Assembly: GCA_017455295.1 (NCBI GenBank)
Contig: JAFTBJ010000054.1
Coordinates: forward strand, 1 to 39,941
Source: Clostridia bacterium
GTDB taxonomy: Bacteria > Bacillota > Clostridia > Oscillospirales > Acutalibacteraceae
Length of the DNA stretch: 39,941 nt
Direction of reading: 5' to 3'
Within the stretch, counting starts at the first letter, position 1. The number at the start of each line of letters is the position of its first letter. Shown here piece after piece: positions 1 through 39,941 of the stretch. Both the position numbers and the translations under genes were made by a program. Under the pieces are notes generated by a model. The model searched no databases, was not told the DNA's origin, and worked only from the letters and a program-made list of their open reading frames with translations.

Positions 1-10
1 GGGACGAGCG

Positions 11-484
11 ATGAAAATGCTTCTCGGGCTCGGGGGCAACCTCGGGGATGTGGGAGGCACGATGGACGAGGCGATCGCCGCGATCGCCTCGCTGCCGGGG
101 ACGACGGTGCTGCGGCAAAGCGGGCGGTATCGCACAGCGCCGGTCGGATATCTTGACCAGCCGGATTTTCTCAATGCGGTCGCGGAGATCGAGACGTCGC
201 TCTCGCCGCGCGCGCTGCTCGGCGCCTGCCTCGGCATCGAGGCGGCGCTTCACCGGCTTCGCACCATCAAAAACGGCCCGCGCGTGATCGATATCGACCT
301 GCTGCTTGCCGACGGCGCGGAAAGCAACGATCCCGAATTGACGCTGCCCCATCCGCGGATGAGAGAGCGGGCATTCGTGTTGGTGCCGCTTTTTGATCTT
401 TACCCCGACGGGCAGGTCTATGGCTATGACCTCGCATCAGCCGCCGCCGCAGTCGACAAGGACGGCGTTTGGCCGACTTCCTGA
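11..484 (+). CDS. folK: 2-amino-4-hydroxy-6-hydroxymethyldihydropteridine pyrophosphokinase (HPPK)
   Basis: This 157-residue protein matches HPPK, the folate-pathway enzyme that transfers pyrophosphate from ATP to 6-hydroxymethyl-dihydropterin before dihydropteroate synthase acts. The N-terminal GLGGNLGD motif (residues 6-13), the substrate-binding stretch RTIKNGPRVIDIDLLL (about 84-99) and LPHPRMRERAFVLVPL (about 112-127) are all present, and the length is normal for the family. The ATG at 11 overlaps a TGA at 12-14 that would end an upstream frame reading ..DER, so folK is probably translationally coupled to another folate gene (often folB or folP) lying just outside the window; that is inference. 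The 3' neighbour starts 46 bases later. Confidence 0.95.
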   Translation: MKMLLGLGGNLGDVGGTMDEAIAAIASLPGTTVLRQSGRYRTAPVGYLDQPDFLNAVAEIETSLSPRALLGACLGIEAALHRLRTIKNGPRVIDIDLLLADGAESNDPELTLPHPRMRERAFVLVPLFDLYPDGQVYGYDLASAAAAVDKDGVWPTS

Positions 485-530
485 CAGGGAGACAGAATCG
501 CAAAAGTGCGGTGGTAAGGAGGACATAACA

Positions 531-1070
531 GTGAAACAGGTTTGTCTTGTGCCCTTGACGCAAGCGGATCGTGAGCAGTTCATTCTGGATAACCAAGAAG
601 CGTTTCGCTATGGAGCGCTGGAGGACTTCGGGCGCCGCGACGATCACTTTGAAGAGGACGGCGAGATCATTTCCCGGGGCACCATCGAGCAGGCTATCGA
701 CAGCGGGGCGGCGTATCGCATCGTGTGTGGCGGCAAAATCGTCGGCGGCGTTGTGGTGAAAACGGAGGGAAAACGAGGCGAGCTGGAACTGCTGTTCGTT
801 TCGCCGCAGGTACACAGCAAAGGGATCGGATATGCCGCGTGGTGTGCCGTCGAGCAGCGTTACCCGGAGGTGACTGTATGGGAAACGGTCACCCCCTATT
901 TTGAAAAACGAAACATCCATTTTTATGTCAATCGTTGTGGGTTTCACATTGTGGAGTTTTTCAACAGCCATCATCCCGACCCGCACGACCCCGACGCCCC
1001 GGCCGAGGACGAGAGGAGCGACGGGATGTTTCGCTTTGAAAAGTGGCGAAAAGGAGAATCGGGATTTTAA
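531..1070 (+). CDS. GNAT-family N-acetyltransferase
   Basis: This 179-residue protein has the GNAT fold signature: a central beta strand (GGKIVGGVVVKTEG), then the acetyl-CoA loop region around ELELLFVSPQVHSKGIGYAAW with the Q/RxxGxG/A element seen as SKGIGYA, and a C-terminal NIHFYVNRCGFHIVEF segment. I chose the GTG at 531 because an AAGGAGGA ribosome-binding site lies at 516-523; a longer open frame back to 393 overlaps folK and has no such site. The C-terminus is acidic and histidine-rich (HHPDPHDPD). The acceptor substrate cannot be read from the sequence. It lies in line with folK and is followed by a strong terminator. Confidence 0.85.
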   Translation: MKQVCLVPLTQADREQFILDNQEAFRYGALEDFGRRDDHFEEDGEIISRGTIEQAIDSGAAYRIVCGGKIVGGVVVKTEGKRGELELLFVSPQVHSKGIGYAAWCAVEQRYPEVTVWETVTPYFEKRNIHFYVNRCGFHIVEFFNSHHPDPHDPDAPAEDERSDGMFRFEKWRKGESGF

Positions 1071-1108
1071 GTGTTCCGGATAAACGGCCGATTGGACAAC
1101 ACAAAAAT

Positions 1109-1155
1109 ACCCCCGTTGTTTTGCCGCAAAAAGACGGTTGCAAAACAGCGGGGGT
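1109..1155 (+). terminator. Rho-independent terminator after the acetyltransferase
   Basis: Two 16-base arms at 1109-1124 and 1140-1155 pair with a single G.U exception around a 15-base loop, followed by TTTATGTT. The 3' arm overlaps the promoter of the next gene. Confidence 0.75.
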
Positions 1156-1167
1156 TTATGTTACAAT
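1138..1167 (+). promoter_or_regulatory. Sigma-A-type promoter of the Na/Pi cotransporter gene
   Basis: TTGCAA at 1138-1143 and TACAAT at 1162-1167 are separated by 18 bases, with an extended -10 TG at 1159-1160. The predicted start near 1174 leaves an untranslated leader of about 89 bases to the ATG at 1263. Confidence 0.65.
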
Positions 1168-1262
1168 AAGAAAAATAGGGGAAGTTTCGGATGACCCCCG
1201 AATATAGTCAGACGTATTCAGCCAAAACGGGCGCAAAGACAGCGCCTTTTTCGAGGTGTAAT

Positions 1263-3011
1263 ATGGATATATTTGATATTTTGACGCTGTGCGGCGGCCT
1301 CGCGTTTTTCCTTTACGGCATGCACGTCATGTCGGCGGGGCTCGAGAAGCTCGCCGGCGGTAAGCTGGAAAAAACGCTGCGGCGCATGACCTCCAATCCG
1401 TTCAAGAGCATGGCGCTCGGCGCGATCATCACCATCGCGATCCAGTCGTCCTCCGCGATGACCGTGATGCTTGTCGGCCTTGTCAACTCCGGCATTATGG
1501 ATCTCTATTCCACCGTCGGCGTGATGATGGGATCAAACATCGGCACCACCGTGACCGCGTGGATCACGAGTACCATCGGCATCGGCGACGACAACTGGGT
1601 GATGAGTTTGCTCAAGCCGGAGTCGTTCGCACCGCTTGTCGCGCTGCTCGGCATTTTGTTCATCATGGTCTCCAAAAAAACGCGCCGCAAAGACATCGGC
1701 AACATCTGCGTCGGCTTTGCCGTGCTGATGTACGGCATGGTACTGATGAGCAGCTCGGTCTCCGGCCTCAAGGATTCCGAGCAGTTCCACACGCTGCTCA
1801 CTGCGTTTGATAATCCGATCGTCGGCCTGTTGATCGGCACCGTCTTTACCGGCGTGATCCAAAGCTCGGCTGCGGCGGTCAGTATTTTGCAGGCGCTGTC
1901 CCTGACCGGCAACGTCACCATCGGCATGGCGCTCCCGATCATCCTCGGCGCGAACATCGGCACCTGTATGACGGCGCTGCTGTCCTCCTTTGGCGTCAAC
2001 AAAAAAGCGAAGCGGGTCGTCGTGATCCACGTCGCGATCAAGGTGATCGGCACGGTGATCGTGATGGTGCCGGTCTATGTGCTGCACGCGATCTTCCACT
2101 TCTCCTTTGTCGATCAGCCGATCGACCCGGTGATGATCGCCGTGATCCACATGGTGTTCAACATCTTCACCACCATCGTGTTGATGCCGTTCTCCAAGAT
2201 GCTTGTCAAGCTCGCCGAGAACCTTGTCAAAGAAAACACGAAAGACCACCCGTTTGCGTTCCTCGACGAACGCCTGCTGTCCACCCCGTCGATCGCCTTG
2301 GCGGAATGCAAAAACATGACCATCGACATGGCGAAGCTTGCGCATGACACGCTGCTGCTCGCCATGAAGCAGATCGAGCATTACAGCGAAAAAGAGGCGG
2401 AGCTGGTCACCGAAAACGAAAACAAACTCGATATTTATGAAGACAGCCTGAGCACCTATCTGGTCAAGCTGTCCGGTAAAGAGCTGTCCGACACGGACAG
2501 CGGCAAGATCTCGAAGCTGCTGCACTCGATCGGCGACTTCGAGCGGCTGGGCGACCACGCGCGCAACATCCTGTTTGTCGCGCAGGACATCGCCGAAAAA
2601 GAGCTGACCTTCTCCGAACAGACGCAGCAGGATATGGCGGTGATCTCCGCCGCGATCGCCGAGATCCTTGAGATCACGACCGACGCGTTTTGCCGCAACG
2701 ATCTCGATCTGGCGCGCAAAGTCGAGCCGCTCGAGCAGGTGATCGACGGGCTGGTCGCGGAAGAAAAGGACCGGCATGTCAAGCGGCTGCAAGCCGGTAA
2801 GTGCAGCATCGAGCCGGGCTTTGCACTGACCGACCTGCTCAACAACTACGAACGCATTTCGGACCACTGCTCCAATGTGGCGGTGTGCATGATCCAGCTC
2901 AAGGAATTCTCTTTTGAGACGCACGAATTCCTGCATCAGTTCCGCTCGGAAGACAACCCGGAATTCGTCGCCGACTTTGAGCGGTTTGCCGGAAAATATA
3001 CGATTGAATAA
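1263..3011 (+). CDS. Na+/phosphate cotransporter family protein with C-terminal PhoU-like domain
   Basis: This 582-residue membrane protein belongs to the Na/Pi-II cotransporter (NptA) family. The two inverted repeats each carry the QSS signature: AIQSSSAMTVMLVGLVNSG in the first and VIQSSAAAVSILQALSLTG in the second, with about eight hydrophobic segments over residues 1-330. From about residue 345 the sequence turns helical and charged (SIALAECKNMTIDMAKLAHDT onwards, then LLHSIGDFERLGDHARNI), which is a PhoU-like domain typical of the bacterial branch. I start at 1263 because GAGGTG at 1253-1258 is well spaced and the family usually begins with the first helix; an ATG at 1191 would add 24 residues with no family likeness. 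It has its own promoter, so it is probably transcribed alone or with zapA. Confidence 0.92.
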   Translation: MDIFDILTLCGGLAFFLYGMHVMSAGLEKLAGGKLEKTLRRMTSNPFKSMALGAIITIAIQSSSAMTVMLVGLVNSGIMDLYSTVGVMMGSNIGTTVTAWITSTIGIGDDNWVMSLLKPESFAPLVALLGILFIMVSKKTRRKDIGNICVGFAVLMYGMVLMSSSVSGLKDSEQFHTLLTAFDNPIVGLLIGTVFTGVIQSSAAAVSILQALSLTGNVTIGMALPIILGANIGTCMTALLSSFGVNKKAKRVVVIHVAIKVIGTVIVMVPVYVLHAIFHFSFVDQPIDPVMIAVIHMVFNIFTTIVLMPFSKMLVKLAENLVKENTKDHPFAFLDERLLSTPSIALAECKNMTIDMAKLAHDTLLLAMKQIEHYSEKEAELVTENENKLDIYEDSLSTYLVKLSGKELSDTDSGKISKLLHSIGDFERLGDHARNILFVAQDIAEKELTFSEQTQQDMAVISAAIAEILEITTDAFCRNDLDLARKVEPLEQVIDGLVAEEKDRHVKRLQAGKCSIEPGFALTDLLNNYERISDHCSNVAVCMIQLKEFSFETHEFLHQFRSEDNPEFVADFERFAGKYTIE

Positions 3012-3035
3012 TGGTGGCGCGAGGAGGCAAAAACG

Positions 3036-3380
3036 ATGGACGTCAATCGAATGAAAGTCAACATCGGCGGCACGTCCTATACGCTGGTGTCGGAGGAGTC
3101 GCCGCGGTATATGCGCGACCTGGCCGCACAGGTGGATGAGGCGATCACTGCCATCGTGGAAGCGGATCCCCGCGTCAGCACGACGATGGCGGCGGTGCTC
3201 GCGGCGCTGGAAAGCACCGATCGTGCCAACAAGGAAAAAACGGCGGCGGACGAGCTTCGCCGCGAATGGAAAAAGCTCGCCGACGAACGGGAACAGATCG
3301 CGAATGCGCTTGCGGCCGCCCGCGCGGAAAACGAGCGGCTGCAGCGGGAAGTGGTGCAGCTGCGCACCCGTCGGCCATGA
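3036..3380 (+). CDS. zapA: Cell division protein ZapA
   Basis: This 114-residue protein matches ZapA, which binds and bundles FtsZ at the division ring. The N-terminal part (NRMKVNIGGTSYTLVSEES, then YMRDLAAQVDEAI) is the compact ZapA head, and residues about 60-110 form an Ala/Glu/Arg-rich coiled coil used for tetramerisation. GAGGAGG lies seven bases before the ATG. The last codon TGA overlaps the ATG of the following U32 gene by the ATGA arrangement, so the two are almost certainly coupled. The pairing of zapA with a U32 peptidase gene is common in Firmicutes. Confidence 0.9.
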   Translation: MDVNRMKVNIGGTSYTLVSEESPRYMRDLAAQVDEAITAIVEADPRVSTTMAAVLAALESTDRANKEKTAADELRREWKKLADEREQIANALAAARAENERLQREVVQLRTRRP

Positions 3381-5458
3381 CGCCCGAGCTGCTTGCTCCC
3401 GTCGGATCGTGGGAGGCGCTCACGGCCGCTGTGCGCTGCGGCGCGGATGCGGTGTATTTCGGCGCGGGCCGGTTTCATGCGCGGCAGGCGTCGAAGCCCT
3501 TTGCCGATGACGCGGCGCTTTTGGACGCGATCGCCTATTGCCATCAGCGCGGGGTGCAGGTACACCTGACGCTCAACACGCTGGTGCGTGAAACGGAAAT
3601 GGCGGCGGCCCTCGCGGAAGCGGAGAGAGCGGCGGGATTTGGCGTCGACGCGCTGATCGTACAAGACCGGGGGCTGGCTCGCGCGATCCGCGCAGCCTGC
3701 CCTTCTTTGTCGCTGCACGCTTCCACCCAACTGTCCTGCCACACGCCCGAGGGGGTAAAGGCGCTGTTTGAAGACGGCTTTTCCCGGGTGGTGCTCGCCC
3801 GCGAGATGAGCCGGGACGAGATCGCCGCCTGCGTGGGTCTGGGGCCGGAGATCGAGGTATTTGTGCACGGCGCCTTGTGTATGTCGGTGTCGGGCCAATG
3901 CTTTTTCTCGGCGGCGCTCGGCGGCCGAAGCGGCAATCGCGGCCGCTGCGCCCAAACCTGCCGCCTCCCGTTTTGCACCGATCGCCGCCCGGGAGAGGAC
4001 GACCGGGCCTTAAGCCTCAAAGACCTGTCGCTCGTACCCTATCTGCCGGAACTTGCGGCGATGGGAGTCAAGTCATTCAAGATCGAAGGGCGGATGAAAC
4101 GCCCCGAATATGTCGCGGCGGCGACGGCCGTTTGCCGCGCGGTGCTCGACGGCCGCCCGGTCGATGAGATGCTGGCAAGCGATCTGCGCGCAGTGTTTTC
4201 CCGCAGTGGATTCACCGACGGCTACTATATCGCGCGGCGTGACCTCGCGATGTTCGGCGCGCGCACCAAAGACGATGTGCAGGCGGCGGCGCCCGCCTTG
4301 AAGCGCCTGCAAAAGCTTTATGAAAAAGAAACCGCCCGTCTGCCGCTTTCCTTTGCGCTGACCGCGCACGCGGGACAGCCGCTGACGCTGACAGCCGAGG
4401 ACGGCGAGCACACGGTCACCGTCACCGGCGAGACGGCGGATGGCAGCCGGGAAGCAAACGTGGCCCGATTGACCGAACAATTGCAAAAACTCGGCGGCAC
4501 GCCGTTTGCCGCCGAACACATAGAGGTGGACGCCGATGCGTCGGCGCCGGTGTCGGCGATCAACGCCCTGCGGCGGCAGGCGGTCGACGCCTTGCTGACG
4601 CTGCGCGCAAAACCGCATTCGCACCCGTTTGGGGCGCTGCCGTCGATGCCGGATGCGATCCCGGCCCCCGCATCCCCCGCGCTATGGGCGCGGTTGCAGC
4701 GGGCGGCGCAGATCCGCGACGAGTTGGTCGCCTGCTGTGAGCGGGTGATCGTCCCGCTCGATACGGAAGAACACACGCTCGCCGCCTTGGGCGAACGGGC
4801 GATGGCGGAGATCCCACGCGGGATCTTCGGGCAATCTGCCGCTGTGCGGGAGGCGCTCGGCCGTATGAAGGCGGCGGGCGTCACCGAAGCGCTCTGCCAC
4901 ACGATCGATGCGGTCGCGATCGCGAAAGACGCGGGCCTGTCGCCGGTCGGCGGGTTCGGGCTGCACGCGGCGAACGCCGCGGCGCTCGCGGCCTATAGAG
5001 AGGACGGCGTGACGGCGGCGACGCTGTCGACCGAACTGTCCTTGAGACACATGGCGTTTGCCGCCTGCTCGCCGCTGCCGGTCGGTGCGGTGGTCTATGG
5101 GCGGCAGCCCTTGATGCTGCTGCGAAACTGCCCCCACCGCGTGCGGGAGGGGTGCGGCGGCTGTCCGTCGAGGACGGGCGGCGAACCGCGGGGACTCTAT
5201 GACCGCAAAGGCGTCTTTTTCCCGCTTGTCTGCCAAAACGGCTGCCCCGATCTTGTCAACAGCGTGCCGCTGTGGCTGGCCGATCAGCCGGAGGCACTCC
5301 GCCTGCTGCCGCTTTCCTTTTGGATGCTCTCCTTCACGACCGAATCGGCAAAGGAGGCGGCCGGGATCGCGGCGGCGTATGCCCGCGCCCGGCAAGGGGA
5401 TCCTGTCCCGCCGCCCGCCGCCTTCACGCGCGGCCTGACGGCAAAAGGCGCGATATAA
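3377..5458 (+). CDS. U32 family peptidase / RlhA-like protein with DUF3656-type C-terminal region
   Basis: The 693-residue product begins with the hallmark ELLAPVGSWEALTAAVRCGADAVYFG and carries the U32 signature between about residues 160 and 200 (EVFVHGALCMSVSGQCFFS, then GNRGRCAQTCR). Members include collagenase-like U32 proteases and the RlhA enzyme that hydroxylates 23S rRNA C2501; length and the long C-terminal extension fit the RlhA/DUF3656 group better. Cysteines in the U32 signature and in NCPHRVREGCGGCP near residue 590 could bind metal. The ATG at 3377 overlaps the zapA stop. The final codons and TAA fall inside the first GCGATAT unit of a hairpin array, so the last residues (KGAI) may derive from that repeat. 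Which activity it has is not decided by sequence alone. Confidence 0.88.
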   Translation: MTPELLAPVGSWEALTAAVRCGADAVYFGAGRFHARQASKPFADDAALLDAIAYCHQRGVQVHLTLNTLVRETEMAAALAEAERAAGFGVDALIVQDRGLARAIRAACPSLSLHASTQLSCHTPEGVKALFEDGFSRVVLAREMSRDEIAACVGLGPEIEVFVHGALCMSVSGQCFFSAALGGRSGNRGRCAQTCRLPFCTDRRPGEDDRALSLKDLSLVPYLPELAAMGVKSFKIEGRMKRPEYVAAATAVCRAVLDGRPVDEMLASDLRAVFSRSGFTDGYYIARRDLAMFGARTKDDVQAAAPALKRLQKLYEKETARLPLSFALTAHAGQPLTLTAEDGEHTVTVTGETADGSREANVARLTEQLQKLGGTPFAAEHIEVDADASAPVSAINALRRQAVDALLTLRAKPHSHPFGALPSMPDAIPAPASPALWARLQRAAQIRDELVACCERVIVPLDTEEHTLAALGERAMAEIPRGIFGQSAAVREALGRMKAAGVTEALCHTIDAVAIAKDAGLSPVGGFGLHAANAAALAAYREDGVTAATLSTELSLRHMAFAACSPLPVGAVVYGRQPLMLLRNCPHRVREGCGGCPSRTGGEPRGLYDRKGVFFPLVCQNGCPDLVNSVPLWLADQPEALRLLPLSFWMLSFTTESAKEAAGIAAAYARARQGDPVPPPAAFTRGLTAKGAI

Positions 5459-5602
5459 TATTCGCCTGTCGGCGAATGGGATATATGGCGCTGTCGCGCC
5501 ATTCGATATATGGACTTCGTCCATTCGATATGCCGCCTCTTGGCGGCGCGAGATGGTCGCGGCTTATGCCGCGAACGTGAAGACAAGATGCCACGAGTGG
5601 CA
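5451..5602 (+). repeat. Hairpin array A: six short hairpins joined by CGATAT-type linkers
   Basis: Starting in the U32 stop codon, there is a run of small perfect hairpins with unrelated stems: ATTCGCC/GGCGAAT (loop TGTC, 5460-5477), ATGGCGC/GCGCCAT (loop TGTC, 5485-5502), ATGGAC/GTCCAT (loop TTC, 5510-5524), GCCGCC/GGCGGC (loop TCTT, 5532-5547), TCGCGGC/GCCGCGA (loop TTAT, 5557-5574) and a weaker TGCCA/TGGCA (5589-5602). The linkers are GGGATATAT, TCGATATA, TCGATAT and GCGAGATGG. The remaining 5603-5698, up to the next gene, holds a weak GCAGA/TCTGC dyad and an AT-rich stretch but no promoter I would defend. Confidence 0.85.
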
Positions 5603-5698
5603 AACAAGATCGCAGAGCGGCACAAACCCGTGGTCTGCATAGATGTCTGTTCTGCTTTTTAACTTTACATATTCATATTTCAAAAGGAGGAACTCTAT

Positions 5699-6973
5699 AT
5701 GAACACACGTTTTGTCAAACTGCTGGCCATGATCGGCACGCTCGCCTTGCTCATGACGGCGATCTGCTCTATGACCGTCACCCCGGCAAACGCCGCGATC
5801 AACTCTGCCGTTTTGACGGTCGGCAACGTTTCCGGCGCGCTCGGCGACGTGGTGGAAGTCGACGTGTCGGTTTCCGCTGACGCCTACATCGTCAACGGCG
5901 ATTTCACCGTGACCTATGACCCGGCGGTTCTCCGCCTGGTGGAAAACGCCTATGACGGCGAGGCGTACAGCATCAACGAGGCGATCCTGCCCGGCACCTA
6001 CCATGCGGGCGGCGCGGCGGCGGAAGGCATCTTCAAGCTTTCCTATGCGTCGAGCGACTGGCAAGGCAAGGCAGCCGCCGGCAAGCTGTTCTCGATCAAA
6101 TTCGAGATTGTCGCCGAGAATACCGCCTCGACCGTGATCAGCGTGACGGCGGATCCGCTGCGCGGCAACAACGGCGTCGACAACCCGAACAGCTTCGGCG
6201 AGACGGACGACTTTGACGTTCCCTATACGGTGAATGACGGCACCGTGACCATCACCGGCGGGTATGACGGCACCGATTTCCTGCAGGAGCGCTTCATCGC
6301 CGAGGGCCGCGACAATATCACGATCCACGAGGACGGCTCCTGGACGGTCACCGGCAACTTCGCGCTGGCGCCGTATTTGACCTATGATTATACGACGCTG
6401 CAATACGTCTCGCTCGATTTCACGGCGGACGTGCCGGTCAAGATCACGTTCTGCGATGAGGATCCGAACGGCGAGTATGACACGCACTGGATCGGCCTGT
6501 ATGACAACTGGAAAGGCCCCGAGTATTTCCCGGCCGGCACCTTTGACGAGGTGCAGAGCATTCTCGGCATCTACAACTGGTGCATCGCGAACGCCAACTG
6601 GGGCAACAAAAACGGCGTCGCGAATGTGCGCGCGGTTTATGTGGAATTCAACGGCACCGGCACCGCGACCTTCCGCGACATGCGGATGGTCGATACGCAG
6701 AACCCGACCGACCCGACGCACCATATCGTACCGACCACGACCACCACGACCGAGCAAATCACCACCACGACCGCACCGGCGCCCGTGACAACCGGGGATC
6801 TGGACGGCAGCGGCGTTGTCAACATGGCGGACGCGTTCCTGCTGTATCGCGCGGTGTCCGGCCAGGTCAAGCTGACCGATGCGCAAAACGCGGTGGCGGA
6901 TATCGACGGCAGCGGCACCATCAATATGGCGGATGCGTTTGCATTGTATCGCCAGGTGTCGGGCGGGCAATAA
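5699..6973 (+). CDS. Secreted cohesin-plus-dockerin protein (adaptor-scaffoldin-like)
   Basis: This 424-residue protein starts with a signal peptide (cleavage likely after ANA at about residue 32). Residues about 35-180 look like a cohesin-family beta sandwich: GDVVEVDVSVSADAYIVNGD, then FTVTYDPAVLRLVEN and a late FSIKFEIVAENTASTVISV strand. Residues about 185-345 form an aromatic-rich beta domain of unknown type (WIGLYDNWKGPEYFPAG, IYNWCIANANWGNKNG), possibly carbohydrate-binding. A Thr-rich linker (about 348-366) leads to a C-terminal type I dockerin with two calcium loops, DLDGSGVVNMADAFLLYRAV and DIDGSGTINMADAFALYRQV. A molecule with both modules can bridge a scaffoldin and an enzyme. AAAGGAGG lies at 5683-5690. 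Hairpin arrays flank it on both sides. The cohesin call is by eye and less certain than the dockerin. Confidence 0.82.
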   Translation: MNTRFVKLLAMIGTLALLMTAICSMTVTPANAAINSAVLTVGNVSGALGDVVEVDVSVSADAYIVNGDFTVTYDPAVLRLVENAYDGEAYSINEAILPGTYHAGGAAAEGIFKLSYASSDWQGKAAAGKLFSIKFEIVAENTASTVISVTADPLRGNNGVDNPNSFGETDDFDVPYTVNDGTVTITGGYDGTDFLQERFIAEGRDNITIHEDGSWTVTGNFALAPYLTYDYTTLQYVSLDFTADVPVKITFCDEDPNGEYDTHWIGLYDNWKGPEYFPAGTFDEVQSILGIYNWCIANANWGNKNGVANVRAVYVEFNGTGTATFRDMRMVDTQNPTDPTHHIVPTTTTTTEQITTTTAPAPVTTGDLDGSGVVNMADAFLLYRAVSGQVKLTDAQNAVADIDGSGTINMADAFALYRQVSGGQ

Positions 6974-6980
6974 GGGCCAT

Positions 6981-7033
6981 ACTATATTCGCCTGTCGGCG
7001 AATGCGATATGTTCGCGGAGCCAAGCCGCGAAC
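6981..7033 (+). repeat. Hairpin array B: two hairpins joined by GCGATAT
   Basis: ATTCGCC/GGCGAAT with loop TGTC (6986-7003) is identical to the first hairpin of the array upstream of this gene. It is followed by GCGATAT (7004-7010) and GTTCGCGG/CCGCGAAC (7011-7033). It begins 12 bases after the stop codon of the cohesin-dockerin gene and ends just before the rimM ribosome-binding site. Confidence 0.8.
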
Positions 7034-7057
7034 GAGGGAAAGGGGGCATAGGGCCCG

Positions 7058-7573
7058 ATGGGACGGATCCAATATCTGGAAGCGGGCGAGATCGTCGGCA
7101 CCCACGGCATCCGAGGCGAAGTGCGGGTGCAGCCGTGGTGCGACAGCGCCGAACAGCTTTGCAGGATCAAAACCTTTTATTGGGACAAAGACGGCAGGCA
7201 ATCGGTCAAGGCGCAGGCGCGGCCGCATAAAAACATCGCGCTTGTCGCACTCGACGGTGTCACGACGGTGGAGGCCGCCGAGGCGCTGCGCGGGAGGATG
7301 CTCTATGCCCACCGCGACGATTTCCGCCTGCCGAAAGGCCGCTATTTCGTGTGCGATCTTTTGGGGCTTGCAGTGGTGGACGCGGACACAGGCGTGACCT
7401 ATGGCACCCTTTGCGATGTCAGCCAGACGGGGGCAAACCCCGTCTATCATGTGAAAACGGACAAGGGCGAGGTGCTTCTTCCCGCCGTGCCGAGCATCGT
7501 GAAAACGGTGGATATCGACGGCGGCGAGATCCGCATCACGCCGATCAAGGGGTTGTTTGACGATGCGGATTGA
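7058..7573 (+). CDS. rimM: 16S rRNA processing protein RimM
   Basis: This 171-residue protein matches RimM, which binds ribosomal protein S19 and helps mature the 30S subunit head. The N-terminal barrel has the typical EAGEIVGTHGIRGEVRVQPW stretch, and the C-terminal PRC-barrel carries DLLGLAVVDADTGVTYGTLCD, GANPVYHV and LLPAVPSIVKTVDID. GAGGGAAAGGGGG at 7035-7047 precedes the ATG. The stop overlaps trmD. The usual partners rpsP and the KH-domain gene upstream, and rplS downstream, are missing; the pair instead follows a secreted-protein gene and a hairpin array. Confidence 0.95.
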   Translation: MGRIQYLEAGEIVGTHGIRGEVRVQPWCDSAEQLCRIKTFYWDKDGRQSVKAQARPHKNIALVALDGVTTVEAAEALRGRMLYAHRDDFRLPKGRYFVCDLLGLAVVDADTGVTYGTLCDVSQTGANPVYHVKTDKGEVLLPAVPSIVKTVDIDGGEIRITPIKGLFDDAD

Positions 7574-8312
7574 CGTGATGACGCTGTTCCCCGAGATGTG
7601 CGAGCGGGTGCTCGGCGAAAGCATTCTCGGGCGGGCGCAGAATAAAGGCGTGATCGAGGTGCATTGTCACCAGATCCGCGACTACACGCTCAACAAGCAA
7701 AAACAAACCGACGACTATCCGTATGGCGGCGGGCGCGGCATGGTGATGTACGCCCAGCCGATCGCCGACTGCTTTCGCGCGGTGTGCGAGCAGGCGGGGG
7801 AGCGGCCGTATCTTGTGTATATGTCGCCGCAGGGCGCGGTGCTGACCCAGCAAAAAGCGAAGGAGCTGTCCGAAAAGCCGAATCTTTGTGTGCTGTGCGG
7901 GCATTATGAAGGGGTGGACGAGCGGGTGCTCGACGCGTTTGTGGACGAGGAGATCTCGGTCGGCGACTATGTGCTCACCGGCGGCGAGTTGCCCGCGCTC
8001 GTGCTGATCGACTGCGTCTCCCGCATGATCCCCGGCGTGCTGGCGGAGGACGTGTGCTTTGAGGAAGAAAGCCACTATGACGGCCTGCTCGAATACCCGC
8101 AGTACACCCGCCCCGCCGAATGGGAGGGCCGCCCGATCCCGGACATTCTGCTGTCGGGGCATCATAAGAACATCGCCGCCTGGCGGCGACGCGAAGCGAT
8201 CCGCCGCACAGCGCAAAAACGCCCGGATATGATCGCAAACGCCCCCCTCACCGAGGAGGAACGCGCCTGGGCGGAAGCGCTGATACAGGGCAACCATCCG
8301 GTAAATGCATGA
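7563..8312 (+). CDS. trmD: tRNA (guanine-N1-)-methyltransferase TrmD
   Basis: The 249-residue product methylates G37 of tRNAs that read CUN, CCN and CGG codons, using S-adenosylmethionine in a trefoil knot. Conserved stretches are DDYPYGGGRGMVMYAQPI, YMSPQGAVLTQQKAKEL, LCGHYEGVDERVLD and EISVGDYVLTGGELPALVLID. I take the ATG at 7563, which lies inside the end of rimM and has AAGGGG at 7547-7552 ten bases before it; a TTG six bases upstream is less likely. Length is normal for the family. It is co-transcribed with rimM. Confidence 0.95.
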   Translation: MRIDVMTLFPEMCERVLGESILGRAQNKGVIEVHCHQIRDYTLNKQKQTDDYPYGGGRGMVMYAQPIADCFRAVCEQAGERPYLVYMSPQGAVLTQQKAKELSEKPNLCVLCGHYEGVDERVLDAFVDEEISVGDYVLTGGELPALVLIDCVSRMIPGVLAEDVCFEEESHYDGLLEYPQYTRPAEWEGRPIPDILLSGHHKNIAAWRRREAIRRTAQKRPDMIANAPLTEEERAWAEALIQGNHPVNA

Positions 8313-8456
8313 AAAATGTGGAAAACTTTCGTCGCGTCGCTATAAAAATGTGAAAAAAAGCAAGTAAAAATGACCAAAACCGCGGCAAAAGCGATTTTGA
8401 AAATCGGACAGTTGAACGAATTTTCGCCAAAATCCCCGAAATGGAAACAAAATCAA

Positions 8457-8484
8457 TTGACGGCGCATACTTTTGTGATATAAT
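8457..8484 (+). promoter_or_regulatory. Promoter of ptsH
   Basis: TTGACG (8457-8462) and TATAAT (8479-8484) are 16 bases apart, with an extended -10 TG at 8476-8477. The AT-rich 8313-8456 between trmD and this promoter holds nothing else I can name. Confidence 0.75.
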
Positions 8485-8545
8485 AATACTGTTCATTCAT
8501 TACAAAGACACTGTTTGTTTTTTGTGAAAAGGGGATAGATGAACT

Positions 8546-8809
8546 ATGTATGTTAAAGACGTTATGCTGCAAAATCAAGTGGGACTGCATGCGCGTCCGG
8601 CGACGTTTTTCATCCAAAAAGCCAATGAATTCCGCTCGTCCATCTGGGTGGAGAAAGACGATCGCCGCATCAACGCCAAGAGTCTGCTCGGCGTTCTCTC
8701 GCTGGGGATCGTCGGCGGCACCAGCATCCGCATCATCGCGGACGGCGTAGACGAGCAGGAAGCGGTCGACGCCTTGGTCGCCATCGTGCAATCCGGTTTC
8801 GCGGATTGA
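8546..8809 (+). CDS. ptsH: HPr family phosphocarrier protein
   Basis: This 87-residue protein is HPr, the histidine phosphocarrier of the sugar phosphotransferase system. The active-site stretch VGLHARPATFFI places His at residue 15, and the regulatory stretch NAKSLLGVLSLGI places Ser at residue 46, the HPr-kinase target used in Firmicutes carbon catabolite control. Having His15 distinguishes it from Crh. It stands alone, with its own promoter and terminator and no adjacent ptsI. AAAAGGGG at 8527-8534 lies 11 bases before the ATG. HPr-like proteins in Clostridia without a full PTS can be mainly regulatory, which cannot be judged here. Confidence 0.93.
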   Translation: MYVKDVMLQNQVGLHARPATFFIQKANEFRSSIWVEKDDRRINAKSLLGVLSLGIVGGTSIRIIADGVDEQEAVDALVAIVQSGFAD

Positions 8810-8833
8810 TCGGCGAATGTTTGCAACCAATCG

Positions 8834-8867
8834 CCCCGCAAGCAACTTGCTTGCGGGGTATTTTTTT
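8834..8867 (+). terminator. Terminator of ptsH
   Basis: A 12-bp perfect stem (CCCCGCAAGCAA/TTGCTTGCGGGG, 8834-8858) with a one-base spacer at the tip is followed by seven T residues. Confidence 0.85.
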
Positions 8868-8899
8868 GCCGTTTGCGGGGCAAAAGTTGGCAAAACCTC

Positions 8900-8928
8900 T
8901 TGCGCCGGGCTCCGTTTCCTTGTAAAAT
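8900..8928 (+). promoter_or_regulatory. Probable promoter of the alpha-galactosidase gene
   Basis: TTGCGC (8900-8905) and TAAAAT (8923-8928) are 17 bases apart. The -35 is weak. No clear catabolite-responsive element was seen. Confidence 0.5.
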
Positions 8929-8959
8929 AAAGAAGAAAGAACAAAGGAGGCACGACGTT

Positions 8960-11137
8960 ATGGCTATTCAATTTGATTCGACCAATCGCGTTTTCCATTT
9001 GACAACCAAACACACGAGCTATCTCTTTTCTGTGTTCGATCACAACTATCTCTACACGGCGTATTACGGCAGGAAGCTGCGCGGCACGCCGGATCTTTCG
9101 CGCCTGTGGCAGAAATATCCGTCCGGTTTCTCGCCAAACTATGAGGGCGCGCCGGACGTCAACTATGCGCTCGACATCATCCCGACCGAGTACCCCGCCT
9201 ATGGCGGCGGCGATTTCCGCTGCCCGGCGGTGGGGGTGCAGTTTGAAAACGGCAGCCGCATCATCGACCCGCAGTACGTCTCTCACACCATCACAGACGG
9301 CAGCGAGGAGCTGGAAGGGTTGCCGAGCCTCTCGGGCGGCGACCAGACGCTCGAGGTGCTGCTGCGGGACGAGCCCACGGGGCTTGCGATCGTGCTCAAA
9401 TACATCGTGTTTGAGGACATCGACGTCATCACCCGCTCGGCGCGGATTATCAATAAAACCGGCGCGCCGGTCACCGTGACCGAGGCGCTTAGCATGAGCA
9501 TGGATCTCCCGATCGCCGATTATGATATGATCGGGCTTTACGGCGCGCATATCCGTGAGCGGCAGATCGACCGCTCCCCCATGCGCCACGGCACCCAGTC
9601 GGTGGGCAGTCGGCGCGGCACGTCGAGCCACCACCACAACCCCTTCATGGCGTTTGCCGAAAAGACCGCGACCGAGGAACAGGGCAGCGTCTATGGCATC
9701 TCGCTGATCTACAGCGGCAACTGGATCGGCCGCGCCGAGGTCGACCCCTTCGGCGGCGCGCGGGTGCAGATGGGCATTCATCCCGCCGGGTTTGCGTGGC
9801 GGCTTGCGGACGGCGAGACCTTCGTCACGCCGGAAGCGGTGATGACCTATTCCGCCGAAGGCCTCGGGCAGATGTCCCGCAACTTCCACAACGCCTATCG
9901 CTACCACCTCGGGCACACAAAGCGCCGCAACGTGCGCCGCCCGATCGTCATCAACAACTGGGAAGCGACCTATTTTGATTTCGATGAAGAAAAACTGCTC
10001 GGCATCATCGAGAGCTGCAAGGGACTTGGCATCGACACCTTTGTGCTGGACGACGGCTGGTTCGGTCATCGCGACACCGACAACAGCTCGCTCGGCGACT
10101 GGTTCGTGCACACCGGCAAGCTGCCGCACGGCCTGACCCCGCTCATCGAAAAATGCGAAGAGCAGGGGATGACCTTCGGCCTCTGGTTTGAGCCGGAGAT
10201 GATCTCGGAGGACAGCGAGCTTTATCGCGCGCATCCCGACTGGGCCTTGAAGCAAGACGGCCGCCCGTTCTGCCGCGGCCGCCAGCAGCTCATCCTTGAT
10301 TTGTCCCGCGAGGACGTGCTCGAATATCTCGAAAAAACGGTGGGCGGCGTGCTCAAAAATAACCGCATCTCCTATGTGAAATGGGATATGAACCGCCACT
10401 TCACCGAAGCGTATTCGGCCGCCTTGCCGCCCGAGCGGCAGGGCGAGGTGTTCCACCGCTTTGTGCTCAATCTCTATCGCTTCATGGCGTATCTCACCGA
10501 AAACTTCCCGGATGTCGTGTTCGAGGGCTGCTCCGGCGGCGGCGGACGGTTTGATCCCGGCATTCTCTATTATCAGCCGCAGATCTGGACGTCGGACGAT
10601 TCCGATGCGATCGAGCGCCTGAAGATCCAATACGGCACGTCGATGGTGTATCCGCCGCAAAGCATGACGGCGCACGTCTCGGCCTCCCCGAACCACCAGA
10701 TGAACCGCGTGACGCCCTATAACACCCGCGCGCTGGTCGCGATGAGCGCGTCGTTCGGATATGAATTCAACCCGCTGCAGCTCACCGACGAGGAGAGGCT
10801 GGCGATCAAAACGCAGACCGAGCGGTATCGCAAGGTCAGCGATATGGTGTTGAAGGGCGATTTTTACCGGCTCCAAAACCCGTTTGAGACCAACGCCTGC
10901 GCGTGGATGTTCGTGCTGCCGGATAAATCGAAGGCGTGCGCCGTCTATGTGCGGCAACTGAACCTCCCCGCCGACCCGGTGACGGTGCTGAAATTCCGCG
11001 GTCTCGATCCCGAGGCGACCTATCACATCGAGGAACTCGACGCCGATTTCGGCGGCGACGAGCTGATGTACGCCGGCGTGGCGCTGCCGCATCTGTGGGA
11101 TTTTGAAGCGACCTGCTTTACGCTGACAAAGAAATAA
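8960..11137 (+). CDS. Alpha-galactosidase, glycoside hydrolase family 36
   Basis: This 725-residue protein is a GH36 alpha-galactosidase that releases terminal galactose from melibiose, raffinose-type sugars or galactomannan side chains. Key motifs are INNWEATYFDFDEEKL, DTFVLDDGWFGHRD, GLWFEPEMISEDSELY, YVKWDMNR with the nucleophile Asp at residue 476, and WTSDDSDAIERL with the acid/base Asp at about 546; the 70-residue spacing between them agrees with characterised members. There is no signal peptide, so it is cytoplasmic and would act on imported oligosaccharides. The ATG at 8960 has AAAGGAGG at 8943-8950. It is monocistronic, with a terminator right after the stop, and no transporter gene is adjacent. 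Confidence 0.95.
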   Translation: MAIQFDSTNRVFHLTTKHTSYLFSVFDHNYLYTAYYGRKLRGTPDLSRLWQKYPSGFSPNYEGAPDVNYALDIIPTEYPAYGGGDFRCPAVGVQFENGSRIIDPQYVSHTITDGSEELEGLPSLSGGDQTLEVLLRDEPTGLAIVLKYIVFEDIDVITRSARIINKTGAPVTVTEALSMSMDLPIADYDMIGLYGAHIRERQIDRSPMRHGTQSVGSRRGTSSHHHNPFMAFAEKTATEEQGSVYGISLIYSGNWIGRAEVDPFGGARVQMGIHPAGFAWRLADGETFVTPEAVMTYSAEGLGQMSRNFHNAYRYHLGHTKRRNVRRPIVINNWEATYFDFDEEKLLGIIESCKGLGIDTFVLDDGWFGHRDTDNSSLGDWFVHTGKLPHGLTPLIEKCEEQGMTFGLWFEPEMISEDSELYRAHPDWALKQDGRPFCRGRQQLILDLSREDVLEYLEKTVGGVLKNNRISYVKWDMNRHFTEAYSAALPPERQGEVFHRFVLNLYRFMAYLTENFPDVVFEGCSGGGGRFDPGILYYQPQIWTSDDSDAIERLKIQYGTSMVYPPQSMTAHVSASPNHQMNRVTPYNTRALVAMSASFGYEFNPLQLTDEERLAIKTQTERYRKVSDMVLKGDFYRLQNPFETNACAWMFVLPDKSKACAVYVRQLNLPADPVTVLKFRGLDPEATYHIEELDADFGGDELMYAGVALPHLWDFEATCFTLTKK

Positions 11138-11140
11138 TTG

Positions 11141-11178
11141 AAAAAACCGCCCTCGGCCGTTTGGCGGGGCGGTTTTTT
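11141..11178 (+). terminator. Terminator of the alpha-galactosidase gene
   Basis: Arms AAAAAACCGCCC (11141-11152) and GGGCGGTTTTTT (11167-11178) pair perfectly and end in a T-run. Confidence 0.9.
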
Positions 11179-11266
11179 CATGGACAATGGAAAATAAAGG
11201 GCGCGCCACCATCTTGTGACGAGCCGTAGGACGGGGACGGGGCTCCCGCCGCAGGTGGGCGATAAG

Positions 11267-11588
11267 CCTTCCCCTTGAGGGGAAGGTGGCGCGAAGCGCC
11301 GGATGAGGTGGAAAGCAAACAAATCCAGGTGTTTTTATGAACGATACACACAATCCGAATCTCACGCCGTTTGCCAAAAAATTAAGGCGAGATATGACAA
11401 AAGAAGAACGACATCTTTGGTACGATTTTTTAGAAGATATTTATAATCATCTATTTTGATGAAATATTGTTGACACCTCATCCGTCTCGGCGTTCCGCCT
11501 CGACACCTTTTCCTCGCCGGAAACGGCCACCCTTTTGTCCGCTTCGCGGACATTTCCCCTGTCAGGGGAATCTGCCTCAAGGGGAAGG
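11267..11588. mobile_element. Inverted-repeat (MITE-like) element M1 with a DUF559 remnant
   Basis: Both arms read CCTTCCCCTTGAGG at the outside and CGGATGAGGTG toward the centre. The left arm (11267-11310) is compact: hairpin CCTTCCCC/GGGGAAGG, hairpin GGCGC/GCGCC, then GGATGAGGTG. The right arm (11474-11588, reverse complement) is longer and has extra hairpins, among them GTCCGC/GCGGAC and TTCCCCT/AGGGGAA. Between the arms lies an AT-rich insert with a truncated DUF559 gene. The GC-rich 11196-11266 before it resembles 30310-30399 near the second copy (both have CACCATCT followed by CG-rich dyads), so the repeat family may extend further left. No transposase is present. Confidence 0.7.
11337..11459 (+). 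pseudogene. Truncated DUF559 (endonuclease-like) gene fragment
   Basis: A 40-codon frame starts at ATG 11337 and ends at TGA 11457-11459. Residues 8-32 (NLTPFAKKLRRDMTKEERHL, then WYDFL) match the N-terminus of DUF559 proteins, small restriction-endonuclease-fold proteins related to very-short-patch-repair nucleases, normally about 110-130 residues long. The frame then runs out after a few unrelated residues (DIYNHLF), so the catalytic core is missing. The codons are AT-rich, unlike the neighbours. It sits between the inverted arms of element M1, which suggests it came in with, or was once cargo of, that element. Confidence 0.7.
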
Positions 11589-11634
11589 CTGTCACGCACG
11601 CCGCCGGGTATGGTTGAAAAAGGAAGGATCTTCT

Positions 11635-12513
11635 ATGCACGGAATCATCCTCTATAACGGCTTTTGGAACCGCGAGGCGCCGCAAAATGTGCGCTCGCTG
11701 GTTGTCGCCGCCGAAAAAGAAGGGATCGCGCTCACGCCCGTGCCGAACGCGGAAATGTGGGCGCGGTACGACGCGCGCGGCGGCGTGACGGGGAACATTG
11801 GCGCCGACTTTGTGCTGTTTTGGGACAAGGACGTGCGGCTCGCCCGCTATCTCGAGAGACTGGGGATGCGGCTGTTTAACCGCGCCGACGCGATCGCGCT
11901 CTGCGACGACAAGGCGGCGACCTATTGGGCGCTGGCCGGACAGGATTTGCCGTTCATCGAGACATGGGTCGCCCCGATGACCTTCGACGAATTCGGCGAG
12001 GCGGGGGACGACTTTCTCCGCGAGGCGGGGGAGGCGCTCGGGTTTCCGCTCGTTTTCAAGGAATGCTTCGGCTCGCTCGGCGGGCAGGTGTATCTCGCCC
12101 ACGATGAAAACGAACTGACTGCGCTTGCCCGCTCGATGCACGCTCGCCCGTTTCTCTTGCAGCGACTGGTCAAAACCAGCGTCGGGCGGGACAAGCGGCT
12201 GTATGTCGTCGGGGACGCGGTGGTCGCTTCGATGGTGCGAACCAACAAAACCGATTTTCGCGCGAACGCCGCGCTCGGCGGCAAGGGGACGGCCTATACC
12301 CCCACCGAGGAAGAGCGGACGCTCGCCCTCAAAGCCTGCCGTGTCCTCGGGGTGGAGATCGGCGGGGTCGACCTGCTCGACGGGGAGGACGGCCCGCTGC
12401 TTTGCGAGGTCAATTCGGCGGGGCGCACAGCGGAGCTTGCGGCCTGCACCGGCGTCGACGTCGACCGCGCGATCATGCGGTATGTGAAAGCCCACGCGAT
12501 GAGGCAGGATTGA
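11635..12513 (+). CDS. RimK-like ATP-grasp ligase
   Basis: The 292-residue product has the ATP-grasp layout: an N-terminal Rossmann-like part (GIILYNGFWNREAPQNVRSL), a lid region with FPLVFKECFGSLGGQVYLAHD, the strand LQRLVKTSVGRDKRLYVVGD, the Ala/Gly loop NAALGGKGTAY, and the metal-binding end GGVDLLDGEDGPLLCEVNSA. This order is typical of RimK-type carboxylate-amine ligases that add an amino acid to a peptide, cofactor or protein end. The substrate is unknown. AAGGAAGG at 11620-11627 supports the ATG at 11635; the open frame extends upstream only because the adjacent repeat has no stop. It is followed by a very strong terminator shared with mscL. Confidence 0.85.
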   Translation: MHGIILYNGFWNREAPQNVRSLVVAAEKEGIALTPVPNAEMWARYDARGGVTGNIGADFVLFWDKDVRLARYLERLGMRLFNRADAIALCDDKAATYWALAGQDLPFIETWVAPMTFDEFGEAGDDFLREAGEALGFPLVFKECFGSLGGQVYLAHDENELTALARSMHARPFLLQRLVKTSVGRDKRLYVVGDAVVASMVRTNKTDFRANAALGGKGTAYTPTEEERTLALKACRVLGVEIGGVDLLDGEDGPLLCEVNSAGRTAELAACTGVDVDRAIMRYVKAHAMRQD

Positions 12514-12518
12514 CACAG

Positions 12519-12557
12519 AAAACGCCCCTCGGGAACACGGTTCCCGAGGGGCGTTTT
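12519..12557. terminator. Bidirectional terminator between the ATP-grasp gene and mscL
   Basis: An 18-bp perfect stem with loop ACG (12519-12536 with 12540-12557) is flanked by A-rich and T-rich ends, so it can serve both convergent genes. Confidence 0.9.
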
Positions 12558-12584
12558 TACGTTGAGGTTATCAAGCGGTTTGGA

Positions 12585-13049
12585 TTATTCCGCGTCCTCC
12601 GGCAGATCCGACGTGCAGTGCGGGCACTTGGTCGCCTTGATGTCGATCTCGGAGCAGCAGAACGGGCAGGTCTTGGTGGTGGGTTCTTCTTCCACTTCCT
12701 TCTTCTTGCGCAGCGAGGCCGCTTTGTTGAAGGCTTTGACGATGAGGAAGATCACGAACGCCATGATGAGGAAGTTGATGACGACGGAGATCAGGTTGCC
12801 GTAGGCCAGTGTGGCCGCGCCGGCTTCCTGCGCCGCTTCCAGCGTCGCATAGCTGCCGCCGTCCAGCGCGACAAACCAGTTCTGGAAATCGATGCCGCCG
12901 GTGATGAGGCTTAGCACCGGCATCAGGATATCACCCACCACCGAGTCGATGATCGCCTTGAACGCCGCGCCGATGATGACGCCGACGGCCATGTCCATCA
13001 CGTTGCCGCGCATGATGAATTCTTTGAATTCGCCAAAAAACTTTTTCAT
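12585..13049 (-). CDS. mscL: Large-conductance mechanosensitive channel MscL with C-terminal zinc ribbon
   Basis: This 154-residue protein matches MscL, the pressure-release channel of the cytoplasmic membrane. It has the amphipathic start MKKFFGEFKEFIMRGNVMDM, TM1 (about 18-48), an extracellular loop and TM2 (about 84-108). After a charged stretch it carries CPFCCSEIDIKATKCPHC (Cys at 128, 131, 132, 142, 145), a CxxC-x10-CxxC zinc-ribbon-like unit absent from classical MscL of E. coli or Mycobacterium. Similar tails are known in some Clostridia, as far as I recall. An AAGGAG site lies ahead of the ATG. It is transcribed alone from a divergent promoter. Confidence 0.93.
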   Translation of the reverse strand: MKKFFGEFKEFIMRGNVMDMAVGVIIGAAFKAIIDSVVGDILMPVLSLITGGIDFQNWFVALDGGSYATLEAAQEAGAATLAYGNLISVVINFLIMAFVIFLIVKAFNKAASLRKKKEVEEEPTTKTCPFCCSEIDIKATKCPHCTSDLPEDAE

Positions 13050-13096
13050 AACACGAAGACTCCTTTTTCTTCAACTTGATCCGAACGATCCTGTTT

Positions 13097-13125
13097 AGTA
13101 TAGCAGATCCTGTCGAAAAAAGCAA
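13097..13125 (-). promoter_or_regulatory. Promoter of mscL
   Basis: On the minus strand TTGCTT (13120-13125) and TATACT (13097-13102) are 17 bases apart. Its -35 lies only seven bases from the -35 of the divergent MBL-gene promoter. Confidence 0.75.
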
Positions 13126-13132
13126 CCGTTTC

Positions 13133-13161
13133 TTGACGACGAGAACAAACTGTTTTATAAT
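13133..13161 (+). promoter_or_regulatory. Promoter of the MBL-fold hydrolase gene
   Basis: TTGACG (13133-13138) and TATAAT (13156-13161) are separated by exactly 17 bases, 30 bases before the start codon. Confidence 0.8.
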
Positions 13162-13191
13162 AGGGAACAGAACCGAAAGAGGGGGAGACCT

Positions 13192-14028
13192 ATGAAACTG
13201 CAATATATGGGCACCGCCGCCGCGGAGGCGTTTCCCGCCATTTTCTGCCATTGCGACGCCTGCCGCCGCGCCCGCGAATTGGGCGGCAAGAACATCCGCC
13301 TGCGCTCGGGGCTGATGGTCAACGACACGGTGATGATCGACTTTTGTCCCGATGCCGCCGTGCTTGCCACGCAGCTCGGGCTCGACCTCGGCTCGGTGAC
13401 CGATCTTTTTGTCACCCATTCGCACGGCGATCATTTCGACGTGCAGGATCTGTTTATGCGCCGGGTGCCGGTGTTCGCGCATCTCGGGGACGACCAAAAC
13501 GTGCCGCCGCTGCGGGTGCATGTCAATGAGGCGGGTGTGCAGCTGATGGAGGGCTATATCAAGCAGGACGTGCCCTATCAGGAATTTTTGGAGGTGCATC
13601 CGCTTGCCTATTTCGAGCCGCACACGGCGAAAAACGGCCTTCAGTTCACCTATCTTCCCGCCAACCACAAGCCGGACGAAAAGGCCGGGATCTACTATGT
13701 CACCGACGGCGACAGGCAGATCGTCTATGCCCACGACACCGGCGTTTTCCCGGACGACACGATGGCGTTTTTGAAAACGAAATCGCTTGATTTTCTCAGC
13801 CTCGACTGCTGCTACGGCCGCCGCTCCAACCGCAACGGCCACATGGGGATGCCCGAAAACCGCGAGATGGTCGCGGCCTTGCGCGAAGCGGGCGCGCTGA
13901 AAGATGACGCCATTGTCGTCATCAACCATTTCTCGCACAACTGCTGCCAGCTTCACGAGGAGCTGGAAGCGGAGGTCAAGGACGACGGCTTTGTCGTCGC
14001 TTATGACGGGATGATCGTGAATCTGTGA
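13192..14028 (+). CDS. MBL-fold metallo-hydrolase, PhnP-like
   Basis: This 278-residue protein has a metallo-beta-lactamase fold. The metal motif THSHGDHFD lies near residue 80, with further ligands likely in PANHKPDE (about 163), YAHDTGVF (about 180) and VVINHFSHN (about 242). The N-terminal FCHCDACRRARELG resembles the extra zinc-binding cysteines of PhnP, the cyclic phosphodiesterase of phosphonate breakdown, which also begins LxxLGTxxA. The rest of a phn operon is absent, so a role as a general cyclic-nucleotide or ribose phosphodiesterase is only inference. GAGGGGGAG precedes the ATG. It is a single-gene unit. Confidence 0.85.
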   Translation: MKLQYMGTAAAEAFPAIFCHCDACRRARELGGKNIRLRSGLMVNDTVMIDFCPDAAVLATQLGLDLGSVTDLFVTHSHGDHFDVQDLFMRRVPVFAHLGDDQNVPPLRVHVNEAGVQLMEGYIKQDVPYQEFLEVHPLAYFEPHTAKNGLQFTYLPANHKPDEKAGIYYVTDGDRQIVYAHDTGVFPDDTMAFLKTKSLDFLSLDCCYGRRSNRNGHMGMPENREMVAALREAGALKDDAIVVINHFSHNCCQLHEELEAEVKDDGFVVAYDGMIVNL

Positions 14029-14046
14029 TCGATTTAGTAAACAATC

Positions 14047-14086
14047 AACCCCGGCGGCGTTCTTACAAACGCTACCGGGGTTTTCC
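14047..14086 (+). terminator. Terminator of the MBL-fold hydrolase gene
   Basis: AACCCCGG..GCGTT (14047-14061) pairs with AACGC..CCGGGGTT (14068-14082) with one mismatch, followed by TTTT. Confidence 0.8.
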
Positions 14087-14169
14087 ACACAATCTCCGAA
14101 AATGTTTGGAAAGATTGCCTAAAAACCGGAGACGGGATATGATGAAAACGGAGAAAAACCGGGGCGTCC

Positions 14170-14198
14170 TTGACAGCCTTTTCGGGAACCGCTATTAT
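14170..14198 (+). promoter_or_regulatory. Promoter of the C39-dockerin gene
   Basis: TTGACA (14170-14175) and TATTAT (14193-14198) are 17 bases apart; an overlapping TATAAT at 14196-14201 has a 20-base spacer. The leader to ATG 14258 is about 50 bases. Confidence 0.7.
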
Positions 14199-14257
14199 AA
14201 TAATAGAGGTAGAATGCAAATTTATCGACTTTTTTGACATATAAAGGTGGCGTTGTT

Positions 14258-16546
14258 ATGAAACATCTCATGAAGAAAGGACTGTCGTTGGCGTTAGCGC
14301 TGACCATGATGCTGTCGGTGCTTGCCACGGCGAGCTTTACCGCGGCGGCGGAGAGCGTCATTCCGCGTCCGATCCTGATCCAGAATCTCACAAAATGGAA
14401 AAGCTATACCTATGGCGGCGGCAACCTGCGGGATACCGGCTGCGGCATGTTCTCCATCGTCAACGCGGTCGGGTATCTGACCGGCAACGAAATGAGCATC
14501 ACCGAGGTTGCCTCGTGGGGACACAGCATCGGCGGCTACAACCCCGGCTCATCCTCCGACGGCACCTATCGTCTGACCGTCTATCCGAAGCTGCAGGCGA
14601 AGTACGGCGCGGCCTATGGCTTTACGGTAGACTGCGGCTCGGATAACCAGGGGTATTGGGCGGGCGCCAGCTCGTCGACGCTGAAAAACCATCTGAAAAA
14701 CGGCGGCGTGGCGATCGGACACGTGCCCGGGCATTTTATTGCGGTGGTCGGCTATGACTCGTCGACCGGCTATTTCCATGTTTATGACAGTTATCCGACG
14801 TCGGCGCGCGGCACCGGCAACGGCGACGCGTGGGTGACGCAGTCGGCGCTTAGCACCAACAAGCTGAAGCTCGACTGGTTCTGCCTGCTGACCGGAACCG
14901 GCTCGCCCATCAACCGCGCCTATGGCCAGACCGGCTACACGGTCAGCTTTGACAGCCGTGGCGGCAGCAGCGTCGCGTCTCAGTCGGTCGATTCCGGCAA
15001 ATGCGCGACCCGGCCTGCAAACCCGACCCGGTCGGGCTACACCTTCGTCAACTGGTACGATGAGGACGGCTATGTGTTTGATTTCAGCACCAAGATCACC
15101 CGCAACCGCTCGCTGCACGCGCTGTGGAAAGCGGAGCCGTATGCGCTCGCGACCAACTTCCAGCCGACCGAAGGCGCGACCTCCGTCAACAGCTATTCCG
15201 GCGGCAGCAGCTACGTCTGGCCGTTCTATGACGCGAGCAGCGGGTTTGTGACGATGTACAAGGGCGGCGACGAATACGGCTGGCCGTCGATGACCACGAC
15301 CTACCAAAAGAGCGTCGACCTGTCGGCGAACCCCTATCTCAACCTCATCATTTCCGGCAACGCCTATTTCAACGCCGACCTCGGCCTGCGCGATGCGAAC
15401 GGCGAGATCTATTCGGTGAAGCTGTCCCAGATCGTCAAGGGCAGCGACGACGACTTTGCGGCGGCGGTGCGCACCATCCGCGCCGACCTGCTGTCCTATA
15501 TCACCCGCGTCGGTCTGACCCCCGCCGCGTCCAACCGCCTGGATATCGAGTATATCACCTACTATGTGGTGGGCGAGCTCGACCAGTTCGTCAAGATCGA
15601 GAGCGTGGACGTCGGGCCGAAAAACGCGTCGGTGACGGTCAATGCGATGAACCCCTCGTCCATCGCGCAATCCGGCAACGCCGCCGGACAGTATAGCTAT
15701 AACAAGGGCGTGCTGACGATGAGCGGCGCCGACGGGTATACCGTGACCTTCTCGCCGAACGCGGCCTTTGCGCCGAAAAACGCCGGGCTGCTGCTGGTCG
15801 ATGTGAACAGCACGACCCGCTTCAACCTGTCGCTGGTCGTGACGACCTCGAGCGGCGATATGGAGATGAGCCTCGGCACCGACTTCTTCAACCAGTTCGG
15901 CTGTGAGACCCATCCCGAAAACGATGCGATCCCGGACGGCGATTATATCCGCGCGCTCGACCTGCTCGGATTTTACACCTATAACAACGTCCTGCCGTCG
16001 AGCGGGCAAAGTACAATCAAGAAAATGACCGTCACCCTCAAAGGCGACGGACAGCTCACCTTGAAAGCCTGCCAGGCGAGCGACACCTCCTCGATCACCT
16101 ATCTCACCGATTCGGTGGTCAAGTCCGATTCGTGGGGCGGCACCATCTCGATCGAAAACGACAACTATAAAGTGGACAATAGCGGCGTGCTGACCGGCCC
16201 GGCACTCGGCAAGACGGTATCCGAGCTCAAATCGGCGGTGAACAACGGACAATATGTCAAGGTGTATGACGGCAATAAAGAAATGGCGTCCGGCGATCTT
16301 GTCAAGACCGGCTGCGTCGTGAAAGTGGTCAGCGGCGGCAGCGTGATCGCGACCTACACGCTCGCCGTGCCCGGCGACGTCAACGGCAGCGGCACTCTCA
16401 CGTCGGCGGACGCGCGCGACGTGGTGCTCTCGTCTACCTTTGCGAAAACGCTGTCGGCGGCGGCGAAGAAAGCCGCCGACTACGACGGCAACGGCTCGGT
16501 CAACACCGCTGACGCGCGGCGGATGGTCGCCTCGTTGATTGGATAA
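14258..16546 (+). CDS. Secreted C39-like cysteine peptidase with InlB-type repeat and C-terminal dockerin
   Basis: This 762-residue protein starts with a signal peptide (cleavage near TAAAE, residue 31). Residues about 40-220 form a C39-like papain-fold domain: Cys62 in RDTGCGMFSIVNAVGYL, His159 in HVPGHFIAVVGYD, and an Asp in FHVYDSYP. An InlB/Listeria-Bacteroides repeat follows (about 226-298: YTVSFDSRGGSSVASQSVDS to WYDEDGYVFDFSTKI). The middle 300-690 holds beta-rich modules I cannot name, ending in a KVYDGNKEMASGDLVKTG unit common ahead of dockerins. The end is a dockerin: GDVNGSGTLTSADARDVVLS and DYDGNGSVNTADARRMVASL. It should be tethered by cohesins outside the cell; its substrate is unknown. 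AAAGGTGG at 14243-14250 supports ATG 14258. Confidence 0.85.
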   Translation: MKHLMKKGLSLALALTMMLSVLATASFTAAAESVIPRPILIQNLTKWKSYTYGGGNLRDTGCGMFSIVNAVGYLTGNEMSITEVASWGHSIGGYNPGSSSDGTYRLTVYPKLQAKYGAAYGFTVDCGSDNQGYWAGASSSTLKNHLKNGGVAIGHVPGHFIAVVGYDSSTGYFHVYDSYPTSARGTGNGDAWVTQSALSTNKLKLDWFCLLTGTGSPINRAYGQTGYTVSFDSRGGSSVASQSVDSGKCATRPANPTRSGYTFVNWYDEDGYVFDFSTKITRNRSLHALWKAEPYALATNFQPTEGATSVNSYSGGSSYVWPFYDASSGFVTMYKGGDEYGWPSMTTTYQKSVDLSANPYLNLIISGNAYFNADLGLRDANGEIYSVKLSQIVKGSDDDFAAAVRTIRADLLSYITRVGLTPAASNRLDIEYITYYVVGELDQFVKIESVDVGPKNASVTVNAMNPSSIAQSGNAAGQYSYNKGVLTMSGADGYTVTFSPNAAFAPKNAGLLLVDVNSTTRFNLSLVVTTSSGDMEMSLGTDFFNQFGCETHPENDAIPDGDYIRALDLLGFYTYNNVLPSSGQSTIKKMTVTLKGDGQLTLKACQASDTSSITYLTDSVVKSDSWGGTISIENDNYKVDNSGVLTGPALGKTVSELKSAVNNGQYVKVYDGNKEMASGDLVKTGCVVKVVSGGSVIATYTLAVPGDVNGSGTLTSADARDVVLSSTFAKTLSAAAKKAADYDGNGSVNTADARRMVASLIG

Positions 16547-16559
16547 CTCGGAGCAAAAA

Positions 16560-16594
16560 AATCCCCCGAAGCTACTGCTTCGGGGGATTTTTTT
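16560..16594. terminator. Bidirectional terminator between the C39 gene and the small conserved gene
   Basis: A 13-bp perfect stem (16560-16572 with 16577-16589) and loop TACT are flanked by an A-run on the left and a T-run on the right. Confidence 0.9.
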
Positions 16595-16612
16595 GATGTT
16601 CAAACAAGAGAC

Positions 16613-16834
16613 TCAGTTCCAATTTTGCGCCTTGTCTTTGGCGATGCGCACGATCGTCTCTGCCGGATAGGGGGATTCCTCGCCGCCGCGGCCCAGGATG
16701 AAATAATGGCCTTCGGGAGCTTGATAGAGGATCTCTTCGTAGCCGGTGGGATCGCCGAACGCGCCGTTCACTTTGCGCGCGATCTCGGTAGCGGTTTCGG
16801 TGTCGTACACTTTTTTGCAGATGATCTTTTGCAT
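16613..16834 (-). CDS. Small conserved hypothetical protein, 73 residues
   Basis: The product begins MQKIICKKVYDTETATEIA and continues with FGDPTGYEEILYQAPEGHYF and LGRGGEESPY. This pattern (an N-terminal KxYDTETAxxIA, then EExLYxxxxGxYFxxGxGG) recurs in small Firmicutes proteins of unknown function, which I recognise as a type but cannot name. I start at 16834 because AGGAG lies 11 bases upstream on the minus strand (complement of 16846-16850); a longer frame to 16933 has no ribosome-binding site and crosses the promoter. It has its own promoter and terminator. No signal peptide, membrane segment or known catalytic motif is visible. Confidence 0.75.
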   Translation of the reverse strand: MQKIICKKVYDTETATEIARKVNGAFGDPTGYEEILYQAPEGHYFILGRGGEESPYPAETIVRIAKDKAQNWN

Positions 16835-16889
16835 GGGGAGACACACTCCTTTTTTGATAGTATCCAAGCCACATGGACTTACAAACCAT

Positions 16890-16918
16890 ATTGTAGCCGA
16901 AAACGCCTCAAAAAACAA
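16890..16918 (-). promoter_or_regulatory. Promoter of the 73-residue protein gene
   Basis: On the minus strand TTGTTT (16913-16918) and TACAAT (16890-16895) are 17 bases apart. It lies between this gene and the end of queT. Confidence 0.6.
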
Positions 16919-16939
16919 GCACTCAAAACGCACGAAAAT

Positions 16940-17524
16940 TCAGGGGTTTCGACGCGATTTGTCATGTGACCTGCATAAAGATCCGGATTTTCCCGCCAAA
17001 AACAGCTTGTTTTTGACGCCGGTCTTTTCGATCGCCAGAAACACGATCACGCCACCCGCGATGGCGACCACCGCCTCACCGGCGCCGACTTCTGCCGCCA
17101 TCAGGCCAAAGCCTTCCCACGAGAACCCGCCGAGCACCATGAAGCATAGCTCCAGTCCGATGATCGCCGCGTTGAAGAATACGGGCGGGATGGTAGAGAG
17201 CACCGGGACGCCGAACCATCGAACATTTCGCAGGCCGTAGCTGCACAACGCGGCGAGCAGGGTGGCGACGCTGCCGAAGGCGATATCCATCAGCCCGGCC
17301 GGGTTGGCGCCGACGCCGAGGCCGATCGCGTTTGCAAGCACGCAGCCGAGCGTCAGCCCCGGGATCGCCGCCGGGGTGAACACCGGCAGGATGGTGAGGG
17401 CTTCGGACAAACGAAATTGCACCGGGCCAAAGCTCAGCACGGGGAGAATGAGCGTCAGCGCCGCATACAGCGCCGCGATCACCCCGGCTTCGGTCAACCG
17501 GTGCAGCGAACGAGATGATTTCAT
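16940..17524 (-). CDS. queT: QueT family queuosine-precursor transporter (ECF S-component)
   Basis: This 194-residue membrane protein matches QueT: LTEAGVIAALYAALTLILPV, then PVQFRLSEALTILPVFTP, GLTLGCVLANAIGLG and DIAFGSVATLLAAL. It has five to six hydrophobic helices and imports a queuosine precursor such as preQ1, working with a shared ECF energising module encoded elsewhere. The call is strengthened by the preQ1-I riboswitch directly upstream. The C-terminus is longer and more basic (GSLCRSHDKSRRNP) than usual. The start at 17524 has AGGAGG nine bases upstream, within the riboswitch tail. It is transcribed divergently from the GntR operon. Confidence 0.93.
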   Translation of the reverse strand: MKSSRSLHRLTEAGVIAALYAALTLILPVLSFGPVQFRLSEALTILPVFTPAAIPGLTLGCVLANAIGLGVGANPAGLMDIAFGSVATLLAALCSYGLRNVRWFGVPVLSTIPPVFFNAAIIGLELCFMVLGGFSWEGFGLMAAEVGAGEAVVAIAGGVIVFLAIEKTGVKNKLFLAGKSGSLCRSHDKSRRNP

Positions 17525-17533
17525 AATGAGGGT

Positions 17534-17577
17534 CCTCCTAGTTTTGTTTTAGGTCAGGATGGAATTGCGAACTGACC
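17534..17577 (-). ncRNA. preQ1-I riboswitch controlling queT
   Basis: On the minus strand a stem GGTCAG/CTGACC (17572-17577 and 17552-17557) encloses the loop TTCGCAATTCCATC, followed by the A-rich tail TAAAACAAAACTAGGAGG. The stem, the UUCGCA loop start, and the AAAACAAAAC(U)A tail that folds back as a pseudoknot match the class I preQ1 aptamer (compare the Thermoanaerobacter tengcongensis form). The last tail bases run straight into the AGGAGG ribosome-binding site, so ligand binding should hide it and repress translation. Confidence 0.88.
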
Positions 17578-17604
17578 GCGCGGCTTTCTGTTTCGCGCAC
17601 CGCT

Positions 17605-17633
17605 ATCATACCGGGTTTTCGGCTGTTTGTCAA
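17605..17633 (-). promoter_or_regulatory. Promoter of queT
   Basis: On the minus strand TTGACA (17628-17633) and TATGAT (17605-17610) are 17 bases apart; the transcript would begin about 20 bases before the riboswitch. Confidence 0.8.
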
Positions 17634-17650
17634 GTGTTTTGAAAATTTGC

Positions 17651-17679
17651 TTGACAAAGAAAGAAACCCGCGCTATAAT
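17651..17679 (+). promoter_or_regulatory. Promoter of the GntR-ABC operon
   Basis: TTGACA (17651-17656) and TATAAT (17674-17679) match the consensus exactly with a 17-base spacer. Confidence 0.9.
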
Positions 17680-17710
17680 CTAACTGTATTATAACGCATA
17701 ATACAGTTAG
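17680..17710 (+). promoter_or_regulatory. Operator palindrome for the GntR-type repressor
   Basis: CTAACTGTATTAT (17680-17692) and its perfect reverse complement (17698-17710) flank AACGC. It starts directly after the -10 box and covers the expected transcription start, the position of a repressor site. Autoregulation by the first gene of the operon is inferred from the YtrA family. Confidence 0.8.
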
Positions 17711-17739
17711 AACGGTCAGGAAAGGAGAGAGCGAAAAGG

Positions 17740-18120
17740 ATGTTTCAAATCGATCCCATGGCGCGCACGCCGATTTATGAGCAACTGACCGCGCAGATCG
17801 AGCGGCTGGTGCTGCTGGGCGTCCTGCAGCCGGGCGATGCGCTGCCGTCGGTGCGCAATCTGTCTTGTGAGCTGGCGGTCAACCCGAACACGGTACAAAA
17901 AGCCTTTAACGAGCTGTATCAGCGCGGGGTTCTGGCGGCGGTGCCGGGGCGCGGGTGCTTTGTGGCGCCGGATGCGCGGGAGCACCTGCAAACGGTGGGG
18001 CGCGAAAAGCTGGACGGATTTCGCGAGCTGGCGCACGAGCTGCTGCTTGCCGGAATTTCTAAGAAGGACTTGATCGATGCGATCGACCAAGCGGATAAAA
18101 AGGAGGGAGAGGCAGAATGA
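17740..18120 (+). CDS. GntR family regulator, YtrA subfamily
   Basis: This 126-residue protein is a short GntR regulator with only the winged helix-turn-helix (PIYEQLTAQIERLVLLGVLQ, then LPSVRNLSCELAVNPNTVQK and GVLAAVPGRGCFVA) and a brief helical tail for dimerisation (about 85-126), as in B. subtilis YtrA. It lacks a ligand domain. It heads an operon with an ABC ATPase and a permease, with ATGA overlaps, and a perfect palindrome covers the promoter start, so it most likely represses its own operon until cell-envelope stress or another signal relieves it. AAAGGAGAG at 17721-17729 precedes the ATG. Confidence 0.9.
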   Translation: MFQIDPMARTPIYEQLTAQIERLVLLGVLQPGDALPSVRNLSCELAVNPNTVQKAFNELYQRGVLAAVPGRGCFVAPDAREHLQTVGREKLDGFRELAHELLLAGISKKDLIDAIDQADKKEGEAE

Positions 18121-19028
18121 TTGAAGCACAAAACCTAACCAAACGCTTTGACGGCTATACGGCGCTGGATGCGATCACCTGCACCATCCCGGACGGATGC
18201 GTGTACGGCATGGTCGGCTCCAACGGCGCCGGCAAATCCACCTTTTTGCGCACGGTGTGCGGCATCTACCGCCCGGACGGCGGGCGGGTGACGGTGGACG
18301 GCCAGCCGATCCACGAAAATCCGGCTGTCAAATCCCAGCTGCTGCTGGTGCCGGACGACTTATATTTGATGAACGGCGCGTCGCCCGAAGGGCTGATGCG
18401 CGCCTATGCGGCGGCCTATCCTTATTTTGATAAACAGCGGGCAGAGGCGCTGCTATCTGCTTTCCGGCTGCCGAAGAACCGCTCGACGAGCACCTTTTCA
18501 AAAGGTATGAAGCGGCTGACGGTCACGGCGCTGTCGCTCGCCTGCCGGGCGCGGTACATCTTCTTTGACGAGACGATGGACGGCCTTGACCCCGTGATGC
18601 GGCATGTGGTTAAAAGCGTGATCGCGGACGACGTTGCGAGCTATGGTACGACGGCGGTCGTCGTGTCCCATTCGCTTCGGGAGCTGGAAGACCTGTGCGA
18701 TCAGCTGGCGCTCATCCACCGGGGCGGCATGGTGCTGCAACAGGACGTCAGCACGATGAAGACGAGCCTCTTCAAGGTGCAGATCGCGTTCGGGGAGCCG
18801 TTTGATCGCAGCGCCTTCCCGGAGCTTTCGATCGTGCATTATGTGCAGCACGGCTCGGTCGCCAACATGATCGTCAGCGGCGACCGGGAGGAAGCAGCGG
18901 CGCTGCTGCGGGCGAAAAACCCGCTGCTCTGCGAGCTGCTGCCGCTGACGCTCGAAGAAGTGTTCACCTATGAACTGCAGGCAAGAGGCTACGATTTCAA
19001 TACGATCACGGAGGGGTTGACGTCATGA
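18117..19028 (+). CDS. ABC transporter ATP-binding protein (YtrB-like)
   Basis: This 303-residue ATPase has Walker A GSNGAGKSTF (residues about 35-44), a diverged signature FSKGMKRLT in place of LSGGQ, Walker B YIFFDETMDGLDP and the switch His in VVSHSLRELEDL. The C-terminal 80 residues form the extra domain usual in exporter ATPases of this group. It overlaps the regulator and the permease by four bases each. Exporters paired with YtrA-type regulators are often induced by cell-wall-active antibiotics, but the substrate is not shown here. Confidence 0.92.
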   Translation: MIEAQNLTKRFDGYTALDAITCTIPDGCVYGMVGSNGAGKSTFLRTVCGIYRPDGGRVTVDGQPIHENPAVKSQLLLVPDDLYLMNGASPEGLMRAYAAAYPYFDKQRAEALLSAFRLPKNRSTSTFSKGMKRLTVTALSLACRARYIFFDETMDGLDPVMRHVVKSVIADDVASYGTTAVVVSHSLRELEDLCDQLALIHRGGMVLQQDVSTMKTSLFKVQIAFGEPFDRSAFPELSIVHYVQHGSVANMIVSGDREEAAALLRAKNPLLCELLPLTLEEVFTYELQARGYDFNTITEGLTS

Positions 19029-20476
19029 AAAAAACAATCTTTGACGGGCGTCTCTTTGTGGAAGCCCTGCGGCGGCTGCGCACGATCGGCATCGTACACG
19101 CGGCGGTGTGCACTGTGATCAGCGTGATGCCGCTGTTGCTGCTCAGCGTGATCGACGAGTACGATTTTGATCTGCCGTATACCACCATCGCGATGCTGTA
19201 TGTGTCGATGTATGTGTTTGCGCCGCTTTACTCGCTGCTGACCTTCCGGTTTTTGATGACCCGCAGCGCGAGCGATTTCCACCATGGCCTGCCGCAGACG
19301 CGGCCGTGCCTTTTCTTGAGCTTTGCGGCCGCGGCGGCCGCGATGTATACGGCGGTGGTGTCGCTGGTCGCGGTGGCCGGTCCGGCGTTTTTGGCGCTGC
19401 GGTACGGTATTTCCGAGCTGCCGATCGCGGATACGCTCAGCTGGACGTTCGGGCTGTGGCTCGGCGGACTGGCGACCATGATGGCGGCGGCGCTCGCAAT
19501 GGCGCTGTCCGGCCGCGTGTTCAGCGCGATTTGTGCGTGGGTCATGATCGCCTTTGTGCCGCGGCTGCTTTTGGCGGTGCTGGTGAACGGGACGCTGCAG
19601 GTCGCGTCGGTGATCCCGGCGGATCAGCTCGGCTGGTTTTTGGGATTGCCGAATATTGTCACGTTTGGTAATCCGGCGAATAGCTTGGGGGTGGAATGGA
19701 TCTACACCGCGGCGCTCGTGCTGCTCTACGGCGGACTGGCGCTTTTCGCCTTCTGTCGCCGTCCGAGCGAGGCGGCGGGGCAGTCGGCGGCCTCCCGCGG
19801 CATGCAAACGGTGTACCGGCTGGTGGTCGGGTTTGTGTTCTGCCTGCCGGCGATCTATTCGCTGTATACGATGTTTACCGGCGTGGCGGAATACGGCATG
19901 CTGTTCGGCGAGGCCGGTGTGGTGGAAGTGGTCATGTACTATGTGACCGCGCTGATGGCCTATTTTCTCTTTGAGCTCATCACCACCCGCAAGCCGAAAA
20001 ATCTGCTGCGGGCGATGCCGTGGCTCGGCGTGCTGGTCGCGCTGAACGTGGTCGTGATCGCCGGGATGACCGCCTTTACGAACATGGCGTGGAGCTATCA
20101 CCCAGAGGCGAGCGAGGTGCAGGAGATCACGGTCGTATCGGTCAAACCGTATGATTATTATGGCTTGGATAATCCGAAATATGAGGATATCCATGGCACG
20201 ACGTTTGATGGCAAAGGCAAAGAGGTGTTGTGCAAGGGACTCAAACGCGGGATCCAAAAGGCATCGAGCAATCCGTATTTCTCCTACCTGTATAACGACG
20301 ACTATGGTGAAGCGGGCTATTGGGACGAAAACGACGAATACGTCTACCCGTCCGGCACACCGATGACGGTGACCGCCGCGTTCCTGCAGGACGGGCGCAC
20401 CCGCTACCGGCAGTTCACGTTGACGGCGGCCGAATACGACACGCTGGTGGAGCTGACCACGAAAAAGGGCGCCTAA
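19025..20476 (+). CDS. ABC transporter permease with C-terminal extracytoplasmic-type domain
   Basis: This 483-residue protein has about eight to ten hydrophobic segments between residues 20 and 360 (for example MPLLLLSVIDEYDF, LSFAAAAAAMYTAVVSLVAV, VGFVFCLPAIYSLYTMFTG, WLGVLVALNVVVIAGMTAF). The last 120 residues (from about HPEASEVQEITVVSVKPY) are soluble and rich in Tyr and Asp (PYFSYLYNDDYGEAGYWDEN). They probably lie outside the membrane and may sense or bind the substrate. It is the permease of the upstream ATPase and overlaps it by ATGA. The closest known architecture is the YtrC/YtrD type; the tail has no motif I know. Confidence 0.85.
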   Translation: MKKTIFDGRLFVEALRRLRTIGIVHAAVCTVISVMPLLLLSVIDEYDFDLPYTTIAMLYVSMYVFAPLYSLLTFRFLMTRSASDFHHGLPQTRPCLFLSFAAAAAAMYTAVVSLVAVAGPAFLALRYGISELPIADTLSWTFGLWLGGLATMMAAALAMALSGRVFSAICAWVMIAFVPRLLLAVLVNGTLQVASVIPADQLGWFLGLPNIVTFGNPANSLGVEWIYTAALVLLYGGLALFAFCRRPSEAAGQSAASRGMQTVYRLVVGFVFCLPAIYSLYTMFTGVAEYGMLFGEAGVVEVVMYYVTALMAYFLFELITTRKPKNLLRAMPWLGVLVALNVVVIAGMTAFTNMAWSYHPEASEVQEITVVSVKPYDYYGLDNPKYEDIHGTTFDGKGKEVLCKGLKRGIQKASSNPYFSYLYNDDYGEAGYWDENDEYVYPSGTPMTVTAAFLQDGRTRYRQFTLTAAEYDTLVELTTKKGA

Positions 20477-20489
20477 AGCGACTATAGAA

Positions 20490-20529
20490 ATGAACACGCC
20501 CATCGGCCAATGCCGATGGGCGTGTTCAT
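20490..20529. terminator. Bidirectional terminator after the ABC operon
   Basis: An 18-bp perfect stem with loop CAAT (20490-20507 and 20512-20529) lies between the convergent permease and M14 peptidase genes; its right arm touches the stop codon of the latter. Confidence 0.85.
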
Positions 20530-21401
20530 TATAAGGTGGCAAAGGCGAGCAGCATCTCGCTTGTTTTATCCCAAATAGGATCAAGGTCGTCGGCGGGGAG
20601 CGGGTTGACCCCGCGCCCGAGTTCCAAGGTGAAGCCGAAGCGGCCATACTGCTCGATGAACCAGTCTTTCATCCCGCCGCCGGTCGCGAGCGGTTCGGGG
20701 GAGGCGACGCGGTAGCCGGAAAGGGCGGCGAGCATTTCGGCGACGGCGCGGGCTTCTTTCGGGGTGCGGTCGCCGTATTGCCAATAGATCTCTTCCCCCT
20801 GTGAATGGAGCGCGAGCAGTTGCGACACCCGCACGCGGCGGCAAAGATCGCACACCGCCCGCGTTTCCGGCTCGCTTTCGGGAGAGAAGCCGCCAAAACG
20901 GCGGGGTGCGGGGCCGACAATGCCGATTTTTTGTTCCAGCTCTTGCAATTTTTTCCAACCGGCGTTAAAATTGTGGTTGAGGTCGACGCCGCGCGCGTTG
21001 GCCTGCCAGCGCCCCGGTACGTCGCTGCCGAGAGAACGCAGCCACGCCCGCCGGTTTTGGGGGGCAGAGCGAGCGCCCGACAGCGCGATCGCCACCCCGT
21101 CGGGGTTGACCTGCGGCAGGATGACGACGGCGCGGTCGCGCGGCTCGCCGAGGCGGCAAAGCGCTTCCAAAAGCCGCAGCGCCACAAGCGACGTCAGCCA
21201 TTCCTGCGCGTGAACAGCCGCCGCGACCAGCACGATGCGGGACGCGTCCCGCCCGAGCACATAGGCGTCGATCGACCGGCCGCAGACGCTTTGCCCGATC
21301 GACACGATGGACAGTGCGGGATAGCGGCGGTGCAGCGCCCGGCCATAGGCGGCAACCGCCGCGGGCGAGGCGGGGACGGGCAGGATCAGGGAATCATACA
21401 A
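20529..21401 (-). CDS. M14 family metallocarboxypeptidase
   Basis: The product, about 290 residues, carries the M14 zinc motif as HAQEW (with VAAAVHAQEWLTSLVALRLL), the third ligand His in LLALHSQGEEIYW, substrate residues in RGVDLNHNFN, and the catalytic Glu in FGFTLELG. This fits the gamma-D-glutamyl-diaminopimelate peptidase branch that trims peptidoglycan peptides, although no LysM or signal peptide is present, which suggests a cytoplasmic recycling role. I prefer TTG 21401, 11 bases after AGGAG; GTG 21413 would overlap the ribosome-binding site itself. It is divergent from the Nudix gene, with 51 bases between. Confidence 0.85.
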   Translation of the reverse strand: MYDSLILPVPASPAAVAAYGRALHRRYPALSIVSIGQSVCGRSIDAYVLGRDASRIVLVAAAVHAQEWLTSLVALRLLEALCRLGEPRDRAVVILPQVNPDGVAIALSGARSAPQNRRAWLRSLGSDVPGRWQANARGVDLNHNFNAGWKKLQELEQKIGIVGPAPRRFGGFSPESEPETRAVCDLCRRVRVSQLLALHSQGEEIYWQYGDRTPKEARAVAEMLAALSGYRVASPEPLATGGGMKDWFIEQYGRFGFTLELGRGVNPLPADDLDPIWDKTSEMLLAFATL

Positions 21402-21452
21402 AGCGGCACACACTCCTTTTTATTTCACTATATGGGAAAGGGCGAACGAATT

Positions 21453-21995
21453 ATGACCGACGAACAGTTGACGGAGAAAACACTGGAGGAACACACCGTC
21501 TTTGAAGGGCGGATCATCACCGTGCGCAACGACGTCGCACTGCTGCCAAACGGCCAGACGGCGAAACGCGAGATCGTGGCGCACCCCGGAGGCGTGTGCG
21601 TCGCGGCGCTGACCGATGATGACGAGCTGCTGTTTGTACGGCAGTTCCGCTACCCCTATGGCGAGATCGTCACCGAGCTGCCGGCCGGCAAGCTCGAAAA
21701 AGGGGAAGACCCAAAAGAAGCGGGCATCCGCGAGCTCAAGGAGGAGACCGGCGCGACGGCGGAGCATGTCGTGTCGCTCGGCAAACTCTATCCCAGTCCC
21801 GGCTACTGCGGCGAGATCATCCATCTGTATTTTGCGACCGGACTCCATTTCGGTGAGCAGTCGCCGGACGAGGACGAGTTTCTTGACGTGCTGCGCATCC
21901 CGCTTTCGGAGGCGGTCGGCATGGTGATGGCCGGCAAGCTTCCCGACGCGAAAACCCAAACGGCGGTGCTCAAAGTCTGGCTGCAGCACCAGTAA
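21453..21995 (+). CDS. Nudix hydrolase, ADP-ribose pyrophosphatase type
   Basis: This 180-residue protein has the Nudix box GKLEKGEDPKEAGIRELKEE followed by TGAT (about residues 79-102), with the upstream VRQFRYPYGEIVTELPAG typical of ADP-ribose pyrophosphatases (NudF/YqkG). It would split ADP-ribose to AMP and ribose 5-phosphate. The ATG at 21453 follows a weak GGAAAGGG; an in-frame ATG at 21432 is possible. Four bases after the stop the third hairpin array begins. Confidence 0.9.
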   Translation: MTDEQLTEKTLEEHTVFEGRIITVRNDVALLPNGQTAKREIVAHPGGVCVAALTDDDELLFVRQFRYPYGEIVTELPAGKLEKGEDPKEAGIRELKEETGATAEHVVSLGKLYPSPGYCGEIIHLYFATGLHFGEQSPDEDEFLDVLRIPLSEAVGMVMAGKLPDAKTQTAVLKVWLQHQ

Positions 21996-21998
21996 TAT

Positions 21999-22089
21999 AC
22001 GGGCGCTTTGCGCCCGTGCGATATATTGACTACGCCAATGCGATATGCCGCTTTGCGGCGGCGCGATATGTTTGCCCTGTCGGGCAAAC
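21999..22089 (+). repeat. Hairpin array C: four hairpins joined by GCGATAT
   Basis: ACGGGCGC/GCGCCCGT with loop TTT (21999-22017), an imperfect ATTG..CAAT (22025-22039), GCCGC/GCGGC with loop TTT (22047-22059) and GTTTGCCC/GGGCAAAC with loop TGTC (22070-22089) are linked by GCGATATA (22018), GCGATAT (22040) and GCGATAT (22063). Stems differ from one another and from arrays A and B, but the linker and the loop types are the same. Confidence 0.85.
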
Positions 22090-22098
22090 GAGAACGAC

Positions 22099-22194
22099 GG
22101 TACGGCAGATTGTGTAAAATCCTCTTATATCTCCGGCGTGCCGTAGGCGCGATGCCTACATCGCGCCGGGGATAACCCACAATCTTCCGGCACC
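22099..22194. repeat. Nested 96-bp palindromic element
   Basis: Three layers of inverted sequence share one centre: an outer GGTACGGCAGATTGTG (22099-22114) with CACAATCTTCCGGCACC (22178-22194), a middle CTCCGGCG (22131-22138) with CGCCGGGG (22164-22171), and an inner GTAGGC (22143-22148) with GCCTAC (22154-22159). It looks like a small non-coding mobile repeat, distinct from the hairpin array next to it. Confidence 0.6.
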
Positions 22195-22207
22195 GCTCTA
22201 CCAAAAC

Positions 22208-22239
22208 AAAAAAGCACCCCGTAGGGGGGTGCTTTTTTT
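22208..22239. terminator. Bidirectional terminator at the end of the rimP-nrnA operon
   Basis: AAAAAGCACCCC pairs with GGGGTGCTTTTT around a short G-rich loop; A- and T-runs on both sides allow use from either strand. The nrnA stop lies seven bases away. Confidence 0.85.
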
Positions 22240-22245
22240 ATCGTC

Positions 22246-23232
22246 TTATCTGGTCGCTTGGCGGGGCTTTTCCTGCACGCGGGGGATTGTGTCGGCGATC
22301 ATCTGCAGCATCCGCTCAATTGCCGCATCGAGTGGGCCGTCGAGCGTGCAGCCTGCGGCGCGGACGTGTCCGCCGCCGCCGAGCGGCTGACAAATCGCGG
22401 AGGCGTCGGCATGGTTGCCGGTGCGCACGCTGACTTTGTAGCTGCCGTCCGCTTTTTCGCGGAGCATCACGCCCACCCAAACTCCTTCGATCTGGCGGGG
22501 GATGGGGGCGAGCCCTTCCATGTCGTTTTCACGCGCGCCGCTGTTTTCGACCATGCCGAGGGTGATCGGCATGACGGCGACGCGGCCGCCATAGAAAAAG
22601 CGCATCCCGGCGAGAGCTTCCCGCTCGAGCGCGACGCGGGCGCGGGATTTGATGTCAAACATGGTGCGGTTGATCATCTCGAACCGCACGCCGTGATCCA
22701 GCATCTCGGCCGCCATGCGATGGGTATAGGCGTCGGCGTTCGAATATTTGAAACAGCCGCTGTCGGTCGCGATGCCGGTGTAGATCGCTTCGGCGATGGC
22801 CTGATCGAACACGACGTCCATCGCCTTGAGCACTTCGGTCACCGCCATCGCGGCGGCGGCATAATCGGCTTTGAGCAACAGCTCGCTTGCATACTGCACG
22901 TTGGACGCGTGGTGGTCAATGCACAGATCCACCCGGTCGCCGTACGGCTCGCAAAGCGAGCCGAGCAGCGCCTTGTCCGCCACGTCCACGGCGCAGATGA
23001 ATTGCGGCTCGAACGACTCGTCGTCAAGCCCTTCCATCAGAAAATCGTATTTCTCCGGAATGACGTCGCCGCAGACAACGCGGGCGCGCTTGCCCTTTTG
23101 CCGCAGGGCGCGGCACAGGGCGAACCCGCTGCCGAGCGTGTCGCCGTCCGGATATTGATGGGTCAAAATCAGCACGTCGTCTGCCGCCAATAAGCGATGG
23201 GCGGCGGCGGATACGTCGATGAGGGTGCTCAT
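22246..23232 (-). CDS. nrnA: DHH-family bifunctional oligoribonuclease / pAp phosphatase
   Basis: This 328-residue protein matches NrnA, which degrades nano-RNAs and dephosphorylates 3'-phosphoadenosine 5'-phosphate. Metal motifs are ILTHQYPDGDTLGSG near the N-terminus, FICAVDVAD, the namesake CIDHHASN (about residue 110) and GIATDSGCFKYSN. The C-terminal DHHA1 domain ends in QPLGGGGHVRAAGCTLDG. AGGAGG lies seven bases before the ATG, and the start overlaps the rbfA stop by four bases. It is the last gene of the operon, a normal place for nrnA in Firmicutes. Confidence 0.93.
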   Translation of the reverse strand: MSTLIDVSAAAHRLLAADDVLILTHQYPDGDTLGSGFALCRALRQKGKRARVVCGDVIPEKYDFLMEGLDDESFEPQFICAVDVADKALLGSLCEPYGDRVDLCIDHHASNVQYASELLLKADYAAAAMAVTEVLKAMDVVFDQAIAEAIYTGIATDSGCFKYSNADAYTHRMAAEMLDHGVRFEMINRTMFDIKSRARVALEREALAGMRFFYGGRVAVMPITLGMVENSGARENDMEGLAPIPRQIEGVWVGVMLREKADGSYKVSVRTGNHADASAICQPLGGGGHVRAAGCTLDGPLDAAIERMLQMIADTIPRVQEKPRQATR

Positions 23233-23603
23233 GTCGATTCCTCCTCTCGCTGCCGATCCTGCTCATGGATCGTGCGCAGCGTTTGAGAAATGGAGGCGCT
23301 GTAGGCAATGGAATCGTCCGCCACAAACCGCAGTTCGGGCACTTGGCGGAGTTTCAGCGCCGCGCCCAGCTCCCGCCGCATATAACCGGCGGCCGAGCGC
23401 AGCCCTTTGACCGCGTTTTGCGCGGCCGGCATGCCGTCCATGGAGCTGACGTACACGGTGGCATACGACAGATCGTTCGTGACCTCTGTGCGCACGATGG
23501 ACAGCATGGTGGCGTTCACACGCGGATCCTTCACGGTGCGCAGGATCGCGGTCAATTCGCGCGTGATATCTTCGCGCAAGCGTTCATGGCGATGTCCCGC
23601 CAT
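23229..23603 (-). CDS. rbfA: Ribosome-binding factor A
   Basis: The product, 124 residues from the ATG at 23603, matches RbfA, a KH-fold factor for 30S subunit maturation and cold adaptation. The sequence shows RHERLREDITRELTAIL, VKDPRVNATMLSIVRTEVTN, YATVYVSS and LRQVPELRFVADDSI, all typical. I choose 23603 because AGGAGG is eight bases upstream; an in-frame GTG three codons earlier sits on the ribosome-binding site. It overlaps nrnA and follows infB by about 40 bases. Confidence 0.93.
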   Translation of the reverse strand: MAGHRHERLREDITRELTAILRTVKDPRVNATMLSIVRTEVTNDLSYATVYVSSMDGMPAAQNAVKGLRSAAGYMRRELGAALKLRQVPELRFVADDSIAYSASISQTLRTIHEQDRQREEEST

Positions 23604-23642
23604 CGGACACACCTCCTTGATTGCGGGGATAGCGATGTATCA

Positions 23643-26066
23643 TCAGTCTTCCCGGTATTCTTCGATGATATACGATTCGTAGATATCGCCTTCTTTGATA
23701 TCCACGGATTTTTCAAGGCCGACGCCGCATTCATAACCGGCGGCGACTTCTTTTTGGTCGTCCTTAAAGCGCTTGAGCGAGACCATCTTGTCGTCGGCGA
23801 TGATGATGCCGTCCCGCACGATGCGCAGCAGATCGTTGCGGCAGATCTTGCCGTCCAGCACATAGCAGCCGGCGATGATGCCCGCGCCGGTGATCTTGAA
23901 CACGCTGCGCACTTCCGCACGGCCGTGCAGCACTTCGCGCGTCTTGGGCGCGAGCATGCCCTTCATGGCGGCGGAGATCTCGTCGATGCAGTCGTAGATC
24001 ACGCGATAGAGCCGCAGATCGACCTGCTCATGCTTCGCGGCTTCTTCCGCCATCGGATCGGGCCGCACGTTGAAACCGACGATGATCGCACCGGCGGCCG
24101 CCGCAAAGCTGACGTCGCCTTCGCTCACCGCGCCGACCGCGCCGTGGATCACACGGACGCGCACTTCGTCGTTTGAGAGCTTTTGCAGCGATTGCGTCAG
24201 CGCCTCGACCGAACCCTGTACGTCTGCCTTGACGATCACTTTGAGCTCTTTCATCTCGCCCTCTTTCATCTGGTCGAACAGATTGTCGAGGGTGACTTTT
24301 TGATACAGGTTGAATTGTTCTTCCTTCGCGGCCTGGCGGCGCTGTTCCACCAGCTCGCGCGCGAGACGCTCGTCGGTGACGGCGTTGACGATGTCGCCGG
24401 AGGCGGGCACTTCGTCGAGACCCATGATCTCCACCGGGACGGAGGGACCGGCGCTGTCGATGCGCTGGCCCTTGTCGTCGGTCATCGCACGCACGCGGCC
24501 GACCGTTGTACCGGCGACCAGAATATCGCCGGTGTGCAGCGTGCCGTTTTGTACGAGGACGGTCGCGATCGGGCCGCGGCCTTTATCCAGCCGCGCTTCG
24601 ATCACGATGCCTTTGGCGGCGCGATCGGGATTGGCGCGCAGCTCGTTCACTTCCGCGACCAGCAGCACGTCTTCGAGCAGCTCGTCAAGACCCATGCCGG
24701 TTACCGCCGAAACGGGGACGCACATGATGTCGCCGCCCCATTCTTCCGGCACCAGCTCATATTCGGTGAGCTGCTGTTTGATGCGGTCGGGATCCGCCGT
24801 CGGTTTATCCATTTTGTTGATCGCCACGATGATGGACACCCCGGCGTCTTTGGCGTGGTTGATCGCTTCGACCGTCTGCGGCATGATGCCGTCGTCCGCC
24901 GCGACCACCAGGATCGCGATGTCGGTCGCCTGCGCGCCGCGGGCACGCATGGCGGTGAAGGCGGCGTGGCCGGGCGTGTCGAGGAAGGTGATGGATTTGC
25001 CGTTCACATCCACGCGATAGGCGCCGATGTGCTGCGTGATGCCGCCGGCTTCGCCGGAGGTGACGCTCGTTTTGCGGATTGCGTCGAGGATGGAGGTCTT
25101 GCCGTGGTCAACGTGACCCATCACGACGACGACCGGATCGCGCTCCTGCAGATCGGTATCGGTGTCTTCGCGGTCGTCGATGATGCGCTCTTCGATGGTG
25201 ACCACCACTTCGCGCTCGGCGGTCGCATGGAATTCCTCCGCGACAAAGAACGCCGTGTCAAAATCAATTTCCTGGTTGATGGTCGCCATCACGCCGAGTT
25301 TCATCAGCTTGGTGATGACTTCGGCGGAGGAGGCTTTCAGCTTGGCCGCAAGATCGCCGACGGTGATGGTCTCGCCGACGGTGATGGTCAAATGCTTTTG
25401 CTTGCGCTCCCGCTCGATGCGGTTCATGCGCTCCTGCTCCGTCTCACGGCGGCGCTGCGGCTTGCGATATTCTTTGGATTTTTGCGGGATCTTCTTTTTC
25501 TTGACCGCGCCGCCGTCGCCGCGCACATGGCTCGAAGCTTGCGCCATCGCGTCGAATTTCTCATCGTAACGGCTGACGTCGACCTGCGCCATACGGGTAT
25601 CGACCGTGCGGCGTTCGATGGGCGCTTTGGGGACGGGCGCCTGTTTCTCTTTTTTCTTTGGCACACGCGGCGGGATGACGACGTCGCTAACCTTTTTCGG
25701 CGCACTTTTACCGCCTTTGTCGCCGCCTTTGGCGGATGCGGCCGCTGCGGCCGCTTTGGCCGCGGCTTCTTTGGCTTCCGCTTCCCGCTTGGCCGCTTCT
25801 TCCTGCTCACGCGCTTCGGCCGCCGCTTTGTCGGCGGCTTCCCGCTCGATGCGCTGGGCGTCGCCCTGGGCGAAAAAGTCGTCGAAATTCTCCACGGCAT
25901 AGGCCGTCGTGAAATACTCAAAGATCCAGTCGAGCTCTTCCTCTTCCAGCGCGGTCGCGCTCTTTTTCGGCGTGTCGGACAGCGTGCCGAGGATCTCCAC
26001 GATCTTTTTGCTCGGAACGTTGAAATCCTTCGCCACGTCGCTGACGCGGTATTTGATGAGCATCAT
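23643..26066 (-). CDS. infB: Translation initiation factor IF-2
   Basis: This 807-residue protein is IF-2, the GTPase that brings initiator tRNA to the ribosome. The N-terminal IF2-N unit ([20 protein letters not shown]) is followed by a long Ala/Glu/Lys-rich low-complexity stretch (about 85-215), a second IF2-N ([20 protein letters not shown]) and the G domain with [28 protein letters not shown] and SAVTG. Domains II to IV follow. Of two tandem ATGs I take the first; GGAGG is eight bases upstream. Length is within the usual range. Confidence 0.97.
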
Positions 26067-26101
26067 AGGCTATTCCTCCTTCAAATCACAAAACAGCAAA
26101 A

Positions 26102-26410
26102 TCAAAGCGCGAGACGGATCGCTTTTTCAAAATTTTGTCCGCACACGGCGACTACACCGACCGGCTTTGCCGCCCCGATCAAGCGGGCGAGCGCCGCTTT
26201 GTCGTAAGGCAGCGGCAGCACATCGGCGCGGTGGGCGCTGCCGACAAATCGGCATTCCTTTTCCGTCTTGGGGGAGAGGTCGGTGCAAACCAGGATCAGC
26301 CGGCTGTCTCCGTTCGTGACGGCGGCCGCCGCTGCGTCAAACCCGACGGCAAGCTGTCCCGCGCGGCGGGCGATCCCGAGGAGCCCGCCGAGTTTATCCG
26401 GCGTGGTCAT
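26102..26410 (-). CDS. ylxQ: L7Ae-family K-turn-binding protein YlxQ
   Basis: This 102-residue protein belongs to the L7Ae/L30e family (YlxQ type), which binds kink-turn RNA. It shows KLGGLLGIARRAGQLAVGFD, LILVCTDLSPKT and a late VGVVAVCGQNFEKAI. Position between ylxR and infB is the classical one. The start overlaps the ylxR coding end by 17 bases, with AAGGGG ten bases before ATG 26410. Confidence 0.9.
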   Translation of the reverse strand: MTTPDKLGGLLGIARRAGQLAVGFDAAAAAVTNGDSRLILVCTDLSPKTEKECRFVGSAHRADVLPLPYDKAALARLIGAAKPVGVVAVCGQNFEKAIRLAL

Positions 26411-26675
26411 CGTCGCTCAACCCCTTTTCCAGCGCTTCATATACCTCGTCCGGGATGCGGCAGGAAAACGCTTTTTCCAGCCGCCGCGCTTTGCGGGCCG
26501 CCTGCAGGCAGGTGAGGCTGCGGCAAAGATAGGCGCCGCGGCCGCCGACGCGCCCGGTGTCGTCCACCAGCACGTCGCCGTCTTTTGTGTGCACGATCCG
26601 GACCAGGTCTCTTTTCGGTTTCATCTCTCCGCAGCCGGTACACATCCGCTGCGGCAGTTTTTTTGTTGTGGCCAT
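26394..26675 (-). CDS. ylxR: YlxR family protein (DUF448)
   Basis: This 93-residue protein matches the YlxR/DUF448 family: QRMCTGCGEMKPKRDLVRIV, VDDTGRVGGRGAYLCRSLTC and KAFSCRIPDEVYEAL. The conserved GRGAYLC motif is intact. YlxR is a nucleic-acid-binding regulator reported to bind RNase P RNA or act as a transcriptional modulator in some Firmicutes. GGAGG lies five bases before the ATG, and it lies between nusA and ylxQ as expected. Confidence 0.92.
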   Translation of the reverse strand: MATTKKLPQRMCTGCGEMKPKRDLVRIVHTKDGDVLVDDTGRVGGRGAYLCRSLTCLQAARKARRLEKAFSCRIPDEVYEALEKGLSDDDHAG

Positions 26676-26706
26676 AAAACCCTCCGTTCGGGCGAGTGAG
26701 GCGGGA

Positions 26707-27774
26707 TCAGTCCGCCTGCACGGCGCCGTCGGCGTGGATATCGATCTTCCAACCGGTCAGTCGGGCGGCCAGACGGACGTTCTGGCCTTTGTTGCCGATC
26801 GCGAGCGACAGCTGGTTTTCCGGCACGGTGACCTGGCAGGCCTTGCTGCCGTCCGCCGCCACCTCCACCGCGATCACCTTGGCGGGCGAAAGCGCGGCGC
26901 TGATGAATTCTTCCGGCTGGTCGCTGTAGCGCACGATGTCGATTTTTTCGCCGCCGAGTTCATCCACGATCCCGGCCACGCGGGAACCGTGCGGCCCGAT
27001 GCAGGCGCCGATGGGATCCACATTTTCATCCGCCGAATAAACGGCAAGCTTGGTGCGGGATCCCGCTTCACGGGAGACCGCTTTGATCTCGACGGTGCCG
27101 TTGTAGATCTCCGGCACTTCCATTTCAAACAGCCGCTTGACCATGCCGGGATGGGTGCGGGACAGCATCATCCGCGGGCCGCGGTCGTCTTCCTTGACCT
27201 TGACGTCCACCACAAACACCTTGATGCGGTCGCCGTCGCGGAATCGGTCGGTTTCCAGCTGCTCCGTGCGAGGCAGCACCGCCATCGAGTGGCCGATCTC
27301 CAGCGTCGCGGCGCCGGTGTTCGGATCCACGCGGGTGACGATCGCTGTGACCAGCTCCTGGTTCTTGCGCTGGAACTCCTGCAGCTGCTGGCCGCGCTCC
27401 GCTTCCCGGATGCCCTGGCGGATGACGTGCTTCGCGATCTGGGCGGCGATCCGGCCGAACTGCTTTGTCTCGAGCGGGATCTCAATCACATCGCCGACTT
27501 TGGCGCTCTTCTTATATTTGACCGCCTGTTCGCGCAGGATCTCCGCTTCGGGATCGAGCACCTCGTCCACGACCGTCTTGCGAATCGCGACATAAAACAC
27601 GTTGGTTTCGGGTTCCATCACAATGAGGATATTTTCCTCCTTGCAGGAAAAATCGCGCTTGACGGCGATGATGATCGCCGCCTGGATCTTTTCCATCAGG
27701 TAATCGCCGGGGATGCCCTTTTCTTTTTCGAGCATCCGGATGGCTTCAAAAAATTCCGCGTTTGCCTTTTTCAT
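26707..27774 (-). CDS. nusA: Transcription termination/antitermination protein NusA
   Basis: This 355-residue protein has the NusA order: N-terminal RNA-polymerase-binding domain ([19 protein letters not shown]), S1 domain (about 130-200, with [20 protein letters not shown] nearby), KH1 ([21 protein letters not shown]) and KH2 ([20 protein letters not shown]). It lacks the acidic repeats of E. coli NusA, as is normal in Firmicutes. AAGGAG eight bases upstream supports ATG 27774 over an earlier in-frame ATG at 27807. It follows rimP by 45 bases. Confidence 0.96.
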
Positions 27775-27819
27775 AATCGAAACTCCTTCTGCCGCTTGAT
27801 ACGGCATATATTTTCCTGT

Positions 27820-28308
27820 TTAGTCGTCCGACAAATCGTCGATGATGTGGACAAGCGCCACGTCTTTTTTCAAAAATGTGAGAGGCTCGCTGTTCTCATC
27901 TTCGAGATGCAGCGTGCCGTCTTCATCCCGGCTTTGCAGGATTCCCGCGAATTCGCGCACGCCGTCCTGCGGGCGGATCAGCCGCACGACCACCGCACAA
28001 CCGACGAACGCCTCAAAATGCTCCGGCCGGGTGAGTTCCCGTTCGACGCCGGGGGACATCACTTCCATGCAGTAGCTTTGCGGGATGGGGTCGGCCTCAT
28101 CGAGCGCCGGGTTGAGCAACCGCGACAGCGCGACGCAGTCGTCCAGCGTGACGCCGCCCTCTTTGTCGATCAAATAGCGCAGATACCAGGTCGCGCCTTC
28201 TTTGACGAAGCGCACGTCCCACAGCGTCAAGCCGAGCTCTTTGACAAACGGTTCGGCAATCGCGCGTGCGACGGCGACGGTGCCGCCGCCTTTTCCGGAT
28301 TCTTTCAA
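27820..28308 (-). CDS. rimP: Ribosome maturation factor RimP
   Basis: This 162-residue protein matches RimP, needed for early 30S assembly. It has GLTLWDVRFVKEGATWYLR, IDKEGGVTLDDCVALSRLL and the strongly conserved YCMEVMSPGVERELTRPEHF. I take the TTG at 28308, which has AAAGGGCGG seven bases upstream; no ATG or GTG in frame is better placed. It is the first gene of the rimP-nusA-ylxR-ylxQ-infB-rbfA-nrnA operon. Confidence 0.92.
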   Translation of the reverse strand: MKESGKGGGTVAVARAIAEPFVKELGLTLWDVRFVKEGATWYLRYLIDKEGGVTLDDCVALSRLLNPALDEADPIPQSYCMEVMSPGVERELTRPEHFEAFVGCAVVVRLIRPQDGVREFAGILQSRDEDGTLHLEDENSEPLTFLKKDVALVHIIDDLSDD

Positions 28309-28332
28309 TTCGATTCCGCCCTTTCAAACATA

Positions 28333-28356
28333 AAAGAGCGGGTCGCCCCACTCTTT
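28333..28356 (-). promoter_or_regulatory. Stem-loop in the rimP leader
   Basis: On the minus strand AAAGAGTGGGGCGACCCGCTCTTT folds into a stem of about ten base pairs with one G.U, about 25 bases before the rimP start. Several ribosome-assembly operons are controlled by leader RNA structures, so an attenuator or protein-binding role is possible; it is inference. Confidence 0.45.
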
Positions 28357-28385
28357 GTCAATCACGTCTATTCCTACCATACGGT

Positions 28386-28414
28386 AGTATAGCACTGTTT
28401 TCTAAAAAAAGCAA
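28386..28414 (-). promoter_or_regulatory. Promoter of the rimP-nrnA operon
   Basis: On the minus strand TTGCTT (28409-28414) and TATACT (28386-28391) are 17 bases apart. Confidence 0.8.
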
Positions 28415-28449
28415 GAGTTTTTTTCAAAGAGGGGAAAAAGGTTGACGGT

Positions 28450-28679
28450 CTTTTTCGACAGGTTGACGGGCTGCCGAAAAAGAGTGCAGAATCCGTCATT
28501 TTGCCATCGTCGGCGTATGCGGATACGCTAGAGGGCAAAATGGCGGATAGCCGCAGCCCTTGAAAACACGAGGGTTTTCAAGGGCTGAAAGAAATGGCAT
28601 TGGTAGCAGCCGAATTTTACAGGAAGTTTTGAAAGACTTTTCCTGCATAAATTCCGGCGGTCTGTGCCTTTTTCGACAG
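28450..28679. repeat. Hairpin-rich non-coding repeat bounded by CTTTTTCGACAG
   Basis: The 12-mer CTTTTTCGACAG occurs at 28450-28461 and 28668-28679 as a direct repeat, and an inverted near-copy CTGCCGAAAAAG lies at 28471-28482. Between them are two long hairpins: CCGTCATTTTGCC/GGCAAAATGGCGG (28493-28546, with an inner GCGTAT/ATACGC) and a 14-bp perfect stem CAGCCCTTGAAAAC/GTTTTCAAGGGCTG (28554-28587). A weaker dyad built on CAGGAA/TTCCTG follows at 28604-28656. No reading frame is credible here. Confidence 0.65.
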
Positions 28680-28684
28680 TCTGA

Positions 28685-28717
28685 GGCCCCGGCAATCCTT
28701 GCCGGATTGCCGGGGCC
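28685..28717. terminator. Strong hairpin downstream of the VanY-like gene
   Basis: A 14-bp perfect stem GGCCCCGGCAATCC/GGATTGCCGGGGCC with a five-base loop lies 33 bases past the VanY stop. On the minus strand no T-run follows (TCAGACTG), so it may be an RNA 3'-end stabiliser or part of the adjacent repeat instead of a classical terminator. Confidence 0.5.
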
Positions 28718-28750
28718 TTTCTGAGCGTCGACGGGTTTTGTGTGAGCAGG

Positions 28751-29533
28751 TTATTCATCTTTCGGAGGCGTCACGTCGCCGACAGGGAGAATGTTCAGAT
28801 ATTCTTCGAGTGTAATCCCCTTGTCGGTGATCTCCTTGGCGATCTCGGGCGAGCCGACGTACCGAATATGCCACGGTTCATATCCATAACCGGTGATCGC
28901 CTCTTTGCCTTCAAGATACCGAAGAATGAATCCGTAATCCGCCAGTTTTGCATGAATCTTCGCCCAAACGTCCGTGTACTTGACCATATCTTCATTGAGA
29001 TATACATCCTCACCGTCGATATTCAGATACAGATCCAGCGCAAGCCCGGTGTGATGCTCGGAAAATCCGGGAACGGCGACGGTGCGCTTGGTATAAACCT
29101 CGCCATATTGCTCCATAAATTTGTCCCAGATGCGTTGTTGTTCCGCCACGCTTCTGCGCGCGGAATCCAGGTCTACATAGACGCCTTCGGCGGCAAGAAC
29201 CTCTTTCAGCTTGAAGTAGGCGTCGCACGCCTGCTTTTCCACTTCCACTTCGTCGTCAAAAGAATTCTTGACCGTCGTGATTTCCAGATTTTCCTCCCAA
29301 TCTTCAGGGAGTTCGTTTTCCTTGTTAACGAGAACCGGATAATTCAGGCTGGTTTCGATTTCAAACTCCGGCTCTGTTGACGATGTGGGCTGAACGTCGG
29401 TTTGCTGTTCGGGCTGCGGCTCGACGACAGTCGAGCCGCACGAAGCAAGTGCAGCTGTCAAAGCGAGCGCAAGGATAGCACACAGGATCTTTTCATTTCT
29501 TTCTCTCCGTATCTCTTTAAATATATAGAACAT
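28751..29533 (-). CDS. VanY-type D-alanyl-D-alanine carboxypeptidase lipoprotein (probable frameshift at the start)
   Basis: The product matches the M15B/VanY peptidases that trim the terminal D-Ala of peptidoglycan stems. Catalytic and zinc residues appear in DLDSARRSVAEQQRIWDKFM, GFSEHHTGLALDLYL (His and Asp) and YEPWHIRYVG (Glu and His). The N-terminus has a lipoprotein signal, ILCAILALALTAALASC, followed by a Gln/Pro/Glu-rich spacer. The expected ATG at 29496, with GGAGAG seven bases upstream, is out of frame by one: ATGAAAAGATC would become a normal MKKIL start with a single extra A in the A-run at 29490-29493. As it stands the only in-frame ATG is 29533, with no ribosome-binding site. 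A deletion, a phase-variable run or a sequencing error could explain it. Confidence 0.85.
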   Translation of the reverse strand: MFYIFKEIRRERNEKILCAILALALTAALASCGSTVVEPQPEQQTDVQPTSSTEPEFEIETSLNYPVLVNKENELPEDWEENLEITTVKNSFDDEVEVEKQACDAYFKLKEVLAAEGVYVDLDSARRSVAEQQRIWDKFMEQYGEVYTKRTVAVPGFSEHHTGLALDLYLNIDGEDVYLNEDMVKYTDVWAKIHAKLADYGFILRYLEGKEAITGYGYEPWHIRYVGSPEIAKEITDKGITLEEYLNILPVGDVTPPKDE

Positions 29534-29585
29534 ATAAAAATAGTTTAAAGCACAGGCTAACAAATTTTCAAAAAGGGCAAGACAA

Positions 29586-29610
29586 TCCCCCCACGCAAAG
29601 CGCAGGGGGA
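29586..29610 (-). terminator. Terminator of the four-helix membrane protein gene
   Basis: TCCCCCTGCGC pairs with GCGTGGGGGGA around a TTT loop with one mismatch on the minus strand; it is followed by TTGTCTTGCCCTTTTT. The rest of 29534-29621 is AT-rich without a clear promoter. Confidence 0.65.
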
Positions 29611-29621
29611 GAAAGCAACCA

Positions 29622-30140
29622 TCAATCTTTCTTTTTCTTGTGCGCCAGTTTGACGAGCAGCCACTTTTGCAGCAGTGTGCCCACAAGCCAGATCAGCGGG
29701 AAGATCGTCCATTCGGTCATGCCGAGGAAGGCGAGCGGATTGCCGGTGGGCTCACCGTTCGAGACGAGCTTATACGCAAAATCCGACGCGAGCACAAACA
29801 CAAAAATCTCGAGGCCGGCGAGCAGCACGATCGCCGTGCCGGGATAAAATGCGTCGCGGCCGGGACGGAACAGCGAGATGAGATACGCGATCTGGGTGCC
29901 GATGTACCCGAGCGAGATCGGGATGAGGAAAATCAGCACGTCCACGTTTTTCTTGCAGGCGAAAATCACGCCCAGCACCGAGGCGTTCTTGACCCACGGA
30001 AGGAACATCAACACGATCAGCGCCACCGAAAAGAAGGCGGAGATATAGAAAAATGCATTTTGGCGTTTGAGATGTTCGCCGAGCGATATGCCGGTTCCAA
30101 AGGAATGGCGAGGCTTTTTGGCAACAGCCGTTTCGGACAT
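29622..30140 (-). CDS. Hypothetical membrane protein with four predicted helices
   Basis: This 172-residue protein is not one I recognise. After a soluble N-terminus of about 30 residues it has four hydrophobic segments (AFFYISAFFSVALIVLMFLPW, FLIPISLGYIGTQIAYLISL, AIVLLAGLEIFVFVLASDFA, IFPLIWLVGTLLQKWLLVKL) and ends in a lysine-rich cytoplasmic tail HKKKKD. The first loop after helix 1 (KNASVLGVIFACKKNVDVL) may face outside. AAAGGA lies ten bases before ATG 30140. It has its own promoter and terminator and lies alone between the VanY-like gene and a mobile repeat, so the context gives no function. Confidence 0.8.
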   Translation of the reverse strand: MSETAVAKKPRHSFGTGISLGEHLKRQNAFFYISAFFSVALIVLMFLPWVKNASVLGVIFACKKNVDVLIFLIPISLGYIGTQIAYLISLFRPGRDAFYPGTAIVLLAGLEIFVFVLASDFAYKLVSNGEPTGNPLAFLGMTEWTIFPLIWLVGTLLQKWLLVKLAHKKKKD

Positions 30141-30183
30141 GCGGCTTCAGTCCTTTCTATGCGCATATAAAATCTATGGAATG

Positions 30184-30212
30184 AGTATAGCATACTCAAA
30201 AAGGAATTGCAA
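30184..30212 (-). promoter_or_regulatory. Promoter of the four-helix membrane protein gene
   Basis: On the minus strand TTGCAA (30207-30212) and TATACT (30184-30189) are 17 bases apart. Confidence 0.8.
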
Positions 30213-30399
30213 CCGCCTTTCGGCGTTTTTGTGAAAAGGGCCCAATTCCGACGGCGCGTTTTTATCCATTTTAGAGGGGGAGAGGGCAGAGGTTAGAAAA
30301 GACACGGACAATACGAGCGTGCGCACCATCTCCCGGCGATGAGGTAGGGCGCGGCTATCGCCGTGAGGAACACCACAGATTTGCGGCAACGGGTCTTTG

Positions 30400-30535
30400 C
30401 CCTCCCCCGGTAAAGGAGGGTGAGCGAAGCGCCGGATGAGGTGTTCGCCACGAATTGGCGGTGAGGATTGGTTCCACCTCATCCGGTTTTGCGTCGCAGA
30501 TGCGCCGCAAAACCACCTTCTCCTCAAGGAGAAGG
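30400..30535. mobile_element. Inverted-repeat (MITE-like) element M2, empty form
   Basis: The left arm (30400-30443) has a CCCTCC/GGAGGG hairpin, then GAGCGAAGCGC and CGGATGAGGTG. The right arm (30475-30535) starts CACCTCATCCG, then a GTTTTGCG/CGCAAAAC hairpin and finally CCTTCTCC/GGAGAAGG with loop TCAA. This is the same plan as element M1 at 11267-11588, but only about 31 bases lie between the arms and no gene is present. The wider 30241-30642 has no gene; it also holds a CGGCGAT/ATCGCCG dyad (30332-30361) and a TCGCGC/GCGCGA hairpin near 30570, which may be further parts of the same repeat family. Confidence 0.75.
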
Positions 30536-30642
30536 CATGTTCGGCACCCCAAGAGTTTTTACTCCGTCGCGCGGGAGCGCGACACCATAATTTTTCATTC
30601 TTCATAGCGCCATAGGCGCGACTTCGTTTTTCATTTCCCTTT

Positions 30643-31146
30643 TTATAGTTTCAGCGCTTTTTGGATCGCGCGGGCGACGGAAAAGGCGTCGCCATCCGCG
30701 TCCACCGTGAAATCGGCGGCCGCGGCATAAAGCGGGGTGCGGGCGGCCATCAGTTCGCGCACGGCGGTTTCCTTGTCGTCCCGCATCAGCAACGGGCGGG
30801 ATTGATCCCGCGACAGGCGGGACAGCACCGTTTCGGGGATGACGCGCAGCCACACGAGCAGGCCGTTTTGTTTCAGCGCTGCGACATTTTCTTCCCGCAG
30901 CACGGCGCCTCCGCCGGTCGCAATAATAAGGCCGCTCTCCCCGCCGAGGGCGTTGCAAGCGGCGGTTTCCGCTTTGCGAAACGCCTCTTCTCCTTCGTCG
31001 CGAAACAACGTGGAGATCCGTTTGCCGACCTGCTCTTCGATATAGCGATCCATATCGACGAATTGCCGGTTGGTCATAGGAGCGAGCCGCCGTCCGACGG
31101 TGGATTTGCCGCAGCCCATAAAGCCGCACAGTACAATATTTTTCAA
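30643..31146 (-). CDS. aroK: Shikimate kinase
   Basis: This 167-residue protein is shikimate kinase, which phosphorylates shikimate at the 3-hydroxyl in the aromatic amino-acid pathway. It shows the P-loop GFMGCGKST, the Asp pair in FVDMDRYIEE, RDEGEEAFRKAE, GGGAVLREEN and the lid Arg in SRDQSRPLL. I prefer TTG 31146 because GGAGGG lies seven bases upstream; the ATG at 31161 would place that ribosome-binding site inside the gene. ATG 31161 does touch the aroE stop, so either start is possible. It follows aroE in one unit. Confidence 0.93.
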   Translation of the reverse strand: MKNIVLCGFMGCGKSTVGRRLAPMTNRQFVDMDRYIEEQVGKRISTLFRDEGEEAFRKAETAACNALGGESGLIIATGGGAVLREENVAALKQNGLLVWLRVIPETVLSRLSRDQSRPLLMRDDKETAVRELMAARTPLYAAAADFTVDADGDAFSVARAIQKALKL

Positions 31147-31160
31147 AACAGATCCCTCCA

Positions 31161-32003
31161 TTAGCGGAGACGCGTGAGCTCGGCGTCGGCCGCTTGCGCA
31201 AGGGCGTCAAGCGCTTCGTCCGAAAAGGATGCGCCGTACCAAATGGTGTGAGAAAGCGCCGCTTGCCGCACCAGCATGGTCATGCCGCCGAGCGCCGGGA
31301 TCCCTGCCGCGCGAGCCTCGCGAAGCAGCCGCGTTTCCTGTGGGTTGTATACCGCGTCAAATACGCCGCCCACGCGGGATAAGAGCGCTGCGGGGACGGG
31401 AGAGGCGTCAACGTTTGGAAACATGCCGACCGGCGACGCGTTGAGCAGCAGATCCACGGCGGGGAGATCCTCCGCCCGGTCAAGCACCCGGCAAGCGGCG
31501 CCGGGGATGGTGCGGAGCACCCGATCACGCAGCGCGTCGGCGCGTTCCCGCCGCCGGGAGACGAGCAGCACCTCGGCGCCGGCGGCCGCCGCCTCGCAGG
31601 CAAATCCGGTTCCGGCGCCGCCCGCGCCGATCACCGCCACGACGCCTTGCAGCCGCAGCCCGGCGCCGGAGAGCGCCGAGAGGAAACCGTCCGCGTCGGT
31701 GTTAAAGCCAATGACGGCATCCGGCCGGACGGCGATGCAGTTGACGGTTTGATAGCGGGCAGCCTTTCCCTCGAGCCGGTCGCAAAACGGCAGCACCGCC
31801 TGCTTGTGCGGGATGGTGACGTTGCAGCCGGCGATCCTTTTCAGCAGAGTGGGCAGGTCGGCCGACAAGCGTTCGGGCAGCAGATCGATCGCGGTATACC
31901 GTCCGGCAAGGCCGGACAGCGCAAAGAGCCGCTCGTGCAAAAACGGGGACAGCGTGTGTCCGAGCGGGTGCCCGATCAGGCAAAAGCGTAAAGAAGCGGG
32001 CAT
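31161..32003 (-). CDS. aroE: Shikimate dehydrogenase
   Basis: This 280-residue enzyme reduces 3-dehydroshikimate with NADPH. Visible motifs are LIGHPLGHTLSPFLHERLF, CNVTIPHKQAVLPFCD with the catalytic Lys, FNTDADGF with the catalytic Asp, the nucleotide loop VIGAGGAGTGFACE, and the C-terminal VYNPQETRLLREARAAG. AAGGAGG six bases upstream supports ATG 32003 over an earlier in-frame ATG. It heads a two-gene unit with aroK and is divergent from acpP. Confidence 0.95.
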   Translation of the reverse strand: MPASLRFCLIGHPLGHTLSPFLHERLFALSGLAGRYTAIDLLPERLSADLPTLLKRIAGCNVTIPHKQAVLPFCDRLEGKAARYQTVNCIAVRPDAVIGFNTDADGFLSALSGAGLRLQGVVAVIGAGGAGTGFACEAAAAGAEVLLVSRRRERADALRDRVLRTIPGAACRVLDRAEDLPAVDLLLNASPVGMFPNVDASPVPAALLSRVGGVFDAVYNPQETRLLREARAAGIPALGGMTMLVRQAALSHTIWYGASFSDEALDALAQAADAELTRLR

Positions 32004-32060
32004 AAAGAGCCTCCTTGAGAAAAAAATAAACGGAAAACGCAAAAATTTTGCAAAAGGGAA

Positions 32061-32090
32061 TTGACAAGACGGCCGCGTTGCTTATATACT
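32061..32090 (+). promoter_or_regulatory. Promoter of acpP
   Basis: TTGACA (32061-32066) and TATACT (32085-32090) are 18 bases apart. The leader of about 105 bases contains an imperfect dyad GTGTTACTAGTGTATCAC at 32108-32125 that could be an operator. Confidence 0.7.
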
Positions 32091-32203
32091 ATAACGCGTA
32101 AGGTCGTGTGTTACTAGTGTATCACAAATCGGCGGCGTTGTCGAGTCACGACCGCAAAATTCGCGCCGCCCGGCATAACCGATTCGTTTTGGAGGAATGA
32201 ACG

Positions 32204-32431
32204 ATGGTACTGGAAAAAGTCAAACAAATCCTGAGCATCCAGTTTGAAACGGACATCGACTCGATCGACGAAAACACCAACATCGAAGACGACCTCGGCG
32301 CTGATTCGCTGGACGTGGTGGATATGCTCATGTCGCTGGAGGATGAGTTCGACGTGGAGATCCCCGACGAGGAGATCGAAAATATCCGCACGGTGGGCGA
32401 AGTGGTCGCCTATATCGAGGAACACATGTAA
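32204..32431 (+). CDS. acpP: Acyl carrier protein
   Basis: This 75-residue acidic protein is an acyl carrier protein of fatty-acid synthesis. The phosphopantetheine attachment site is Ser35 in DDLGADSLDVVDMLMSLE, and the four-helix pattern and length are standard. GGAGG lies eight bases before the ATG. It stands alone with its own promoter and terminator; no fab or plsX gene is next to it, while the downstream gene is rlmB. A specialised carrier is possible but nothing suggests it. Confidence 0.95.
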   Translation: MVLEKVKQILSIQFETDIDSIDENTNIEDDLGADSLDVVDMLMSLEDEFDVEIPDEEIENIRTVGEVVAYIEEHM

Positions 32432-32447
32432 GGATGAAAAAAGAAGG

Positions 32448-32480
32448 GCCTCGGCTGCCATAACAGCAGCCGAGGCTTTT
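32448..32480 (+). terminator. Terminator of acpP
   Basis: An 11-bp perfect stem GCCTCGGCTGC/GCAGCCGAGGC with loop CATAACA is followed by TTTTGATTT. Confidence 0.85.
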
Positions 32481-32541
32481 GATTTATATGAAGGTTTTTT
32501 GACACGATGTGACAAAAAGGTCTTTCCTTTTTATAAAAATG

Positions 32542-32550
32542 TGGTATACT
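32542..32550 (+). promoter_or_regulatory. Extended -10 promoter of rlmB
   Basis: TGGTATACT at 32542-32550 is an extended -10 with a poor -35 region, 58 bases before the rlmB start. Confidence 0.55.
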
Positions 32551-32607
32551 AAATCTATATATTGTGATTGTGCGGCCGGTAAAACGCCTATATAAAGGAG
32601 AACGACC

Positions 32608-33417
32608 ATGCGGGAGAGCGCAAAAAAAGACAAAATAACCGCCGGAGGACCGCCGTTTGAAGACGTGATCGTCGGGCGCAACGCGGTGCGGGAAGCGCTG
32701 CGAGCCGGGCGGCCGATCGACCGGATATTGATCGCGCGCGGCGAGCGGGGCGGCACGCTGCCGGTCATCGCGGCCGAAGCGCGCGACCGGGGCATCCCGA
32801 TCAAGGAGGCGGATCCCCGCAAGCTTTCCGCACTCGGCGGCGAGCATCACCAAGGCGTGATCGCCATCGCCGCCTGCAAAGACTATGTCACGCTCGACGA
32901 TCTGTTTGCCGCGGCAGAAGAAAAAGGCGAGCCGCCGTTTTTTGTGGTGTGCGATGAGCTGGAAGATCCGCACAACCTCGGCGCCGTCATCCGCACAGCG
33001 GAGGCGGCGGGCGCGCACGGCGTGATTGTGCCAAAGCGCCATGCGGCGGGGCTGACGTCGGCGGTGTATAAAGCGTCGGCGGGCGCGGTGGAATATCTGC
33101 CGGTCGCCAGAGTGACCAACATCGCCGAAACGCTCAGCGAACTCAAAGAACGCGGCGTGTGGGTATATGGCCTCGATATGGACGGCGAGACGTGGTGTCA
33201 GGCGGATCTGACCGGTGCCGCCGCGCTGGTGGTCGGGTCGGAAGGACGCGGACTCGGTCGGCTGGTGAAAGAACGATGCGACAAGATCCTGTCGCTGCCG
33301 ATGGCGGGACGGGTCAATTCACTCAACGCCTCGGTTGCGACGGCGCTGCTGCTTTATGAAACGGCGCGGCAGCGGCAGGGGATCGATGCGAGAAACGGCG
33401 GCAAAACGCGCGCATAA
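32608..33417 (+). CDS. rlmB: 23S rRNA (guanosine-2'-O-)-methyltransferase, TrmH/SpoU family
   Basis: This 269-residue protein is an RlmB-type SpoU methyltransferase. The N-terminal substrate-binding domain has VIVGRNAVREALRAGRPID, and the knotted domain shows motif 1 DELEDPHNLGAVIRTAEAAG, motif 2 ALVVGSEGRGLGRLV and motif 3 LPMAGRVNSLNASVATALL. It methylates a ribose in 23S rRNA (G2251 in E. coli). AAAGGAG lies nine bases before the ATG. Only 14 bases separate it from the P-type ATPase-like gene, so the two are probably co-transcribed. Confidence 0.94.
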   Translation: MRESAKKDKITAGGPPFEDVIVGRNAVREALRAGRPIDRILIARGERGGTLPVIAAEARDRGIPIKEADPRKLSALGGEHHQGVIAIAACKDYVTLDDLFAAAEEKGEPPFFVVCDELEDPHNLGAVIRTAEAAGAHGVIVPKRHAAGLTSAVYKASAGAVEYLPVARVTNIAETLSELKERGVWVYGLDMDGETWCQADLTGAAALVVGSEGRGLGRLVKERCDKILSLPMAGRVNSLNASVATALLLYETARQRQGIDARNGGKTRA

Positions 33418-33431
33418 AGAAAGGACGGGGC

Positions 33432-35669
33432 ATGATGGCGGATCAGTCTTATTCTGTGGACGACATTCTGCTGGAATATGAACTCCGAAAAAAAGAAGAA
33501 GCGGCTGCGGCTCCCCGCCCGAAGACGGCGACGGAGACCTTTGCTGCGCCGCAAATAGCAACGCAACCGGCAACGTCGCCGCCTGCCACACCGAAAAAGG
33601 CGGAACCGGAGCGGACAGTGGATCGTATTGCCCGCACCCGTACCCGAGTGCTGTCGGTGGATGGTCGGGGGACGCGGCAGCAAACGCGGGAGATCGTCGA
33701 TGAGGACGAGCAGATCGCGGGGCAGCTCACGTTTGACCAATTTGACGGTTCGGCGCGGGACGAAAGCGAGATCGAGGAGCGCGTGGCGCGTGTGCGCAGC
33801 GAAAAAGTGCGCGATTTTACGCTGATCCGCGGCGGCGGGTTTGGCATGCGATTGACCGGGGAAGAAGAAGGAGAAGACGAATCGGAGACGGAAGAGCCGG
33901 ACGACGAGATCGAGGAAGAAGAGACAGAATTCGACGACGAGATCGACGATTTTCGGGATTATGAAGAAGCGGAAGCGATCCGCTCGGAACTCACATACCG
34001 CCGCCACACCGGCGTGATCGGCGTGACGGCGACGGCGGTGGGCGCCTTTTTGCTGCTCGCGATGCTGACGGCGACCTATGTCGGACTGCCCGACGCGGTG
34101 GCGCCCGCGCTGCTGCTGTCGCTGCAGCTGGTGCTGTTGCTCGGCATGATGGGGATCAATCACCGCATGATGGGCGAAGGCTGGAAACGCTTTTTCACGA
34201 TGCACAGCGACGCGGATACGGTAGCGCCGGTATTGGCAAGCGCGGCGGCGCTGTATACCGTGTGGGCGATCTTCTGGTCGGAAGCGCTCGTTGTGAGCGG
34301 GTTGGCCGTTGGCGCGGCCGGCGGCGTCGGCCTTTTGGCGGGAGCGTTCGGTCGGCAGGTGCGGCTGGTGCGGATCTGCCGCAATTTCGCGTTTACGGCT
34401 TCGCGCACCGCGATCAAATACGCAGGCGGCTATGTGGAGGATGAGCGCACGGCGCGCGAAGTGGCGCGCGGTGTGGCGTCGGAGGACACGCCGGCGGTGG
34501 TCTATTTCCACCACACGCCGTTCCTGACGCGGTTTTTGGAAAATTCCTATCGCGCCGATCCGGCGGATCGGATGATGCAGTGGTTTGTGCCGGTGACGGC
34601 GGCGGTCGCACTGCTGTGTGCGATCGGCTATGCGCTGCTGTCGCCCGACAAGGCGATCCCCTATGCGCCGACCGTGTTTGCGGCGACGCTGGCGATGGCG
34701 CTGCCGGTGTGGACGCTGCCGGTCATGCAGCGCCCCATTTCCCGCGCGGCCAAGCGGTCGCTGCGCAGCGGCGCGATGCTGGTGGGCTGGCCGACGGCGG
34801 AAGAATTCGGCGATCATCCGCAGGCGCTTATCGTGGACGCGGCGGATCTGTTCCCGGCGGAGCAGGTCAAGCTGCACGGCATCAAGACCTTTTCGGGCAC
34901 GCGCATCGACGAAGCGATCACCGACGCGGCGGCGGTGGTGATCGAAGCGGGCGGGCCGCTGTCTCCCATTTTTCACCGCGTGATCGAAGAACGCACCGAT
35001 TTTCTCAAAGACGTGGAAAGCCTCGCCTATGAACAGGATATGGGCCTGTCCGGCTGGGTGGGCGGCAAGCGCGTGCTGGTCGGCAATCGGCGGCTGCTGC
35101 AGAACCACGGCGTCGAAGTGCCGGAAAAAAGCTATGAGGAACGCTATACGAAGGACGGCCGCTGTGCGGTGTATCTGAGCACCGGCGGCGAGCTGTCGGC
35201 GATGTTTGTGGTGAGCTATCTCGCCGAGCCGGGCATTGCGGCGCGGCTGCGGGCTCTTCAGAAAGAAAACGTGCAGCTGCTTATCCGCACCTGCGACCCC
35301 GACGTGACCGCCGCCCGCGTGTGTGAGGTGATGCGGCTGCCGGATGGAGCGGTGACGGTGCTGACGGCCGGCGAAGGCCGCACCTATGAAGGACTGCTGA
35401 CGGCCGAAAAGGAAACGCCGGAGGAGGCGCTGATCGCGTCGGGCGGACGCGCATCCGGCAAGATCAACGTGCTGCTGCAAAGCATCCGGCTGCGCCGCGG
35501 CGCCAAAGCCGCCGTGATCTCGCAGGTGATCGGTGGCAGCCTCGCGATGGCCTTCTCCGTTTTCGTGACCGTGACGGCAGGGGTGGTGCTGATGCCGCCG
35601 GTGCTGCTCGGCTGGGTGCTCCTTGTGGGGGCGATCGGCTTCCTGGTTCCCCGATTTTTCAAAGTGTAA
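33432..35669 (+). CDS. Degenerate P-type ATPase-like membrane protein (pseudo-ATPase)
   Basis: This 745-residue protein has a disordered, very acidic N-terminus (1-190) and then the layout of a heavy-metal P-type ATPase. Four helices occupy about 194-310 (GVIGVTATAVGAFLLLAM, APALLLSLQLVLLLGMMG, VLASAAALYTVWAIFW, VVSGLAVGAAGGVGLLAG). Two more cover about 380-430, ending ALPVWTLPV where P1B pumps have CPC. The P-domain start reads LIVDAADLFP in place of FDKTGTLT, keeping Asp469 but losing KTGT. A later GLSGWVGGKRVLVGNRRLL fits the N-domain, RTCDPDV replaces TGD, and GDGxNDxP is absent; no TGE is seen. Two C-terminal helices follow. It cannot be a normal pump. AAGGA precedes tandem ATGs. It is probably co-transcribed with rlmB. 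Confidence 0.78.
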   Translation: MMADQSYSVDDILLEYELRKKEEAAAAPRPKTATETFAAPQIATQPATSPPATPKKAEPERTVDRIARTRTRVLSVDGRGTRQQTREIVDEDEQIAGQLTFDQFDGSARDESEIEERVARVRSEKVRDFTLIRGGGFGMRLTGEEEGEDESETEEPDDEIEEEETEFDDEIDDFRDYEEAEAIRSELTYRRHTGVIGVTATAVGAFLLLAMLTATYVGLPDAVAPALLLSLQLVLLLGMMGINHRMMGEGWKRFFTMHSDADTVAPVLASAAALYTVWAIFWSEALVVSGLAVGAAGGVGLLAGAFGRQVRLVRICRNFAFTASRTAIKYAGGYVEDERTAREVARGVASEDTPAVVYFHHTPFLTRFLENSYRADPADRMMQWFVPVTAAVALLCAIGYALLSPDKAIPYAPTVFAATLAMALPVWTLPVMQRPISRAAKRSLRSGAMLVGWPTAEEFGDHPQALIVDAADLFPAEQVKLHGIKTFSGTRIDEAITDAAAVVIEAGGPLSPIFHRVIEERTDFLKDVESLAYEQDMGLSGWVGGKRVLVGNRRLLQNHGVEVPEKSYEERYTKDGRCAVYLSTGGELSAMFVVSYLAEPGIAARLRALQKENVQLLIRTCDPDVTAARVCEVMRLPDGAVTVLTAGEGRTYEGLLTAEKETPEEALIASGGRASGKINVLLQSIRLRRGAKAAVISQVIGGSLAMAFSVFVTVTAGVVLMPPVLLGWVLLVGAIGFLVPRFFKV

Positions 35670-35681
35670 TAATGAAAAGAA

Positions 35682-35721
35682 AAACTCCGTCGAGCATTCG
35701 GAAGAACGCTCGACGGAGTTT
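35682..35721. terminator. Bidirectional terminator
   Basis: A 14-bp perfect stem AAACTCCGTCGAGC/GCTCGACGGAGTTT (35682-35695 and 35708-35721) lies between convergent genes. Confidence 0.85.
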
Positions 35722-35732
35722 GATATGTGCGG

Positions 35733-36290
35733 TTATTTTTTGATGGTGCCGTCCGCGTTGAACACCGGCAGCGGATTGAGATAGACGATATCGTCGCGGG
35801 CGATCGCGTCGCCTTCGGCGAGGATGCACATCCGGCCGCAGATCTCGCCGCCCGCCTGGCGCACCAGTTCTTCGATCGCTTTGAGCGACTCGCCGGTGGA
35901 GATCACATCGTCGATGACGAGGATTTTTTTGCCTTTCATCAGCGCGGCGTCCGCCGTGTCGAGATACAGCGTTTGCTGTTTTTCGGTGGTGATGGATTTG
36001 ACCGTCACTTCAAACACGCCGGTCATATAGAGCTTCGGCACCTTGCGCGCAACAAAATATTTTTGATCGCCCGCCTGCCGCGCCATCTCGTGGATCAGTG
36101 GGATGCCTTTGGCTTCGGCGGTGATGATATAATCATACTCCGGTGCGCGTTTGAGCAGTTCGCGTGCACAGGCGACGGTCAGCTCCTGGTCGCCGAAAAT
36201 GACGAACGCGCCGATATACAGATCGTCGGTCACCCGGCAGATCGGCAACTTGCGGTCGCAGCCCGCGATGGTCATCGGATAATAATGCAT
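35733..36290 (-). CDS. Phosphoribosyltransferase, adenine/purine type
   Basis: This 185-residue protein has the PRPP-binding loop ILVIDDVISTGESLKAI (about 122-138) and YDYIITAEAKGIPLIHEMAR, typical of type I phosphoribosyltransferases. The N-terminal CRVTDDLYIGAFVIFGDQEL and the overall length are closest to adenine phosphoribosyltransferase-like proteins of Clostridia. The base could instead be xanthine or another purine, so I give no symbol. AAAGGAG lies 12 bases before the ATG. It has its own promoter and no purine gene next to it. Confidence 0.85.
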   Translation of the reverse strand: MHYYPMTIAGCDRKLPICRVTDDLYIGAFVIFGDQELTVACARELLKRAPEYDYIITAEAKGIPLIHEMARQAGDQKYFVARKVPKLYMTGVFEVTVKSITTEKQQTLYLDTADAALMKGKKILVIDDVISTGESLKAIEELVRQAGGEICGRMCILAEGDAIARDDIVYLNPLPVFNADGTIKK

Positions 36291-36346
36291 AACAAAATCC
36301 AGCTCCTTTTGCTGTTGAAAATGCGATACAGAATCGTGCTGTATTC

Positions 36347-36375
36347 AGCATAATCCCAAAACAAAAATTTGTCAA
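36347..36375 (-). promoter_or_regulatory. Promoter of the phosphoribosyltransferase gene
   Basis: On the minus strand TTGACA (36370-36375) and TATGCT (36347-36352) are 17 bases apart. A dyad ATACAG-N7-CTGTAT at 36326-36344 lies just past the expected start and could be an operator; no known purine box was seen. Confidence 0.75.
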
Positions 36376-36392
36376 GAGAATTCCGAAATCGG

Positions 36393-36421
36393 TTGAAAAA
36401 GCGGGGCGGTTCGCCTATAAT
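36393..36421 (+). promoter_or_regulatory. Promoter of the sugar-catabolic operon
   Basis: TTGAAA (36393-36398) and TATAAT (36416-36421) are 17 bases apart, 35 bases before the first gene. Confidence 0.8.
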
Positions 36422-36456
36422 AAAAGTACAGATTTTTACAGTTTGGAGGAACCGAT

Positions 36457-37503
36457 ATGGAGAAGCTGAAGATTGGAATCGTCGGCGCCGGTAACATCGC
36501 TTGCAACGCCCACTTGAAAGCGTACAAAGAGTGCCGAAATGCGGTGCCGGTCGCGATCTGCGACCTCGATTTTGACCGCGCCAAAAAAGCGGCGGAGGAG
36601 TTTGGCATTTCCGCTACGTATGCGTCGGTCGAGGAGATGCTCGAGAAAGCCGACATCGATGCGGTGGACATCTGCACCTGGAACAACGGCCATGCGCCGG
36701 TGTGTATCGCGGCGGCAAAGGCGGGCAAACATGTGCTGTGCGAAAAACCGCTTGCGATGACGGTCGAAGAAGGCCTCGCGATGAAAGCGGCGATCGACGA
36801 AGCGGGCGTGACCTTCCATCTCGCGGTGCCGTCGCGTTTTGGCTATCCCAACATGTATCTGCGGGAACTGTATGAGGCGGGCGAGTTCGGCGAGGTGTAC
36901 TATGCCAAAACCAGCGCCATCCGCCGCCGCGGCACTCCGACCGGCTGGTTCACCGATAAAAAGACGTCGGGCGGCGGCCCGGTCATCGACATCGGTGTGC
37001 ACCGCATCGACGCCGCGTGGTACTTGATGGGCACCCCGAAACCGGTGCGGGTGTCCGCGAATGTGTTCTATAAAATCGGCGACTACCAAACGAAGGGCGT
37101 CGGACGCTGGCAGGGCACACCCTGCCCCGACAACCAGTTTGATTGCGAGGACGCGGGGGTCGGCATCATCCATTTTGAAAACGGCGCGACTATGCTCATA
37201 GAAGCGAGCTGGGCGCTCAACGCCCCGCCCAAAGAGGAAACGCTGATCTGCGGTACCAAAGCGGGCGCGACGGTCGAGCCGCTCGTCATCTTCGGCGAGC
37301 GCGCCGGGCATCTCAGCACCGACGAGATCACGGTGTTCCCTCAAAACGATAAATTCAAGCTCGAGATCGAGCATTTTGCGGAGCACGCGCTGAAAGGTTC
37401 GCGCGACACGAAATACCCGATCGATCAGGCCATCACGATGCAGCGGATGCTGCAGGCGATGTATGATTCCGCCGCACAAGGCAAAGAAATCGTATTGGAG
37501 TGA
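36457..37503 (+). CDS. Gfo/Idh/MocA family oxidoreductase
   Basis: This 348-residue protein has the NAD(P)-binding IGIVGAGNIACNAHLKAYKE at the N-terminus, the catalytic HVLCEKPLAMTVEEGLAM (about residue 92-109) and the conserved GGGPVIDIGVHRIDAAWYLMG (about 170-190). Such enzymes oxidise or reduce sugars, inositols and sugar derivatives. It is the first of at least three genes in one direction with an isomerase-like TIM barrel and nagA, so it probably acts on an amino sugar or another modified sugar. TTGGAGGA precedes the ATG. Confidence 0.92.
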   Translation: MEKLKIGIVGAGNIACNAHLKAYKECRNAVPVAICDLDFDRAKKAAEEFGISATYASVEEMLEKADIDAVDICTWNNGHAPVCIAAAKAGKHVLCEKPLAMTVEEGLAMKAAIDEAGVTFHLAVPSRFGYPNMYLRELYEAGEFGEVYYAKTSAIRRRGTPTGWFTDKKTSGGGPVIDIGVHRIDAAWYLMGTPKPVRVSANVFYKIGDYQTKGVGRWQGTPCPDNQFDCEDAGVGIIHFENGATMLIEASWALNAPPKEETLICGTKAGATVEPLVIFGERAGHLSTDEITVFPQNDKFKLEIEHFAEHALKGSRDTKYPIDQAITMQRMLQAMYDSAAQGKEIVLE

Positions 37504-37510
37504 GAAATCC

Positions 37511-38386
37511 ATGAAAAGCTGTGTCAGTACCTATAGCTATTCCCCGCTTTATTGGAACGGAAGCGGATTCACTCGCTTTGACGCGATCGACAAAACCAAA
37601 GAGCTCGGCTGCAACGGCGTGGAGTTCGTGCTGGACGACGAAGCGCCCGACGGGTATACGCCGCGCGACTATGCGCTCGCGCTGAAATCCCACGCCGACG
37701 ACGTGGGACTGACCGTCCCGATCTATACGACCGGCGCCGACTTTTTCTGCGCCGATCCCGAGCGGGAGGCGGAGCGGCTTTGCAAGCATATCGACATTGC
37801 GGCAGAATGCGGCATCCCGCTTCTTCGTCACGACGTCGCAAAGCAGTATTACGACGGCTATGACGGGGTGAAAACGTTCCATTTCGTGCTCGACAAGGTC
37901 GCGCCGATCATCTCGCAGGTCGCGGATTATGCGAAAGAGCGCGGCGTGATGACCTGCAGCGAGAACCACGGGCGGCTGATGCAGGACAGCAACCGCATGG
38001 TGGAGCTGTTTACCGCCGTCAACAATAAAAACTACGGCTTCCTTTGCGACATCGGCAACTTCGGCGGCGTGGACGAGGATTGCTCGACCGCCGTGTCGCG
38101 GCTGCTCGACCTGATCGTCTATGTCCATGCAAAGGATTGCTTCACCCGCTCCGGCATGATGTACGATCCCGGCCGGGGCTACAACCGCTCGCGGGCGGGC
38201 AACTATCGCCGCCCCACCATCTTCGGGCAGGGCACCGTCCCGACCTTCCAGATCCTTTCGGCGATCAAGCAGTCGGGCTATGACGGGTTCGTGTCGCTCG
38301 AATTCGAGGGGATGGAACCGACCATGCTCGGCATCGAGATCGGCGTGGAAAATCTGCAAAGAATGATCAAAGACATCGAGGGATAA
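37511..38386 (+). CDS. Sugar phosphate isomerase/epimerase family TIM-barrel protein
   Basis: This 291-residue protein belongs to the xylose-isomerase-like TIM barrel (AP endonuclease family 2 fold). It shows ELGCNGVEFVLDDEAPDGY, a probable metal-ligand Glu in VMTCSENHGR, CDIGNFGGVDEDC, YVHAKDCFTRSGMM and the C-terminal DGFVSLEFEGMEP. ATG 37511 lies eight bases after the previous stop, with GGAGTGAG upstream; the frame is open further back only inside the previous gene. Its partner in such clusters is commonly a Gfo/Idh/MocA dehydrogenase, as here. The exact sugar is not known. Confidence 0.9.
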   Translation: MKSCVSTYSYSPLYWNGSGFTRFDAIDKTKELGCNGVEFVLDDEAPDGYTPRDYALALKSHADDVGLTVPIYTTGADFFCADPEREAERLCKHIDIAAECGIPLLRHDVAKQYYDGYDGVKTFHFVLDKVAPIISQVADYAKERGVMTCSENHGRLMQDSNRMVELFTAVNNKNYGFLCDIGNFGGVDEDCSTAVSRLLDLIVYVHAKDCFTRSGMMYDPGRGYNRSRAGNYRRPTIFGQGTVPTFQILSAIKQSGYDGFVSLEFEGMEPTMLGIEIGVENLQRMIKDIEG

Positions 38387-38389
38387 CGT

Positions 38390-39508
38390 ATGATCATCCG
38401 AAACGGCGCCGTCCTGCGAGACGGCGTGTTTACCCAAACGGATATCCGCATCACCGGCGGGCGGATCGGGGGCTTCGGCTCCTTTCCCGACGACTCCGAC
38501 GTCTATGACGCCGCGGGGCTTTATGTGCTGCCGGGACTCATCGATACCCATATCCACGGGTCGGTCGGGGTGGAATTTGCCTCTCCCGACGAAGACTTTG
38601 AAAAAGCGCGGGTGTGGCTCGCCCGGCAGGGGGTCACCGGCTTTGCGGCGACGGTGCGGGCGCTGCCGGCGGATCGTACGATCGCGGCCGAGCGCAACAT
38701 CCTGCGCGAAAGCCGCAAGCCCTCAAAAGGCGCGCACCTTTTTGGCATCCATCTCGAAGGCCCGTTTGTCTCGCCAAAAAAATCCGGCGTGATGCACCCG
38801 CCGGAAGAGACCTGCGCGGTCGAAACCTTTTCCCGTTTTGTCGAAGCGGGGGAGGGACTTCTCAAAATTATGACCATCGCGCCGGAGCGTGAAAATGCGC
38901 TCGCGGTCATCGTCGCCGCCAAAGCGGCGGGGGTGCACGCCTCGCTCGGGCACACCGACGCGACCTATGCACAGGCGGAAGCGGCCATCGACGCGGGCGC
39001 TTCACGCGCGACCCATGTGTTCAACGCGATGCGGCCGTTTTGCCACCGCGAGACAGGGGTACTCGGCGCGGTGCTGACCGACGAGCGGGTGAACACCGAG
39101 ATGATCTGCGACCTTGTACATAACGACCCGCCGACCGTGCGGATGGTGTATCGCCTCAAAGGCGCTCACGGCATGACATTGGTCAGCGACAGCGGCGTGA
39201 TGTCGGGACTCGGCGACGGGGAATACGTCGTCGACGGGCACACCCGTATTGTGAGCGGCGGCGTCTGCCGCAGCCCGGAAGGACGTATCGCGGGCAGCAC
39301 AGTCAGCATGGCGGCGGGGGCAAAAACGCTTGCCGCTCTCGGCGTGCCGCTCGCCGACATCGCCGTGATGGGGGCGAAAACCCCCGCGAAGGTGCTCGGC
39401 ATCGACCATATCACCGGCGCGATCCAAGAGGGGCTGCTTGCCGACCTGATTGTGGTGGACGCGGCGTTTGACGTGAAAGCGGTGTTTGTGGAAGGAAAGC
39501 ACCTATGA
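38390..39508 (+). CDS. nagA: N-acetylglucosamine-6-phosphate deacetylase
   Basis: This 372-residue amidohydrolase matches NagA, which deacetylates GlcNAc-6-phosphate. It has LPGLIDTHIHGSVGVEF, the metal-binding HLEGPFVSPKKSGVMHP, LGHTDATYAQAEAAIDAG, THVFNAMRPFCHRETG, and the catalytic Asp in LVSDSGVMSGLG. It starts three bases after the isomerase gene and overlaps the next gene by ATGA, so it is inside one operon. nagB is not visible in the window, so the cluster may work on a related N-acetylated sugar; that is inference. Confidence 0.93.
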   Translation: MIIRNGAVLRDGVFTQTDIRITGGRIGGFGSFPDDSDVYDAAGLYVLPGLIDTHIHGSVGVEFASPDEDFEKARVWLARQGVTGFAATVRALPADRTIAAERNILRESRKPSKGAHLFGIHLEGPFVSPKKSGVMHPPEETCAVETFSRFVEAGEGLLKIMTIAPERENALAVIVAAKAAGVHASLGHTDATYAQAEAAIDAGASRATHVFNAMRPFCHRETGVLGAVLTDERVNTEMICDLVHNDPPTVRMVYRLKGAHGMTLVSDSGVMSGLGDGEYVVDGHTRIVSGGVCRSPEGRIAGSTVSMAAGAKTLAALGVPLADIAVMGAKTPAKVLGIDHITGAIQEGLLADLIVVDAAFDVKAVFVEGKHL

Positions 39509-39941
39509 GACAATTTTGGGGATTTTATGATAACGGGACCTACCGCGTCGGATGCAATGGGCGGACGGTCTATGTGTATGATCAACACGATCGGGAGCTT
39601 GCGCAGTTTCGGGATTTCCCGTATGTCTATGCGGGAGCATTTCAGCCGCACACCAATCGATTTGTCGCAAAGTCGAAGGCGGGGCTGCTCGGGGTGTACG
39701 ATCTGGATCGCTTGACGCTGATAAAGAAAATCGTCATCACGCATATCGGCACGCAGGACGGGGGCTTTGCCTTCACGCCGGACGGTGCGTATTTTTATAA
39801 CATCGAAATGCCGAAGGATACATGGGAAACCCAACTGACTATCTACCGGACAAGCGATTTTGAAATAGAAAAAATCCTGTTTCAAGACGACACGCTCGCG
39901 CTTAATACGATTGAGTTCGGCGAACAGACAAAGGCGTGTTA
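39505..39941 (+). CDS. Partial gene, propeller-like protein, cut by the window end
   Basis: A frame opens at ATG 39505, overlapping the nagA stop, and stays open to the end for about 145 codons. The product starts MRQFWGFYDNGTYRVGCNGR and shows repeating short beta units such as VYVYDQHDRELAQFRDF, LLGVYDLDRLTLIKKI and GGFAFTPDGAYFYNIEMP. This spacing is like a WD40 or other beta-propeller protein. There is no signal peptide at the start. Coupling to nagA suggests it belongs to the same operon. GAAGGAAAG at 39490-39498 serves as the ribosome-binding site. The function is unknown. Confidence 0.7.
   Translation, partial: MRQFWGFYDNGTYRVGCNGRTVYVYDQHDRELAQFRDFPYVYAGAFQPHTNRFVAKSKAGLLGVYDLDRLTLIKKIVITHIGTQDGGFAFTPDGAYFYNIEMPKDTWETQLTIYRTSDFEIEKILFQDDTLALNTIEFGEQTKAC

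Follow-up and report, generated by a model that had tools for sequence, protein, structure and literature searches.

A conserved P1B-type pseudo-ATPase family encoded beside rlmB, with a probable role as a membrane scaffold

Described P-type relatives and the two-gene locus

Pseudoenzymes are well known among kinases and proteases. CopA-type P1B-ATPases (LpCopA, PDB ID: 3rfu, and AfCopA) are built on an MA-M6 helix plan with P and N domains, and this plan, both domains and a colinear core are found in the family described here. However, the family lacks the DKTGT, TGE, GDGxND, CPC and HP motifs of CopA-type pumps, its A and P domains are shortened, an acidic N-terminal extension stands where those pumps have metal-binding domains, and its gene is fixed beside rlmB. 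The P domain has the fold of the haloacid dehalogenase (HAD) superfamily (PF00702), but no HAD chemistry is expected, since the nucleophile Asp is not conserved and the acidic motif loop has been deleted. The nearest precedent found is eukaryotic, human TMEM94/ERMA, which shares the P-type architecture, has also lost TGES and carries DKQGI and GSSANL in place of DKTGT and GDGVND (PMC13322241, PMC12134183). Its role as a pump is disputed, transport having been reported (PMC13322241) and contested in another cryo-EM study (PMC12134183), and this dispute cautions against calling the bacterial protein inert without assays. TMEM94/ERMA has ten membrane helices and a full A-like domain, is structurally nearest to SPCA among known pumps and retains its Asp, which is reportedly needed, whereas the family follows the P1B plan with eight helices in the model, has undergone domain deletions and keeps the Asp in only 20 of 36 order-wide alignment rows. 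As the Asp is not conserved across the order and much of two domains has been deleted, pumping is much less likely in the family. Searches of Pfam, NCBIfam and the open literature brought up neither a bacterial family of dead P-type pumps nor an rlmB-operon precedent, and no experimental work on the family was found in the literature; as far as these sources go, the suggestion of an undescribed pseudoenzyme family made in an earlier sequence-only reading holds. As a prokaryotic counterpart to the debated TMEM94/ERMA, the family raises the question of whether, and for what, a P-type fold can be of use once its catalytic motifs are gone.

The window, the whole stretch of 39,941 nucleotides that was analysed, contains the pseudo-ATPase gene at positions 33432..35669 of the forward strand, an open frame with an ATG start encoding 745 aa. 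The first of the two genes, rlmB (32608..33417, forward strand), encodes a 23S rRNA 2'-O-ribose methyltransferase of the SpoU family and was found intact by domain search (PF00588, E 6.9e-43; PF08032, E 2.6e-17). The rlmB stop lies at 33417 and the pseudo-ATPase start 14 nt downstream, confirming the earlier placement of an intact frame 14 bases behind rlmB. An acpP-like frame (approximately 32204-32431, recognised by eye with no family library run) lies directly upstream of rlmB and is followed by a strong terminator-like stem of 15 pairs at 32444-32480; a stem-loop search also located a strong terminator-like stem-loop of 18 pairs at 35682..35721, behind the pseudo-ATPase gene. With terminator-like stems at both positions, rlmB and the pseudo-ATPase gene look like a two-gene unit, and they are probably co-transcribed, expression being inferred. 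Elsewhere in the window, a 172-aa frame on the reverse strand (29622-30140) has hydrophobic stretches resembling membrane segments and matches nothing in Pfam at E 1e-5.

Retained P1B fold and altered catalytic motifs

No significant Pfam match was returned for the window protein in a single-sequence search; NCBIfam CopA was matched at E 2.6e-15 and LpCopA in the PDB at E 2.7e-15. The curated cut-offs were missed by this protein (TIGR01525, 34 against 346 bits; PRK10671, 56 against 1316 bits). All 72 family members scanned were matched by NCBIfam PRK10671 CopA, and seven of the 72 matched PF00702 (best E 2e-5). A profile of 36 homologues reached LpCopA at E 8.8e-43, colinear over MA-M2, M3-P-N-P and, weakly, M5-M6. 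A single-sequence structure model was discarded (pLDDT 40), and the core, residues 170-745, was modelled with AlphaFold2 from a 72-row alignment (pLDDT 95.1, pTM 0.90), yielding eight membrane helices with the P and N domains between M4 and M5, which is the full P1B-ATPase layout. Copper P1B pumps were ranked first for this model by both Foldseek and VIA-align, the best solved structure being that of Legionella CopA (LpCopA, 3rfu; Z 24.4, 490 of 576 aligned, 19% identity; model 18-576 colinear with 3rfu 74-733), with ATP7B and HMA4 close behind. On the forward strand, helices MA, MB, M1 and M2 (residues 177-323, 33960..34400) correspond to model helices 8-47, 56-86, 92-111 and 114-154 and are colinear with LpCopA, helices M3-M4 are encoded at 34560..34766, and helices M5-M6 at 35451..35657 (model helices 505-546 and 553-573). 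Structure prediction had been set beforehand as a check that could have refuted the proposed heavy-metal P-type ATPase layout, and the P-type core was found in the predicted structure.

Neither DKTGT nor GDGxND was found in any of 160 homologues checked (about 151 distinct), the whole genomes contributing 81 and the named genome contigs 79, and the window protein is without DKTGT, TGE, TGD, GDGxND and CPC. For reference, 20 real P1B pumps, sampled within this order and its class, were aligned with the family using MAFFT, and all 20 keep DKTGT, TGE, TGD, GDGxND and CPx in this alignment. The degenerate phosphorylation site DAADLFP (residues 469-475, 34836..34856, forward strand) stands in place of DKTGTLT, the family form being roughly [DSTN][AD]x[DE][LI]FP; the pairing of VDAADLFP with FDKTGTLT, originally made by eye, was reproduced by phmmer, by the profile search and by MAFFT. 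The phospho-Asp position, D469, is kept in 57 of the 72 rows of the closer set, against the 20 of 36 order-wide. The motif loss includes true deletions. The actuator (A) domain is a remnant (34401..34559, forward strand; mean length 69 against 134 aa in real pumps), shorter by approximately 65 aa, and TGE went with the deleted part. In the second half of the P domain (35223..35387, forward strand), TCDPD (residues 620-624) replaces TGDN and is followed by the deletion of 31 aa containing GDGxND; the Asp of TGD (D622) is nevertheless invariant (72/72 and 36/36 alignment rows), TGD having become TCD. The CPC of M4 is replaced by L-P-V without a Cys pair, its proline (P425) being kept in 69 of 72 and 31 of 36 rows. 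The N-domain HP motif is gone (SEHP to AGGP): the His position is Gly or Ser in 71 of 72 rows, the adjacent Glu is mostly Gly, and a conserved Glu further upstream is replaced by a hydrophobic residue (rows shown).

The contention that all catalytic motifs had been lost is thus borne out for DKTGT, TGE, TGD, GDGxND and CPC, and has to be qualified for the retained D622, P425 and, often, D469. Orthologues beside rlmB, the second check set beforehand, carry the same losses, with no exception in about 151 distinct sequences, and this common loss under purifying selection suggests a conserved pseudoenzyme family whose catalytic inactivity is inferred. By inference, the protein has lost both pumping and the ability to form a phospho-enzyme, and its lack of ATPase activity and of metal transport is likewise inferred. 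Some weak transport or binding of an unconventional kind remains possible, since the M4 proline and the TGD Asp are kept and D469 persists in most closer homologues.

Conservation has shifted from the P domain and M4 in real pumps to the N domain in the family. The N domain (residues 483-597, 34878..35222, forward strand; HP replaced by GG-P) is the most conserved part, with a mean column entropy of 2.15 bits against 2.34-2.74 bits elsewhere; the membrane helices, at 2.64-2.74 bits (M3-M4, 2.64), rank near the bottom for conservation, and the latter half of P has 2.55 bits. Real P1B pumps show the reverse: their N domain is the least conserved segment (1.76 bits), and P1 (0.87) and M3-M4 (1.05) belong to the best conserved.

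These values bear on the possibility of an unconventional transporter or channel, in which the membrane part would still move an ion, lipid or small molecule without the classical phosphorylation cycle, as has been argued for TMEM94/ERMA. In its favour, none of the eight membrane helices has been lost and M4 still has its proline, and transport has been reported for ERMA despite altered motifs (PMC13322241), a result disputed in a cryo-EM study (PMC12134183). However, ERMA reportedly needs the Asp that the family keeps in only 20 of 36 order-wide rows, the membrane helices are more variable than the N domain, no set of Cys, His or Met ligands is conserved and most of the A domain is deleted, and such transport is considered distinctly unlikely. 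A metal sensor was rejected, no conserved Cys/His/Met site having been found in place of CPC. A sensor of another kind, whose N domain would bind a nucleotide or other small molecule and so change how accessible the N-terminal tail or the membrane part is, accords with the N domain being the conserved centre of the protein and with the glycines G538 and G551, which align with the nucleotide pocket and are invariant in both alignments, N552 being common. However, the replacements at HP and at both Glu positions make ordinary ATP binding unlikely and no ligand is known; this explanation is judged unlikely.

Distribution, selection and linkage to rlmB

Full-length homologues (match E 1e-64 or better) were found in 137 of 148 genomes of the order, which we take from member names to be GTDB Oscillospirales (family Acutalibacteraceae), and in 105 of its 112 high-quality genomes. 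Two genomes scored as misses (G085 and G501) do show where a homologue-like frame begins, but a contig end cuts it off. Named members include Caproiciproducens, Faecalispora, Anaeromassilibacillus, Bittarella and Massiliimalia. The named-genome scan relied on a closer alignment of 11 rows, the 36-row profile being too diverse. Outside the order, no full-length match was found in samples of 391 class and 348 phylum genomes, with no more than three candidates scored in each genome. Among the matches listed, those outside the order were fragments (approximately positions 210-505, E 4e-38 or weaker), and the ten that were retrieved were real pumps with intact motifs. The family was separated from real pumps in a tree with 100/100 support, with the caveat of a long joining branch and a long-branch warning from the tree tool.

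The core is under strong purifying selection, with dN/dS mostly 0.05-0.12 (24 close pairs) and generally higher values in the N-terminal region. The loss of catalytic motifs and two broken single-genome copies might point to a decaying pump pseudogene, but frames are open in nearly all homologues, and the low dN/dS of the core and order-wide retention next to rlmB refute decay for the family, as the sequence-only reading had held; this explanation is regarded as practically untenable. The broken copies comprise L049 (G081:C38:4422-6233), whose frame is open but for a single in-frame TGA, either a broken gene or recoding, and G070:C45:25727-27441, split into two adjacent frames, probably by a frameshift or an assembly error. 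Near-universal occurrence across this large order of gut-dwelling and anaerobic bacteria, in single copy and under strong selection, implies that the role is probably a basic one. A role in sporulation or in the spore envelope of endospore formers was also considered, SpoIVA being present in 125 of the 148 genomes. It was rejected on co-occurrence across these genomes and is held to be very improbable: the pseudo-ATPase is kept in near-complete genomes without SpoIVA (G018, G025, G049, G057, G058 and G084) and missing from SpoIVA-bearing ones (G036, G043, G050, G489 and G508).

Of 157 testable loci, 147 have a same-strand rlmB immediately upstream, within 300 nt in 73 of 79 loci of one set and 74 of 78 of the other, with a median gap of 23 nt; several loci without a called upstream rlmB are start-codon miscalls or broken frames. 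The next commonest neighbour occurs in 11 of 81 loci, and every neighbour apart from rlmB stays within 14%. Four near-complete genomes (G036, G043, G050 and G508; 1.0-1.8 Mb), all belonging to one family, yielded no rlmB orthologue at E 1e-30 and lack the pseudo-ATPase as well; adjacency alone explains this joint absence, for which a single deletion could suffice. A functional tie to rRNA methylation or ribosomes is inferred, and the link may be only a shared promoter, that is, transcriptional. It is conceivable, and in our estimate rather improbable, that the protein is a housekeeping membrane hub tying ribosome maturation or translation status, via rlmB, to the envelope, with docking by the former ATP head and the N-terminal motifs. 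The gene pair with rlmB and the existence of cultured species make the role directly testable.

The N-terminal extension and the proposed role

The N-terminal extension (residues 1-176, 33432..33959, forward strand) is acidic and probably disordered, as judged from its composition and from the poor single-sequence model, in which its pLDDT is mostly low. Asp and Glu make up 61% of residues 140-180 (33849..33971, forward strand), just before the first membrane helix. An acidic tail of 190 residues had been described from the letters; an acidic region of approximately 170-190 aa does exist, at the N terminus and not at the C terminus. Across the family this region is 85 to 1053 aa long (median about 280) and 22% acidic on average, and in the longest examples only low-complexity acidic and Pro/Glu-rich sequence, with no fused domain, was seen by eye.

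Three short motifs, each with a shuffle expectation below 0.2, were identified on the forward strand within the extension, and they are carried by only a fraction of members (up to 61/151). YSVDDILLE (residues 7-15, 33450..33476) has the family form [FY]S[LVI][DE][DE]ILxE, nearly always near the N terminus, its nine-residue form occurring in 52 of 151 homologues (0.035 in shuffles) and its seven-residue form in 61. IAGQLTFDQF (residues 95-104, 33714..33743; family form [ILV].GQ[LIM].[FL]..F) occurs in 11 of 151 (0.02 in shuffles), and RSEKVRDFTL (residues 122-131, 33795..33824; family form R..[KR][VIA].[DNE]F.[LIV]) in 27 of 151 (0.04 in shuffles). The first of these is possibly a docking peptide, its partner being unknown.

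The assignment considered probable is that of a housekeeping P1B pseudo-ATPase acting as a membrane scaffold or adaptor, not a pump; both the scaffold role and the lack of ATPase activity are inferred, the former from an acidic disordered region with short peptides borne on a membrane-anchored, catalytically dead core. The protein would have arisen from a CopA-like P1B-ATPase, probably in a single event that preceded diversification of the order, and been retained as a single-copy housekeeping protein. The pump body would serve as a membrane anchor; the N domain, formerly the ATP-binding head, would be the conserved surface on which a ligand or partner docks; and the N terminus, long, acidic and disordered, may present short conserved peptides to cytosolic partners. 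The non-pumping sensor, scaffold or regulator envisaged in the sequence-only reading remains inference throughout: a scaffold or adaptor fits the anatomy best, and a metal sensor is not favoured, no metal ligand being conserved.

A strict DNA pattern of the N-terminal motif was searched in 60 genomes, and 11 of its 14 matches lie in the pseudo-ATPase gene. The three non-family matches are all internal, and a peptide common to the N termini of other proteins was rejected. With a relaxed pattern, for which 30 loci were read, non-family matches were chiefly conserved internal sites, TMEDILEE and TLDDILPE, in proteins that we take to be CorC-like and SecA-like, respectively. In six homologues, a W[ST][ML]E[ED]IDxLL copy follows the [FY]S[LVI][DE][DE]ILxE motif. 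The L037 version of the GQ[LIM]xLxxF peptide in the disordered region is GQLKLF, which is reminiscent of a sliding-clamp-binding motif.
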